64,000 bases of DNA, from NCBI GenBank assembly GCA_030612705.1, contig JAUWNI010000005.1, positions 1-64,000 on the forward strand, given 5' to 3'. This document shows, in pieces, positions 1 to 64,000 of this stretch. Below the pieces are notes generated by a model. It saw only the letters and a program-made list of their open reading frames with translations. It had not been told where the DNA came from and made no database searches. Source of the DNA: Phycisphaerae bacterium (GTDB lineage Bacteria > Planctomycetota > Phycisphaerae > UBA1845 > Fen-1342). Each line of letters opens with the position of its first letter. The first letter of the stretch is position 1. The position numbers and the translations under genes were made by a program.

Positions 1-62
1 GCCCCGGAGGGGCGACAGAGAGTTCCCGACACGCGCCGCGTCTCTGCCGCCCCTCCGGGGCT
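1..62. repeat. Inverted repeat / palindromic element (gccccggaggggcg ... cgcccctccggggc)
   Basis: 14-bp perfect inverted arms at both ends, followed by a second hairpin cccagggctcacgccctggg at about 85-105. Confidence 0.6.
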
Positions 63-234
63 TTCGGCACAAAACGCTCCCTTACCCCAGGGCTCACGCC
101 CTGGGCTACTATCTTTCGTCCCTCCGGGACTATCAGAAGGCTAAACGCGTACTTTCCAAGAGTGGTTTCTTTCACCCATGGCCGGTGAAAAACTCGTAAT
201 GACAGCACGCAGGTCGACAATTCCGGTTACCTCT

Positions 235-516
235 CTAGATGATGTCCTCTAGCGCGGAGATGCTGATCACCGCCTGGCGATCGACGAACACGCGTCGGCG
301 ATTCATGTGCGGCGTGCCGGCTTGCTCCATCTGACGCGCTTCGCTGACGTATTCCTCCTTCGTACTGTGGCCTTCCGTCCGGTCATGCATGTCGGCGTCC
401 GACAGCCAATAGCCGCGCTCGTCATGGGCTTCGAGTCGGCCGATGTAGATCAGCGGCCCGGGTGTGTCCAGTACCACCCGTTGTCCCACAAACATGTCGA
501 GAGAAAGCTTACTCAT
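235..516 (-). CDS. Small hypothetical protein
   Basis: 93-aa ORF with a natural acidic/hydrophobic composition (MSKLSLDMFVGQRVVLDTPGPLIYIGRLEAHDERGYWLSDADMHDR...). Confidence 0.6.
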   Translation of the reverse strand: MSKLSLDMFVGQRVVLDTPGPLIYIGRLEAHDERGYWLSDADMHDRTEGHSTKEEYVSEARQMEQAGTPHMNRRRVFVDRQAVISISALEDII

Positions 517-537
517 CGCTCCTCGATCAAATCAAGT

Positions 538-672
538 CAGACCGCCGTAAAAGTCATGTAGCGGCCCGCGCCTCGCGGGCCGTACGCCCAAAGCGGCGTT
601 TCCGGCCTATTACGGCCGGCGAGGCGCCGGCCGCTACAGTCTATGGGCGCCGCCGACTTTTGCGGCGGACTG
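538..672. mobile_element. MITE-like element with 18-bp TIRs (cagaccgccgtaaaagtc / gacttttgcggcggactg)
   Basis: Terminal inverted repeats read directly; same family as 766..971 and 7074..7201. Confidence 0.65.
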
Positions 673-765
673 TTGTGGGTGGCTCGGGCGTCTCGCTCGA
701 GATTCACACGGGCGGGACGGCTGTACCACCCGAAAAAGGAGACGCGAATGGAGTATATCTTCTAA

Positions 766-971
766 CAGTCCGCTGTAAAAGTCAGGTAGCGGCCCGCGCC
801 TCGCGGGCCGTAAGGTAAATGACAGTTTTGGCGGGCGCTGTGTAAGCCGGGAAACGTAGCGTCCACCCCACCGTGGCGGACGTAGAATGTGGAAATCTTT
901 CACCCCCCGACGCCCGCCCCGGGGGGCGGACGCTACAGGGCCCGCCCCGTAGTGACTTTTACGGCGGACTG
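766..971. mobile_element. MITE-like element, longer composite member of the same TIR family
   Basis: TIRs cagtccgctgtaaaagtc and gacttttacggcggactg; interior contains a second repeat family also found near 61712..61827. Confidence 0.6.
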
Positions 972-2393
972 CTAACTCCGCACGAGCAGTGCCGCGAAGC
1001 CACCGTCGTGCCAATCCGACAATCGCGCGCCCCATTCGGGTAATGTCAGGCGGGCGATGACTTGTTTCCACTCCGAATTCTCAGCCAGGAATGATTCGAC
1101 AACCCGTTCGTTTTCCCGCGGCTCGATGCTGCACGTGCTGTAGACCAACCGACCGCCGGGGCGGACGGCGACGGCGGCACGACGAAGCAATGCGGCTTGC
1201 AACCCCACGAGTGATTCCAGTTTTTCGGCGGTCAACCCCAGCCGGGCCTCCGGACGACGCGCGATGACGCCGGTGTTCGAACAGGGCACGTCGACCAACG
1301 CGGCATCAAACTCGCGGGCCAGGTCGTCATCAGATGCGTTGGAGGTCCGGGTGAGGTGCGCGCGGATGTTGGTCAGACGCAGACGCCGGGCGTTGTCGCG
1401 AATACGTTTGATGCGGTCGGGCGAGGCATCGCAAGCGAGAACTTCGCCGCGGTCACCGATCTGTTGAGCGAGCACGATAGCTTTGCCGCCGGGGGCCGCG
1501 CAGAAATCCAGCAGGTTTTCGCCCCGCCGCGCGTCGAGTAATAATGCCGCCGCCCTTGCCGTCATATCCTGCACGTACACCCATCCCTCCCGGAAGAGCG
1601 CCGTGTCCACCACGTTCGCCGCCGCCGGCAGAAAGACGGCGTCGGGCGTCCATTCGCCCTGGTCGCCGAAGGTTTCGCGCACGCGGGTTTGAAAGACGCC
1701 GGAGTCGATTCGCAAAGTGTTGCGGTGCAGGACGGTGACCGGTATGGCCTGCGCGGCCCAGGCGATCGCCTCGGCTCGCTGCTCGTCGAAGCGCTCGACG
1801 AGTGTGCGATAACGGGCAACTCGCTCGCCGGTCGCGGCCGCGAGGTGTGCCACCCTGCCGTCTTTGTTCTCCGCAGTCGGCAGTACGTCGGACTTGAACG
1901 AACAGGCCTCGTCCCAGTTCACGCGGACCTGCCGGGGACCGAGCCGTTGCCATGGTACGCGGCGCTGATCGATGGCACGCGTCAGATTTCGCAGGATGGC
2001 GTTTACCATTCCCGGCGCGCGGCCGCCGACGTGGCGGCGGGCCTGCTCGACCGCCTCGTTGACCGCGGCGAATTCCGGGATGCGATCCATCCAGATAATC
2101 TGAAAGCCGGCCGACAGCAAGATCGCCCGCAACGCCGGCTTGACTCGGCGTTGATCGTAGCGCGCGACCACCCCGAGCACATGCTCGATCGTCAGCGCGT
2201 GGCGTACGGCACCAAGCGCGATCTCCATCGCGAGCGCCGCTTCCTGCCCGGCAAGACGTTGTTGTCCCCGCAGTTGCCCGAGCGTTTCGCTAACGAAACG
2301 CTCTCCGCTCAACGCCGCACGCACGGCTTGGAAAGCGGCTTCGCGACCGCTCAGCGACCCGGTCTCATTCTTCGCGCGCCTCGAGCTCGTCAT
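972..2393 (-). CDS. rsmB: 16S rRNA (cytosine(967)-C(5))-methyltransferase RsmB
   Basis: N-terminal NusB-like region, LLDFCAAPGGKAIVLAQ SAM motif, DVPCSNTGV and YSTCSIEPREN motifs. Confidence 0.9.
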   Translation of the reverse strand: MTSSRRAKNETGSLSGREAAFQAVRAALSGERFVSETLGQLRGQQRLAGQEAALAMEIALGAVRHALTIEHVLGVVARYDQRRVKPALRAILLSAGFQIIWMDRIPEFAAVNEAVEQARRHVGGRAPGMVNAILRNLTRAIDQRRVPWQRLGPRQVRVNWDEACSFKSDVLPTAENKDGRVAHLAAATGERVARYRTLVERFDEQRAEAIAWAAQAIPVTVLHRNTLRIDSGVFQTRVRETFGDQGEWTPDAVFLPAAANVVDTALFREGWVYVQDMTARAAALLLDARRGENLLDFCAAPGGKAIVLAQQIGDRGEVLACDASPDRIKRIRDNARRLRLTNIRAHLTRTSNASDDDLAREFDAALVDVPCSNTGVIARRPEARLGLTAEKLESLVGLQAALLRRAAVAVRPGGRLVYSTCSIEPRENERVVESFLAENSEWKQVIARLTLPEWGARLSDWHDGGFAALLVRS

Positions 2394-3343
2394 GATTCTT
2401 CAAGCGGGAGCAAGCGGGTCGGCGGCCCCACCTCCCGCCCGCGCGCGAACGCCTCGAACAGCATCAGCTTGCCGCCCGCCGGCTTGATCTCGAACAGCCG
2501 TACGCGCCCCCGACCAGCCTGCACGGTCTTATCCGGCAAAAACGCGCCCGGCTCAAACTCGGCGGTCGGCTCGGCCGTCGAGTCGGCAACCTGCGCCCGG
2601 GCGAGTTGTAGCCGTTCTTTTTTTCCGCCGGGCACCGCGAACAAGCACGTCGCGACCGGCCATGACCAGAGTCCGTTGATGCGGCGTACGATGTTGAACG
2701 CGGGTTGTGACCAGTCGATCTCGCTGTCCCGGCGGAAAAGCTTCGGGGCCCACGTCACTTGTGAAGCGTCCTGGGCCTCGGGTTGTCTGTTGCCGCGTTC
2801 AAGCGCCATCAACGTATCAACAAGTAATTCCGCGCCGAGCCGCGCCAAGCGGTCGTGCAGTTCAGACGCGGTCTCGGTCTCACCGATGCGCAACTCGCGG
2901 CGGCTCCAGATCGGTCCGGCGTCCCACTCGTCGTCGAGTTGAAAGACCGTAACGCCGGTGATTTCGTCGCCGTTGATGATCGCCCATTGAAACGGTGCCG
3001 CGCCGCGATACTTCGGCAACAGCGAGCCGTGAATGTTGATGCAGCCGAAGGGCAATGCGTCGAGCAGGGTATTGCCGATTTTCTGCCCGAAGGCGGCGAC
3101 CACGCCGATCTCCGCTCCGCCGAGTGCGTCGGCGAGATTCAGCGTGTTGACGTCTTCGGTCTGGATGTGGCGGATGCGCAACTCATCGGCGAGGTTGTGG
3201 ATGAATGTCGGGCGGAGTTTGCGTCCACGTCCGGCGGGTCGGTCGGGCTGGCTGATCGCCGCGACGACCGTATGCCCGGCCGTGATGAGCGCCTGTAACG
3301 CCGGCACGCCGAAATCACCGGTTCCCACAAAAACGATTCGCAT
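2390..3343 (-). CDS. fmt: Methionyl-tRNA formyltransferase
   Basis: MRIVFVGTGDFGVPALQALI, NIHGSLLPKYRGAAPFQWAIINGDEITGVT motifs; overlaps rsmB by 4 bp. Confidence 0.93.
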   Translation of the reverse strand: MRIVFVGTGDFGVPALQALITAGHTVVAAISQPDRPAGRGRKLRPTFIHNLADELRIRHIQTEDVNTLNLADALGGAEIGVVAAFGQKIGNTLLDALPFGCINIHGSLLPKYRGAAPFQWAIINGDEITGVTVFQLDDEWDAGPIWSRRELRIGETETASELHDRLARLGAELLVDTLMALERGNRQPEAQDASQVTWAPKLFRRDSEIDWSQPAFNIVRRINGLWSWPVATCLFAVPGGKKERLQLARAQVADSTAEPTAEFEPGAFLPDKTVQAGRGRVRLFEIKPAGGKLMLFEAFARGREVGPPTRLLPLEES

Positions 3344-3573
3344 ACTAACATCATCATCGATGTGCTTACACGTTGCAAATATGTCGATCAACTACGAGGT
3401 TGACAAGGAGTGACCCACCCAATGCCATTTTCAGTTAAGCAGTTTCGCGCTACGCTGCACGATCGGCTTACCCGCCTTGGCGGCCGCGAAACATCGGGAG
3501 CTATCCGGGCTTTCACGGCCACCACGGAGGGCGGCCGCTACCGAATAAAATCCGTAATACACAATCGTTGTTT

Positions 3574-4113
3574 TTATCGCCGTCGCTTTTCCCTATACGC
3601 CGCCTCAAGCTCTTTGAGCCGCTTCTTCGTGGCGATCTTGTCGCTGGGGCCCATGCGATCGAGGATCAGCGTGCCGTTGAGGTGGTCGGTTTCGTGTTGC
3701 CAGACGCGGCAGAGCAGGTCCTGGCCGTTAAGTTCAATCGGCTCGCCCTTCAGATTCCGGGCTTTGATGGTGCACTCGCCGGCGCGGCGAATCCGGACGT
3801 ACACCTCGGGGATCGACAGGCAGCCTTCCTCGGCCTCGCGGGCGCCGTGCATGTCGTGGATCTCCGGGTTGATGAAGACCATGTCATCCTGTTCCTCGCC
3901 GGTAATGTTCATCACGAACAGGCGTTTGAGCACGCCGACCTGCGGAGCCGCCAATCCCACGCCGCGGCCCTCGTGCATCATCTCGCGCATGCGGTCGGTC
4001 AGGGCCTTCAAGTCGCCGTCGAATTCCGTAATCGGCTCGCACACCTTGCGGAGGCACGGGTCGGGGTAATGCACGACGGTCAGCTTTGACAGATCAACAC
4101 TCACGGAAACCAC
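3574..4113 (-). CDS. def: Peptide deformylase
   Basis: GVGLAAPQVG, EEGCLSIPEV and QHETDHLNG motifs. Confidence 0.95.
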   Translation of the reverse strand: MVSVSVDLSKLTVVHYPDPCLRKVCEPITEFDGDLKALTDRMREMMHEGRGVGLAAPQVGVLKRLFVMNITGEEQDDMVFINPEIHDMHGAREAEEGCLSIPEVYVRIRRAGECTIKARNLKGEPIELNGQDLLCRVWQHETDHLNGTLILDRMGPSDKIATKKRLKELEAAYREKRRR

Positions 4114-4174
4114 CCGTTATCTATGGATTCAACTGTAGGCACAGCCCACCAATCACTGTTCATTATAGAGCAGA

Positions 4175-5284
4175 TCAGAAGGGTTGGCCCAGCAGGAAAG
4201 CCCGCGCGACCCGGCGGGACATCTGCTCGTTGTTGAAAATCAGCGGCACCAACAGGCTCAGATCGGTGTTGGGCATGCGCAGATAGTCCGCCAGTTCCCG
4301 GCGCCAAGCCACGCCGAAAGATGCCAACTCGTCCTGCAAAACGTCGGCCTGGAGGGCTTGGAGCGCGGCGTCGGCGGCGATCCAGCCCGAGCGCATCGCG
4401 GGATAAATCCCCTCGTTGCTGAAGGCGGCGACGAAACCGCCGGCGTTACCGATCAGCAGGCAGCGTTTGCCGACGTGCGTATCCATGTCGAGCGCGATCC
4501 CGCCGGGGGACAGTCGCCGCCGCGGCTCGGCGGGGATACCCTCTGGCAGAACTCCGTCTTTGAGAGCGCTATTGCAAAACGCGCTGAACTGCTGCTCGAT
4601 CGGAATCGTCGCCGACCGCATGATGATCGTCAGGTTAACGATCTTGCCGGAACGCACGATCGTTGCGAGTTGGCCGGTTCGACTGGCGCCGACGGCCACA
4701 TCCATCCGTGTCGCGCTTTCCTTCGTTTCGTATTGGACAAAGAGGCACTGTGGGACGTCGCGCATCCACGCCGCGGAGGCCAGGTTCGCCATCTGCCCGG
4801 TCGGCGAATCAACGCCGTCGGCGATCAGCATTACCCGCCCGGCAACCTCGCGTCCGTTGCTCAGGTGCAGTACGACTCGGTCTTCGGCCAGGTTGAGATC
4901 CCGCACCGCGACGCCGTGCAGCGCATTCGCACCGGCCGTGGTTGCCTGCTTGAGTAGCGCCGCATCAAATACCGACCGCTCGACCAGCCAGCCACGCAAC
5001 TCGGGATCATCGACGAATGTGTTGCGCTTCAGGTCCCACGAATGCAGCCGCACGCCCTTGAAGGCAGCCGCCCCGGCCTTCTTGACGCCGATGCCACACT
5101 CCTTACACAAGGCTGTTCCCGCCGGTCCGAGCCAGTCGACATGCCGGTCCGCGCGCGGGAACTTTTCCTTTTCGACGACCAGCACGGCCGCCTTCTGCCG
5201 CGCGGCGCGTAGCGCGGCCACGGCGCCGGCCGGCCCGCCGCCGACCACGACCAAGTCATAAAGCTCGCGAAGGGCCTTACCCAC
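4175..5284 (-). CDS. FAD-dependent oxidoreductase, geranylgeranyl-reductase-like
   Basis: N-terminal DLVVVGGGPAGAVAALRAARQKAAVLVVEKEKFPR dinucleotide-binding motif; LIGNAGGFVAAFSNEGIYPAMRSG. Confidence 0.8.
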   Translation of the reverse strand: MGKALRELYDLVVVGGGPAGAVAALRAARQKAAVLVVEKEKFPRADRHVDWLGPAGTALCKECGIGVKKAGAAAFKGVRLHSWDLKRNTFVDDPELRGWLVERSVFDAALLKQATTAGANALHGVAVRDLNLAEDRVVLHLSNGREVAGRVMLIADGVDSPTGQMANLASAAWMRDVPQCLFVQYETKESATRMDVAVGASRTGQLATIVRSGKIVNLTIIMRSATIPIEQQFSAFCNSALKDGVLPEGIPAEPRRRLSPGGIALDMDTHVGKRCLLIGNAGGFVAAFSNEGIYPAMRSGWIAADAALQALQADVLQDELASFGVAWRRELADYLRMPNTDLSLLVPLIFNNEQMSRRVARAFLLGQPF

Positions 5285-5293
5285 GGCGTCGCC

Positions 5294-6637
5294 TTATTTC
5301 ATCTGCTGCCAGAGATAGTCCTCGGCGATTTTGAAGCGATCAAAAGCCGACTGAAGCGCATCTTGAATCTTGCGAATCTCCGCCGCGGAAGTATCGGTCT
5401 GCCCGTCGGCCGTCGTCACGGCGTGGATCGCTTCGAGCCGGGCGGCGGCGTCGTCGAGCATGGTGGCGGCCTCGGCGAATCGGCGGGCGGCCTCGAACGC
5501 GCCAACCTGCCGAACCTCGCCGGACCACGGCTTGTTGAACAGCCGCCAGGGTGCCAGCAGGATTTCCTGCACGCCGACGCGCAACTGGTCGGACATGACC
5601 TTGACGTTCTCGATCGTGCGCTGCAACGCGGGCCGATTCAGGACGACCAGCTTGCGGCCGGCGTCGGTCATGACCACGACGTTTTCGAGCGACTTGTTGA
5701 GCCGATCCATGCCGACGTGGATCTTGCCAATCAGCGAGGTTGGATCGTCGCGGTTCAGCTCGGCCTTGAAGGCGTCGAGCAGTTCCTGGTCCATCTTGCG
5801 GGTCATGCTCTCCACGCTGGCCATGGTGCTGCGGAGCGCCGGACGGTTTTCCCGCAATATCTCCGTTGCCTCGGCCAGTCCGCGTTCGAGCCGTTCCAGC
5901 ACGACGTGGATTTTTGCCAGCACCGTGGTGTCGTCCTCGGCCGCGAGCTGACTGCGCAGGGCCGCGGTGGTGTCGTTGAGGTTGTCGACGGTGGCGTGGA
6001 TCTTGCTCATCAGCGTCATTTGCTCGCGCGGGTCGAGCTGTGTGCGCAAGTCGGCCGTCATCGCGTTGACGTCGCTGAGGCTCTGGGAAATCTTGTATGC
6101 CAACGAACCCTCAACGCGGTCATTGAGCATCTGCTCGATCTGGTCGACCATCCCGTTCGGGCCGAGCACCCGTCGTGAAAGGTTGCCGATAACCGCGGCG
6201 AGGCTCTGCGGGGGCAAGCCGTCGATCGCTGCCGTCGCCGACTCACCCGAGGTGCCGACGCTGAGGATCACCAGCACCCCGCCGCCGCCGACCGGCGGTT
6301 GATCCGTCGTGATCTGGCAATCGGAGTACAGCTTGAGATCGGCGACGATTTCAGCCTCGACCACGATCAGAAGAAGCCGTTGCCGACCCATCGGAGTGTC
6401 GATCTCGTCGTGCTCTTTTCTAACATCGATGACTTTGCCGACCTGCAACGCACCGCTGAGCATCACCGGGCTGCCGCGTTTTAGCGGCGCGACGCCTTCG
6501 TCGTGCCGAAAGCGAACGATGATCCGCGCCATCTCGCCACCCAACGAGGGGTAGACGAACAAGACCGTCCCCACAAACAACCCCAGGAACATCAATACAA
6601 CGATTCCCAGTACCAGATCCTGGCGATGTGTCTTCAT
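5294..6637 (-). CDS. MlaD/MCE-family protein
   Basis: Single N-terminal TM helix, then VRFRHDEGVAPLKRGSPVMLSGALQVGKV typical of MCE domains; long coiled C-terminus. Confidence 0.8.
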   Translation of the reverse strand: MKTHRQDLVLGIVVLMFLGLFVGTVLFVYPSLGGEMARIIVRFRHDEGVAPLKRGSPVMLSGALQVGKVIDVRKEHDEIDTPMGRQRLLLIVVEAEIVADLKLYSDCQITTDQPPVGGGGVLVILSVGTSGESATAAIDGLPPQSLAAVIGNLSRRVLGPNGMVDQIEQMLNDRVEGSLAYKISQSLSDVNAMTADLRTQLDPREQMTLMSKIHATVDNLNDTTAALRSQLAAEDDTTVLAKIHVVLERLERGLAEATEILRENRPALRSTMASVESMTRKMDQELLDAFKAELNRDDPTSLIGKIHVGMDRLNKSLENVVVMTDAGRKLVVLNRPALQRTIENVKVMSDQLRVGVQEILLAPWRLFNKPWSGEVRQVGAFEAARRFAEAATMLDDAAARLEAIHAVTTADGQTDTSAAEIRKIQDALQSAFDRFKIAEDYLWQQMK

Positions 6638-7073
6638 CGCGGCTCACCCCTGAAAATCCAACTCGTGCAGACCGCCGGGGCGGCGGCATGGCACCGACCG
6701 GCTCACGTGATTACAGCGGCGTCATTGTAACGATCCGACGCAGACTTGTCCGATGGACGGCTTGAATTCTACATGATCGTCGATTCAGCAAAGTAGCGGC
6801 CGGCGCCCCGCCGGCCGTAGGAGGGTGTGTGGCACAGCGCGGCCGTTGGCCGCAACCAAAGGGGCATGGGGATTGACGATTGGGGATTATTGCTGGGCTG
6901 CGCCGTTGAGATAACCTACTTTGAACTCTGGACGGGGGGTGGTACGGTCAAGCGAAGCTTGGCCGTGGTTGGCGCTCAACACGCTCGGCATGGCTGCGCC
7001 AGACCGTGTCACCCCCCGCGGCGTGAAAAAATCTTCGCGGGAAGCGAAGAAAACCATCGTTAGTAGTACATAA

Positions 7074-7201
7074 CAGTCCGCCGCAAAAGTCATGTGGCGT
7101 CGGGTCTCCGTGCCCGACGCGGGATGAAAACGGCGTTCCACGGCCGACACGGGGGTCGGCCGCTACAGTCTGTGGCCGGTGCCGACTTTTGCGGCGGACT
7201 G
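7074..7201. mobile_element. MITE-like element with perfect 18-bp TIRs
   Basis: cagtccgccgcaaaagtc (7074-7091) and its exact reverse complement gacttttgcggcggactg (7184-7201). Confidence 0.75.
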
Positions 7202-7396
7202 TGAAGGACCCGAGCACCGGCGCGGGCGGGTCCTGGGTCCGCGTGTAGGGCCGGGGTTGAGGGTTGACCAGCACCTCCCGAATCTAGCGGTGTGAGTGAT
7301 GATACGTGCGGGCGATGGTCAGCAGCCAGGATTACTCGAAGAAGAGCCGGCGGTGACGTTGTTTTCGAACATGGCGTAATGAATGGGCATGAGCTC

Positions 7397-9670
7397 TTAG
7401 AAAAACCGCCCGATGTCCTGAATGGTTACATATAGCCCGATCAGGATGATTGCCGCCAGGCCCACCATTGTGCTGATCATCTGCGTTTTGAGGCTGAGCG
7501 GCTTGCCTTTGATCTTCTCAATGATCAGGAAGACCATCAGCCCCCCGTCCATCACCGGCATCGGCAGGAAGTTGATCACCGCCAGGTTCACCGACAGAAA
7601 CGCCAGGAAGTACAGTAAATCACCGGTCCCCATCTTCGCACGTTCGATCGCCATGTTGAAGATGCCGACCGGGCCGGCGACGTTCTGCGTACTCATGTCG
7701 CGGTTGGCCAGCTTGGTCAGGAAGGTGTAAACCTGCCAGATCTGGCTGAACAGGTAGTTCGTACCCATCTTCACGGCGGTGTACGGGTTCCCATCGGCGG
7801 AGACCATCTCCTTTGCGAAGGAGAAGGCGGTCGAGTCGAACACGTACATGATCCGCATCTGCCACGGGTCTGCGTTGTCCTCTCGCACGGTGAACGGTAC
7901 TTCGATCGTCTCGGCGGTTATCGTCGGGCTGTACCTCACCGTCACCGTTTGGCCGATCTTTGATTTCAACAGCGCGTGCAACGCCAGCGGGTTGTTTGCC
8001 AACGCCCTCTCAAGCATCTGTCCGCTTGCTATCGGTTCCTTAACGCTTGTGCTCCCGTCGATTGCCCACACGACCGCGCCCGGCGGCAGTTTCAGCTCGT
8101 CTACCAAGCTGCTCGAAATATCAACCGTGCCGGCGACCTCGTCGACCCCGCTGCGGTAACGCACATCCACCGTGCGCCCCGCCGCCGCCTTGAGCACTTC
8201 CACCACGTCAAACCAGTTCGAGACCGGCTGCCCGTCGATCGACAGCAAGAGCGCCCCGCGCGGCATGTTCAGCGCGGCGAACGGGGTGTCCGGCACCACG
8301 TCCGCTACTATCACCTTGTTTTCTTCGCCACGCCCGGAGAACGAAATCCCGACCTCCGCCCGGGTCTTGCGGAACATATTGAACGGTCGCTTCGGCGTTA
8401 CGATCAGTTCGGTCTCTTTCCCGTCGCGCTCCACTAGCACGCGCGTCGGTTTGCCCACGTGTGCCTGGATGTTCTCCGTGATTTCGTTGTACGTCGGATT
8501 CAGAACGGTTCCCCACGAGACGATAATGTCACCCCGTTTGAATCCGGCTTTTTCCGCGGGTTTGCCGGGCGTCACCGCCCCTACGCCGCGCCGAGGATGC
8601 AGGCCGAGCAGATGGCGGTTATCGACCTTGCCGCGCTCGCGCTCGGCCAGCGGGTTCGCGGGCGCGATACTCAGCATGGCTCGCTGATAGCAGTCCACCG
8701 TCTCGAACTTGTCCGGATCTCGCTCGTCCGGCCGTCGCACGGTGAACTTCAGCACACGCCCCCGGCTGCATTGAAAAATCTTATGAATATCGAGTGCGTC
8801 CTTGACCGGCCGGCCGTCGATGTGCGTAACGACGTCGCCTTTTCGCAGATTCGGCAGATCGCCGACCTGATCGCCGTCGACCTGGAGTTCGGTGGTCAGG
8901 ACGGGATCGATATTGATGATTCGGATATTGGTCCGGGAGTCCCTGGCGGTCTCGACCACGATCTCCTCGTCGAGGACTTTTCCGTCGCGCTCGATCTTGA
9001 ACCGCACGATCCCGTTGGACAATGCCGCCGCCATCCGGATGTCCATAAAGGAGTCAATCTCGCGGCCGTTGGTCTCCAGCACGCGATCACCCGGGAACAG
9101 CTTGCCCTGGGCCGGACTGTCCGGATGGACCATGCCGATCACCGGCGACAACATCTGCTTGCCGACCAGGAAGACCGCCATCAGCAGCAGCGCCGCGAAC
9201 AGCAGGTTGAAGACTACTCCGGCCGATACGACAATCATCCGGTGTCCGACGGGCCGGCTGGTGAACGCCCGCGGATCGTTGCTCAGCGAGACCTCCCCGG
9301 TTTCCTCGTTGATGATCACGTCGTCCTGCCCGAGCATCTTGACGTAGCCGCCGATCGGCAAAACCTTGAAGCAGTAATCGGTCTCGCCGTAGTTCTTCTG
9401 CGCGAGCTCATCGGCGCTGTAATCCGGGCGGTTGCCGAACGTCAACCCTTCGCCCCCGCGAAAGCCGAACAGCCGCGTGCCGAAGCCGACCGAGAAGCGG
9501 TCGACCCGGATGCCGACCCATTTGGCCATCAGGAAGTGCCCCAGTTCGTGCACGAAGATGATGACCGAGAACCCGATCAGCACCTTGATGAACATCAACG
9601 TGTTATAGAGCCAGCCCGGCATCGTCCCCGCGGCCAGCAGCGCATCACTAACGTCTAACGACGACAACAT
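7397..9670 (-). CDS. rseP: Site-2 protease RseP family, enlarged, with multiple PDZ-like segments
   Basis: VHELGHFLMAKWVGIRVDRFSVGFG zinc motif near the N-terminus; NFLPMPVMDGG near the C-terminus; 757 aa. Confidence 0.9.
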   Translation of the reverse strand: MLSSLDVSDALLAAGTMPGWLYNTLMFIKVLIGFSVIIFVHELGHFLMAKWVGIRVDRFSVGFGTRLFGFRGGEGLTFGNRPDYSADELAQKNYGETDYCFKVLPIGGYVKMLGQDDVIINEETGEVSLSNDPRAFTSRPVGHRMIVVSAGVVFNLLFAALLLMAVFLVGKQMLSPVIGMVHPDSPAQGKLFPGDRVLETNGREIDSFMDIRMAAALSNGIVRFKIERDGKVLDEEIVVETARDSRTNIRIINIDPVLTTELQVDGDQVGDLPNLRKGDVVTHIDGRPVKDALDIHKIFQCSRGRVLKFTVRRPDERDPDKFETVDCYQRAMLSIAPANPLAERERGKVDNRHLLGLHPRRGVGAVTPGKPAEKAGFKRGDIIVSWGTVLNPTYNEITENIQAHVGKPTRVLVERDGKETELIVTPKRPFNMFRKTRAEVGISFSGRGEENKVIVADVVPDTPFAALNMPRGALLLSIDGQPVSNWFDVVEVLKAAAGRTVDVRYRSGVDEVAGTVDISSSLVDELKLPPGAVVWAIDGSTSVKEPIASGQMLERALANNPLALHALLKSKIGQTVTVRYSPTITAETIEVPFTVREDNADPWQMRIMYVFDSTAFSFAKEMVSADGNPYTAVKMGTNYLFSQIWQVYTFLTKLANRDMSTQNVAGPVGIFNMAIERAKMGTGDLLYFLAFLSVNLAVINFLPMPVMDGGLMVFLIIEKIKGKPLSLKTQMISTMVGLAAIILIGLYVTIQDIGRFF

Positions 9671-10806
9671 GCATTAACCTCTTGCCGGGCCCACGCGTCG
9701 CTCTCCAACAACTCGTCCAGCGTGGGCTGTTCGATCAGGCGGTGCCGCCGGCAAACCTCCTCGGTCACCGCGGCGATCTCGCCAAAACGTATCTGTTCAC
9801 CGCGAAATCGTTCGACGGCCGCCTCGTTGGCGGCGTTCAACACCGCCCCGCTACTGCCCCCACGACGCGCCGCCTCATACCCCAGCCGCAGCGCCGGAAA
9901 TTTCTCAAAGTCCGGCAACTCAAAGTTCAACGAGCCGATCTCGTCCCATCGCAGCGGCTCGGCCAGTCCCGGGACCCGCCGCGGGAACGTTATAGCATAT
10001 TGGATCGGCGTCTTCATGTCAGGTGGTCCGAGCTGCGCGATTACCGATCCGTCGCAATACTCCACCAGCGCGTGAACGATCGACTCCGGGTGCACCAGCA
10101 CGTCGACCTGCTCCGGCCCAACATCGAACAGCCAGACCGCCTCGATCACCTCCAGGGCCTTGTTCATCATCGTGGCGCTGTCGATCGTGATCTTCGGACC
10201 CATTTCCCAGGTTGGGTGTTGCAACGCTTCGGCGAGCGTGGCCTGCTCGATTCGATCCGCGCTCCAGGTCCGAAACGGCCCGCCCGAGGCGGTCAGGTAA
10301 ATCTTCCGAACCTCTTCTCGCCGCCCGCTTTGCAACGCCTGGAACACCGCCGAGTGCTCGCTGTCAACCGGGATCAGCCGACCGCCGCGCTCGCGTGCCA
10401 GCGGCAAGATCAGCGAGCCGGCGATTACGAGCGACTCTTTGTTGGCCAGGGCGATGTCCATTCCGCGTTCGGCGGCCGCCAAGGTCGCCGGCAACCCGGC
10501 CGCCCCCACGATTGCCGACAGAACCAGGTTGGCCTCGCTCTCGGCCACCAATTCGGCCACGCCTGCCGTTCCAGCGAATACCTTTGTTCCGCTCGGGCAA
10601 TCCCGCTTCAGTCCATCGTAACCGCTCTCGGCCCCGATCGCGACCTGCTCGACGCCGAACCGGGCGGTCTGTTGGGCCAGGAGTCGCCAATTGTTCCCCG
10701 CCGCCAACCCGACGATTTCGACTTCATCCCCCAGCGCATTGATGACCTCAAGCGCGGCCTTCCCGATCGACCCGGTTGATCCCAGGATAATGATTCGCTT
10801 CCGCAT
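9655..10806 (-). CDS. dxr: 1-deoxy-D-xylulose 5-phosphate reductoisomerase
   Basis: MRKRIIILGSTGSIGKAALEVI, LANKESLVIAG, PVDSEHSAVFQ, ATMMNKALEVIEA motifs. Confidence 0.96.
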   Translation of the reverse strand: MRKRIIILGSTGSIGKAALEVINALGDEVEIVGLAAGNNWRLLAQQTARFGVEQVAIGAESGYDGLKRDCPSGTKVFAGTAGVAELVAESEANLVLSAIVGAAGLPATLAAAERGMDIALANKESLVIAGSLILPLARERGGRLIPVDSEHSAVFQALQSGRREEVRKIYLTASGGPFRTWSADRIEQATLAEALQHPTWEMGPKITIDSATMMNKALEVIEAVWLFDVGPEQVDVLVHPESIVHALVEYCDGSVIAQLGPPDMKTPIQYAITFPRRVPGLAEPLRWDEIGSLNFELPDFEKFPALRLGYEAARRGGSSGAVLNAANEAAVERFRGEQIRFGEIAAVTEEVCRRHRLIEQPTLDELLESDAWARQEVNACCRR

Positions 10807-11147
10807 GTTCACACTATATATTCGCGCCGCCCCGATGTGTATTTCGCACAACACAAATAACGCCGATAACGCAAATCTCCAACGGGCGGCAGGGGCGAGC
10901 CCGGGGTAAGCCCGGGGTAAGCGTCATTTGCATGGGTACGCTGTCATTCCGAGAAGCGTAGCGCCATTGTCATTCCGAGAAGCGCAGCGCCGAGGAATCT
11001 AGCCCCGAGTCGGATTCCGGCTAGTGCTCTGTGACGCGTGGAATAATGGATAACGCGAAGGGTGGCCCACCTCTTTAGAGGTGGGGGACACAAATAGGGC
11101 CTCGATTCGCGTCCCCCACGGCTAAAGCCATGGGCCACCCATCCGCG

Positions 11148-11238
11148 GAAGAGCCGCGGGCTTCAGCCCGCACGGTCCTTCGGGAAAGGTAGATTCTACT
11201 CCCCGTGGCGCCGCGCGGACTGAAGTCCGCGGCTCCTC
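11148..11238. repeat. Inverted pair of REP palindromes (BIME-like)
   Basis: gaagagccgcgggcttcagcccgcacggt and, inverted, ccgcgcggactgaagtccgcggctcctc. Confidence 0.75.
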
Positions 11239-11410
11239 ATGTTGAACCCATCAATTGATGGCACCCGGCGCTACTGTCATTCAGACACCACCCACTTTCG
11301 TGACGATCGCCCGTGCGGCGGTGGACCGAGCCATTTTATTGACCGGGGTTGTTCGAGGTTCGTAGAATGGGGTGGCGAGCGTTGGTATTCGCAATGATGA
11401 GTAACCGGGC

Positions 11411-12247
11411 ATGATTAACCGCTGGATTGGGATCGCGACGCTGGTATTGATGCTGGGCGTCAACGCGGCGTTGATGATGCGGGATGTGTTACCGGATTGG
11501 ATGGCCGGTGAGCCACCGGTGTCGCGGGCACTGCAACTCGAGTCGGGGGGCGAAAGTCACATACAGCTCGGGATTTACGATCAACAGGGGCATTGCATCG
11601 GATATTCCTGGACCTATAGCAGTCGAAGTGGGGATCTGATCTCGGTTCGACACCGGACCGTGATTGAGTCCCTCAGTTTGCCGCTCGATACGGAAATTCG
11701 GGCGATACGGATCGATACGAATCTGAACTACCTCCGGCACAGAGGCTTGGACGAGCTGCGTGTGTGTGTTTTCGGGCTTGGTATACGGATTCGGCTGGAA
11801 GGAGAATTTTTTCCGCCTAACGATTTCCCGTGCAGGTGGCAGGTTGGCTCGCGGCGGGGTGAGTTTTTACTGCCGGGGGAGGCAACGCGGGCACTCGGGG
11901 ACATGATTCGGCCGTTTGAAAGCCTGACGGGGTTATCGGTCGGTCAGAGTTGGCGGGTTGAGCTGCTGAATCCGCTGTCCGGAGTCATTCCCGACTGGGG
12001 GACGCGGAACATGATGACGGACGGGCTGCTCGTCCGCGTGACGGGGATCGAGGAGATCGAGCATCGCGGAGCGGTGGTTGAGGCTTTTGTGATCGAGGCG
12101 GAGCGGCTGCGCGCGTGGGTGAGCCGGGAAGGCCGCGTGATTCGGCAGGAGTTTGAATTGCCGCTCGTCGGGAAGCTGACGCTGGTGGACGAACCGTACG
12201 ACGATGAGCTGCGTCAGCGGGTGCTGCACGAAGTCCCGGCGAGGTAG
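11411..12247 (+). CDS. Hypothetical protein, upstream of an ABC exporter
   Basis: 278-aa ORF with N-terminal signal/TM segment, immediately upstream of ABC ATPase on the same strand. Confidence 0.7.
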   Translation: MINRWIGIATLVLMLGVNAALMMRDVLPDWMAGEPPVSRALQLESGGESHIQLGIYDQQGHCIGYSWTYSSRSGDLISVRHRTVIESLSLPLDTEIRAIRIDTNLNYLRHRGLDELRVCVFGLGIRIRLEGEFFPPNDFPCRWQVGSRRGEFLLPGEATRALGDMIRPFESLTGLSVGQSWRVELLNPLSGVIPDWGTRNMMTDGLLVRVTGIEEIEHRGAVVEAFVIEAERLRAWVSREGRVIRQEFELPLVGKLTLVDEPYDDELRQRVLHEVPAR

Positions 12248-12266
12248 AGAAACGAGACGCGAACGA

Positions 12267-13082
12267 ATGCGTAAGGCAAGAATACAATCCGAGCAGGTCA
12301 ACGCCGGCAAGCCCGCGAGCCACGACGCGAGCGTGTGCCTGAGCAACGTCTCCAAAAGCTACGGCGACAAGCCGGCGGTGATCGAGTTGTCGCTGGAGCT
12401 TTATGGCGGCGAGATTTTCGCGTTTCTGGGGCCGAACGGGGCGGGCAAAACCACCACGCTGAAGATCACGACGGGGCTGCTGCGGGCCGACGCCGGCAGG
12501 GTCTGGGTCTGCGGCGAGGACATGTCGCGGCGTGGTCGGCGGGCGAAACAGCAGATTGCCTACGTGCCGGATCAGCCGTTTCTGTACGACAAGCTAACGG
12601 GTCGGGAGTTTATCCATTTCGCGCGGGATGTGTACGGGGTGCCGACGGAGGTGGGCGAGCAGCGGTTGGCCGAGTTGATCGAGCGATTGAATATGGATTC
12701 GTTTCTGGATCAGTTGGCCGAATCATACAGCCACGGGATGAAGCAGAAGGTGGCGTTGGCGGCGGCGATGATCCACGCGCCGCGGGTGCTGGTGGTGGAC
12801 GAGCCGATCGTCGGGCTCGATCCGCGAACGATCCGGGTAATCAAGACGATATTTCGGGAGATTGCCGACGGCGGGGGGACGGTCTTTATGTGTACGCACA
12901 CGCTCGACGTGGCCGAAGCGGTCGCGGATCGGATCGGGATCATCAACGCCGGTCGGCTGATCGCGCTGGGGACGCTCGAGGAGCTGCGCGGGATGGCATC
13001 GGCCGGCGGGAGTCTGGAGGATATTTTCCTGCATTTGACCGAAGAGGACGGCGACGGCGTGCCGGAACCGGGCGAGACATGA
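12267..13082 (+). CDS. ABC transporter ATP-binding protein
   Basis: Walker A GPNGAGKTT, signature YSHGMKQKVALAAA, Walker B VLVVDEP. Confidence 0.9.
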   Translation: MRKARIQSEQVNAGKPASHDASVCLSNVSKSYGDKPAVIELSLELYGGEIFAFLGPNGAGKTTTLKITTGLLRADAGRVWVCGEDMSRRGRRAKQQIAYVPDQPFLYDKLTGREFIHFARDVYGVPTEVGEQRLAELIERLNMDSFLDQLAESYSHGMKQKVALAAAMIHAPRVLVVDEPIVGLDPRTIRVIKTIFREIADGGGTVFMCTHTLDVAEAVADRIGIINAGRLIALGTLEELRGMASAGGSLEDIFLHLTEEDGDGVPEPGET

Positions 13083-13097
13083 GCGCTGGAATGAGCC

Positions 13098-14801
13098 ATG
13101 AGTGATTCGGCGACCGTCGAGCGAATGCCCGGAGCCGGGCTGTGGCTGCTGGCACGCTGCCGCGCGGTACAGTTGCGTAATCTGGTTGACCAGCATCTGC
13201 GCGGCGCGCCGGGGCGGACGTTTTTCGTGCTGGTGCTGCTGGTGTTGATCTGGGCGGCGCTGTACCTGTTGCTGGCGCAGATTCTCAAGCACGTGCACAG
13301 TTGGGGGTTGGTGGGGGTCGTGGCCGATCAGCATCTGTTCGTGCATTTCTTTCTCGTACTGGCGGTGATGCTGACGTTTTCCAACGCGATACTGACGTTC
13401 GGCAGCTTGTATGGCCGCGAGGAGGCGGGCTTTCTGCTGGGGATGCCGTTGCGGGCACGCGAGGTCGTGGTGGTCAAGTGGTTCGAGGGGATCGCCTTGT
13501 CGAGTTGGTCGTTTCTGCTACTGGGTGTGCCGTTGATGCTGGCGATCGCACACAGCACGCCGGTGCAGTGGTATTACTACCCGCTGTTTTTGGGGCATTT
13601 CCTGGGGTTTGTCGCGATACCGGCGTGCCTCGGGCTGCTGGCGGCATGGACGGTGGCGATGTGGGCGCCGCGTCGGCCGCTGACAATCGTGATCGCGACG
13701 GGCTGTCTAGTGATTCTGACGGCGATTTACTGGCTCTCAAACATATCGGATAGCGCCCTGAAGTCGGAAGAGTGGCTACAGGTGGTCTTCAAGCAGATCG
13801 GCATAGTCAAACAGCCGCTATTGCCCAGCACCTGGACCGCCAAGGGTATCGTCAGCGCGATGCGGCAGGATGTCGGGCAGAGCCTGTTTTACCTGTTGGT
13901 CGTGCTCGGCAACGGCGCGTTTCTATCGTGGCTGACGGTGAACATTCTGGGGCGTTCGTGGCCGGAGGCCTATAGTCGAGCGCAGCGCGGGCGTTTGCAG
14001 CCGACGATTCGGCGGGGGTGGTTTACCAAGGTGGTGTGCTGGGGGCTGTTCTTCTACCTGCCGAAGAAGCTTTGGCTGGCGATGCTGAAGGACCTGCGGG
14101 GTTTCGCCCGGGACGCCAGACAATGGAGCCAGATGCTGATCATGTTCGGGCTGCTGGTGATCTACGTGCTGAACCTGCGGCGGATGCCGGTTGACTTGGA
14201 CAATCCGCAGTTCAAGGGGTTGGTGGCGTTTCTGAACCTGACCACGGTGAGCTTGATCCTGGCGACGTTCACGAGCCGGTTTGTTTATCCGCTGCTATCA
14301 TTGGAGAGCCAGCAGTTGTGGCTGATCGAGTTGTTGCCGATTCGACGCAGCACGTTACTGTTCGTGAAGTTTCTGTTTGCACTAACCGTGACGGGGTTGT
14401 CGGCGTGCGCGGTGATGGGTTTGGCGGTGAAGATGCTGGAATTGCCGACCGCGTACGCGTGGATGAACGTTTCGATTTGTCTCGGGATTTGCGTGGGATT
14501 GTCCGGGCTGTCGATCGGGTTGGGGGCGCGCTTCCCGGTGCTCAACAATCGGAATCCGGCCCGGATCGCGTCGGGGTTCGGCGGGACGCTGAATCTGATC
14601 GTGAGCATGGTTTTCGTCAGTCTGGAAATGGCCGGCGTGGGCTGGCTGACGTTCAACGAGATGTCGAAGTCGTTCATGTTTTCCAAGGCGCTTTCGCCGG
14701 GGGGGTGGCTGATGGTGGCGGGATTGTTGAGCGTGAGTATGTTGGTCGGCGCCGGGGCGCTGTGGATCGGCGCGCGGCACTTCGAGCGGCTGGAAACCTA
14801 G
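13098..14801 (+). CDS. ABC exporter permease
   Basis: 567 aa with many hydrophobic TM segments, directly after the ATPase gene. Confidence 0.75.
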   Translation: MSDSATVERMPGAGLWLLARCRAVQLRNLVDQHLRGAPGRTFFVLVLLVLIWAALYLLLAQILKHVHSWGLVGVVADQHLFVHFFLVLAVMLTFSNAILTFGSLYGREEAGFLLGMPLRAREVVVVKWFEGIALSSWSFLLLGVPLMLAIAHSTPVQWYYYPLFLGHFLGFVAIPACLGLLAAWTVAMWAPRRPLTIVIATGCLVILTAIYWLSNISDSALKSEEWLQVVFKQIGIVKQPLLPSTWTAKGIVSAMRQDVGQSLFYLLVVLGNGAFLSWLTVNILGRSWPEAYSRAQRGRLQPTIRRGWFTKVVCWGLFFYLPKKLWLAMLKDLRGFARDARQWSQMLIMFGLLVIYVLNLRRMPVDLDNPQFKGLVAFLNLTTVSLILATFTSRFVYPLLSLESQQLWLIELLPIRRSTLLFVKFLFALTVTGLSACAVMGLAVKMLELPTAYAWMNVSICLGICVGLSGLSIGLGARFPVLNNRNPARIASGFGGTLNLIVSMVFVSLEMAGVGWLTFNEMSKSFMFSKALSPGGWLMVAGLLSVSMLVGAGALWIGARHFERLET

Positions 14802-14814
14802 TGCTTTGTCTAGG

Positions 14815-15105
14815 TTAATTTGATGTGTAGTACTTCTTTCGAGGCCGTGATAATACTTAAAGAGGGCAACAATACTCGAGGAGCCGCGGACTTCAGTCCG
14901 CGCGGTCCTTCGGGAAGGGTAAATTCTACTCCCCGCGGCGCCGCGCGAAATGATGGATAATACAAAGGGTGGCCCACCTCTTTAGCTGTGGGCCACCCAC
15001 CTAGGTTAATATGATGTGTCGTGATTCTTTCGGGGCCGTGATAGTAGTTAAAAGAGCAACGATACTCGAAGGACCGGGCGGACTGAAGTCCGCGGCTCCT
15101 CGGGG
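14815..15105. repeat. Two copies of a REP-containing dispersed element, roughly 130 bp and 105 bp
   Basis: Both begin (c)taggttaatNtgatgtgt.gt..ttctttcg.ggccgtgata and run into REP palindromes; third copy inverted at about 28782..28915. Confidence 0.65.
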
Positions 15106-15140
15106 TGAACCCATCAAAGCAACACTGATGGAGCACTAGG

Positions 15141-16823
15141 ATGACCTCAAGCCGGGGAGCACGGGAGTCGGCCGAAGCCGCGCTCGGAAGTACGCAAGTC
15201 GGTGCGTGGGCTAATCGCTTGGCGTGTGTCCTGCTGGTGGTTCTGCTGGGTGGGATTTATCTGGCGACGCTTTATCCGGGGGTGCGGGCCGGCGATTCGG
15301 CCGAGTTGCAGTGGATGTGCGCCCTGCTCGGCGTTTGCCATCCGCCGGGCTATGCGCTGGAGGTGGTGGTCGGCAAATTGTTCAGCGTGTTGCCGATCGG
15401 GTCGTGCGTCGCGTGGCGGATCAATTTCATGCAGGCGGTGTGCGGGGTTGTCGGGTGCCTGGCGTTGTACGGGGCGCTGCGACGGCTGACCGGGCAGATT
15501 CCGCCGGGGCTCGTCGCCGCCATGACGCTGGCGTTCAGCACGATCTACTGGAGGCACGGCACGGCGGCGGAGGTGTATGTTTTTTACAGCATGTTTCTGC
15601 TGTTGGGGGTTTACACGGCGGTCAGGTTTCTGACGAGTGACAAGGCGGGTTGGTTTTTTCTGACGGCGCTGCTGTTGGGGATCTGTGTCGGCGGGCGTCC
15701 GTCGGAAGTGTTGATCCTGCCGGCGCTGGCGGGGTTGTGGCTGGGGTTTCATGGGCGGGTGCGTCTGAGTTTGGGACGAATAGCCGCGGCTGTGCTCGTG
15801 GGGGTGTTGCCGTTTGTTTTCTCGGTTTGTTTTTACATGGTGCGGGAGAATCCGGCGCTGTTGCACGCGCGTGATGATGCGCTGCGTGACGAGATTCTGG
15901 AGGTTGGGACGCCGTTTCCGGAGCTGCCATTTTCGCGGCGGCTGCGTGAGGCGATTTTGTACAGCGTGGGTTTGAAAGGGGCGGGTCGGGAGGATTTCAC
16001 CGCGTTTACATGGGAGCGCGTGGGGTGGGACCTGAACAAGTACGCGTGGCTGTTGAGCGGCAGGGGGGCATTCGGCGACCGGTTCTCAGAGGTTGACACG
16101 CGTAATGATCCGGTGGTCGCGTTTCGGCAGCGCGAGCAGGGGCGGGGAACGAGCATCAGCGCGATCGGGGTGTTGCTGGCATTGGTCGGGATTACGCGCT
16201 GGCGGCGGCAACGCGGCGCGGTGTTGTTGGGGGTGTGGTTGTTTGTCGGCAATCTGATTTTCTATCTGTACATGCACCCGGTGGATAATCTGCATTTCAC
16301 GATTCCGGGTTTGGCCGGGTTGGCGGTGTTGATCGGGTTGGGCGTTTCCACTCGACCAGCAGAGTCCGCCGTGCGGAACAAGCCAAGAAGCAAAGCTCTC
16401 GTCTATCAGGCAGCATGTTTCATAGTCCCGGTGTTTTTGCTGGTTGGCAATTACGGAGTGGTTGATTCACGAACGCCAGAGGTGCGGGAGCATTTGGCGC
16501 TTGGGGCGTTGATAAAGAAGACACCGTTGCCGGACAAGCCGGCGATCATTGCGATGTATTCGCGCGCGCAGACGTTGCGGTGTTTGTATTGGGTGGATGC
16601 CGGGCGGACGGACGTGCGTGTCTTGATCTTTCGCGAGCGGTTTGGGCGGGAAGAGTTGCAGCGGATGGTCACGGGTCTTCGCGCTGGGGGATACACGGTA
16701 TTGTTCGGCACGGAAGCGATCAGCCAGGAAGAGACGAAGCGCATGCTCGCCCGGTGGACGCCGCGGGAGTTGATCGATGTGGGGTTGTTTCGGGTGTTTC
16801 CGCCGGGGGCTGGGCAGCGGTAA
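15141..16823 (+). CDS. DUF2723-like membrane protein (glycosyltransferase-like)
   Basis: Multi-TM; LYPGVRAGDSAELQWMCALLGVCHPPGYALEVVVGKLFSVLPIG typical of the family. Confidence 0.8.
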   Translation: MTSSRGARESAEAALGSTQVGAWANRLACVLLVVLLGGIYLATLYPGVRAGDSAELQWMCALLGVCHPPGYALEVVVGKLFSVLPIGSCVAWRINFMQAVCGVVGCLALYGALRRLTGQIPPGLVAAMTLAFSTIYWRHGTAAEVYVFYSMFLLLGVYTAVRFLTSDKAGWFFLTALLLGICVGGRPSEVLILPALAGLWLGFHGRVRLSLGRIAAAVLVGVLPFVFSVCFYMVRENPALLHARDDALRDEILEVGTPFPELPFSRRLREAILYSVGLKGAGREDFTAFTWERVGWDLNKYAWLLSGRGAFGDRFSEVDTRNDPVVAFRQREQGRGTSISAIGVLLALVGITRWRRQRGAVLLGVWLFVGNLIFYLYMHPVDNLHFTIPGLAGLAVLIGLGVSTRPAESAVRNKPRSKALVYQAACFIVPVFLLVGNYGVVDSRTPEVREHLALGALIKKTPLPDKPAIIAMYSRAQTLRCLYWVDAGRTDVRVLIFRERFGREELQRMVTGLRAGGYTVLFGTEAISQEETKRMLARWTPRELIDVGLFRVFPPGAGQR

Positions 16824-16837
16824 CGGTTGGCGAGAAG

Positions 16838-16904
16838 CACGGGCAAGGACCGCGGCAAGGTTGTCTCTCTAATCGGGGACGTATTGGCGCGGTCCTTGCC
16901 CGTG
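16838..16904. repeat. Perfect 17-bp inverted repeat (possible terminator or palindromic element)
   Basis: cacgggcaaggaccgcg and cgcggtccttgcccgtg separated by 33 bp, just 3' of the preceding CDS. Confidence 0.6.
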
Positions 16905-17083
16905 GCACCCAAGACCGGGCACCCGAGACCGGGTACCTAAAACCCTGATGCCTGATCACTCGGATGCGTCAAAATTCGTATTAGATCCAAAATGAAAAAA
17001 GCGGGCGGGGCAGTAATACCTGCTCCGCCCGTCTTTATGAAAACAACGGCGCTCCGCGATGGGGAGCGCGTTGGTGTCGGCGT

Positions 17084-17710
17084 TTACCGCCGGCGCAGCA
17101 GCGCCAGTCCGCCGAGGGCCAGCAGCACGAGGCTGGTGGGCTCGGGGGCGAAGATAATATTCGCGGTTGGCGAGCTGGTTGTGACCGTAATGTCGTCGAT
17201 GTAGTAGTCGGTGGGATCGTCGCCGGTATAGAGGCGCCCCTCGATGACGAGGGCGTCGCGGCTACCACCGTCGCTGTCAAACGTCCAGCCGAAGCCGATC
17301 TCCTCCCAGCCGATGCCGGAGGTGTAGTCGTAGTTACCGCTGGCTGAGCCCATGTAGTTGGTGATGTCATCGGACGTGGTGTAGTGCGCCCAGATGCGCA
17401 GCGAGGGTGAGACATCCGGCGTGACATCATAGCCCCAGAAACTGGCGTCGATGGTATCGCCGTCGGTTAGCCCGGTGATCCAGGAGAGATACGCCTGCGG
17501 GGTTCCGTCCACGGGATCCTCGGTAACGCGCAGGGCGCGATCACCGCTGTGCACGGGTTCGGGGGCACCGACATTGGTGGGGTTGACCAGGTTGCCGTAG
17601 GAGCCCAGGATCGTGCCCACGCCGTCTTCCCAGCCGTAAGTGTCGGCGTTTGCCGAAGTGACGAAGCAGCAGATGCCAACGATTGCCAATAGACTTACAA
17701 AAGTTCTCAT
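17084..17710 (-). CDS. Secreted PEP-CTERM-type protein
   Basis: Signal peptide MRTFVSLLAIVGICCFVTSANA and C-terminal APEPTSLVLLALGGLALLRRR. Confidence 0.85.
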   Translation of the reverse strand: MRTFVSLLAIVGICCFVTSANADTYGWEDGVGTILGSYGNLVNPTNVGAPEPVHSGDRALRVTEDPVDGTPQAYLSWITGLTDGDTIDASFWGYDVTPDVSPSLRIWAHYTTSDDITNYMGSASGNYDYTSGIGWEEIGFGWTFDSDGGSRDALVIEGRLYTGDDPTDYYIDDITVTTSSPTANIIFAPEPTSLVLLALGGLALLRRR

Positions 17711-18070
17711 TGTCTTACTCCTCCTGTGGAAAGCCGCTAACCGGAACTTGCGGTCACGCGTAGCGGCGACGCGCGCCAAACCCTGTATCGAAAGTGAACT
17801 CCTCACACAAGCAGCCGCACCGGACAACAGGCGCGGGTGAAACGCCGAGGCGAATTGAAGTAAACAGCCAACCGATGGCGTAAGAGTGAACACTATGTGA
17901 AGAATCGATTAATTGATCGATTCGCTCGCCGGGGAAGTGTTCCTCTCCTCTCTCTGTGTATTTTGTAGCACGTTAAGTGGTTCAAGGCAACCGATAATCG
18001 GCTGGAAATATGCCCATTAGTGCCCGACAAAACCGGCGGCGGAAAGTCAGAGCCCGAAGCGCAAGCGAGG

Positions 18071-18170
18071 GACTCTAATTGTCCGCTCGCTTGCGCTTCG
18101 GGCTCTGATTGTCCGCTCGCTTGCACTCAGGGCTCTGATTGTCCGCTTTCGGGTTCTGATTGGCCGAGGT
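18071..18170. repeat. Short tandem repeat (about 30-bp units: gctctgattgtccgctcgcttgc...)
   Basis: Three adjacent units; overlaps the 3' end of the MFS CDS. Confidence 0.65.
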
Positions 18171-19482
18171 CTTCGCGGGCGAGTCGGCGGTAGAGCAGCA
18201 GAGCGGTGACAGCGATGACGATGGCGATGGCGAACGAGCCGTTGCCGAGCAGGTGGTTGGCCAGCAGGCCCAGGAAAGGCATGGAAAGGGCTCGGAAGCC
18301 GGTCAGGGCCACGTGGATGCTCATGTAAAGGTCGGCTTGGTTCCTGCGGGCGAAATGGAGGTGCCCGATGCTCCAGGCGATGATGCCGCCCCCGTGCGAG
18401 ATTCCTTTCAGAATGCGTGCCAGGACGAGGATCGGGATGGCGAGCCAGAAGAGGGAACGGCCGTTGATTCCGATAATCAGCATCGAGACGGCAATACAGG
18501 CATAGGCGGCGACCCAGACTGTGCAATTGACCACGCGAAAACGCACGACACCCACGCGATCAAAATAAGGTGCCCAGAAGCGGATCGCGAGCCAGGAACA
18601 GATTCCGGGAATCACCGCCATCAGAAGGATGGACGGCAGATAATCGAATCCGAGTTCGCGGGTGATGACGACGAGCAGGACCGGATCGGTGAAGAAGTTC
18701 GCCGAGCCGAGCGTGAACTGAGCAGTCATATAACGCCGGTAGGCGTGGTGATGACGGAGGATTGAACCGGCTTCCTTGATGCCGGTCCATAGGCCGGTGT
18801 GGGTTTCGGCCGTGTTGCCGGCGCGGGTGAGGTGTTCGCGATACTCGCGGATTTCGCGGCGTTCACGCCGAATGCGGAAGCGGCGCAGGGGCACCAGCGA
18901 GAGCAGGGTAACCAGCGCGGCGCCGGGGTAGACGAAACGGTAATAGTCCGGATTTGTGTCAAAAACGGCGGCGACCGCGACGCCGGAGATGGGGACGAAG
19001 AGAAAGCGGATGGTCTGTAGTCGGCCGATGATGCGTCCGCGGTGTGAATCGGGGTAATTGACCTGCCAGATCGACGAGCGGAGCGTGAGGAGACCGGTGA
19101 CGAAGAGGTGTGTGGCCCCGATCTGGAAAGCGAAGATCCAGCCGCCCCAGGGCTTCCAGTCGGGCGAGGTAAAGCCGATCGAGAGGATGAGCAGGGCGGC
19201 GCAGGCGGTGAGGAAAGTGAAAAGGGGCATACGTGGTCGCCCACGGATGACGACGCCCCAAAAGACGTTGATAGTCATCATGAAGATCGGGGCGGCCCAG
19301 ACGATGTTTGCCAGCAGCTTGGAAGCGTCGAAGGTTTTGGTGGCGACGATGCCGGCAAGGTTGCCTTCGATCGCTCCGAGGGCCAATGCCCAGATAATGT
19401 AGTGGGTCCGTTCGAGCAGGAAGCTTCGACGGGCGACGGGGGGAATGTCGTCGGAGCGCAGAAAGTCAAAAATACGTTGCAT
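18127..19482 (-). CDS. MFS-like membrane transporter
   Basis: 451-aa multi-TM protein (e.g. LFWLAIPILVLARILKGISHGGGIIAWSIGHLHFA); C-terminus reads into tandem repeat. Confidence 0.7.
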   Translation of the reverse strand: MQRIFDFLRSDDIPPVARRSFLLERTHYIIWALALGAIEGNLAGIVATKTFDASKLLANIVWAAPIFMMTINVFWGVVIRGRPRMPLFTFLTACAALLILSIGFTSPDWKPWGGWIFAFQIGATHLFVTGLLTLRSSIWQVNYPDSHRGRIIGRLQTIRFLFVPISGVAVAAVFDTNPDYYRFVYPGAALVTLLSLVPLRRFRIRRERREIREYREHLTRAGNTAETHTGLWTGIKEAGSILRHHHAYRRYMTAQFTLGSANFFTDPVLLVVITRELGFDYLPSILLMAVIPGICSWLAIRFWAPYFDRVGVVRFRVVNCTVWVAAYACIAVSMLIIGINGRSLFWLAIPILVLARILKGISHGGGIIAWSIGHLHFARRNQADLYMSIHVALTGFRALSMPFLGLLANHLLGNGSFAIAIVIAVTALLLYRRLAREDLGQSEPESGQSEP

Positions 19483-19741
19483 GCGGCAATTCCAAAGCAG
19501 CCATCTTAGCTGGTATTGCCACGGCCGAGTATGAGCTTCGGCGGGTCGTCTTCGGGCAGATTACATCTTGTGGAAGCCGGGTAAGCTTTGACAGCGGACA
19601 TATAAACGGCGATAATATCATGTGGTATCGAGACTTGGACCGCGGCGGGGAGTGACTTGCGTCCGTGGCGAGCAGTAGCGTGTCCGGCGAGGGCATGCCG
19701 CGAGGGTTGCTTGTTCGCAGCCGCACTGGAGGAAATGTGCG

Positions 19742-20074
19742 ATGCTTGCTTTTACGGGAATGCTTAGCCCGTGGCATTGGCTGTTTATCTTGATCGTGGC
19801 GGTGCTGCTGTTTGGGAACCGTTTGCCGGAGATTGCGCGTTCGTTGGGGCGGTCGGTCAACGAGTTCAAGCGGGGGCTGAAAGAGGTGAAGGAAAATTTC
19901 GATGAGGAATTGAAGAACGACAATCCTCCGCCGCGTGAAAAGCTCCAACCACCCGCGGATAAGAAGGATGATGCCATGGAGTACGAGCAGGAGGTGAAGG
20001 AGAAGGCGAAGGAGAAGGAGCCGAGCGAGACGCATAAGGATTCGAGCGGCTTCAATGAGGGGGATTATCGATAA
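19742..20074 (+). CDS. tatA: Twin-arginine translocase TatA/TatB family subunit
   Basis: MLSPWHWLFILIVAVLLFGNRLPEIARSLGRSVNEFKRGLKE plus acidic/lysine tail. Confidence 0.9.
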   Translation: MLAFTGMLSPWHWLFILIVAVLLFGNRLPEIARSLGRSVNEFKRGLKEVKENFDEELKNDNPPPREKLQPPADKKDDAMEYEQEVKEKAKEKEPSETHKDSSGFNEGDYR

Positions 20075-20349
20075 GGCAACGGAGCAGCGACAAGCGATTC
20101 GAGCTATTGTCAAATCTCGTGGATGACCTCCTGACCAGGCGGCGTCTTTTTCACTCCATCTTCGAACTCGATGCCGGCGATGACGACCGGCGGTAGCCGC
20201 GGTCCATTCAGCGCCCGCCAGAACCGATATGTATCCCGCCGTCTCGCCGTCTCAACTCACACAGAAACGTCTTGTGAGGAGCAGATCGTAATGTTAACAT
20301 GTGTAGGGACACATCCATGTTGCAAGACACTGGAACGGAGGAAGCAAAA

Positions 20350-23300
20350 ATGACTAGATTAATGCGATTTGTTGGCGCGAGTATCGTGATCACTCTGGTT
20401 TGGCCGGCGGCACTGCGGGCACAATACGATTCGGAGTTGGTCGGATTTAACGGGCCGCCGATCGATGATCCGGCGACTTCGCAAGAGATGTTTCGGACAC
20501 CGCAGTTCTCGGGAACTACCAGCGGTTTTATCGTGCCGAACGTCGACCCATACGACAACAATGCCGCGTTTCGCGCCTCGGGTCTGCAAACGGAAGGCCT
20601 CGCGGCCCTGGAAACCTTTTTCCTCTGGGTGGACTCGGCCGATCCTTACGGGTGGGTTCGCCTGACGACTTTCAATGGCCCGGAGCGACCCAACCCGTCG
20701 CTGGATACGCGCGGGAAGGTGCGCTTCAAGATCACCAACCGAAGCGAGCTTACCGCCGGCGAAATCGGCATCTGCATCGGCATCCGCGAGACCGGGGGCG
20801 TGGGCATACCACAGATGGGAGACGGCGGGACGAGCGGCCCGATCGAGTGGGTCGGCGTTACCGACGTCATCACCGATCCGAACGATCCAAATCTCGTCAT
20901 TGCACCAATCCCGGCCATCACCCTGCCGTCATCGCCCGTGCCGTATTCCCTGGAGTGGGACCTGGCGACCGGCGTGGTTTCAGTTAACGGCACGCCTCAA
21001 GGCGGCGAAATCGCGGGCTTCACCGGCAACGGCATCCTTGATGCGCCCGATAACCGGGGCACGTTCGAACACATAGCCATCACCAACGTCGTCGCCGACA
21101 CCGCGATCCTGATCAATTTTGCCATCGATGAATTGCAGTTCGAGGCCACCGAGCCGGATCCGACTCCGCCTCCGGTGATCCGTGGTCCGGTCGTGGAGAC
21201 CGACACGGAAGTTGAGGTGGAGTGCATCGTGGACGCGATCGTGGCGGAACTGTTTCTTAATGACGCTTCGCAGGGTTACGCGGTCCCGAGCGGGGGCGTG
21301 GCGACGTTTTCGGGGCTGACGTTGAATGTCGACGACGTGTTGACGGCAACTCAGACCGCCAACGGCATCACCAGCGATCCCTCCGCGCCCGTGGTGGTTT
21401 ATCCCGAGGGTACCGCCCTGGCCGAGAACTTTGACGGATACGCCTCGCAGGAGGATCTGGAAGCGCTGTGGATGCAGGGCGATCCGAGCGACGAATACAA
21501 GTTCCACTTAACCTCCGGGAGCGCTTCGAGTTGCCAGAATTTCGTGTTCTCGGACTATGACAACGCACCTTACGACGGAGTCTCGCGGCTGTACTACTCC
21601 ATCGGATCGGTGAACGGCACCGACGCCGAACCGTTGCTGGTGACGTACCGCTTCAAACATGACACGAACAATAGCAATGCCCGGGGCCGTTTCGAGTTGA
21701 CCTCCTCGCTCAGCAGAGTGCACGGCGCTCTTGGTTTCGCATTCACGAACGGGGTCGGCGGCGCATGGGGTCAGCAATACACCTCCATGACCAACTCGCC
21801 CGCGCCGATTATTGAGGGGTACGTGAGCGACTACTTCGGCTACGACTACGCGCCGACCGGCATCGAGCGCGTATCCGGCGTCTGGCACAAGATGCAGATC
21901 GAGGTTCTTACCGACGTGGTCAACTTTTACATCGACGACGTGTTGGCCAACCCGATCGACCCCGTGACGGAACTCCCCATCTGGCCCGGTGGTGTGCCGC
22001 GCGTGAACAGCAACAATTTCCAGTACATCATTCTTGGAACGATGAACTCCAACAACGGCTCGGCCATGATGTACGACGATATCTCGATCACGATCGGCGA
22101 TACGTCACTACCGTTCGGCGATCCCAACCCGGTCGAATCACCGACCATCGACGGCCCCCTGTTCCCTGGGGACACCATCGTTGATGTGTACGACATCGAC
22201 CCGGACAACGCGACCGATGTGGTCGTTTATGCCGAGGGAGTAGAGGTCGGCAGCATCAGCGGGTCCTTCCCCACGGGCACGGCCACGGTAACCATCCTAT
22301 CTCTGAGCGACGGCGAGATCGTCACCGCGACCCAGACGGTGGACGCCATCGAGAGCTGCTTCTCCTGGCCGGTCGTCGTTGCCGTACCGGCTCCAACTCT
22401 GGAATCCATCCTGGTGCCCGGGCAGACGCTGGTTAGCGTCAGTAACATCGAGGAGAACCTGGCCGCCGCCGTCATGGTCTACAAGGACCTGGGCGAGGGA
22501 GAACTGCAATTACTCGGCACGCTGGCCAACCCGACCGAAGATCCGGCAGTGGTCACGACCACGCCGCTGGTCGATGGTGACACGATCGTCGCCACCCAGA
22601 CGATCGACGGTGTCGAGAGTCCGCTGTCGACGAGCGTGATTGTCGCCGTCCCGGCTCCAACGATTCCGGGGCCGCTCGACCTCGGCGACACGATCGTGAC
22701 GGTTACGGATGTGCATCCGCTGGCCGAAATTGTCACCGTGTATCTGAACAGCACGCCGTATGCGGTCGACCCGGAGGGTGAGACTGCCGTGGACGTCACC
22801 GTCCCATCTCTTCAGCAGGGTACGGCCGTACGGGCCACGCAGACGATCGATGGAGTGGAAGGGCCGTACTCCAACACGCAGCTAGTGGGCAACTACGTGT
22901 TCATCAATGAGTTCAACTACGACGATGCCGGAACCCCCGACAACCTGGCTTTCGTCGAGCTGTACAACGGCGATGAAGACCCGATTGACATCAGCGACTG
23001 GGTGATCCAGGTCGGCGACTACGTCGAAGGTCAGGATCCGCCCGGCGTGTATTACCAGGTCTTCATCCCGACCGACACTACGATCGACGCCTACGGCTAC
23101 TGGACCGTCGGTATGACCGATGTGACGGCTATTGAGGGTGCCGTTATCGATCTGATCGACGACAGCCTGCGCATGGACGACGGGATGAACTATCTGGCCC
23201 TTAGAAACCTGAACGGGATCCTGCTTGACGCCGTCGGCTGGGAACTGAACAAGGGACCCACCTACGGCTATACGTTCATTCCGGAGGAAATTTACACGCA

Positions 23301-24366
23301 GATCGGGACCGGGATTTGGGGTAACCACGTCAACGCCGACGATCCGCTCACCGCGCAGTCGCGTTTCCTCGACGGTCTGGATACCGACGAGAACGGTCGC
23401 GATTTCGGGATTCAGCCGGCGACACCCGGATACACCAACAACCAGCCCGACCTGATGCCTTACTTCGAGGACGCCGAGAGCTTTTATCCCCTCGACCCGC
23501 TACCCGACTGGGTCTTCAGCTATAAGCCGCTGGTGGTCGTCGATCCGACCGTGGTTGATAGCGGCGGTACCGGTGGGCTCCCGATCAACCCGTCGGCGAT
23601 CCCGGCGTCGCCGGACGGCGGGCTGGCGCTGATCGGCTGGGACGAAGAGGGCGGCGGCAACGCCGACTACATGGGGCAACTGGCCCAGGAAAACTTCACG
23701 TTGGAAACCTATATCTATATCGCGCCGGAATACACGCCTAGCGGCTACGAAGAGACCAAGATCGGAATTCGCGGCAGCGCGGACGGCGTACACAACTTCG
23801 ACTTCTACAACGGTGCCACGGGACTGTGCTGGTTCCTCCAGCGCGGATCGACCTGGCAAACCCTGTACCTGCTCGATGAAAACAACGGCGACGACGGCGA
23901 GTACGGTGAACCGATCTGTGCAACCGTGCTCGGGACCATCAACATTGGCATCGACAGCGAGTTCACCGGCTGGCAGAGGCTGCTCTTGGAAACCTACGAC
24001 GACACCGTGCTGGGTATCTTCGGCGGCACGTACGGGGCGCGTGACGATGGGTTTCAGCTCAGCGCGTTCCACGACTCCCCCGGTCCGGGCGGCGTCTACA
24101 TCAGCTATCGCGAAAACGTCCCGGATAATACAACCGCCAGGCCGGCAACGTTGGACGCCTTCTCCTTGGCGGAGCCGGCCCGCATACCCGGCGACGTGGA
24201 TGGGGACGGCGACGTGGACCTGAGTGATTTGGCCGCCCTGCTCGGATCCTACGGCGTCTGCGAAGGCGAGCCGGGCTATAACCTCTTTGCCGACTTCGAC
24301 CGTAGCGGCTGCGTGGAGCTGAGCGACCTCGCCGAGTTGCTCGGCCACTACGGCGACGGGACGTAA
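20350..24366 (+). CDS. Large secreted protein with repeated Ig-like modules, lamin-tail-like region and C-terminal dockerin-like repeats
   Basis: N-terminal signal; repeated ATQT(I/V)DGVES modules; FINEFNYDDAGTPDNLAFVELYN; GDVDGDGDVDLSDLAALLGSYG..FADFDRSGCVELSDLAELLGHYG. Confidence 0.85.
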   Translation: MTRLMRFVGASIVITLVWPAALRAQYDSELVGFNGPPIDDPATSQEMFRTPQFSGTTSGFIVPNVDPYDNNAAFRASGLQTEGLAALETFFLWVDSADPYGWVRLTTFNGPERPNPSLDTRGKVRFKITNRSELTAGEIGICIGIRETGGVGIPQMGDGGTSGPIEWVGVTDVITDPNDPNLVIAPIPAITLPSSPVPYSLEWDLATGVVSVNGTPQGGEIAGFTGNGILDAPDNRGTFEHIAITNVVADTAILINFAIDELQFEATEPDPTPPPVIRGPVVETDTEVEVECIVDAIVAELFLNDASQGYAVPSGGVATFSGLTLNVDDVLTATQTANGITSDPSAPVVVYPEGTALAENFDGYASQEDLEALWMQGDPSDEYKFHLTSGSASSCQNFVFSDYDNAPYDGVSRLYYSIGSVNGTDAEPLLVTYRFKHDTNNSNARGRFELTSSLSRVHGALGFAFTNGVGGAWGQQYTSMTNSPAPIIEGYVSDYFGYDYAPTGIERVSGVWHKMQIEVLTDVVNFYIDDVLANPIDPVTELPIWPGGVPRVNSNNFQYIILGTMNSNNGSAMMYDDISITIGDTSLPFGDPNPVESPTIDGPLFPGDTIVDVYDIDPDNATDVVVYAEGVEVGSISGSFPTGTATVTILSLSDGEIVTATQTVDAIESCFSWPVVVAVPAPTLESILVPGQTLVSVSNIEENLAAAVMVYKDLGEGELQLLGTLANPTEDPAVVTTTPLVDGDTIVATQTIDGVESPLSTSVIVAVPAPTIPGPLDLGDTIVTVTDVHPLAEIVTVYLNSTPYAVDPEGETAVDVTVPSLQQGTAVRATQTIDGVEGPYSNTQLVGNYVFINEFNYDDAGTPDNLAFVELYNGDEDPIDISDWVIQVGDYVEGQDPPGVYYQVFIPTDTTIDAYGYWTVGMTDVTAIEGAVIDLIDDSLRMDDGMNYLALRNLNGILLDAVGWELNKGPTYGYTFIPEEIYTQIGTGIWGNHVNADDPLTAQSRFLDGLDTDENGRDFGIQPATPGYTNNQPDLMPYFEDAESFYPLDPLPDWVFSYKPLVVVDPTVVDSGGTGGLPINPSAIPASPDGGLALIGWDEEGGGNADYMGQLAQENFTLETYIYIAPEYTPSGYEETKIGIRGSADGVHNFDFYNGATGLCWFLQRGSTWQTLYLLDENNGDDGEYGEPICATVLGTINIGIDSEFTGWQRLLLETYDDTVLGIFGGTYGARDDGFQLSAFHDSPGPGGVYISYRENVPDNTTARPATLDAFSLAEPARIPGDVDGDGDVDLSDLAALLGSYGVCEGEPGYNLFADFDRSGCVELSDLAELLGHYGDGT

Positions 24367-24476
24367 CTGTTATTGTGGAGAATCTTGTTGGGCTTCGTGC
24401 ATTCTACGCGGCTTGGGTGTGGCACAGCCGCCCCCGGCTGTGACGATTTGGCCGGTGCGGGGATCCGTACCGGCCG

Positions 24477-25388
24477 CTACCGGATTAATCCCCGTTGCCG
24501 CAAGTATGACAGCACCAGCGTATCGAACGGCACGCGCGTGTTGGTAAACAAGTACGTGATGCCGCGGCGGGTGCAATAGTCCTTCAGTTCGGTGCAGTAC
24601 GCGGTCAGCATCGCCTTGTATTTGTTGAGCAGGAGCTTGCTGACGGTGACCTCGGCGGTGTCCTCGTCCTCGACGTCGAGGAGCTTGAGGTCGCCGACGA
24701 GCGTCGGGTCAATCTCCTCGGGCGAGAGGACCTGGATCGCGTAAAGGTCGAGATCGCGGCTGAGCAGGTAGCGGAAGCCGTCGGCGTAGCCGCCCTTGTC
24801 CATGAAGTCGCTGATGACGATGCAGACGCCCTTGCCCTGATGGCGCAGGGCAAAATGCTTTGCGACGGCGGAAAAGTGCGACCCACCCTCCGGCGAAATG
24901 TCCTGGAGGAACTTGATCACTTGCGAGACCAGCCGCCGACCGCGGACGCCGCGCATCTCGTGGGCGAGCACGGTCGAATAGGCGTAAAGGTTAACGCGGT
25001 CGTAGTTTACGAGGCCGATATACGCCAGGGCGGCGGTGACGCGTTTGACGTACAGCGCCTTGTTGGGCTCGCCCCAGTCCATGCTCTTCGAGCAGTCGAA
25101 CAGCACGGTGACATTGAGATCCTCCTCCTCCATGAAGAGCTTGAGTAGGAGCTGATCGAGCCGGGCGTAGATGTTCCAATCAAGAAACCGCAGATCGTCG
25201 CCGACGACGTAGTTGCGATAGTCGGCGAACTCGACGCTCTCGCCCTTGCGCTTGCTGCGGCGTTCGCCCTTCATCCGACCGACGAAGATCTTGCGCGAAA
25301 GGATCTCGAGCCGATCAAGCCGGGTCATGAACTCGGGTGAGAGGAGTTCGCCGTCGTCTTCAGTTTTTCGTGCCGGCGCGGTCGCCAT
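24477..25388 (-). CDS. DUF58 domain protein
   Basis: RRSKRKGESVEFADYRNYVVGDDLRFLDWNIYARLDQLLLKLF and LFDCSKSMDWG motifs. Confidence 0.9.
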   Translation of the reverse strand: MATAPARKTEDDGELLSPEFMTRLDRLEILSRKIFVGRMKGERRSKRKGESVEFADYRNYVVGDDLRFLDWNIYARLDQLLLKLFMEEEDLNVTVLFDCSKSMDWGEPNKALYVKRVTAALAYIGLVNYDRVNLYAYSTVLAHEMRGVRGRRLVSQVIKFLQDISPEGGSHFSAVAKHFALRHQGKGVCIVISDFMDKGGYADGFRYLLSRDLDLYAIQVLSPEEIDPTLVGDLKLLDVEDEDTAEVTVSKLLLNKYKAMLTAYCTELKDYCTRRGITYLFTNTRVPFDTLVLSYLRQRGLIR

Positions 25389-25513
25389 AACAATCCCGAG
25401 CGTTCTTCAGTGCGTTTGTCGATACTTTTCGTCGTTAACTAACGGATGATAATCCGGCAACGGCGGAAAAAGTAGCGGCGGGCGCCCCGCCCGCCGTAGA
25501 TAATGGACCAAGC

Positions 25514-25669
25514 TCAAATATCAACGAACGTCTTTGTAAACCGCCAATCCTCCCAACGCGTCGACAATCCCGCGCGAACGGGATTATCGACGATGTACGC
25601 CATGACGGCCTCGGCCGTCTCGGCTTTCCGGCAAACATGATCGTAGGCGGAACGCTGCCAGAGCGGCGG
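25514..25669 (-). pseudogene. C-terminal fragment of a REP-associated tyrosine transposase (RAYT)
   Basis: PPLWQRSAYDHVCRKAETAEAVMAYIVDNPVRAGLSTRWEDW matches the RAYT C-terminal pattern LWQR.YYDHv...e....YI..NPVRAGL; no N-terminal HVH half in frame. Confidence 0.75.
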
Positions 25670-25706
25670 CAGGGCGCCGGCGTTGGCAAATGCCCTCGCT
25701 TGTGCT

Positions 25707-26252
25707 TCAGGTTCGGCTACTCGGGGCCTTGCGCGGTGCGCCGCATTCGGGACAGCGTTCGGGGCTGGCACGCAGGTCGTAGCCGCAATTCAAACAGAGT
25801 CCGCGCTTCACGCGTCTACGCCGGCGCCGCCAATACAGCAATGGCCAGAGAACGCCCGGCGCCAAGATCACCAACAGGACCACGTGGGGGACATGCACGT
25901 TCACATGCGTGAACGGCTCGCCATCCGCTAGAACTTTACGCTCCAGCTCCCACCGGAACGATCGACTGAAACCTTTGAACCATCGTCGACCACCGACCGC
26001 CTCCCTCGACGTAAAGAATCCAAGCGACGAAATCTCGCTTTCCCACCCCCGCCGAATCATTTCCACGTTGATCTCGTTCTCCAGCCGAGCCAACTGTAGC
26101 ACACCAATCCCCGAGGCAACTCCAATAATCGCCCTTCTCCCGTCGTAGCACACCGCTTCAATGACGCGGGAGCTGCGTTCCCACAACACGGCGACCGTAG
26201 TGAATCCGAGCAACGAGAATATGAAGACTGTAAGTCGAATCGCTTTCCACAT
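25707..26252 (-). CDS. Membrane protein with C-terminal zinc ribbon
   Basis: TM segments and GLCLNCGYDLRASPERCPECGAP. Confidence 0.65.
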   Translation of the reverse strand: MWKAIRLTVFIFSLLGFTTVAVLWERSSRVIEAVCYDGRRAIIGVASGIGVLQLARLENEINVEMIRRGWESEISSLGFFTSREAVGGRRWFKGFSRSFRWELERKVLADGEPFTHVNVHVPHVVLLVILAPGVLWPLLYWRRRRRRVKRGLCLNCGYDLRASPERCPECGAPRKAPSSRT

Positions 26253-26322
26253 GCCGATTGAGCCGCCTCATACGTCCGTGCCTGCTCGCCCTCTACGTCG
26301 GGCACGGAGACCCGACGCTACA

Positions 26323-27372
<1,050 letters not shown>

Positions 27373-27460
27373 GAAGAGCCGCGAACCTGAAGTCCGCGCG
27401 GTGCCGCGCGGGCTTCAGGCCCGCGGCCCTTCGGATCCTGTCTGTCGCACAACGCGGATT

Positions 27461-28687
27461 CTAAGCGGAGCCGGCAAGCTTGTCGCGATCGGTAATCCAT
27501 GCAGAAATCAGCGGATAGACCCGCTCGCACGCAACCGGGGCGTACTCGAAATCGCCATGCGCCAGGCCCTCGAAGTTGTGAAACGTCTTATCGGCCGAGC
27601 GGATGTTTTCGAAGAAGACTTCGCGGGTTACGTCGGCGTTGGCGATGCGGTCCTCGCCGCCGACGATGACCAGTGCCGGCAACTCGATGTGGTGGTAGTG
27701 CTCGGAATAGACGTGATCGGGGCTGCCCAGGCCGCTGAGAAACGCGCCGGACCGGACCGATTTCGCCATCTGCTTGAGCACCCCGATCTTCATGTGGTCG
27801 GCGGCGGCGAGCAGCCCGTGGGTGAAGGTCTCCGGGCGGAAGTTCCGGACGCCCTTGAAGCGTTCGGCAAACTTGCGGAGACCCCGCGCCAACGCACTGT
27901 CCATCCGCTCAAATGTGTCGGCAATCGGCTGAGGCAACGTTTTCCACCACGGGTCGGCGTCGCGCTTGGGGCGGATCCATTCGAGTCGCACCTCGCCGGT
28001 CGCCTCCAGGATGGCTTGCAGCCAACCCATGCGGGCGAGCATCTCGAACGAGTAGTTGAGATCGGTATCGGTTTGTCGCCACGCGGTCAGCAGATCGTGC
28101 CACTTCAGCTTGCCGGTGTCGTCGTAGAGTGATTTGGGCCAGCGCAGGGCGGCGGGGAACTCGACGAAAATAGCGCCGGCGACGCCTTGCCGGCGGCGCT
28201 TGGCGGCTTCCGCGTCCGCGACGATGCGCTCGGAATCGCCCCGGCCGACAAGCCGCGCGCCTTGCAGAAAGCCGGCGGTCGTCATCGCGCCCATGCTGTT
28301 GCCGATGATGAACGGCTTGCGCCCGGTGACGTTTGCAACATGTGTCGCCACCGCCGGCAGGTCGTAAAGGATGAAGTGGTCGACGCACCAGTCGTCCTGC
28401 CCGGGCGCGGGCCGGCTGAGCATGGTCGGGGCGCCGTGGCCGCGGAGGTTCATCAGCCAAATGTCGCAGCCGGACTCGTACAGGACGGTTGGCAGGCTCG
28501 TAAATGTATAGTCGGGACCCTCGATCCGCGGGATGTCCCACAGATCGGCATTGACGGCGAGGCCGTGAACAAAGACGACGGGCGTAGCACCGGGACGGCG
28601 TTTGCGTTTGCAGGCGATGCGGGCGCCGTCGGCTGTTTCGACGTATTCGATCGGGTCGGCGTCCGCGCCGGATTGTTGAGCCGACAT
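27461..28687 (-). CDS. Alpha/beta hydrolase
   Basis: VVFVHGLAVNADLW, GNSMGAMTTAG nucleophile elbow, LAHGDFEYAP. Confidence 0.8.
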   Translation of the reverse strand: MSAQQSGADADPIEYVETADGARIACKRKRRPGATPVVFVHGLAVNADLWDIPRIEGPDYTFTSLPTVLYESGCDIWLMNLRGHGAPTMLSRPAPGQDDWCVDHFILYDLPAVATHVANVTGRKPFIIGNSMGAMTTAGFLQGARLVGRGDSERIVADAEAAKRRRQGVAGAIFVEFPAALRWPKSLYDDTGKLKWHDLLTAWRQTDTDLNYSFEMLARMGWLQAILEATGEVRLEWIRPKRDADPWWKTLPQPIADTFERMDSALARGLRKFAERFKGVRNFRPETFTHGLLAAADHMKIGVLKQMAKSVRSGAFLSGLGSPDHVYSEHYHHIELPALVIVGGEDRIANADVTREVFFENIRSADKTFHNFEGLAHGDFEYAPVACERVYPLISAWITDRDKLAGSA

Positions 28688-28911
28688 CCTGGGCACCTCG
28701 GATTGAGCAGGTTTCAGCCGTGTCGTGATGAATCGTAGCCCGCGGCGGTTGTCGTGTCGAAACAAGGATGTACTCCTAAGACGCCGGGGGGAGTAGGATT
28801 TACCCTTCCCGAAGGACCGCGCGGACGGAAGTCCGCGGCTCTTCGAGTATTATTGCACTCTTCAAGTATTATCACGGTCTCGAATGAAACACTACCTATC
28901 AAATCAACCTA

Positions 28912-29105
28912 GACAGAACACTAGCTGGAATCCAACTCGGGGACAGGTTCCTCGGCGCTGGGTGCCACGGACAAGCGGCAGTTTGCTTGTCCGTGCTTCC
29001 AGCGATGCTTAGCACTGCTTAAGAGCAGTGGCACACCAGCCCATCAATCGATGGCAGACAGAACATTAGCTGGAATCCGACTCGGGGACAGATTCCTCGG
29101 CGCTG
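28912..29105. repeat. 49-bp imperfect direct repeats (gacagaaca(c/t)tagctggaatcc(a/g)actcggggaca...)
   Basis: Copies at 28912..28960 and 29057..29105 flanking a hairpin-rich spacer; related sequence at about 10990..11035 (inverted). Confidence 0.65.
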
Positions 29106-29189
29106 CGCTTCTCGGAATGACAGCGCACTCACGCAAATGGCGCCCGAATTGAGTCGGCCGCCGGAATGTGATATAATTTCTAGACTTTC

Positions 29190-29218
29190 TTGATATCGCC
29201 GCGGCGGCCGGCTACAAT
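29190..29218 (+). promoter_or_regulatory. Sigma-70-type promoter, TTGATA-17 bp-TACAAT
   Basis: -35 at 29190-29195, -10 at 29213-29218, upstream of the ORF at 29262. Confidence 0.55.
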
Positions 29219-29261
29219 GGGAAAATGGTGACCCACACGAAACCGAACGGAGACCACGCCG

Positions 29262-29564
29262 ATGACCGAAGTCGCCCAGGAATTGATGACGCCCCACGAA
29301 GCCGCCCGCTGGTTCCGTCGTTCCCCGTCGTGGCTGCGGCAACAAACCAAGCTGCTGCGCGTCGGGGGCCCCGGCGGCCAGCCTTTGTATCACGTACGCG
29401 TTTGCCGGGCGTACGTCCTGGGCCAACTCTGCGGATTGGATGAGGCCGAACTGCAATTGATACAGACGCAAGCCCTGGCGGCGGCGTGCGGGCTGGAGAA
29501 GGATTCGCGCTTCCTGACAACAACGGGAAATGCCGCGCCGCCGATCGGTTGCGTAGCCGAGTAG
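29262..29564 (+). CDS. Small helix-turn-helix-like protein
   Basis: MTPHEAARWFRRSPSWLRQQTKLLRVGGPGGQPLYHVRVCRAYV resembles excisionase/HTH_17-type fold; preceded by promoter-like sequence. Confidence 0.55.
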   Translation: MTEVAQELMTPHEAARWFRRSPSWLRQQTKLLRVGGPGGQPLYHVRVCRAYVLGQLCGLDEAELQLIQTQALAAACGLEKDSRFLTTTGNAAPPIGCVAE

Positions 29565-29638
29565 TACGGTCGGCACGCCCAATGTGGCAACGGCGTCTCG
29601 CCGGTGGATTCAGCCTATATGGGGCTTTTGGTGGATTG

Positions 29639-30373
29639 CTAACGGCCGTCGTCGTCGCGGTGGGCGACCTCGAGGGCGTTTCTCAGGTCGAGCGTTTTTT
29701 CGTAGAAGGCACGGCCGATGACGACGCCTTCGAGATTCAATTGTGCGAGTCGGCGGACGTCTTCGAGGTCGGTGACGCCGCCGGCCGCGACGACCGGGAC
29801 GGCTGAGACAGCGCTAAAAGCGCGGATCGCGTCGATGTTCGGCCCGAGGAGCATGCCGTCGCGACCGATGTCGGTGTAGCAGATTGTCGCGAGGGGCCAG
29901 TTGGCGACCTCCTCGGCGAGCTCGATCGCGGTGCGCTCGGTGTCCTGTGTCCAGCCGTGGGTGGCGAGTTTTCCGAGCCGGGCGTCGACGCCGAGCGAAA
30001 GTCTGTTCAGGAACTCCCGCCGTTGGACGACATCTTTGAACCATTGCCAATCTTCGAGCGCGCGGGTGCCGATGATGACGCGCTGGGCGCCGGCGTCGAG
30101 GGCGGTTTGGATAGCGGCCCGGTCGCGCACACCGCCGCCGAACTCGATCCGCGCGCCGGTGGCGGCAATGCGGTTGAGGGCCTCGGTATTGACGAGTGAG
30201 CCGGTGCGAGCCCCTTCGAGGTCAACCACGTGCAGCCAGGTTGCGCCGGACTCACGAAAATCGTTGGCAACCTCGACCGGATCGCGCTCGTACTCGATCA
30301 CACGATCATAGCGGCCCTGGACAAGGCGGACGCACTTGCCGCCGAGCAGATCGATTGCGGGGAGTATTTCCAT
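29639..30373 (-). CDS. hisA: Phosphoribosylformimino-5-aminoimidazole carboxamide ribotide isomerase
   Basis: MEILPAIDLLGGKCVRLVQGRYD, GATWLHVVDLEGA, IEFGGGVRDRAAIQ, YTDIGRDGML, VVAAGGVTDLEDVR. Confidence 0.95.
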   Translation of the reverse strand: MEILPAIDLLGGKCVRLVQGRYDRVIEYERDPVEVANDFRESGATWLHVVDLEGARTGSLVNTEALNRIAATGARIEFGGGVRDRAAIQTALDAGAQRVIIGTRALEDWQWFKDVVQRREFLNRLSLGVDARLGKLATHGWTQDTERTAIELAEEVANWPLATICYTDIGRDGMLLGPNIDAIRAFSAVSAVPVVAAGGVTDLEDVRRLAQLNLEGVVIGRAFYEKTLDLRNALEVAHRDDDGR

Positions 30374-30508
30374 GACGATCCCGATCGCTTGTACCGCGTG
30401 AGTATTACGACGACGACGGCAAATCCACGAAACGCGCGGCCGCGCGGGCTTCAAGTCCGAGGCTCTTCCGGCCACATGCTGCTAGAGTTTCGTTGCGTTC
30501 GCCTGTTA

Positions 30509-31183
30509 TCAATCACCTGGTGCTTCGACGGCGATGATCTCAACGCGGCGATTGAGCGCCTTGTTGGTCTTGCTGTTGTTGGTCGCTTTGGGGCGATACT
30601 CACCCTGGCCGGCAACGAAGACGTCCTGCGGATCGAGGCCGAGTTTGTAGAATTCGCGCCCGACGGTCGCGGCCCGGTTCAGGCTCAGGTCGAGATTATC
30701 CGACCACAAGTGCTTGGTGACCTTGATCGGGTCGTTGTCGGTATGGCCGACGACCCAGATTTGCCGCTCGGGGAATTCGGACTGGATCGTTTCGGCGATC
30801 TCGCGAACCTTGTCGGCGCCGCCCTTCTTGAAGCTTGCCTTGCCGGCGTTGAACAAAATGTCGTCGGCGATGTCGATCCAGGCAATGCTGGTGGTGCCCT
30901 TCCAGCCGGGGGGCATTTCGCCCTGCATGGCGATCCCCTCGGCAAGCTGGCGCCGGGCCTCGTCGAGCTGCTGCTGTAGCGACAGCGCCATCTGGCGGGC
31001 CTGGTCGCCGCCGTTCAGGGCCGAGGCCAGCCGCGATTTGAGATCGCCCTGCTGGAACTGGAGGTCATCGACCTGCCGCTGCAACTCGGCGATCTGCATG
31101 TCTTTTCCACTCTCGCAGCCCGGCAGCATGACGACCGCCGTCAGGGCCAGGAGCACGCCTATCACATATGACATCCGTTTCAT
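30509..31183 (-). CDS. OmpA/MotB-family lipoprotein
   Basis: Lipobox-like VVMLPGCESG, coiled coil, IWVVGHTDNDPIKVTKHLWSDNLDLSLNRAATVGREF..GL. Confidence 0.85.
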   Translation of the reverse strand: MKRMSYVIGVLLALTAVVMLPGCESGKDMQIAELQRQVDDLQFQQGDLKSRLASALNGGDQARQMALSLQQQLDEARRQLAEGIAMQGEMPPGWKGTTSIAWIDIADDILFNAGKASFKKGGADKVREIAETIQSEFPERQIWVVGHTDNDPIKVTKHLWSDNLDLSLNRAATVGREFYKLGLDPQDVFVAGQGEYRPKATNNSKTNKALNRRVEIIAVEAPGD

Positions 31184-31409
31184 CGATTCCTCCCTTTCGC
31201 ACAGATTGCTCAACCGCGCGGGCACAATGTCCACGCCGCCGACGGCCCACCGTGGCCTTGCCGGTCATTGAGCAGGATAGGACTGACGCGGCGTGGATGC
31301 AAGTGGGACGGCGCCGAGTTGACGAAAACTCGGCCGAAGACTAGTTTGCACCTGTTGGAACAGGCGGGGGAGGATTACGGGCAAAGCAGCCGCCCGGTGA
31401 GGATAATCC

Positions 31410-32681
31410 ATGCCACAAAAAGTTGCATTGATTTGCGCGTTGCTGTCTCTGAGCATGTCGGCGGCGTTGGGTGAGGGAGACTACGTCGACAGTTCGGCGT
31501 TGCACGAGGCTGGGCTGGTGAAGTATTGGCAGTTGTCCCTCCCGCTCCAGCCGGGGCAGGAAATCGCCGACAGCTACCTGGTTGACGACCAGGTCTACAC
31601 GGCGACGCGGGACGGGTACGTCTATGCGATCGACGCGCGGACCGGGACGATTCGCTGGGTCAAGCAAGTGACGACGGCGGGCTACCGGGTTAAACAGCCG
31701 TGCCATGACGGCAACATCATCATTTTCGTCCTGCCCTCGGTGTTTGTGCAGTATGACCGCTACAGCGGGCGGCCGATCCGAAGTATCGAGACGCGGTTTC
31801 CAACGGGCTCGGCGGCGATCAGCGACGGCTTCCGCTTCTATATTGGAGGGATCGACCAGAAAGTCTACGCGTTTTACCCGGATCAGGACTTCGAGATCTG
31901 GAAGTCCCGGGCCAACGGGCAGATCGTTTCGCGGCCGGCCCTGCTCGGCAAGCACCTATATTTCGCCGGCGACGACGGCAGCGTCTATGCCTGCGTCGCG
32001 AAGGACAAACAATTCTACTGGCGAGCACGACGCGTCGGCTCCATCACCGCCGACCTCGTGGTGGACGACAACGGCGTCTACGTCGCCAGCCGCGACCATT
32101 CGCTGTATTTGCTCGATCCGGCGTTTGGGGGCCTGCGTTGGCGGACACGCTTTTCCGGGCCGCTATACGAGCCGCCGATCATCACGCCCGAGGTCGTTTT
32201 CCAGTACTGCCCGGACGAAGGGCTGGCGGCGATTAATACCGGAACGGTCGGCGTGGAGCAACGCGTGCGATGGATACTGCCGCGCGGACGCAAGCTGTTG
32301 ACAGTGGACGGAAAACGAGCGTACGTGTTATCGCGCGACGAGAGCATCCTGATCGCCGGGCTCGATGACGGGAAAATCCTACACGACGTGCCCGCGCCCG
32401 GCTTCACCATGCCGATGCCTTCGCCCGGCGTCGCGGCGCTCTATATGGCCTCGAGGGACGGACGGGTATTCTGCGCTCGCAAACGCGGCGTGCCGATCGT
32501 GCTGGCCGAAGATATACGCCGGGCGTTGCAGGGTCCAAAGAGCACCGAGGACGAGTCGGCCACGGCAGCCGAGGAGCAGGCCCCGGGCCTAGCAACGGAG
32601 GAAGACCATCTCAAGAGCAAGCGCCCCGGCCCGCCGATCGGCGGCAAGTCGAAGGTCAGCAAGGAGTATACCAGCGATTGA
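31410..32681 (+). CDS. PQQ-like beta-propeller repeat protein
   Basis: YTATRDGYVYAIDARTGTIRWVKQ, LYFAGDDGSVYACVAKDKQFYW, VYVASRDHSLYLLDPAFGGLRW blades. Confidence 0.8.
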   Translation: MPQKVALICALLSLSMSAALGEGDYVDSSALHEAGLVKYWQLSLPLQPGQEIADSYLVDDQVYTATRDGYVYAIDARTGTIRWVKQVTTAGYRVKQPCHDGNIIIFVLPSVFVQYDRYSGRPIRSIETRFPTGSAAISDGFRFYIGGIDQKVYAFYPDQDFEIWKSRANGQIVSRPALLGKHLYFAGDDGSVYACVAKDKQFYWRARRVGSITADLVVDDNGVYVASRDHSLYLLDPAFGGLRWRTRFSGPLYEPPIITPEVVFQYCPDEGLAAINTGTVGVEQRVRWILPRGRKLLTVDGKRAYVLSRDESILIAGLDDGKILHDVPAPGFTMPMPSPGVAALYMASRDGRVFCARKRGVPIVLAEDIRRALQGPKSTEDESATAAEEQAPGLATEEDHLKSKRPGPPIGGKSKVSKEYTSD

Positions 32682-32746
32682 GGCGCATCAGGTTGGCAAG
32701 AGCTCTGGTCCTTGAAAGGTCAACACGTCGAGTCGCGGGTTGGCCC

Positions 32747-32869
32747 GAAGAGCCGCGGACTTCAGTCCGCACGGTGCGACGCCTTTTGAAGAGCCGCGGG
32801 CTTCAGTCCGCGCGGTGTGGCGCCTTTTGAAGAGCCGCGGACTTCAGTCCGCGCGGTGTGGCCGCGCAC
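32747..32869. repeat. Three tandem 41-bp REP units upstream of purH
   Basis: gaagagccgcgg(a/g)cttcagtccgc.cggtg...gcctttt starting at 32747, 32788 and 32829. Confidence 0.8.
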
Positions 32870-32945
32870 GCTAAAGCCTGCGGTTCTTCTATTTGAAGTG
32901 CGCCGGGGATGTGTCGAGCGTATCTCTCTATGTGTGGACACGATC

Positions 32946-35540
32946 ATGTCTGACTCAACCAAGATTCGGCGAGCACTGATCAGCGTTTACGACAAGATCG
33001 GGATCGTCGATTTCGCCCGCGCGCTGCACGACGAGTTCGGAATCGAGATCATCTCGACCGGCGGAACGGCCAAGGCGCTAACCGACGCCGGCATTCCGGT
33101 GACGCTGGTCGAGGACGTCACCAGGTTTCCGGAGATGATGGACGGACGGGTCAAGACGCTGCACCCGAAGATCCACGCGGCAATTCTCGCCGACCGCGAC
33201 AACCCCGAGCACGTGCACCAGCTTAAAAAGCAGGGCATCGAGCCGATCGACATGGTGGTTGTGAATCTGTACCCGTTCGAAAAGACCATCGCCCAGCCTG
33301 ATTGCACGTTCGAGCAGGCGATCGAGATGATCGACATCGGCGGCCCATGCCTGCTCCGCGCCGCAGCGAAGAATCATCGGCATGTGTTGGTGCTCTCGAA
33401 CTCCGCTCAATATAGGCGAACACTTCGCTATCTGCGGAATGACGAGAAAACACCCGGTCCGGACTGGCCGCTTTGGCTGATGACGAAAGCATTTCAAGCG
33501 ACCGCCCCATACGACATCGCAATCCACAAGCACTTCGCGGAGCTGTATTGGGAAATCCCGTTTACGCCAATGGTCTTCTTGAGGTTAGGCCTATCGACCC
33601 CCACGCCCGGGAACGAATTGCGCTATGGCGAGAATCCTCATCAGCGTGCGAGCGTCTATGGCGTTACCGGTGTACGTGGCGGTGTAGTCCATGCACGCGT
33701 TTTCGGTAACGAAGACCTGTTCTCCTTCAACAACTACGCGGACGCGAGCGCGGCGATGGAGTTGTGCGCGGAACTGACGCGGGCACAGTGCGGAGGACCG
33801 GGCGGACTGAAGTCCGCGGCTCTTTACGAGGGACGTGGTTCGAACGAAGAAGAGCCTCGGGCTTCAGCCCGTCCGGTCTCACGCGACGAGGGACTTTCCA
33901 CCCCAACCCACGCAGCACCCCCCAACGAAGAGCCTTGGGCTTCAGCCCGTCCGGTTCCCCGACCGGAGCAAGCTTCGCTGCTCGCAAGCGTCTTCCAGGA
34001 GCCCGACCGCAACAGCCCCGCGTGGCTGCTGACCTGGACGACCTACGGCTCCTGGCTACCCGGAGACAAACGAGGCTTCGTAAGCCGGCGCCCGACCGAT
34101 TCCGGCGGAAGCGCCGTCAGAAACATCCCGGGAACCCCGTACGACGCCGATCAGGAGGACGCCGAGGACGCCGCCAAGGAGCGGATGAAAGGCACGCCGG
34201 TATCGCTGACTGAGGCCGAGGCGCAGACCGCCCTCGAGGCGTTCGTGGAAGCGGCAAACACACACGGCATCGCGCTCATCGCGGTCAGCATCATGTCTGA
34301 CCACGTGCATCTGTTGTGTCAAGGCGAACAGGACGGAACGAAGCTGATGCAGCTCTTCAAGGGCGTGTCCGCGCGACGCATGAGCCAGGCGCACGCGCTG
34401 CCCGACGCGCCGCGCTGGTGGACGACATCCGGATCGCGGCGCTATATCCAGAAAGGAAGCGATCCGTCGTCCGCGGTGGAGTATATTTGCGAACAGAAAG
34501 GCGCACTGTGCAATTGCTGGTTCGGGGAGCTATCGCGGATTGGGACGAGCCAAGGTCGAATGACCGGGCAGGCTGAAGCCCGCGGTTCTTCGGGCACTCC
34601 TACGACCGAACAAACCGAGACGCGGGACGTTTCACACACGAGAAAGACCGGGCGGACTGAAGTCCGCGGCTCTTCTTCGAAGAGCGGGAGCTGTGCCGTG
34701 TGCTTCATCAAGCACACCAACGCCTGTGGAGCGGCTATCGGTACCGATCCGACCGAAACCTATCGCAAGGCGTACCTGGGCGATCCCAACGCCGCCATGG
34801 GCGGGATTCTGGCGGTCAACTTCAACGTTGACGCCGAATTCGCGGCCACCGTCATGGAGACTTACCAGCGCTGGGGCAAGCCGCTCAGAGAGGCTGGGCA
34901 TCCGGCCGCGCCCGGAGCGTTCTTTATCGAGGTCTGGCTGGCACCGAGCTTCGACGAAAAAGCCGTGCGAATCATCCGCGGAGAAGCCGAGGGCAAGCCT
35001 CAGAAGGCATGGGGCAAACGCGTCCGCCTGCTTGAGGTCGGCGATATGAGCACCGAACCCGACGCGAGCGAGATGGACATCAAACGGATCGCCGGTGGCG
35101 TGCTGATGCAGGGGCGCGATCTGGTCGGTCTGAACGAAGACGAATGGAAAGTCGTCACGGAACGTCAGCCGACCGAAGCAGAGACGGCCGATCTGCGGCT
35201 GGCGTGGCTGATCTGCAAGCACACCAAGAGCAACGCGATCACGGTCTGCAAGGACGGGATGTTGCTCGGCAACGGGGCCGGGCAGATGAGCCGAGTGATG
35301 AGTTGCCGAATCGCAACTTGGCTGGCGAAGGAGAATGGGCACGAAAAGATGCTGAAGGGAGCAGTCGCGGCTTCGGACGCCTTCTTCCCCTTCCGCGACG
35401 GGCCGGACATTCTGGCCGACGCCGGTGTAACGGCGCTGATCCAGCCCGGCGGCAGCAAGCGAGATGAAGACACGATCGCCGCCTGCAACGAACGCGGCAT
35501 CGCGATGATCTTCACCGGTACGCGACACTTCAAACATTGA
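32946..35540 (+). CDS. purH: Bifunctional AICAR transformylase/IMP cyclohydrolase PurH with an in-frame REP/RAYT insertion
   Basis: RALISVYDKIGIVDFA, STGGTAKAL, MDGRVKTLHPKIHAAIL, NLYPFEKT, RYGENPHQRAS, then after the insertion CAVCFIKHTNACGAAIG ... GVTALIQPGGSKRDEDTIAACNERGIAMIFTGTRHFKH. Confidence 0.92.
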   Translation: MSDSTKIRRALISVYDKIGIVDFARALHDEFGIEIISTGGTAKALTDAGIPVTLVEDVTRFPEMMDGRVKTLHPKIHAAILADRDNPEHVHQLKKQGIEPIDMVVVNLYPFEKTIAQPDCTFEQAIEMIDIGGPCLLRAAAKNHRHVLVLSNSAQYRRTLRYLRNDEKTPGPDWPLWLMTKAFQATAPYDIAIHKHFAELYWEIPFTPMVFLRLGLSTPTPGNELRYGENPHQRASVYGVTGVRGGVVHARVFGNEDLFSFNNYADASAAMELCAELTRAQCGGPGGLKSAALYEGRGSNEEEPRASARPVSRDEGLSTPTHAAPPNEEPWASARPVPRPEQASLLASVFQEPDRNSPAWLLTWTTYGSWLPGDKRGFVSRRPTDSGGSAVRNIPGTPYDADQEDAEDAAKERMKGTPVSLTEAEAQTALEAFVEAANTHGIALIAVSIMSDHVHLLCQGEQDGTKLMQLFKGVSARRMSQAHALPDAPRWWTTSGSRRYIQKGSDPSSAVEYICEQKGALCNCWFGELSRIGTSQGRMTGQAEARGSSGTPTTEQTETRDVSHTRKTGRTEVRGSSSKSGSCAVCFIKHTNACGAAIGTDPTETYRKAYLGDPNAAMGGILAVNFNVDAEFAATVMETYQRWGKPLREAGHPAAPGAFFIEVWLAPSFDEKAVRIIRGEAEGKPQKAWGKRVRLLEVGDMSTEPDASEMDIKRIAGGVLMQGRDLVGLNEDEWKVVTERQPTEAETADLRLAWLICKHTKSNAITVCKDGMLLGNGAGQMSRVMSCRIATWLAKENGHEKMLKGAVAASDAFFPFRDGPDILADAGVTALIQPGGSKRDEDTIAACNERGIAMIFTGTRHFKH
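33796..34674 (+). mobile_element. REP/RAYT unit embedded in frame within purH
   Basis: Bracketed by identical 29-bp gaccgggcggactgaagtccgcggctctt copies (33796-33824, 34646-34674); internal REPs at 33849, 33927 (opposite orientation) and 34563; Y1 transposase-like domain between. Confidence 0.85.
34020..34530 (+). CDS. Y1/REP-associated tyrosine transposase domain (no separate start codon, part of the purH frame)
   Basis: AWLLTWTTYGSWLPGDKRGFV ... SIMSDHVHLLCQG (HVH at 34302-34310) ... WWTTSGSRRYIQKGSDPSSAVEYICEQKG (candidate catalytic Tyr at 34482-34484). Confidence 0.82.
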
Positions 35541-35616
35541 ATCGATTGGGGATTGACGATTGCGGATTGGGGATTTAGCGCGGGTCCGCGGCTCTTCGGG
35601 AACCACGACAATCCCT

Positions 35617-36504
35617 TTAGAAATATTCCTTAACGTACTCTTCCAGTTTGTGTTTGGATTCTTTCTCGATTTGTCGAACGCGTTCGCGCGTCAGGCCGAC
35701 GGCTTTGCCGATCTGTTTGAGCGTCATGCGCTTGCCGTTGGTCAGACCGTAACGCATCTTGAGGACGCGGGCCTCGCGGTCGGTGATGCGCGAAAGCATT
35801 TTTGAGACAAAGTCGGCGTCGGACTTGCTGAAGACGGCGTCGTGGGGCTGGGGCGTACGTGTGTCCGGCAGCGTATCGGTGACCGAGGTGCCGTCGTCCG
35901 CGGGGGTGGACTGGGTCGGGCAGGTGCAGGCGCGGATGGCTTGCGAGATCGCCGAGGCTTTCCGTGGGGAAATATCCATATGCTCGGCCAGCTCATCGAT
36001 GGAGGGCGGCCGGCCCAGCTCTTCCTCGAGCTCCCGCAACGCCAGTCGCATATGCCCGATCTGCTCCATTAGGTAGCTCGGGATGTGGATCATCTGAGTG
36101 GCGTTCTGAACGGCGCGGCGGATAGCCTGGTCGATCCAGTAGCTGGCATAGGTGCTGAAGCGCGAGCCGACGGTCGGGTCGAAACGGTCGACGGCGTTCA
36201 TCAATCCAACGTTACCCTCCTCGACAAGGTCTTCCATCGGCAGGCCGCGGTTGCGAAAGTTCTTGGCGACGCTGATGACCAGCCGAAGGTTGGAATGGAC
36301 CATTTGATTGCGTGCTTCGGCGGCGCGGCGTTGGATCCGCTCGTGTTCGCGCAGGTCGATCTCGCCGTTGGCAAGGCGTTCCTCGGCTTTGCCGATGGCC
36401 TGGATTTTCCCGCCGAGGTCGCACTCCTGCTCGGGGGTGAGTAGATCGTATTGTTTGATCGCCTTGAGGTAATCACCCAACGCGGAATCGAGTTTAGAGG
36501 CCAT
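35617..36504 (-). CDS. RNA polymerase sigma-70 family factor (RpoD/SigA-like)
   Basis: NLRLVISVAKNFRNRGLPMEDLVEEGNVGLMNAVDRFDPTVGSRFSTYASYWIDQAIRRAVQN; C-terminal LKQIGKAVGLTRERVRQIEKESKHKL. Confidence 0.95.
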   Translation of the reverse strand: MASKLDSALGDYLKAIKQYDLLTPEQECDLGGKIQAIGKAEERLANGEIDLREHERIQRRAAEARNQMVHSNLRLVISVAKNFRNRGLPMEDLVEEGNVGLMNAVDRFDPTVGSRFSTYASYWIDQAIRRAVQNATQMIHIPSYLMEQIGHMRLALRELEEELGRPPSIDELAEHMDISPRKASAISQAIRACTCPTQSTPADDGTSVTDTLPDTRTPQPHDAVFSKSDADFVSKMLSRITDREARVLKMRYGLTNGKRMTLKQIGKAVGLTRERVRQIEKESKHKLEEYVKEYF

Positions 36505-36719
36505 ACGTTTGAATCCCCACAAGCGACGGTAATCGGATCAAGACAAACCTGGATTTAACCGTCAGCGGCGGATACATCCCACCTATTTTATCGTTTTATA
36601 GAATACCCATGTTGACTATTCCCGCACTATAGCGAAGGCGAGCGGGCAAAGCCAGCCTTTATCAGGCATACGCCCGGTATCATGTGTTCCGGGTGTGCTA
36701 ACGAAGAAGTCTTGCTTTT

Positions 36720-37328
36720 TTACCGGTCCGGGTGCTCGGGGGGAAGTGCGTCTACGTGGCGAAGCACCTGCCTGACAAGGCCACGGGGCAAGCCGACAAC
36801 GTTGGAGAAGCTGCCCTCGACGCGTTCGACGAGCCGATCGCCGACGTTTTGGATACCGTAGGCACCGGCTTTGCCACGCCAGTCGTTGCTGTCGAGATAG
36901 GCCTGGAGCTGTGCGGGATCGTCACGCATCCAGACCGTGGTGACCTCGTGCCGAAGAATTCGATGGACATCATCGGCGTGGCTAAGGACACAAACCCCTG
37001 TAATAACTTCGGTTGCGCGCCCGGCCTGGAGTTCGAGCATGCGGCGGGCGTCGTGGACGTCGCGCGGCTTGCCGAGCAACTCGCCGACGCAGACCACGAT
37101 TGTGTCGGCACCGAGGACCCAGCGACCCGGATAGAGCTCCGCGACGGCACGAGCCTTGAAGTAGGCCAAAGCCTCGGCCCAGGTGCCGGGCGTGAGCTCC
37201 CGTGGTTTGTGCCACGGCTCCGGGAGCGGGCACGGATGCACATCGAAGCGCAATCCCAGTTCGGCCAACAGCTTCCGGCGCCGGGGACTGGCGGAAGCAA
37301 GAACCAGGGGCTTATCCAACACAAACAC
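36720..37328 (-). CDS. Maf-family nucleotide pyrophosphatase
   Basis: LVLASASPRRRKLLAELGLRFDVHP, LGADTIVVCVGELLGKP, GKAGAYGIQ, VEGSFSNVVGLP. Confidence 0.93.
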   Translation of the reverse strand: MFVLDKPLVLASASPRRRKLLAELGLRFDVHPCPLPEPWHKPRELTPGTWAEALAYFKARAVAELYPGRWVLGADTIVVCVGELLGKPRDVHDARRMLELQAGRATEVITGVCVLSHADDVHRILRHEVTTVWMRDDPAQLQAYLDSNDWRGKAGAYGIQNVGDRLVERVEGSFSNVVGLPRGLVRQVLRHVDALPPEHPDR

Positions 37329-37579
37329 GACCCTCGGGCAACAACTAGTGCGTTTTCACTTTCTCTGTAGCGGCCGACGTAGGCTCGCGAACGGCTATCG
37401 ACAATCTACGTCGGCCGCGGGGGGCCAACGCTTCTATCATACGGCCAAGAAGACGCCGTCGGTGGCCGCGGCTCGAATATGGCACCTGAGTGTATATACT
37501 ACGAACTCCCCATAACGGATGCGTGCTATCGGGCGCGCGACACGGTAATGGATTCTTCTTGCAATGAAAGGATATTCGC

Positions 37580-38332
37580 ATGCCTGAGGGCGAGTTCACG
37601 TACCGCACGGCCGCCGAGGAAACCTGGCGGATTTTTCGGATAATTTCCGAGTTCGTCGAAGGTGTCGAAGAAATGACGCGGATCGGGCCGGCAGTGTCGA
37701 TCTTCGGCTCGTCGCGCACGCCGCCGGACGATCCGTATTACCAGAAGGCGACGGAAATAGCCGCGAAACTTGCGCAGCGCGGGTTCGCGATCATCACGGG
37801 CGGCGGCCCGGGGATCATGGAAGCGGCCAACAAGGGCGCGTATGAGGCGGGAGGCACCAGCGTGGGGCTGAATATCGCGCTGCCGCTCGAACAGGTCCCG
37901 AACTCGTACCAGAACGTCACGTTGGATTTCCATTATTTCTTCGCCCGCAAGGTGATGCTCGTGAAGTACGCGTCGGCGTTCATCTGTTTCCCGGGCGGGT
38001 TCGGAACGATGGACGAGTTCTTCGAATCAATGACGCTGATGCAGACCGGCAAGACCGATCCGATGAAGGTCATCCTGATCGGCGAGTCGTTCTGGGGACC
38101 GTTGGTCGAGTGGATCCGGGAGACGATGCTGGCCGAGCGAGAGGCGATCTCCCCAAGCGATCTCGACTTGTTCAGCGTCACCGATGATCTGGACGAGGCG
38201 GTCGAGCAGATTTGCAGCCACCACAAAGCGACGGAGACAGCGGCAAAAGCGGCGCGGCGCATGACGGCCGAGGGCACGGTCTACGGAGTACCGCCGCGCA
38301 TATCACGTATACAGCACGGCAAGCAGAGCTGA
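37580..38332 (+). CDS. LOG family (TIGR00730-like) Rossmann-fold protein
   Basis: VSIFGSSRTPPDDPYY, ITGGGPGIMEAANKGA, FPGGFGTMDEFFE. Confidence 0.92.
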   Translation: MPEGEFTYRTAAEETWRIFRIISEFVEGVEEMTRIGPAVSIFGSSRTPPDDPYYQKATEIAAKLAQRGFAIITGGGPGIMEAANKGAYEAGGTSVGLNIALPLEQVPNSYQNVTLDFHYFFARKVMLVKYASAFICFPGGFGTMDEFFESMTLMQTGKTDPMKVILIGESFWGPLVEWIRETMLAEREAISPSDLDLFSVTDDLDEAVEQICSHHKATETAAKAARRMTAEGTVYGVPPRISRIQHGKQS

Positions 38333-38436
38333 GGGCGCGTGCACGCAGCGGCCCAATTCATCGAGTACGCATTCGGATCAATCCATGCGCCCCGGAACAA
38401 GCCGAGCCGGGCTGTCCTCGGCCCGGACGTATGGCG

Positions 38437-38502
38437 TGGGCCCTGTATCGTCCGCCCCCCGTGGCGGACGTCGGGTAGTGAAAGATTTCCACATTCTACG
38501 GC
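38437..38502. repeat. Partial inverted copy of a dispersed repeat family
   Basis: Reverse complement of the gtagaatgtggaaatctttc...cggacgctacagggccc segment present at 822..945 and 61712..61827. Confidence 0.6.
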
Positions 38503-38537
38503 CGGCACTGAGACCGGCCGCTACACTTTGATAAAAA

Positions 38538-40079
38538 TTACTCTAGTGCTCCGTCACAGCTCAAGGATTCCGGAACGCGTACGGGCTCCGCCTGCGCCAG
38601 CGACTCCGGCGGTAACATTGCCATCAGATCGTATTCTTCCGGCGGCGCCGCAAGCTCCGCGTCCTGCTCGCTGCTGGCTTTGAGGAACATGTCCAGCCAC
38701 CAGAATACGTCGTACTTGCGGACTCCTTGCCGCAAACCGCGCATCCGCGTTCGCTGTTCTTTTTTGCCCATCAGGAAGGCGTTGTAGATCGCGTCCGCCA
38801 TCCCTTCCACATCATGCGGATTCACCAACAGGGCTCCGCGGTGCATCGTGGCGGCCGTCCCGGCAAATTCGCTCAGGATCAGCACCCCGTCGTTTTCGAT
38901 TCGGCAGGCGCAGTACTCCTTGGCGACCAGGTTCATCCCGTCACGCAGGGGGGTAACCGACATGATGTCCGCGGCGCGATAGAACGCCGTCAGATCTGTC
39001 CGGTCGAGGTTGCGAAAGATGTAATGAATCGGGATCCAGCCGGGAACGGTGAATTGGCCATTGACCTCACTGACGAGCATCTCGATCTCGGCCTTGAGAT
39101 CCTGATACTCGTCGATCGCGGTCCGGCTCGGCACGACGACCTGCACCAGCGTCATGTGCTCGCGCAGCTCCGGGTAGCGCTCGAACGCGTGGCCGAGCGC
39201 CTTGAGCCGTTCCGGGATGCCCTTGGTGTAGTCGAGCCGGTCGACGCCGAGCATCAGTGTGCGCCCCGGATATGTCTGGCGTAAGTGCAGCGTTTGCTCA
39301 GTCGTTTCCGCGCTGGCCGCCTTGTCGGCAAACTCGTCGAAATCGATGCTGATCGGGAAGACGCCGATCCGCACCTTGCGTTGCGGGGTCTTGGTGGTGA
39401 GCACTCGGCCGCGACCGCGCACCGAGATCCCCGGCATCACCGAGCTGATGCACTGGGTGAAGTTCCGCCGGTAGTTCTGCGTCTGGAAACCGAGCACGTC
39501 GAATTCGAGCAAGGCCTGCAAGACGTCGAAGCGCCAAGGCATCTTCAGAAAGATTTCCGGCGGCGGGAAGGGAATGTGCAGGAAGAAACCGATCTTCTGC
39601 TGCAAGCCCACCTCGCGCAGCTCTTTCGCGACGTGCATCAGGTGATAATCGTGCACCCAGATGAAGTCGCCGCGGTCGACGTTTTCCTTAATGATCCGGG
39701 CAAACTTACAATTCACCGCTTGATATGTTTTCCAATAGGCCGGATCGAAATTGCACCGCGTATGCAGCCCGTGGAACAGCGGCCAGACGATTTCATTCGA
39801 GAATCCATAGTAAAATTTATCACGCTCGTCGGTTGTCAGTTTCACCGGCGCAAAGTCGAAGCCCGCCGGCTCGCCCGCCGCCGTCACCATCCCGGCAAGA
39901 TCGAGACCGCCTTCCTCCCCCCCCCCGGGCCAGCCGATCCACAAGCCCCCGCGTTGGCGCAGCACGGGCGTCAACGCCGTAACCAGCCCTCCCGAACCCG
40001 GCCGCGAGCACCACCGCCCATCAGACTGTTCGATTACTACTGGAAGCCGATTCGACACCACCAGCAAACGCGCACTCAT
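38538..40079 (-). CDS. otsA: Alpha,alpha-trehalose-phosphate synthase
   Basis: [64 protein letters not shown]. Confidence 0.95.
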
Positions 40080-40080
40080 G

Positions 40081-40875
40081 TCACTCACCTTCCCTGTCGG
40101 CCACCATCCAGGCATTGAGAAAGCCGGCCCATTCCTCCGGCGGTCGCAGCCACAACTCCGCTGCCGTCTCACGATACTCGGGCCGAACCAGGATGCTCAA
40201 ACCGCGCCCGGACAATGTCTTAAATGCGTCCTCATCCGTGTAATCGTCACCCGCGTAGGCCACGACGGCGTTGTGCGGCAGCTCGCGCAGGATTTGCGCC
40301 ACCGCGTATCCTTTGTCCCGGCCTGCCGCTTGTAGTTCCAATCCTCCGTCAAATTCGTGCAATTCGACTTCAGGTTCACGCGCCAGGGGTTCCCACGCCG
40401 CCCGCACACGCGCTCGGAGTCGTGTAATCGAATCCTCGTCCAGCCCGCGCCAATGGAGTGCGATGCTCGCCGGTTTGCGTTCGCAGCGACCATTCAACCC
40501 CGCCGACTGCATCCAGCGACCGGCCTGTTCCAACGCACGTGTCACCGTCGGAGTCAGCTCAGGCTCGCAATACTCCCCGTTCGGCAACTGGCGCTCCCAG
40601 CCGTGACAGCCCCACAACTCCGGGAGCGGATCGAGTTGAAGCAGGGGGATCAGGTCGCGCAGCGCCCGTCCGCTGATCACCACCACGCGGGTTCGTCCGG
40701 AGCGGCAGATTCCCTCCAAGGAGTTACACAGCGAGGGATCCACCACGGCCTGATCGCGCTCGACACGAAACGGCGCCAGCGTGCCGTCATAATCGAGCAG
40801 CAACGCGCGCGGTCGCGAACCGGCGATCTCCTTGAAGAATCGCATCCATTCAAAATCCGTTTTTCTCGTTCTCAT
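40081..40875 (-). CDS. otsB: Trehalose-6-phosphate phosphatase
   Basis: ALLLDYDGTLAPF, VVVISGRALRDL, AVVAYAGDDYTDEDAFKTL. Confidence 0.92.
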   Translation of the reverse strand: MRTRKTDFEWMRFFKEIAGSRPRALLLDYDGTLAPFRVERDQAVVDPSLCNSLEGICRSGRTRVVVISGRALRDLIPLLQLDPLPELWGCHGWERQLPNGEYCEPELTPTVTRALEQAGRWMQSAGLNGRCERKPASIALHWRGLDEDSITRLRARVRAAWEPLAREPEVELHEFDGGLELQAAGRDKGYAVAQILRELPHNAVVAYAGDDYTDEDAFKTLSGRGLSILVRPEYRETAAELWLRPPEEWAGFLNAWMVADREGE

Positions 40876-41056
40876 TGCTCCGGTATGCCACTGGCGCTTG
40901 CGAAAGGCCCTGTAATATAATACCTGAAAATGACGACACTGGCAAATGAACGCCAGGTCGAATTAGCGAAACACCATGGCTTTTGTTCACGTAAATGCCG
41001 GAGGTAAGGGAGTTTGTGCGCTTGGAAAGCCTGTGTGACGATGTGGGCGCAGCAGA

Positions 41057-41141
41057 GAAGCCGACGTTGCGTCGGCTTCGTCCTGCCGCCCTGGGGCGGC
41101 ATAGATTGTTGTACCAGGCGCTCCCCGCGGGGCGCGCCTGG
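41057..41141. terminator. Pair of strong hairpins 3' of the pseudopilin gene (possible terminators)
   Basis: gaagccgac-gttgc-gtcggcttc (41057-41079) and ccaggcgc...gcgcctgg (about 41114-41141). Confidence 0.45.
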
Positions 41142-41167
41142 CGAAGAGCAGACTAACCCTGGCTCGA

Positions 41168-41662
41168 CTAGTACGTGTTGTACGCCTTGCCGTTCTGGTC
41201 CGTCACATTTGTGTTCGCGATGAACACGCCGGTGTTCGGATTGTAGATCCAACCACCGTTATCAGCCGCCACCGTCGGCGGACTGTTGACGGCATCGAAC
41301 GCGACGGTGGTCGGGTTGGTCTGGTCGCCGACCGGGCAGGGCGGAATCGCCATCAGGTACGGGCCGTACGGGTGGGCGGCATCCTTGGTGGCAACGACGC
41401 CGCCGGAAGCGTCGGAGTACTGTGTAAGCTGCCCGAGGAAACCGGCCTGCGTCGGATACGAGCTGCTGTGCTCGGCCGAGTAGAGGTTGATGGCGTTGCG
41501 GATGATGGCCAGATTGCCGGCCAGGGCCGAGTCTCCCGCACCGGCGGTGCCCCGACTGAGCCGCGGAATCGCCATCGCGGCGATGATGCCGATAATCACA
41601 ATCACCACCACCAATTCGACCAGCGAAAACGCTGCACTACGACTTCTGCTGTTGGTTTTCAT
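41168..41662 (-). CDS. Type IV pilin / type II secretion pseudopilin
   Basis: Prepilin motif AAFSLVELVVVIVIIGIIAAMAIPRLSRG. Confidence 0.92.
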   Translation of the reverse strand: MKTNSRSRSAAFSLVELVVVIVIIGIIAAMAIPRLSRGTAGAGDSALAGNLAIIRNAINLYSAEHSSSYPTQAGFLGQLTQYSDASGGVVATKDAAHPYGPYLMAIPPCPVGDQTNPTTVAFDAVNSPPTVAADNGGWIYNPNTGVFIANTNVTDQNGKAYNTY

Positions 41663-41818
41663 GGGCTGCTCTCCAGTACAACAATCGTTATCCTAAGGAA
41701 TCCGGCCGCCAACGACCTGTTAACTATATTGGCACCGGTCTTTCCGACATTCTTTCATCGTCAATCCGCAATCCCGGCTTTAGTACTGACGATTGCCTAA
41801 TGTCAATTGTATCCGTCA

Positions 41819-42361
41819 CTATTTTCCCACAGCCGCCACACTGAGGACCACACGCATCCGACCCCGTTGGAAAACCACGAAATCATGTCGAATTTCGACC
41901 AGCCGATAACCATCGAGCTCCGCGCCGCGGCGCAGGAGGAGGTCGTCGACCAGGGCCAACGGGATGCGGCCGGTCAGGACCCCCTGCAATGTGTGTTGGG
42001 CCTCGAACGGCGGGGGCGGCTCGGCCGCGGGCTGCTCGCGCGGCTCCGATTTCCTCATCTCCGTGGAAACGGGGGGGTTCAGGACGATTGCCATCGCGGG
42101 TGTTGGGACGAACAGATCGCGGCTGATGTGTTCAAAGGGCAAAGCGGCTCGGATGTTCCGATGGCTGTGTAACGATTCGACTAAGGCGTCAATATCGACC
42201 GGATCGAGGGGCAACTCGACCGCCGCAGAGATCGGGGACGAAGATGCCGCACTCGCCGGGCTCGGCTCCGGGTTTCCGGTCAGCATGTCGATCCCCCACA
42301 TGATCGCGACCAAACCGAAGACACCGCCGAATAGCTTTTGCCGTGGGGAAAACGATTTCAT
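41819..42361 (-). CDS. Hypothetical pilus/secretion-associated protein
   Basis: N-terminal TM plus LQGVLTGRIPLALVDDLLLRRGAELDGYRLVEIRHDFVVFQRG (PilP/GspC-like); in operon with pilO. Confidence 0.6.
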   Translation of the reverse strand: MKSFSPRQKLFGGVFGLVAIMWGIDMLTGNPEPSPASAASSSPISAAVELPLDPVDIDALVESLHSHRNIRAALPFEHISRDLFVPTPAMAIVLNPPVSTEMRKSEPREQPAAEPPPPFEAQHTLQGVLTGRIPLALVDDLLLRRGAELDGYRLVEIRHDFVVFQRGRMRVVLSVAAVGK

Positions 42362-42942
42362 GGCCGCCCCCCCGTGTCTCCGACCGGCTGATCCTTCAAC
42401 ATGTAGAGCCGCAGCGTCCAGGACAACTCGCAGATCGCATAGGTGGAGCCGCGGGCGCTCTTGATCGAGAACTCTTGCAGCGAGTAGTACGGAATCTCCC
42501 GGGACAAGAGATCGAGCAGGCGCGCGAAGCTGAGACTGGTGCCCCTCCCGGAGAACTCGATGTCGCCGGTCAGGTAACCGTCGGCCTGCCGCGCCGGTTG
42601 CGGCAACACCTGGGTGATCTGCAAGTTACACTCGATTGCCAGGCTCGCGACACGTTGTAGAAACGGGGTGAGGGCGTCGGTCTTCGGGGCTGCGCGGGTC
42701 CGGTCGATGACACCGCTTTGCAACATGTCGATTTCGGTGTTGACCAAGCGCAGGCGTTCGTTGGTTTGCTCCATCTTGGCTTCGGCGGCGGCGATTTCCG
42801 CGGAAAGAGCGCGGTATTCCGCGGTGTTGGCGCTGGCCGGATAAGCCACCCCGAAACCCGCGGCCAGCGCGATGACGATGAGTGCGGCAAAGCCGATCAC
42901 GTCCACATCGTAAATCGCGCAAGGCTTGCGGCAGAGGATCAT
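42358..42942 (-). CDS. pilO: PilO-like pilus assembly protein
   Basis: TM, coiled coil, position after pilN with overlapping start/stop. Confidence 0.65.
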   Translation of the reverse strand: MILCRKPCAIYDVDVIGFAALIVIALAAGFGVAYPASANTAEYRALSAEIAAAEAKMEQTNERLRLVNTEIDMLQSGVIDRTRAAPKTDALTPFLQRVASLAIECNLQITQVLPQPARQADGYLTGDIEFSGRGTSLSFARLLDLLSREIPYYSLQEFSIKSARGSTYAICELSWTLRLYMLKDQPVGDTGGRP

Positions 42943-43583
42943 GGCGCACCCTCCATCCGCCGACACTCGAGGTGGAACGTGAGCGCGACGCCCGTACGAT
43001 ACGGTTCGCGCGCGGTGCGCAGCAGCTCGACTTGCTCCCACCGCGGCACGTTTTGCAGCGCGTCGATCAATCGCGTGAGTTCATCGTGGTTGACGGCGCA
43101 GCCGCGCATCTGAACGGTCACTGGATTGCGGATGGGAGTCGTGTCGCGGGTGGCCGTCTTTTGCGTCCCGGCCCGCGATGCCTCGGCCGGAGACCTGGCT
43201 GGACGGCGTGTGTCGCCGGGCGACGGGGTCCGGATTTCGGTTAATACCACCCCCTCGGGAGCCAGGCTGGTCAACGTGAGCAATTGCCCAGGGAGGGTTT
43301 GCTCTTGATGCAGGGCGGTCAAGGCCCGGGCCCGCTCGGCCAGCTTGTTACGGGCAACGGTGACGAACATCAACCGACGATCGAGCTCGGTCTGCTGGAT
43401 CTGTACGCTGCTGAACTCGCGGCTGAGCCGACCGATGGCCCGATCGGTCGCGCGGAGTGCCACCCAGGTACCGGCCACAAGCAACCCCGCGGACAGCAAC
43501 ACGACCACCCACGCGTTTCGGCGGTTGGTACGTCGCCGAACGTTGTGACATGAATCCGGTAGCAGGTTAACCGCGCAATTCAT
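42939..43583 (-). CDS. pilN: PilN-like pilus assembly protein
   Basis: MNCAVNLLPDSCHNVRRRTNRRNAWVVVLLSAGLLVAG, position after pilM. Confidence 0.75.
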   Translation of the reverse strand: MNCAVNLLPDSCHNVRRRTNRRNAWVVVLLSAGLLVAGTWVALRATDRAIGRLSREFSSVQIQQTELDRRLMFVTVARNKLAERARALTALHQEQTLPGQLLTLTSLAPEGVVLTEIRTPSPGDTRRPARSPAEASRAGTQKTATRDTTPIRNPVTVQMRGCAVNHDELTRLIDALQNVPRWEQVELLRTAREPYRTGVALTFHLECRRMEGAP

Positions 43584-44764
43584 TGAGCCTCCAGGTCGAG
43601 GATCGCGCCGCCGATCACGGCCGCCTCCTCCGGCTGGATGGTGGTGTTGACCAGGGGGCGTTCCCACGGCGTCGGCGGCAATTCAACGGGTAGCGCGGGC
43701 GTCTCGCCCGCGGCTAAACCGGATGTGGCACCGGCGCCCCGCCGTTGGTTGGATAGCAGGTCGACCGGCATGTCCAGTTGGAGTTCGAGGTATTCGGCGA
43801 AACCGCGCAGGTTCGCGCCGCCGCCGGCGAGCAGCAGCCGGGTGACGTTGACGTCGGAGAAGTTCTGCAGCACATATGCCAGGCAGCGGTTGATCTCGTA
43901 CACCAGGTTATCCAACGGCTCGCGCAGCAAGCCGAAAACGACGCCGGGAATATCCTGGGCGTTCATCAACTCGCTGGGGACGGGGTCTGGCTGCGACGCA
44001 CGAATTCCGCGCTCGGTCGGCTGAATGCCATGTGTGCGCTTGATCTGTTCGGCGCTCGCGTGGTTGACTTCGAAGGCGTCCGCCAGACGATGGGTCCATT
44101 GATCGGACGAGGCGGACAGCGAACGGATATACGTCGGCACCCGTCCCAGAACCACCGTGAACGTCGTGGAGTGGAAACCGAGGTCGAGGATGCCCCATAA
44201 TTCGTTCTCCTCCGGCGACCATATCCGACCGGCGATGTGCACCAACGCGCAGGGTGAGACGTCGATGCGTCGCAGACGCAACCGCTCGCGCGCGAATACG
44301 TCGTGCCAGGCGATCGCACGTTCGATCGGCAGCGCGACCGCCATCACGTTCAGACCCTGCTGATGCCTGGGCGGCAACTGCCAATAACGCACTTCCAACT
44401 CGTGTGCTTCAGTGCGCATTTCGCGCGCCACTTCCCACGCCAGCGCCTCGCGGACGCGCTTCGGGGATTGCGCCAAGGCCTTCTTCGGCAGCCGCAGGGC
44501 GCAAAATCGTACATTGGGCGGGGAGAGTACGAGCCCGATGTCGCTCCCGGAAAAACTGCCCTGACCGGCGAGCCGCGCCAGCCGCGAGTAATCGGGCTGC
44601 GGCAGCTCGCCGTCGGCCGGCCGCTGGCTCGGCAAAAGCTCAAGCCGCAACGCATCGCGTCTCACCAGATGGGATCCGCGGGCCGTCGCCTGGAAGGCGC
44701 GGATGCCGGCTGATCCCACGTCGAAGGTGATTACCGAGTTGCGCGAGCGGAACCGGGAAAACAT
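43580..44764 (-). CDS. pilM: PilM-like pilus assembly ATPase/actin-like protein
   Basis: VITFDVGSAGIRAFQ, GILDLGFHSTTFTVV, RLLLAGGGANLRGFAEYLE. Confidence 0.85.
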   Translation of the reverse strand: MFSRFRSRNSVITFDVGSAGIRAFQATARGSHLVRRDALRLELLPSQRPADGELPQPDYSRLARLAGQGSFSGSDIGLVLSPPNVRFCALRLPKKALAQSPKRVREALAWEVAREMRTEAHELEVRYWQLPPRHQQGLNVMAVALPIERAIAWHDVFARERLRLRRIDVSPCALVHIAGRIWSPEENELWGILDLGFHSTTFTVVLGRVPTYIRSLSASSDQWTHRLADAFEVNHASAEQIKRTHGIQPTERGIRASQPDPVPSELMNAQDIPGVVFGLLREPLDNLVYEINRCLAYVLQNFSDVNVTRLLLAGGGANLRGFAEYLELQLDMPVDLLSNQRRGAGATSGLAAGETPALPVELPPTPWERPLVNTTIQPEEAAVIGGAILDLEAQ

Positions 44765-44797
44765 TTCGCAGGCACTCCGGGCCGATTACCGGCCGCT

Positions 44798-46009
44798 TCA
44801 GGCTCCCGCCATCGCCAAATCGAACAACGGGATGAACAGCGACATCGCGACCACCCCCACGAACAGCCCCATCACACACAGCAGAGTCGGCTCGGCGATC
44901 CGGGTCAGTCCCGTGACGAGTTGGGAGTTGTCGTCGTCGATCCACTTGGAAACAAAATCGACCGCGTCCGCCAGACGACCGTTTTCCTCGCCGGTGCGGA
45001 TGGCGGAAGCGACGACCGGCTCGACCAGACTCGAGTCGGCCAGCGTCCGCCCGATCGAGCCGCCGCCCGCGATGGCTTCTTCCACATCATTCACCAGCCC
45101 GATGAAGACGACGTTGGTGAGGGCCGACTTCGAATGCTGGATGGTTTCGAGCAGGGGCACGTGGCTGCGGAGCAATGCCGCCCAGATCCGCAGGACGCGC
45201 GCGAAGATCAGACGGGAGGCAATTCGGCCGATTATCGGAATTTTCAGCAGAACAACATCGAATTGCCGGCGGAAGCTCGACACTCGGAATATGACCACTA
45301 AGCTTACGATAAGCGCGATCAGCACTCCCAAACCCACCGGCCACCACTGCCGCGCGTATTCCGAGAAAATGAACATTATTTGCGTAGTCGGCGGCAACGG
45401 TGAGTTGAGGTTGTCGAAGAGGCCTTTGAAACGCGGCACCACAAAGCCAAGTATCACGCAGGCCACGCCTATACATAACACGCTCAGAATGCTCGGGTAG
45501 AGCAGGGCCCCAATGATGGTTTTGCGCACGTGTCGCTGGCGGGTGGTCATCTCGTTGAGACGATCGAAGGCCTCCGGCAACGAGGCGGTGGCTTCGCCGG
45601 CGGAAACCATCGAGCAAAAAACCGGTTTAAAAACGTCGGGCCGCTCGTTGAACGCCTCGGTGAGCGTGCCGCCTTCCTCGACGTGCTGGCGGACATTGCG
45701 AACCAGATTGGCGAACGAGGGTTTTGAGGCTTGCCGCTCGATGGCCTCCAGAGCCGGCACGAGGGCCGAGCCGGCCTCGAGCAGCATTTTCAACTGCTGG
45801 GTGAACAGGACCAGATCGCCCGAGCCTGAGCCGCGCGAGCGTTGCTTCAAGATCGATGGCTTGGTGTCCCCCTCGCGGACCGCGTCGAGCCGAAGCATCA
45901 TGAGTCCCTTGGCGCGGAGGGATTCGGCGGCTTCGGCAGAGGAGGCGGCCTCGACGAGGTCGTTGACCACCCGGCCATTGTTCGTCATGGCTTCGTAGGC
46001 GAATTGCAC
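44798..46009 (-). CDS. PilC/GspF type II secretion inner membrane protein
   Basis: LVLFTQQLKMLLEAGSALVPALEAIERQ, IRTGEENGRLADAVDFVSKW. Confidence 0.92.
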   Translation of the reverse strand: MQFAYEAMTNNGRVVNDLVEAASSAEAAESLRAKGLMMLRLDAVREGDTKPSILKQRSRGSGSGDLVLFTQQLKMLLEAGSALVPALEAIERQASKPSFANLVRNVRQHVEEGGTLTEAFNERPDVFKPVFCSMVSAGEATASLPEAFDRLNEMTTRQRHVRKTIIGALLYPSILSVLCIGVACVILGFVVPRFKGLFDNLNSPLPPTTQIMFIFSEYARQWWPVGLGVLIALIVSLVVIFRVSSFRRQFDVVLLKIPIIGRIASRLIFARVLRIWAALLRSHVPLLETIQHSKSALTNVVFIGLVNDVEEAIAGGGSIGRTLADSSLVEPVVASAIRTGEENGRLADAVDFVSKWIDDDNSQLVTGLTRIAEPTLLCVMGLFVGVVAMSLFIPLFDLAMAGA

Positions 46010-46078
46010 GGTTGATTCCTTTCTCGGCTCCGCCCGTGACTGCTACGAATGGCCGGTTGTAAACCGGTCCCGCAATTC

Positions 46079-47839
46079 TTATGTACTCGCCGCTGCCGTT
46101 GTTTTCATCTGTACCTCGGCGCGGGTTCGGTCTTCGGATTCGGCGTGCGTGACGCGCAGGACCTCTTCGAGCGTCGACTCGCCGGCCTCGACCAGACGTA
46201 GTCCGATCTCGCGCAGCGGCCGCCATCCATACTGGCGCACGAAGGCTTTGAGGGCCTCCTCGTCATCGACGGTGTGGAGGAATTGCCGGACGGCGTCGGT
46301 CACCTCGAGAATTTCATAAATTCCTTTTCGCCCGCGGTAACCGCTGTCGTGGCACTTGGCACAGCCTTCACCTTTATAGAAGACACGATTCATGTCCCCA
46401 TGCCAGCCGGCGTCGGTCAGGGCGGCGTCGGAGGGGTAATAGGAAGTCCGACAGTGGGGACAGATCGTCCGAGCCAGACGTTGGGCAACCACGCCGTTGA
46501 AGGCCGACGCGAGCAGGTACGGTTCGATTCCCATGTCGACCAGGCGGATGAATGAGGCCGGGGCGTTGTTGGTGTGCAAAGTTGACAGGACCAGGTGGCC
46601 GGTGAGGGCGGCCTGGATCGCGACCCGTGCGGTTTCGGTATCGCGAATCTCGCCGACCATAATCACGTCGGGATCCTGTCGCAGGATCGATCGCAGGGCG
46701 CGGGCGAAGGTCAACCCGATCGCATCGCTCACTTGAATCTGATTGATTTCGTCGAGCTGGTACTCGACGGGGTCTTCGATCGTGATGATGTTCCGCTCCG
46801 GCGACGAGAGCAGATCGATGACAGAGTAGAGCGTGGTGGTCTTGCCGCTGCCGGTCGGGCCGGTGACCAGGGCGATCCCGTAGGCCCTGGCGAAGATTCG
46901 ATGGAACATCGGCAGTTGCGCGGTATCCAGGCCGAGCTCTTCGAGGGTGACGGTCAAGTTACTCTTGTCGAGAATCCGCATCACGACTTTTTCGCCGAGC
47001 AGGGTCGGCATGGAGGAGACGCGCAGGTCGATCTCGCGTCCCTCGGCGACGACGTGCACGCGGCCTTCCTGAGGCAAGCGGCGCTCGGCGATGTCCATCT
47101 TTCCGATAACTTTGACGCGGGAGATGATCGCGGTGTGCATCCCCGCCGGGGCCGACATCAGCTCGCACAGCCGCCCGTCGATCCGGTAGCGGATACGGGT
47201 GGCTTTCTTGGTCGGCTCGATGTGGATGTCGCTGGCGCCGTCGCGGATCGCGGTCAGCACGGCCAGATTGACGAGGTTGATGATCGGGCTGCCCTCGATC
47301 ATCCGGCCGAGCTCTTGGGCCGTATCGTCGTCCATCGACTCGCGCTCGACGACCTCGACATCGCTCTCGGTCAGGTTGACGAGGAAGGAATCAACGTCGA
47401 CCTGCTCGCCGAGGTATTTCTCCTGGAACTCGACGATGTTGTTCTCGAGCGCGAGGACGGGGTTGATCTCGCAGCCGGTCAGCAAGCTCAGTCGGTCGAT
47501 GGTCGGAAGCGATTGCGGTTCGGCCATCGCGACGGTCAGTGTGCCCCCGACCTTGAACATCGGCAAAGCCTTCAGCCGTGCCGCTTCCTCGCGCTCCAAC
47601 AGTCGGGCAACGTTCGGATCGATCAGGCCGTGCCGCAGTTGGCAACCCTTGACGTTCAGTTGTTTGGCGAGCGCGGAGATCAGCGCGTTGTGGGAGAGCA
47701 GCTTCAGATCGATCAGCAGTTCGCCGAGCCGTTTGTTATCGCCGTGCTGGTGTTTGAGGGCGCGCAGCAGGTCGTCTTCGCTGACGAGGCCCTCGGCGAT
47801 CAACATCTCTCCCAGTTTATTGGTACGTGTCAGTTTCAT
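46079..47839 (-). CDS. PilB/GspE assembly ATPase
   Basis: ALVTGPTGSGKTTTLYSVID, ITIEDPVEYQLDEINQIQV, ILRQDPDVIMVGEIRDTETARVAIQAALTGHLVLSTLHTNNA. Confidence 0.96.
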   Translation of the reverse strand: MKLTRTNKLGEMLIAEGLVSEDDLLRALKHQHGDNKRLGELLIDLKLLSHNALISALAKQLNVKGCQLRHGLIDPNVARLLEREEAARLKALPMFKVGGTLTVAMAEPQSLPTIDRLSLLTGCEINPVLALENNIVEFQEKYLGEQVDVDSFLVNLTESDVEVVERESMDDDTAQELGRMIEGSPIINLVNLAVLTAIRDGASDIHIEPTKKATRIRYRIDGRLCELMSAPAGMHTAIISRVKVIGKMDIAERRLPQEGRVHVVAEGREIDLRVSSMPTLLGEKVVMRILDKSNLTVTLEELGLDTAQLPMFHRIFARAYGIALVTGPTGSGKTTTLYSVIDLLSSPERNIITIEDPVEYQLDEINQIQVSDAIGLTFARALRSILRQDPDVIMVGEIRDTETARVAIQAALTGHLVLSTLHTNNAPASFIRLVDMGIEPYLLASAFNGVVAQRLARTICPHCRTSYYPSDAALTDAGWHGDMNRVFYKGEGCAKCHDSGYRGRKGIYEILEVTDAVRQFLHTVDDEEALKAFVRQYGWRPLREIGLRLVEAGESTLEEVLRVTHAESEDRTRAEVQMKTTAAAST

Positions 47840-48174
47840 CGTTTATAACTTCGAATGGCACTCTCAACGGTGTCGAACACGGTCAGTTGTGGCAAAACGT
47901 CGGTCAGGTCGAGCGCTTCACGACTCGTTTCGCCGAGCAGTGCCAGCCGGGGCCGGGCGGAGGCGGCTTGTTGCCCGGTGCACAATTCCAACAGCGCGTT
48001 GATACCGCTGCTGTCGAGATAGGGCACGTCGCTCATATCCAGCACGACTCGTCCACTCTTCTGGTCGATCGACAGGGTTAACGTCTGACGAAAGCCCTCC
48101 ACGTCATCACCCGCCAGCGGCCCATGCGGGACCAGGACGGATACGCTGCCATGGAGATGCGTATCCACTTTCAT
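47836..48174 (-). CDS. STAS-domain (anti-sigma-factor-antagonist-like) protein
   Basis: VLVPHGPLAGDDVEGFRQTL...GRVVLDMSDVPYLDSSGINALLEL. Confidence 0.85.
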   Translation of the reverse strand: MKVDTHLHGSVSVLVPHGPLAGDDVEGFRQTLTLSIDQKSGRVVLDMSDVPYLDSSGINALLELCTGQQAASARPRLALLGETSREALDLTDVLPQLTVFDTVESAIRSYKR

Positions 48175-49523
48175 GGCGCCGTCCTCTGCTGCTGTACCGA
48201 ATGTTCCGTCTGTTCATCGGTCGGTGACGCGCTCTCCGGTTTTGCGGGCGGGAGATCGCAGTACAGCGCGATATTTTGCTCGCGGGCCAACTCGACCGCG
48301 TCGAACGCGGAGACCAGTAACTTCTCCAACGGCTGTTTGTGGAAGCCGCTCCCGATCAGCCCGACGCGCACGCGCAGCTCGGCGCCCACGCCGCCGAATT
48401 GCGTGATTTGCTTGTGGGCGGTGTCCTGGATCTTTGCCGCGATCAGCCGACCGAGACTGCTGTCCAGCCGGCGCAGGAGCAATACGAACCGCTCGTCGGA
48501 AAAGCGGCCGATGATGTCGTCGGTGCGAATGCGGCGTTTGATCAGGTGTCCGATGTTTTCCACCAGCGCGTCGCGATCGCTCCAGCGACCTTCGTCGTCG
48601 AGCCGACGCAGTCCCTCCAGGGCCAGGGCGATGACGACCACGGGTTCGTTCTCCGCGTACGAGTCGGCCAGGGCCCGGGTGGCCAGCTCGAAGAAGTCGC
48701 CGCGCGTCAGTAATCCGGAAGCCTTGTCGGTCTTGTCGGCAACGCGAAGTTGTTCGATGACGGCGACGTGTTTCCAGAAGGCTGTAATCAGAACGGAGAG
48801 CTCCTGTCGCCGATCACGGTCGAGCGGTGTCGACGAGGGGAGTTTGCCGACCGCCACCAGACCGGCCGGCCGGCCGTTCTGGCGAATCGGAAAAACCCAC
48901 TCCCAGGATTCGTCGGCATCTTCCGCCAGTTGATCGATCAGCTCGCCGTGCGCCGGATCGGCGGCAAAGAACTCCCGGCCGACGGTGGCAACGTGTCCGA
49001 GAATCCCGCTGCGGGCACACTTCCCCTCGTTCGCCTTTTCCGACTGGGACAGGCTGCAAAGCTGCTCATCGCCGGACAACACCTGGTAACAGCGCACGCG
49101 GATCGCACCTAGCTGTTCCGTTAGCATCTCGCGTACCAACTGATCGAACGAATTCCACGGGCTCGTGTCGGGAAGCTGCTCCTCGCACCACGCCAGGAAG
49201 CTGCTTGTCATGTGCCGAAGAGCGTTGTTGTGCTCTGAAATCATGCTCTTTTCACGCCGGACGCCATCGGAAGTTTCTCTACCGATGTCAGCACGTTGAA
49301 TCGCTTTGGCCTCCTCCAATCGAGCGCGGGGGTGATACGCCATGCTCAACCAGATCCCGGTCGCGGTGACGAGATAGCCCGCGAGCGCGCCGCCGAGCAA
49401 CATCAGGTTGTCAAGCGACAACTCCGGCTCATACACCATCAGCAAATGATGGATGGCCAGAACGGTCAATCCGCCGCAGGTCAACCAAAGACCGACTCTT
49501 GCCGGCAATTTACGCTGTGGCAT
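48171..49523 (-). CDS. GAF-like/degenerate GGDEF domain protein
   Basis: TM N-terminus; GGDEF-like fold but signature reads RFSDERFVLLL. Confidence 0.7.
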   Translation of the reverse strand: MPQRKLPARVGLWLTCGGLTVLAIHHLLMVYEPELSLDNLMLLGGALAGYLVTATGIWLSMAYHPRARLEEAKAIQRADIGRETSDGVRREKSMISEHNNALRHMTSSFLAWCEEQLPDTSPWNSFDQLVREMLTEQLGAIRVRCYQVLSGDEQLCSLSQSEKANEGKCARSGILGHVATVGREFFAADPAHGELIDQLAEDADESWEWVFPIRQNGRPAGLVAVGKLPSSTPLDRDRRQELSVLITAFWKHVAVIEQLRVADKTDKASGLLTRGDFFELATRALADSYAENEPVVVIALALEGLRRLDDEGRWSDRDALVENIGHLIKRRIRTDDIIGRFSDERFVLLLRRLDSSLGRLIAAKIQDTAHKQITQFGGVGAELRVRVGLIGSGFHKQPLEKLLVSAFDAVELAREQNIALYCDLPPAKPESASPTDEQTEHSVQQQRTAP

Positions 49524-51048
49524 CGGCCATCTCTCTTTCAGAGGAAAACAAGGCCGCAAACTCCTCGGGGTGTTCCGCGCGGAAAGCCGGCAGCAATTCG
49601 AGGAACACGGCGGCGACCTCGGCGTCGAGTTTCGTGCCGGCCTCTTTGCGAAGGATGTCGTAGGCCTGTTCGATCGAGAACGCGACACGGTACGAGCGGG
49701 TCGATGTCAGAGCATCAAAGACGTCGACCACGTGTATGATGCGGGCGAACAGCGGGATCTCTTCGCGGGACAGACCATCCGGATACCCCGAGCCGTCCGG
49801 GTTTTCGTGGTGGTGGAGCACGCCGTCGAGAATGCTGCCGAAGCTGGCAATCGGCTTGAGGATCTCGTAGCCCATCCGTGGGTGTTTCTTGATGATGTCG
49901 TATTCCTGCTTCGTCAGCTTGCCGGTCTTGCACAGAATTCCTTCCGGGATGCCGATCTTCCCGACATCGTGCAACAGGCCCGACATCTCCAGGATCCGCA
50001 GTTCGTTCGGGGTGATTCCCATCCGCCGGCCGGTCAACTTCGCCAAGAACCCGACGCGTTCCGAATGGCCGGATGTGTAGTGATCCTTCTTGTCGATCGC
50101 CGCCACGAGTGCCCGCGTCGATTCAAACGACATGCGGCGAAGACGTTCGTGGATTTCCGTGTTGCTGATGATCTGGCCGCCGAACGATAGGATCGATTCG
50201 ATCATCAGCATGTCGCCGGCGGTGAACTCGCCGGCATCAAGCGCCCGCACCGCGAAGACCACTTCGACTTTGTCATCCAGACGCGTCATCGGTCCGAGCG
50301 CTATGCGGGCGGTGTCGGTGGAGATGACCGAGAGCGCCCGCGATCGTCGCACCGCCTCGATTTCCGCGGTCAACTGCTCCGTGAGCACCGATGCGTCGCC
50401 AGACGAAACCCACTCGCCGCAGAGCACGTCGTAGCAGCGATAGTCGCCGTTCGGCTCGACCGCCAACACGGTCCTGGCGGCCAGCGACTCGCCGAGTCGG
50501 CTGAGCAGCGCTCGCTCGATCGCGTCGGTATCGGTCAAGGTCGCGATCTGTTGGGTGAAATCGAAAATCAGGTTGAGCTGTTCGTAGCTGCGGAGCACCT
50601 CGTCCGCCAGCCCTTCGTTTTCGTCGAGCACTTGCCCAACCTGCTCCAGGATGTGTGAAAGCGATTCCAACTTGTCCAGCACCTGATGAGGAGAATCCGC
50701 CGCGCTTCGACGTGACGATGCGCCTTCAATCGCCAATAAGAATCCCGGGCTTCCGTTCAGCCGAATCGGTTGTCCGGCAACGCGAAAACCACGCGGGCAG
50801 CGGCCCTTCTTGAGGCAAGCCGCGTCGAGCCGGCCGGCGGCGGCGGCGCGCAGCCACGGACAACCACGCGCTTCAGTCTGACCGGGATCATCGTGCAGGC
50901 AGGTGCGCAGACAATGCACTGGGGGGTGCGGGGGCGAAACGCCCGGACCGACAAACCCCAACGAGCGATCCCTCGTGCCGGTCACGGCCCCTGATAAATG
51001 GCCGATCAGGTCCTTCACGAGGTTTCTTGTCTGTTTCGGCTTACTCAT
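49510..51048 (-). CDS. HD-GYP domain phosphodiesterase-like protein
   Basis: GHSERVGFLA, GLLHDVGKIGIPEGIL, HHHENPDGSGYPDGL, DALTSTRSYR. Confidence 0.93.
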   Translation of the reverse strand: MSKPKQTRNLVKDLIGHLSGAVTGTRDRSLGFVGPGVSPPHPPVHCLRTCLHDDPGQTEARGCPWLRAAAAGRLDAACLKKGRCPRGFRVAGQPIRLNGSPGFLLAIEGASSRRSAADSPHQVLDKLESLSHILEQVGQVLDENEGLADEVLRSYEQLNLIFDFTQQIATLTDTDAIERALLSRLGESLAARTVLAVEPNGDYRCYDVLCGEWVSSGDASVLTEQLTAEIEAVRRSRALSVISTDTARIALGPMTRLDDKVEVVFAVRALDAGEFTAGDMLMIESILSFGGQIISNTEIHERLRRMSFESTRALVAAIDKKDHYTSGHSERVGFLAKLTGRRMGITPNELRILEMSGLLHDVGKIGIPEGILCKTGKLTKQEYDIIKKHPRMGYEILKPIASFGSILDGVLHHHENPDGSGYPDGLSREEIPLFARIIHVVDVFDALTSTRSYRVAFSIEQAYDILRKEAGTKLDAEVAAVFLELLPAFRAEHPEEFAALFSSEREMADATA

Positions 51049-51078
51049 ACTACGCACCATTTGGCGGATCTGTCCTGA

Positions 51079-51462
51079 TTAGTCCGCCGGCCGCGGCGTA
51101 TCCTGCTTGTCTAGTTCCTCGACCAAACTGGCCAATTTCGTGGGGCTGAACGGCTTGGGGACCACGCGCACGCCCCATTCGGCCAGGCTCTGGCCGATCT
51201 CGCGGTGATCCCAACGGTTAGTCAAAACGACAATGCCCCGCGGCATATGCTCGTATCCCTTCAATTTCTCCAGCAGCCCCAGACCGTCCATCCCCGGCAT
51301 GTTGATGTCCGTGATCAAGATCTCCGGATGGTGCTCCTGCACAAGCTCCCAGGCGACGAGCCCATTATGCGCTTCCAGCACCTCATGCCCCTGACGCGAA
51401 AGCCACAGGCTGATTACCCGCAAAATGTGGGGGTCGTCTTCGGCTACTAGAATTAAGCTCAT
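51079..51462 (-). CDS. Response regulator receiver protein
   Basis: LILVAEDDPHILRVI, PEILITDINMPGMDGLGLLEKLK, PKPFSPTKL. Confidence 0.92.
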   Translation of the reverse strand: MSLILVAEDDPHILRVISLWLSRQGHEVLEAHNGLVAWELVQEHHPEILITDINMPGMDGLGLLEKLKGYEHMPRGIVVLTNRWDHREIGQSLAEWGVRVVPKPFSPTKLASLVEELDKQDTPRPAD

Positions 51463-51477
51463 AACAAACCTCGTTCC

Positions 51478-53343
51478 CTAACCACCGGTCTCGGAATGCG
51501 GCAGTTCGACGGTAAACTTCGATCCCTTCGACGGCGCGCTCTCCAGGTGAATATCGCCGCCGTGTAAACGCGCCACCTCGCGCGCGATTGCCAAACCCAA
51601 ACCCGTTCCGGTGACCATCTGTACCTCGTCGCTGACGGCCCGATAGAACTTCTCGAAAACGTGCGTCTGGTCTTCAGGGGCGATACCGATGCCCGTGTCG
51701 GCCACCGTGATCTCCACGCACAGCTCACCTACCTCCAGCGTGACCTCCACACGACCACCTTCCGGCGTGTACTTGATCGCGTTTCCAATCAGATTGGTGA
51801 TCAAAACCGACAGACGCTGCTTGTCGCCTTGAACCCTCGGAACCTTCGGCGCCAGCTTCAACGTCAAATCGATCTGCTTTTCGTCCGCGGCCCCCAGGTG
51901 ATCCTGCACGATCTGCCGCAACAGCCGCACCAGATCAACCTGCCCCATCTCGATCCGCGCGGTGCCGACCTCGAGCTGCGAAATGTTCAGGATGTCCTCG
52001 ATCAGCCGGGAAAGTCGCCGGGTCTCGCTGATAATGACGTTGTAGCACTCCCGCCGCGTCTTTTCGTCGTCGAAGCCCGGGCCGGTCAGCGTTTCAGCAT
52101 AGGCCTGGATGTTTGTCAGCGGCGTGCGCAACTCGTGCGTCACGTGATAGAGGAAGTTATCGCGCGCCCGATCGGCCTCCTGTAGATGACTGACGTCCTC
52201 GATCGTTATCAGCGCCTCACGATCGGGCGACGATGACCTCGCCGGTATCATCGCGAATCGCAGCGTGGTTTGTTGCTCGTCATCGCCGCGCTTGCGGTCG
52301 ATCGACATGGCCGCCACCGAGCGCGTGTACGCCCCCACCAGCGGCGCCCGCACCTCCTCCTCGACGACGCTCGCCAGCGGCATTCCGACCAGCGTCTCGG
52401 CCGGTTGCCCCAGCAGCCGACCCGCCGCCAGATTGGCGTACGTGACGTGCTGGTCCGGTCCGAAACGCAGCAAGCCGATCGGCAGCCGATCAAGCGTCGA
52501 ACGCAGCGTCCGGCTCTCGAAACGCCGCAGCGCGTCGTCAGCCAGGTCCGCCGACGCGGGCTCGGTCTCCTGATTGCGTAACTCCGCCAACTGCCCGATC
52601 AGGTGGTTCCACGCCTGGGCGATATGCCCGAGCGAATCGCTCAGGCTCAACGCAATGAATTCCTTTTCCACCCCGGACGCGTAATTCTGCAAATTCCGTT
52701 GAATCGCATCCAGCGGCCGCAAATGACGCCGCAGCCGACGATAAAGCGCGAAATAAACCAGCAGGGTGATTACCGTTGCAATGGCAAAGCCACGCAGCAA
52801 GCTCGATAGCGAACCAGCCGGCTCTGTAAACTCAAACGTCAATCGAACCGACCCCGACGGCGTGCCCTCGGCGGTCTGAACCGGAGCGCTGAACGCTACA
52901 AAGTCCAGATCCCACGACGCCTGCCCGCTCGAACCTCCCGGCAGCACCACCCCGACACCTTTCGGCCATCGGCAACGCACGCTCCCGTCCGGCAGAAGCC
53001 ACTCCGCCGTCCGCAGGGCAGGGTTCTTCGCGCACAACTGTTGCAGCGCCGCCTCTGCCGCCACATCGTCCTGATCGACGAACTGCCCGATCGCCGCCGC
53101 GACGACGTCCGCGACCGCCTGCCCCTCGGACATCCGCACTTCTTCGGCTTGGTGCCGCAAAGTGAAGTGTGCGAACACGCTTACGCCCACCAGCCCCATC
53201 ACCAGCGTGGCGGCCAGCGCGATGCCGAGCACTTCCGGAAACGCCGAGTTCCAAAACCGCACACTCTTCTCCGGCGGGCCCATTTCGACCAGCTCGTCGC
53301 TCGGCGGTGGCGGTTGGTTTTCCTGACTTGATGCTTCCATCAT
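51478..53343 (-). CDS. PAS-containing sensor histidine kinase
   Basis: HVTHELRTPLTNIQAYAETL, LITNLIGNAIKYTPEGG, VADTGIGIAPEDQTHVFEKFYR, GTGLGLAIAREV. Confidence 0.93.
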   Translation of the reverse strand: MMEASSQENQPPPPSDELVEMGPPEKSVRFWNSAFPEVLGIALAATLVMGLVGVSVFAHFTLRHQAEEVRMSEGQAVADVVAAAIGQFVDQDDVAAEAALQQLCAKNPALRTAEWLLPDGSVRCRWPKGVGVVLPGGSSGQASWDLDFVAFSAPVQTAEGTPSGSVRLTFEFTEPAGSLSSLLRGFAIATVITLLVYFALYRRLRRHLRPLDAIQRNLQNYASGVEKEFIALSLSDSLGHIAQAWNHLIGQLAELRNQETEPASADLADDALRRFESRTLRSTLDRLPIGLLRFGPDQHVTYANLAAGRLLGQPAETLVGMPLASVVEEEVRAPLVGAYTRSVAAMSIDRKRGDDEQQTTLRFAMIPARSSSPDREALITIEDVSHLQEADRARDNFLYHVTHELRTPLTNIQAYAETLTGPGFDDEKTRRECYNVIISETRRLSRLIEDILNISQLEVGTARIEMGQVDLVRLLRQIVQDHLGAADEKQIDLTLKLAPKVPRVQGDKQRLSVLITNLIGNAIKYTPEGGRVEVTLEVGELCVEITVADTGIGIAPEDQTHVFEKFYRAVSDEVQMVTGTGLGLAIAREVARLHGGDIHLESAPSKGSKFTVELPHSETGG

Positions 53344-53969
53344 TAACTCGACGCGCAATATCGGCGCACGGTTTCCAACCGTACTCGTTCGGCATATCGT
53401 CGAGCGCATAGGGGTACTTAAGCACCGTCCACCCGTGAGAGGCGATTGCCCCTATGTCCGTTAATGTGTGTGTAACCCCCCGAGAACTGCTGTAACATTC
53501 CCTTCCGATAAACACTCAAAGCACCTCGTGGAGTAAGGAACGCGCGAACCGAATCCACACATAGTCGCAGCGCTAAGATCCCAGGATCCGGGAATATGGG
53601 GATATGGGGATAATGGGTATATGGGGAGTGCAAAGCTCTGCTTTGCGTAAATGTGGCTACAACACGGGGCGAGCGTCAGGAAAGCGAGTAACGCCTGAAT
53701 GTCATTCCGAACGTGCCCGCCTGAGACGGACGCGCGGCGGAATCCGGCCCAAACCCGAGTCCCGGCTAGATTCCTCGGCGCGGAGTCTGCCCTGAGCGAA
53801 GCCGAAGGGCTCAGCATGACGTTCAACCATTTCCGCTCCCGTTAGTATCCCCGCAAATGACGCACACCTTACAACTCGAATTCGTCCGCAACCATAGTGC
53901 AATCCAACCACGACTTTGGTAAACTGTAGACTTGAGCGGGGACGGTTACCCTTCTATCTGTCAGGGGTT

Positions 53970-56450
53970 ATGTCAGACGGGAACACCAAAACCACCCTCG
54001 ACGACGCCCGCGGCCTGCGCGTCGGCCAGATCCTCAACGACTTCCTCGACGCCCGGGCGCGCGGCGAGGCGGTCAACGAGGCCGAACTACTCACAAAGCA
54101 TCCAGACCTCGCCGACGAGCTTCGCCAACACCTCGAATTGCTAGGCGAGCTGCGCCCCGCCACCGATAAGATCGAAGCCCTCATCGCCCAGGGCATCCTC
54201 AGTCCGTGTAACGCCGAGGAAGGCGGGGACAGGCTTCGCGCCAAAGTGTCAGGAACGGATTCTCCACGCGGTGCCTGCCCCCGTTTTCCGCCCCGCTATC
54301 TCGCCCAGCTCGGCCCGTACAAGATCTTCGGGATTCTCGGCAGCGGCGGGATGGGCTTCGTGCTCAAGGCCTACGAGGAAAGCCTGAACCGCGTCGTCGC
54401 CCTGAAAATACTCCGCCCCGAACTCGCCGGCGACAAAGCCGCCCTGGCCCGCTTCACGCGTGAGGCCAAAGCCGCCGCCGCCCTGAAACATCCGAATATT
54501 GTCACGGTCTACGCGGTCGGGCAGGAGCGCGACACGCACTACCTGGCGATGGAATACGTCGAGGGTCCCAATCTCGCCAACGTCATCCGCGACCCGAATG
54601 TAGCGGCCGGCGCCCCCGCCGGCCGAGGGAGCATAGCCCCTGACACCTCGTCGGCCGAAACAGACCGAGCCCTGAGCGCAAGCGAGGGGAACACCACGCC
54701 CACCCCCCAAATCCCCAATCGTGAATCGTCAATCGCCAATCCGGAGCTTGTCCGCCACATCTTCCGTCAACTGCTAAGCGCCCTGGCCGCCGCCCACGAG
54801 GCCGGCCTGATCCACCGCGACGTGAAAAGCTCCAACATCCTGCTCGATTGCGGATCGGAGATTGGAGATTGGGGATTGGGGGTACCGGACGGGGCCGGCT
54901 CCGCTATCGACCAATCCCCAATCCACAATCGTCAATCCCCAATCGTCAAGCTTGCCGACTTCGGCCTCGCCCGCATGATCACCGCCCAGACCCGCGTCAC
55001 GCTCGGCGACTCGATCCTCGGCACCCCCGAATACATGAGCCCCGAACAGGCCCGTGGCGACGAGAACATCGACCACCGCAGCGACCTCTACTCCGCCGGC
55101 ATCGTCCTCTACGAAATGCTCACCGGCCGCACGCCGTTCCGGGCCGACACGCCCAGCGCTGTGATCCACCAGATTCTGAACGTCGACCCGCCCGAGCCGA
55201 AAACGACTAAGCGCGACGTCGATCTGGTCTTGGCGCATCTGGCGCTCTGGCTGATGGCCAAGCGACCGGAAGACCGCCCTGCATCGGCCAGCGAAGCTCT
55301 GGAAGTCCTGGAGCATCGGCAGATGCGGCGACATCGAGGACATCCCAAGCGCATCCGGCGTCGTGCGGCCGTTCTCGCCGGAGTGTTGGCCGTTGCGGTC
55401 TTCGCAATCTGGGTCGTTCAGTCTGTGGTCCGGGGACCGGGTGAGATCGCTGAAGTCCGCGTCACGGGGGATGGACGCATTGTCCAGGTTCGCTATGAAG
55501 TCAACGGATGGACGGACTTCTATGCCGCTCCCACTCCGGGCGCGACCGCCAACGCGGAACTCGTCGACTTAGATGGAACTGGCAGGTGCGCAGTCGTGTT
55601 CGGGGTAAATGAGATCGCGGCGAACGGGAGTCTCATCGCACTCGACTCCAACGGGAAGAAGCTCTGGGACCTGTTCTTGCACGACGAGGCCGAACGGGAC
55701 TGGCCGGATTGTGGCCTGCCTTACGAATGGGACTGTTCCGTAATGGCAGTCGGGAACCTCGATGCTGAGCCCGGGGACGAAATTGTCGCAACGGCTGTTC
55801 AAAATAACTGCTACATGACAATGCTGGCCATCGTCAAACCGTCCCAAGACGCAGGAGAGGTTAAAGCTGTGTTCTGGCACATGGGAGGGATAAGCTCCGC
55901 GCAGATCGAGCAAGATTTCTTCAGTCCCGGCGGCCCGGCCATCGTTGTTCGTGGGGTTAACAACAAACTGGACGGATTCAATGAAGAAGCGCCTGCTAAG
56001 CGAGATACCCGACTTACACGCTACGACTATGTTCCGGTGCTCATGATCCTGGACCCGCGGCGGCTGATGGGACTCGAAAGCCTTGGTCCACCTGCTGATA
56101 ATCCACTGAATATTCCGTCAGCGCATATACACGCGTACGCATTCCTGGACCTGGCGGGCTCGATGGACGTCACGCGCCGAGACGGACTCGAACGCTTCAA
56201 TGTCGAACCACATGAACACGGCGCACTCGACTTCATCCTGTCATACGAAAGCGATGATCCTTACGGGCGGTGGAGAGACGTCGGGGTCTTCGATTTGGAC
56301 TGGAAATCTCGTGCACATCTCACTCTGGATCGTAATCTCCGGATCATTGAAGCTCGTCCAAGCATGTACGAGACGCACGTAACAGACTCAAACGAATGGC
56401 TTGAACTCTGGCGCATAATCAGCCAGGACGGCAGATACGTGGACGAGTGA
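53970..56450 (+). CDS. Serine/threonine protein kinase with in-frame repeat-derived insertions
   Basis: GILGSGGMGFVLKAYE, VALKILRPE, HRDVKSSNILLD, VKLADFGLARM, GTPEYMSPEQARG; low-complexity, repeat-encoded insertions at about 54215..54290, 54597..54742 and 54848..54948. Confidence 0.9.
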   Translation: MSDGNTKTTLDDARGLRVGQILNDFLDARARGEAVNEAELLTKHPDLADELRQHLELLGELRPATDKIEALIAQGILSPCNAEEGGDRLRAKVSGTDSPRGACPRFPPRYLAQLGPYKIFGILGSGGMGFVLKAYEESLNRVVALKILRPELAGDKAALARFTREAKAAAALKHPNIVTVYAVGQERDTHYLAMEYVEGPNLANVIRDPNVAAGAPAGRGSIAPDTSSAETDRALSASEGNTTPTPQIPNRESSIANPELVRHIFRQLLSALAAAHEAGLIHRDVKSSNILLDCGSEIGDWGLGVPDGAGSAIDQSPIHNRQSPIVKLADFGLARMITAQTRVTLGDSILGTPEYMSPEQARGDENIDHRSDLYSAGIVLYEMLTGRTPFRADTPSAVIHQILNVDPPEPKTTKRDVDLVLAHLALWLMAKRPEDRPASASEALEVLEHRQMRRHRGHPKRIRRRAAVLAGVLAVAVFAIWVVQSVVRGPGEIAEVRVTGDGRIVQVRYEVNGWTDFYAAPTPGATANAELVDLDGTGRCAVVFGVNEIAANGSLIALDSNGKKLWDLFLHDEAERDWPDCGLPYEWDCSVMAVGNLDAEPGDEIVATAVQNNCYMTMLAIVKPSQDAGEVKAVFWHMGGISSAQIEQDFFSPGGPAIVVRGVNNKLDGFNEEAPAKRDTRLTRYDYVPVLMILDPRRLMGLESLGPPADNPLNIPSAHIHAYAFLDLAGSMDVTRRDGLERFNVEPHEHGALDFILSYESDDPYGRWRDVGVFDLDWKSRAHLTLDRNLRIIEARPSMYETHVTDSNEWLELWRIISQDGRYVDE

Positions 56451-56555
56451 TCGCCCTTATGGTCACCAGAATAACAGTCTCAAACGGCGCGACTCGGGCC
56501 GAGATGAAACTCTCGGCCCGTTGCCGCTCAAAGCTGTCTCTATTGCTGATTCGGT

Positions 56556-57521
56556 TTACGGAAGCCCCGTGAAGTACGTCTCAGCATAGTACACGCTCAG
56601 ACCTGCCGTGCCGCCGCTCTTGCCGAACCACCCCCTAAGCCTGTTTCCTTCCTGCAGCACCGCTGGCGCTTCACAGTTTCCTTCGGGCAGCGCCTCGAAA
56701 CCCTCGAGCAGCCCATGTTTGTCCCAAGTCATCCCGTCTTCGGAAGTCGCGTAGGCATACATGTTGGGGGTACTACACTTGTACCACATGTGGTAGAGAT
56801 CACAGACCTTGATGACGTTCACATAGCTCAGGAACTCATCGTACTCGCCTGAGCTGCCCGCGGGCATCGCACACCCGTGATCGGTCCAGTTCAGCCCGTC
56901 CTCCGAAGTTCCGTAGCGGTAGCAGGAGGCATCATCGTACAAGGTGAACCATGCCTCGAAGCCGGACTCGGTCGGCAAGATGTCGTAATGAAACCAATCT
57001 GCAACCCACCCTACATGCGTCCAGCTCTCTCCGTCAGCGGACACGGTGAAGTCGACGCTGGTCTCTCCTCCGGTTTGGCCCACCCACATGTAGTAGGCGC
57101 CGCACCTTTTCACGACTTTGGGCACAGCGTCATTCGTGCTATCGGGGAAATAAGCGTGTTCCGAACACGCCCAATCGAATCCATCGACGGACCAACTGTA
57201 CATCACCTCGAGTTGCCCGGTCTGACCGCCGTCGTGCCAGAGCTTGTACACCCCGTCATCGTAAAGGACGGTAATGGCGCCTGGGTAGTTGCATGGAGGC
57301 GACATAACCGGTTCGGGCTGTACGTTCCATTCGAGTGAAGCGGGCCCCGTCCACTGCTGGCCGTAGTTTGCCAGCAGGGCCGCCAGATCGGCCAGGTCGA
57401 CATCGCAGTCGCCGTCCAGATCGCCGGGCAAGGCGCCGGGGCATTCCGCAAAGCCCACCGGCGCGGTGAGCAAGATCGCAAGTACAACAGCCAGACTTGA
57501 AGAAGATCGTGTGTTTCGCAT
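56556..57521 (-). CDS. Secreted protein with N-terminal dockerin-like motif and beta-propeller/glycosidase-like body
   Basis: Signal peptide; GDLDGDCDVDLADLAALLANYGQQ; repeated SxDGxxW segments (SVDGFDWACSEHAYF, SADGESWTHVG, SEDGLNWTDHG, SEDGMTWDKHG). Confidence 0.8.
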   Translation of the reverse strand: MRNTRSSSSLAVVLAILLTAPVGFAECPGALPGDLDGDCDVDLADLAALLANYGQQWTGPASLEWNVQPEPVMSPPCNYPGAITVLYDDGVYKLWHDGGQTGQLEVMYSWSVDGFDWACSEHAYFPDSTNDAVPKVVKRCGAYYMWVGQTGGETSVDFTVSADGESWTHVGWVADWFHYDILPTESGFEAWFTLYDDASCYRYGTSEDGLNWTDHGCAMPAGSSGEYDEFLSYVNVIKVCDLYHMWYKCSTPNMYAYATSEDGMTWDKHGLLEGFEALPEGNCEAPAVLQEGNRLRGWFGKSGGTAGLSVYYAETYFTGLP

Positions 57522-57847
57522 GGTACTATCCTCCGATCGGGTGATACCGACAGCAGTCGGTTCGTGACCTGGTTGCCCTGGAACGTCCGGGGCACTTCCT
57601 CTTTACCCAATCCACAACCGCCGTCTGTAGACGTGTCTAACGGGGAATCTTGAAAAAAGGGCAAAGAGTCCCAGGAGCCGAGGGATTGTGGAGTGTTGAT
57701 TGGCGATCGCGGATTTGTGCCGGCCGGACGCTACACTTGGACCCTCGACCCCTTGGTCCCTTGAACCCGTGGATCCTATCCACTCCCCTCGCTCGCGCTT
57801 AGCCCAACTTCCGCACCCGTAGGTGCGAGGTGCTGTAATAATAGGGT

Positions 57848-58490
57848 TTACGTGTTTTTTGCGTCACTATATGGCGCCTCGCCGTCGGACCAGATCTTCC
57901 TTGGGGGCATGATTTTCGTGGGGACGCCAAGGAGCTCGTACAGCTCGACGGGCTGGGGCTCCGGGGTCGAAGCCCGGCGGATGCGCAGTACCGATCCGCC
58001 GTCGGCCGGCAGCACCACCATGCACACCTGGTGCGTCCTGAGCGTCTCCCGCACCGTGGCCCATGAGGTATGCACTCCCTGATCCAGCAGCGTCTTCTCG
58101 ATCGCCACCAGAAGGTGATATGCCAACACGGACAGAAAAATGTGCGTCTCCACCCGCTCTTGGCGCTGGTGGTGGATGGGACGCATCAACAGCGAGCTCT
58201 TCAGCGATCGAAACGCGTTCTCGACCCGCGTGAGCAGCAGGTAGAATCGCCAGGCCGCGTCGGCTGATAAATCCTCGCGATCGCTCTTGATGATATAACT
58301 GCCGTCGAGCTTCTCGGCTTTGCTCCGCTTCGCCCGCTCCAGGTTGCAGGTCAGACGCTTCGTTTCCGGGTCATATCGAGTGGCGTAATACCGGGCCACC
58401 CGCGGATACCGCTCCTTCAGCCGACCGACGGCCTCCCCGATCTTGATCGGTTTGACCAACCTGCCGCCGCGAACCCGCTTTTCCAGCTGG
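57848..58490 (-). pseudogene. C-terminal part of an IS1634/IS4-like DDE transposase
   Basis: IGEAVGRLKERYPRVARYYATRYD..., LDGSYIIKSDREDLSADAAWRFYLLLTRVENAFRSLKSSLLMRPIHHQRQERVETHIFLSVLAYHLLVAIE. Confidence 0.8.
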
Positions 58491-58804
58491 GCTACGTCAG
58501 CTCGGTGGTGTATGCCTATTGGGGCCAGAGCCAGGCCGAACACGTCTTCCGAAACTTGAAAGACCCACACCATCTGGCCCCGCGCCCACAATTCCACTGG
58601 ACGGATCAGAAGATCCAAGTCCATGCCTTCTGCTGCCTGGTGGGCTATCTGTTGGCGGCCCTGGTCCGCCGCACTGCCCGGCGGATGGGTTACACGCAAG
58701 GGCTCAGTGGGCTGCTGGAGCTGCTCAACGAGACCCGGATCGTCCTGCGTACGGAACGCCGCGCCGGGCCCGGCCGGCCGCGCATTCGCTGGCAACTCGA
58801 CTAA
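58490..58804 (+). pseudogene. C-terminal fragment of a second DDE transposase in the opposite orientation
   Basis: GQSQAEHVFRNLKDPHHLAPRPQFHWTDQKIQVHAFCCLVGYLLAALVRRTARRMG. Confidence 0.8.
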
Positions 58805-58943
58805 AACGACCCTGCCGCCACCCGCCTATACGAAACCCTCGTCAGCCCAAACCACACTTTAGGCACTACACCCTCAGATACCTGACCCCCTTGAAACCAC
58901 AGAACTTACACACCAGTACCGTCACAAACGTAGTAAACTTACG

Positions 58944-59984
58944 CTAGGGGGTGAGGAATTCGTTCTCGATAAACTTCGCCGCGTTGCTGAAGGCTTCGGC
59001 CGCGTGGGCGAAGTTGACTTCCATTTGTCGAAGGTCCGCCAAATCGCAGGCGCGGGACCGTGTAGCCGTCTTGCCGTGCAGGGGGATCTGTGCCGAGGGG
59101 CCCTTGGCCAGGCTGGCCTCGACTTCCGGGGAGAGCAGATAGTTAATCAGGCGTTTGCCCGCTTCGGGATGGGGGCAGTTTCGTATCAGGGCCAGCGTGT
59201 TCGGCAGCAATAGAGTTCCCATCTGATCATCCGACCCGTCCGGGAAGACGATCGCGACGGGTTTGCCGGCTTCGACCTCGATGATCGCGTCGTCGGTGTC
59301 GGTCAACCCGAACGCCAACCGGCCGGCGGCGACCATCTCCGCGCAAGTCTTGTTGCCCGCGACGATCTGGACGTCGTTTTGTTTGAACGAGTGCAACAAT
59401 TCCCGGGCTTTTTCCTGCCCCAGCAAAGCGAACAGACAAGCGACGTGCGATGCCGTCGTGCCGAAGAGGGGTTTGGCGATGCCGGCGCGGCTTTTCCACT
59501 TAGAGGCGGCCAGGTCGTTGACGGAGGTTGGCATCTCATCGGGCCTGACCAGATCAGTGTTGACGATGATGACGCGGGCACGGGCGGCGAAGCCGTGCCA
59601 GTAGCCGCCAGCATCACGGTAACGCGTGGGGTAATTCTCCGCCTGCGCGGGTTGGCAGGGCTGCAAGAGTCCTTCGTTCTTGAGGCGGAGGGTGTTGAGG
59701 ATTTCGTTGTTCCAGAAAACGTCGCAGCGCGGGCGGTCCGCCTCGGCACGGATACGGTTTACCAGGCCGACGGTCTTGGTCGATTCGGTGTCGTAGACCG
59801 GGCGCACCTTTATGCCGGTTTGCGCGGTGAAGTCAGCCAGAATGGGTTCGGAGAATTGACGGTCGAGAGCCGTGTAGACGACGACTTCGTCCGGGGCCGG
59901 CTCGGTTTGCTGTAGAGCTTGCCGCTCGCAACCAGAGAGAAACGCTAGCAGAGTAACGATTAAAACGCGTGCCCACTGTGTCAT
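58944..59984 (-). CDS. Extracellular substrate-binding protein, Fe3+-type ABC transporter
   Basis: Lipobox LLAFLSGCERQ; VVVYTALDRQFSEPILADFTAQTGIKVRPVYDTES; IAGNKT/NALIRNCPHPEAGKRLINYLLSPEVE-like region. Confidence 0.88.
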   Translation of the reverse strand: MTQWARVLIVTLLAFLSGCERQALQQTEPAPDEVVVYTALDRQFSEPILADFTAQTGIKVRPVYDTESTKTVGLVNRIRAEADRPRCDVFWNNEILNTLRLKNEGLLQPCQPAQAENYPTRYRDAGGYWHGFAARARVIIVNTDLVRPDEMPTSVNDLAASKWKSRAGIAKPLFGTTASHVACLFALLGQEKARELLHSFKQNDVQIVAGNKTCAEMVAAGRLAFGLTDTDDAIIEVEAGKPVAIVFPDGSDDQMGTLLLPNTLALIRNCPHPEAGKRLINYLLSPEVEASLAKGPSAQIPLHGKTATRSRACDLADLRQMEVNFAHAAEAFSNAAKFIENEFLTP

Positions 59985-60011
59985 CGGATCAGTCTCCCGT
60001 TGAGGCGGCCG

Positions 60012-61598
60012 CTATGTCGATTGGCGTATCACAGACAGCGCGCGTCTGAGAAGCCAGAGCAGCAGCAGCCAGGGGACCACGATATATGCCACGGAAAGGA
60101 GCGCCAACACGGCCAGGTCGCGGTAGACGCCGAAGTGGATGAGCGTGGCGGCGCGGACGGCGGCGGTCGGCCAGCCGGGCGGGGCCAGCAGGATTGTCGT
60201 GCCGACCTCGCCGAAGCAGAGAATCAGCATAATCAGCCACACAACTACGGCGTGGGTGGCGACGGCGGGCCAATAGACGTGGCGTTGCACGTCGAGCCAG
60301 TTGCAGCCGTCGACGCGCGCGGCCAACTCGTTTTCGACCGGGACGCGTTGGACGGCGGGTAAAAGCAGCAGAATGCCGAAAGGCAGAAAGCGGACGACGT
60401 AGCCGAGAACGATGGACACGGGCGAGTCGTAGAGCCGGCCGGCGAGACCGGGGCGGTTGAGCAAGTCGATCAGGCTGATGCCGGCCACCGGAGCCGGAAG
60501 CGCCAGCAGGAGCACGACGGCGGCGCAGACGAACCAGCGCAAACGACGGGTGCGCAGAGCTCCCCACGCCAACCCGACCGCGAAGAGCACGACGATCGTG
60601 GCACCGGCGGCCGCGCCGAGAGCGGATCGGAGCAATTCCGTTTGCAGGTTGCCGGCCGTGGTGACGAATTGCTGAAATGATTCGATTCGCCTTAGCAACG
60701 AGACGGCGGGCGGTCCCAGCAATGCGAGAATCACAATTAGACAAAGTGGTGCGACAACCCAGCGCCAACGGCCGAGTGAGATTGTTCGCGGGGGCGTGTC
60801 GAAGTGCCAGGGCGAATGCTCGCCGAGCAGCCGATAGCGCACTTGCATCGCCACAAGCATGACCGCAAGCAGGACAAGCACGGGAACGGACGCGATCACG
60901 GGTCCGGCGGCGGAGCCGTGCAGGGCGTATTGGGTGTAAACCTCTTCGGCGAAGGTGCGCACGATGAGGATGTCAGCGATCGAATGGTCGGTGGCAACCA
61001 GCAGAACCACGATCATCCCGATCGTGGCGATGCCCCAACCTGCCTGCGGAATCATGACGCGGAGCAAGACCGAGCCTTCACCGGCGTCGAGCCGGGCCTG
61101 GTCTTCGAGATCCCGGTCGGCGCAGCGGAAGACCGCCGCCAACACGATCACCGCCAGCGGCGCGCAGATCAGCCCGTGCATGACGCCGCACGCGACGGCC
61201 GAGTGAGCGTATTGCCACAGCGGAACCAGGGCGAAGATGAAGACCACGCTGACGTAGACCGGCACGCAGGCGCCGAGGATGGCGGCAACGGCAACGAGTG
61301 TTCGTCCCGGCAGGTCGGTGCGGGCAACTAGAAACCCGAACACCATGCCCAACACGGTCGCGGTCAACAAAGCGATGCCGCAGACGATCAACGTGTTGGT
61401 CAGCAACGTGAGCCAGCGGCGGAGGTCGAACAGAGCATTGAGCTGCGCGGAATCGGAAATGTCGAGCAGGGCAAACAACGCGTGCGCTATCGCGTAGAGT
61501 GGTACGGCGACGACCGCCACCAGGACCAGGAAATGCAGCCCGGCTGCGATTCTCCCCGACAGGTCGCGAATTGAAACGTGATATGAACCCATTCGCAC
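60012..61598 (-). CDS. Iron-type ABC transporter permease (two fused permease modules)
   Basis: 528-aa multi-TM; LNALFDLRRWLTLLTNTLIVCGIALLTATVLGMVFGFLVARTDLPG; DQARLDAGEGSVLLRVMIPQAGWG EAA-like loop. Confidence 0.87.
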   Translation of the reverse strand: MRMGSYHVSIRDLSGRIAAGLHFLVLVAVVAVPLYAIAHALFALLDISDSAQLNALFDLRRWLTLLTNTLIVCGIALLTATVLGMVFGFLVARTDLPGRTLVAVAAILGACVPVYVSVVFIFALVPLWQYAHSAVACGVMHGLICAPLAVIVLAAVFRCADRDLEDQARLDAGEGSVLLRVMIPQAGWGIATIGMIVVLLVATDHSIADILIVRTFAEEVYTQYALHGSAAGPVIASVPVLVLLAVMLVAMQVRYRLLGEHSPWHFDTPPRTISLGRWRWVVAPLCLIVILALLGPPAVSLLRRIESFQQFVTTAGNLQTELLRSALGAAAGATIVVLFAVGLAWGALRTRRLRWFVCAAVVLLLALPAPVAGISLIDLLNRPGLAGRLYDSPVSIVLGYVVRFLPFGILLLLPAVQRVPVENELAARVDGCNWLDVQRHVYWPAVATHAVVVWLIMLILCFGEVGTTILLAPPGWPTAAVRAATLIHFGVYRDLAVLALLSVAYIVVPWLLLLWLLRRALSVIRQST

Positions 61599-61711
61599 GG
61601 CGTTTCGAAGTCAGGATTCCAGAATACTAAAGAGCGACTAACATAACACAAAGAGCCGCGGACTTCAGTCCGCGCGGCGCCACGCAGGTTTCAGGGGGTA
61701 TACGACATTTT

Positions 61712-61827
61712 TGCGGACGCTGTGTAAGCCGGGAAACGTAGCGTCCGCCCCCCGTGGCGGACGTAGAATGTGGAAATCTTTCGCCATCCTACCTCCTCCA
61801 CGGGGGGTGGACGCTACAGGGCCCGCG
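61712..61827. repeat. Dispersed repeat (gctgtgtaagccgggaaacgtagcgtccgcc...gtggcggacgtagaatgtggaaatctttc)
   Basis: Near-identical to the interior of 822..945; REP palindrome immediately upstream at about 61650..61685. Confidence 0.7.
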
Positions 61828-61956
61828 CCGAAGCCCGCCGGAAGTGTTATGCGCCCATGGGCATGAACTCGTACTAAAAAAGGTTCCATCCGCGAGTCGG
61901 ATTCGGTAGTCTGAGAGGGGAGTGGATGGGGCACCCCCGCGGCTCAGGAGGGCAAT

Positions 61957-64000
61957 ATGATGCTCAACACCGTGAAATCGACACGGCCGTTCGGCTTGGT
62001 GTTGGTTGTGACGATGTTGGCGGCGAGTGGTGCCTGGGCGGGTGACTCGTGGGTGCAGATCACGCCCGATGGTATGCTGAGCATTGAAGATGCTACGTCG
62101 GCGGGAGTGCCGCGAGTCGACGTGCTTTGTTACGACGAGGGTGGCCTCCAGGTAAGCATCGACATCCCGGGCGTGGCGTTGCGGCCACGGGAGACGGACG
62201 AGGGGGATTTCGTCGTGGTGACGTGGCACGACGCCGCCCCGTGGGGGGAGATCGGCGCGCCGGCGCTGCCGGTCGTGCGGCGGCTGTTCATCGTCCCGCC
62301 CGCTGCGAGCGTCTCGCTGGTAGCGACGGTTGGCACGGCGACTGTGATCGACTCCGCGACCGTCGGTTATCCGTTGCGGGTCATGCCGCGGCAGGCGCCG
62401 ATTCCGAAGATCGAGGGGGCACGCGAGAACGCACCGTTCGATTTCAACGCGACGGCGTATGCGGTGGATACCGACTATCCCGCGGAGGTGGCGACGATCG
62501 AGGAATTGGGGATCGTGCGCGGGCAACGGCTATTCCTGTTGGAAGTACACCCTGTCGCTTACAACCCGGTCGCGCGGATAATCACGCTGCGTTCGCGGAT
62601 CGAAGTGGACATCGAGTTTGTCGGCGGCAGGGCGGCGTCGGACCTTAATCCCTTGCCGGGGCTGGACCGGGTCGTGCTCAATCCCGATCGCGATGCCGAC
62701 GGGAAACGTGGCGGCGGTAACTACCTGATCGTCACGCCAACCACGTTCGAATCGCAAATCGCGTCATTCGCGGCGCACAAGGTAGCCCTGGGCTTTGACG
62801 TGACGACCTACGTCGCCCCCGGCAGCAGCGCGACCACGATCAAAGACCACATCCAGAGTCTGTGGGGCGGACCGGATTCGCCCGACTACATCCTGCTCGT
62901 CGGCGATACACAGTACATCGAGAGCTGGACCGGCGGCGGTGCCGATAACCCCGCGACCGACCTGCCATATACGTGTATGGACGGTTACAACGACTGGTAT
63001 CCAGACATCGCGATCGGCCGTTTCCCCGTAGACAACGCGAGCGAGCTGACCGCCGTGGTCGATAAGACCGTCTACTTCGACCTCAAGGAGTTCTCCGATC
63101 CGAGCTATCTCAACCGGGCCGTTTACATGGCGTCGGAAGACAACTTCTGGATTACCGAGGGGACGCACAACTGGGTGATCGACAATCACATGACCCCGAA
63201 CGGGGTCACGTCCGACAAGCTGTATTGTCATACCTATGACGCGACCACGCAGCAGGTGCGGGAGGCGTTCAACGGCGGGCGGCTGTATGGCATCTTCAGC
63301 GGTCACGGCGGGACATATGCGTGGGGGGACGGGCCGCCGTTCTCGCAGAGCAACGTGCGGAACCTGACCAACGCGGATATGTACTCTTTCGTGCTGAGTT
63401 TCTCGTGCATCACGGGGACGTACACGGTAGACGAATGTTTCATGGAGACGTGGCTGCTGGTGCCGGACAAGGGGGCGGTGGGAACCTGTGGTGCTTCGGC
63501 GGACAGCTCCTGGACCGGGGACGACGTGCTCGAAAAACGCTGGTTCGACGCGATTTATGACACGGAGGACGGCGTGCCCTCCGAGTTCGGCCCCGTTTTC
63601 AACGAAGCCCGGATGCGTTACCTGGCATTGATGGGCAGCGGATCGACGACCCGGCAGTACTTCGAGATGTACAACCTGATGGGCGACCCCTCGCTGACGG
63701 TGGGACAGGTGATTCCGCCGGCGCTGACGATCGAGCTACCCGACGGCGTACCGGAGGCGATGGAGCCCGGCGTGGCGACGGCGATCACGGTGCGGATCGA
63801 GGACGGGGCCGAGACGTACGTGCCGGGGTCGGGTCTGCTGCACTATCGCTTTGACGGCGGGACTTTCCTAACAGCGGCTTTGACGCCGATCGGCGGCGAG
63901 CTTTACGATGCGATGTTACCGTCGGCGTCGTGCGACCAGACGCCGGAGTTCTTCTTCAGTGCCGCGGGCGACGGCGGAACCGTGGTCTATGAGCCGCTGA
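61957..64000 (+). CDS. Peptidase C25 (gingipain-like) secreted protease, 3' truncated by window end
   Basis: aggagg Shine-Dalgarno at about 61947; signal peptide; GGGNYLIVTPTTFE, SPDYILLVGDTQYI, YPDIAIGRFPVDN, GIFSGHGG, SFSCITGTY, NLMGDPSLTV. Confidence 0.9.
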   Translation, partial: MMLNTVKSTRPFGLVLVVTMLAASGAWAGDSWVQITPDGMLSIEDATSAGVPRVDVLCYDEGGLQVSIDIPGVALRPRETDEGDFVVVTWHDAAPWGEIGAPALPVVRRLFIVPPAASVSLVATVGTATVIDSATVGYPLRVMPRQAPIPKIEGARENAPFDFNATAYAVDTDYPAEVATIEELGIVRGQRLFLLEVHPVAYNPVARIITLRSRIEVDIEFVGGRAASDLNPLPGLDRVVLNPDRDADGKRGGGNYLIVTPTTFESQIASFAAHKVALGFDVTTYVAPGSSATTIKDHIQSLWGGPDSPDYILLVGDTQYIESWTGGGADNPATDLPYTCMDGYNDWYPDIAIGRFPVDNASELTAVVDKTVYFDLKEFSDPSYLNRAVYMASEDNFWITEGTHNWVIDNHMTPNGVTSDKLYCHTYDATTQQVREAFNGGRLYGIFSGHGGTYAWGDGPPFSQSNVRNLTNADMYSFVLSFSCITGTYTVDECFMETWLLVPDKGAVGTCGASADSSWTGDDVLEKRWFDAIYDTEDGVPSEFGPVFNEARMRYLALMGSGSTTRQYFEMYNLMGDPSLTVGQVIPPALTIELPDGVPEAMEPGVATAITVRIEDGAETYVPGSGLLHYRFDGGTFLTAALTPIGGELYDAMLPSASCDQTPEFFFSAAGDGGTVVYEPL

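Follow-up and report, generated by a model that had tools for sequence, protein, structure and literature searches.

The window analysed here, a stretch of 64,000 nucleotides from a Phycisphaerae bacterium, carries a Ser/Thr kinase gene with three blocks of additional coding sequence, referred to as blocks 1, 2 and 3, as well as a purH gene with a transposase domain embedded in its frame (Table 1). The kinase is recognised by Pfam (Pkinase, E=1.2e-46) in an alignment interrupted by the inserts, and has the kinase fold together with the Gly-loop, the VALK lysine, HRD, DFG and the post-DFG motifs expected of a PknB-like enzyme. Its kinase and C-terminal domains are common to all the homologous loci that were compared, and a plasmid search with the kinase returned generic kinases only. 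An AlphaFold2 model made from an alignment of 45 kinases has a mean pLDDT of 80.7, with values mostly above 90 in the core and of about 45-60 in blocks 2 and 3; the core is thus modelled with confidence, and the two inserts are predicted to be disordered. Compared with Mycobacterium tuberculosis PknB (3orm), block 2 has 54 residues in place of 10 (about 44 extra) and block 3 has 30 in place of 2 (about 28 extra). A GGGGATAT octamer array also lies upstream of the kinase, at window positions 53590-53627.

Table 1. Features of the kinase and purH genes in the window, and related loci with embedded RAYT-like domains
Feature	Location	Strand	Remarks
purH with in-frame RAYT/Y1 transposase domain	32817..35540	+	Y1_Tnp match 34212-34421, between REP-type repeats
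Ser/Thr protein kinase ORF, 826 aa	53970..56450	+	PknB-like kinase domain, hydrophobic segment, family-specific C-terminal domain
Block 1 hairpin, linker preceding kinase domain	54218..54289	+	Absent in homologues; single copy in genome
Block 2, additional sequence ahead of helix alphaE	54591..54752	+	About 44 residues above PknB; disordered in AF2 model
GTAG-tagged REP-like palindrome in block 2	54600..54625	+	GTAG + 9-bp stem
AATCCCC/CAATCGT heptamer array in block 2	54710..54741	+	C-rich strand is the coding strand
Block 3 G-rich arm	54845..54879	+	GATTGGG/GATTGGA heptamers
Block 3 spacer	54880..54910	+	Single copy within 1.2 Mb searched
Block 3 C-rich arm	54911..54945	+	CAATCCC/CAATCGT heptamers, inverted relative to G arm
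purH loci with in-frame RAYT/Y1-like domain	Window 32817-35540; L203, L204, L207, L212, L215, L233
RAYT-like domains in ileS, alaS (two), valS, gcvP	L198, L199, L200, L201, L202, L205, L206		Translated REP-type repeats on both sides

Repeats found throughout the genome make up blocks 2 and 3. In block 2, where a preliminary description of this DNA had proposed an insertion made of a palindrome and further repeats, both components were recovered as genome-wide repeats. The palindrome (fold z=-2.1) has a GTAG tag adjoining a short stem, and its first 13 bases have 377 genome-wide matches with at most one mismatch, as opposed to 99 for the reversed control; within 1.2 Mb, its exact copies are mostly intergenic (34, with 7 at gene edges and 3 inside genes), as is typical of GTAG-tagged REPs. 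The AATCCCC-type array that follows has a period of 7 that was equalled in 0 of 400 codon shuffles. The heptamers are likewise abundant: at up to one mismatch, AATCCCCAATC matches the window 12 times where 1.04 would be expected, and CAATCSYCAATC has 252 matches in the window genome (G000) against 0 for the reversed control. Among relatives, CAATCSYCAATC has 0 matches in the same-genus genome G001, 224 in G007, and 15 or fewer in every other genome of the family.

Block 3 consists of two heptamer arms in inverted orientation, which are 83% complementary and are predicted to form a stable RNA hairpin (z=-5.56, with equal stability in 0 of 200 shuffles); its period-7 score of 16/17 was reached by 0 of 400 codon shuffles. 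A second copy of the spacer between the arms was sought in 1.2 Mb and was not found. The back-to-back repeats do stand before the DFG motif as had been described, while their assignment to the catalytic loop needs to be corrected: in the AlphaFold2 model block 3 is flanked by strands at residues 186-189 and 221-224, which places it in the beta7-beta8 turn, between the catalytic loop and DFG. Block 1, also thought to be a repeat-derived inverted insertion, folds as a genuine hairpin (z=-3.27) and is missing in the homologues; a second copy sought across the 4.4-Mb assembly was not found, and because the sequence is single-copy its origin from a repeat is unsupported.

The same loops were followed through 19 homologous loci, comprising L001-L017 from relatives in the family and order and L044 and L048 from named Phycisphaerae MAGs. 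In 11 of the 19, these 11 spanning 8 genomes, the block 3 loop contains a significant period-7 or period-8 array (equalled by 0-2 of 400 codon shuffles) through which the reading frame is kept. These arrays belong to different classes, with heptamers of CAATC (the window), TCAGC, GGGTTC and GGGGATC types, and further classes represented by GGGAACGT, AGGCAAC, and the ACCCCTCG and GGGATTGA octamers. Kinases lacking an insertion were also found, the loop being short in three homologues (L005, L009 and L044). Loops of unrelated, non-repetitive sequence, which the preliminary description had named as the observation that would speak against repeat-derived insertion, do occur in four homologues where block 3 is long without periodicity (L006, L015, L017 and L048), side by side with the 11 arrays; loop growth may therefore occur without repeats, or the repeats in these four may have decayed. 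One further homologue, the kinase paralogue L016 (G014:C309:25068-29633), has by inspection an octamer array of 163 nt, which leaves a remainder of 1 after division by 3, so that the gene is frameshifted within the array and its flanks are open in different frames. Retention of the frame, described for all three blocks, thus stands in the window and fails in this homologue, which may be a pseudogene or a sequencing error. By our own arithmetic, the chance of 11 of 12 arrays being in frame if the frame were random is about 5e-5, a value that assumes independence and that a search somewhat favouring in-frame copies may affect.

Block 2 varies in a similar way: the window and G007 have both GTAG palindromes and heptamers in it, G014 has GTAG palindromes, and G026 and G017 have heptamers, while in several other homologues it is a repeat-free stretch of about 14 residues. 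Two orthologues from one genus, L004 (G017) and L013 (G026), which group at 100/100 support, show a clean presence/absence of 33 aa in block 2, and their block 3 arrays differ in class. The kinase tree resolves few of its inner branches, so that independent gains are not exactly countable. The array units of homologues are mostly common in their own genomes, as with TCAGCYNTCAGCY (a TCAGCY heptamer; 74 matches in G026 and 62 in G017) and the CGTTCCCA / CGTTCCCACGTTCCCAC unit (305 matches in G007 at up to one mismatch); the ATCCCTSAATCCCT octamer is scarce, with 2 matches in G026 and 9 in G003, though the kinases of both genomes carry it.

The preliminary description had also extended its reading of the kinase and purH to a genome-wide tendency for repeats to enter coding regions in phase, which their distribution does not support. 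In about 1.2 Mb, with gene calls made by a home-made codon model without curated annotation, 77 period-7 arrays were found, of which 48 are intergenic, 11 overlap gene ends and 18 lie inside genes, against about 64 expected inside genes at a coding density of 83%; the 18 is an upper figure, since a few of these arrays lie about 6-50 aa from a predicted start and are perhaps extragenic. The contigs had been picked by repeat matches, which inflates counts per megabase and should have little effect on the ratio of arrays inside and outside genes. Where repeats are found in genes, they occur only in orientations free of stop codons: all 21 exact matches to GATTGACGATTG within genes are antisense and read CAATCGTCAATC on the coding strand, because the unit bears a TGA, and 10 of 13 array arms in genes have the C-rich strand as coding strand, the other three being G-strand arms without the GATTGAC unit. 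Depletion in genes together with stop-free orientation suggests selective survival of tolerated insertions, as opposed to directed in-phase entry.

Other genes of the window genome host heptamers in frame. Among them are uvrA, thiC and mutS, the last with its heptamers immediately ahead of the P-loop; a xanthine-dehydrogenase-like gene has three arrays and a radical-SAM gene an inverted pair, and in a second kinase an array occupies the same beta7-beta8 turn. These identities were read from sequence motifs, with that of mutS also confirmed by a family-wide MutS search. The MutS loop before the P-loop contains heptamers in the window genome, holds an array of GGGATCGA-type octamers in G025, and is short in about half of the family's other genomes. 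The region around the xanthine-dehydrogenase-like gene (G000:C142:833-23350; L156, L157) is dense in repeats: its roughly 23 kb contain about 16 heptamer arrays, of which that gene holds three in frame.

Taken together, blocks 2 and 3 are probably copies of repeats in tolerant kinase loops, retained as near-neutral passengers, with the same loops refilled across the family. By this reading, two kinds of dispersed and mostly intergenic repeat, one an element of inverted heptamer arrays and the other a GTAG-tagged REP, would have entered the kinase at two surface loops, ahead of alphaE and in the beta7-beta8 turn, where they would be translated as disordered loops outside the core. Since reading frame and core are intact, the inserts would persist as near-neutral passengers, and because the loops of related kinases hold the repeats of other genomes, such loops appear to be sites where insertion recurs, refilled by whichever 7-mer, 8-mer or REP family a lineage holds. 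It is a reasonable guess that RAYT-type HUH transposases move the GTAG palindromes.

As units of 7 and 8 bp are not multiples of 3, arrays of such units within coding sequence could instead constitute a contingency locus, in which slippage-prone repeats switch the kinase on and off by frameshift, and the out-of-frame array of L016 would speak for it. We consider this unlikely, as arrays as short and degenerate as those of the window (about 5 units, 81-82% matches) make a poor slippage substrate, the frame is kept in the 11 other homologues with arrays, arrays of this kind are mostly intergenic, and L016 itself is open to the more trivial readings given above. It is also quite improbable that the loops are functional inserts, retained for regulation of the kinase or binding of a partner: recurrence at the same two loops and the long exact inverted arms of L001, L007, L008, L013 and L014 point in that direction, while sequence and repeat class vary among homologues, even between the same-genus orthologues, several homologues have short loops, and pLDDT is low for both inserts.

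The strong RNA hairpin predicted for block 3 might suggest that the insert is removed or skipped at the level of RNA or translation, as by an intron or bypassing. Against such removal, the frame and a stop-free reading are kept, the orientation of arrays in genes follows stop-codon avoidance, and an Rfam scan of 53000-57500 was without match, so that we give it very little weight. An assembly artefact of the metagenome bin is equally hard to credit; repeats can give rise to assembly errors, and this genome is split into 214 contigs, but the pattern recurs with the frame kept in 11 homologues of 8 genomes, and the purH inserts described below occupy one site in seven genomes.

Passenger repeats of this kind have parallels in known systems. 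Rickettsia palindromic elements (RPEs) occur in frame in protein genes, and Gmk of R. conorii is translated and active while carrying one (PMC2229807, PMC10969869). The likeness, hairpin-forming dispersed repeats in frame in conserved protein genes, is a functional parallel only, since RPEs are defined families of 105-146 bp, whereas the kinase loops described here hold genome-specific 7-mer and 8-mer arrays in the same loop. GTAG-tagged REPs, which are thought to be mobilised by RAYTs and have been reported in the PVC superphylum, are known together with CGTC REPs from within genes including uvrA and recB, and the recB genes of two Xanthomonas species carry different REPs at about the same site (PMC3733652). 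The block 2 palindrome resembles them in its tag and short stem, while block 3 is not a REP. The closest relatives of the heptamers are the GGGGA(T/C)T repeats of Nostoc and GGGAATC of Xanthomonas, which are scattered through those genomes with a deficit in coding regions (PMC4692102). Those of the window genome are likewise tandem GGGGATT-like 7-mers in runs of about four units, dispersed, over-represented in non-coding DNA and sometimes in inverted pairs; they differ in that in-frame copies are also found inside enzymes, and in that the common GATTGAC variant breaks the G-runs, which only the GATTGGG variant retains.

In-frame repeats in genes are therefore already known, and what is new is a single enzyme loop repeatedly filled by unrelated arrays; among open-licence papers, none was found on repeats in planctomycete kinase loops. 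With one loop, unrelated repeats and empty sites in close relatives, these kinases offer a natural experiment in the conversion of repetitive DNA into protein, which makes the neutrality of the inserts and the origin of new disordered loops testable.

The most striking side finding is that RAYT domains lie in frame within purH, ileS, alaS, valS and gcvP. At the purH site, for which the window genome has a single purH match, an in-frame RAYT-like domain is present in seven genomes of the family (G000, G011, G013, G014, G016, G017 and G019), those of G013, G016 and G017 having been recognised by visual inspection of the HUH motif, and at least two visibly different types can be distinguished. 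The site has 7-47 residues and no RAYT in G003, G004, G005, G015 and G021. Elsewhere, in-frame RAYTs were found in ileS (G017, G010 and G008), alaS (two in G011), valS (G016) and gcvP (G020 and G016); the Y1_Tnp domains of L201 and L206 were found by genome search and were absent in a repeat Pfam scan at 1e-5. No literature on RAYTs in frame within essential genes was found among open-licence papers, and such a location would represent a new RAYT lifestyle. We tentatively propose, as a possibility that falls short of even likelihood, that in this planctomycete family a few permissive loops of conserved genes (the beta7-beta8 turn of the kinase, the MutS loop ahead of the P-loop, those of PurH and IleS ahead of KHTNACG and KMSKS, respectively, and one in GcvP) might form a recurrent niche for selfish DNA, which repeat arrays and whole RAYT genes would enter in frame repeatedly, hiding as inteins do, without splicing. 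The window genome has ten Y1_Tnp matches, and a further heptamer array, at window positions 35544-35575, starts four bases past the purH stop codon.
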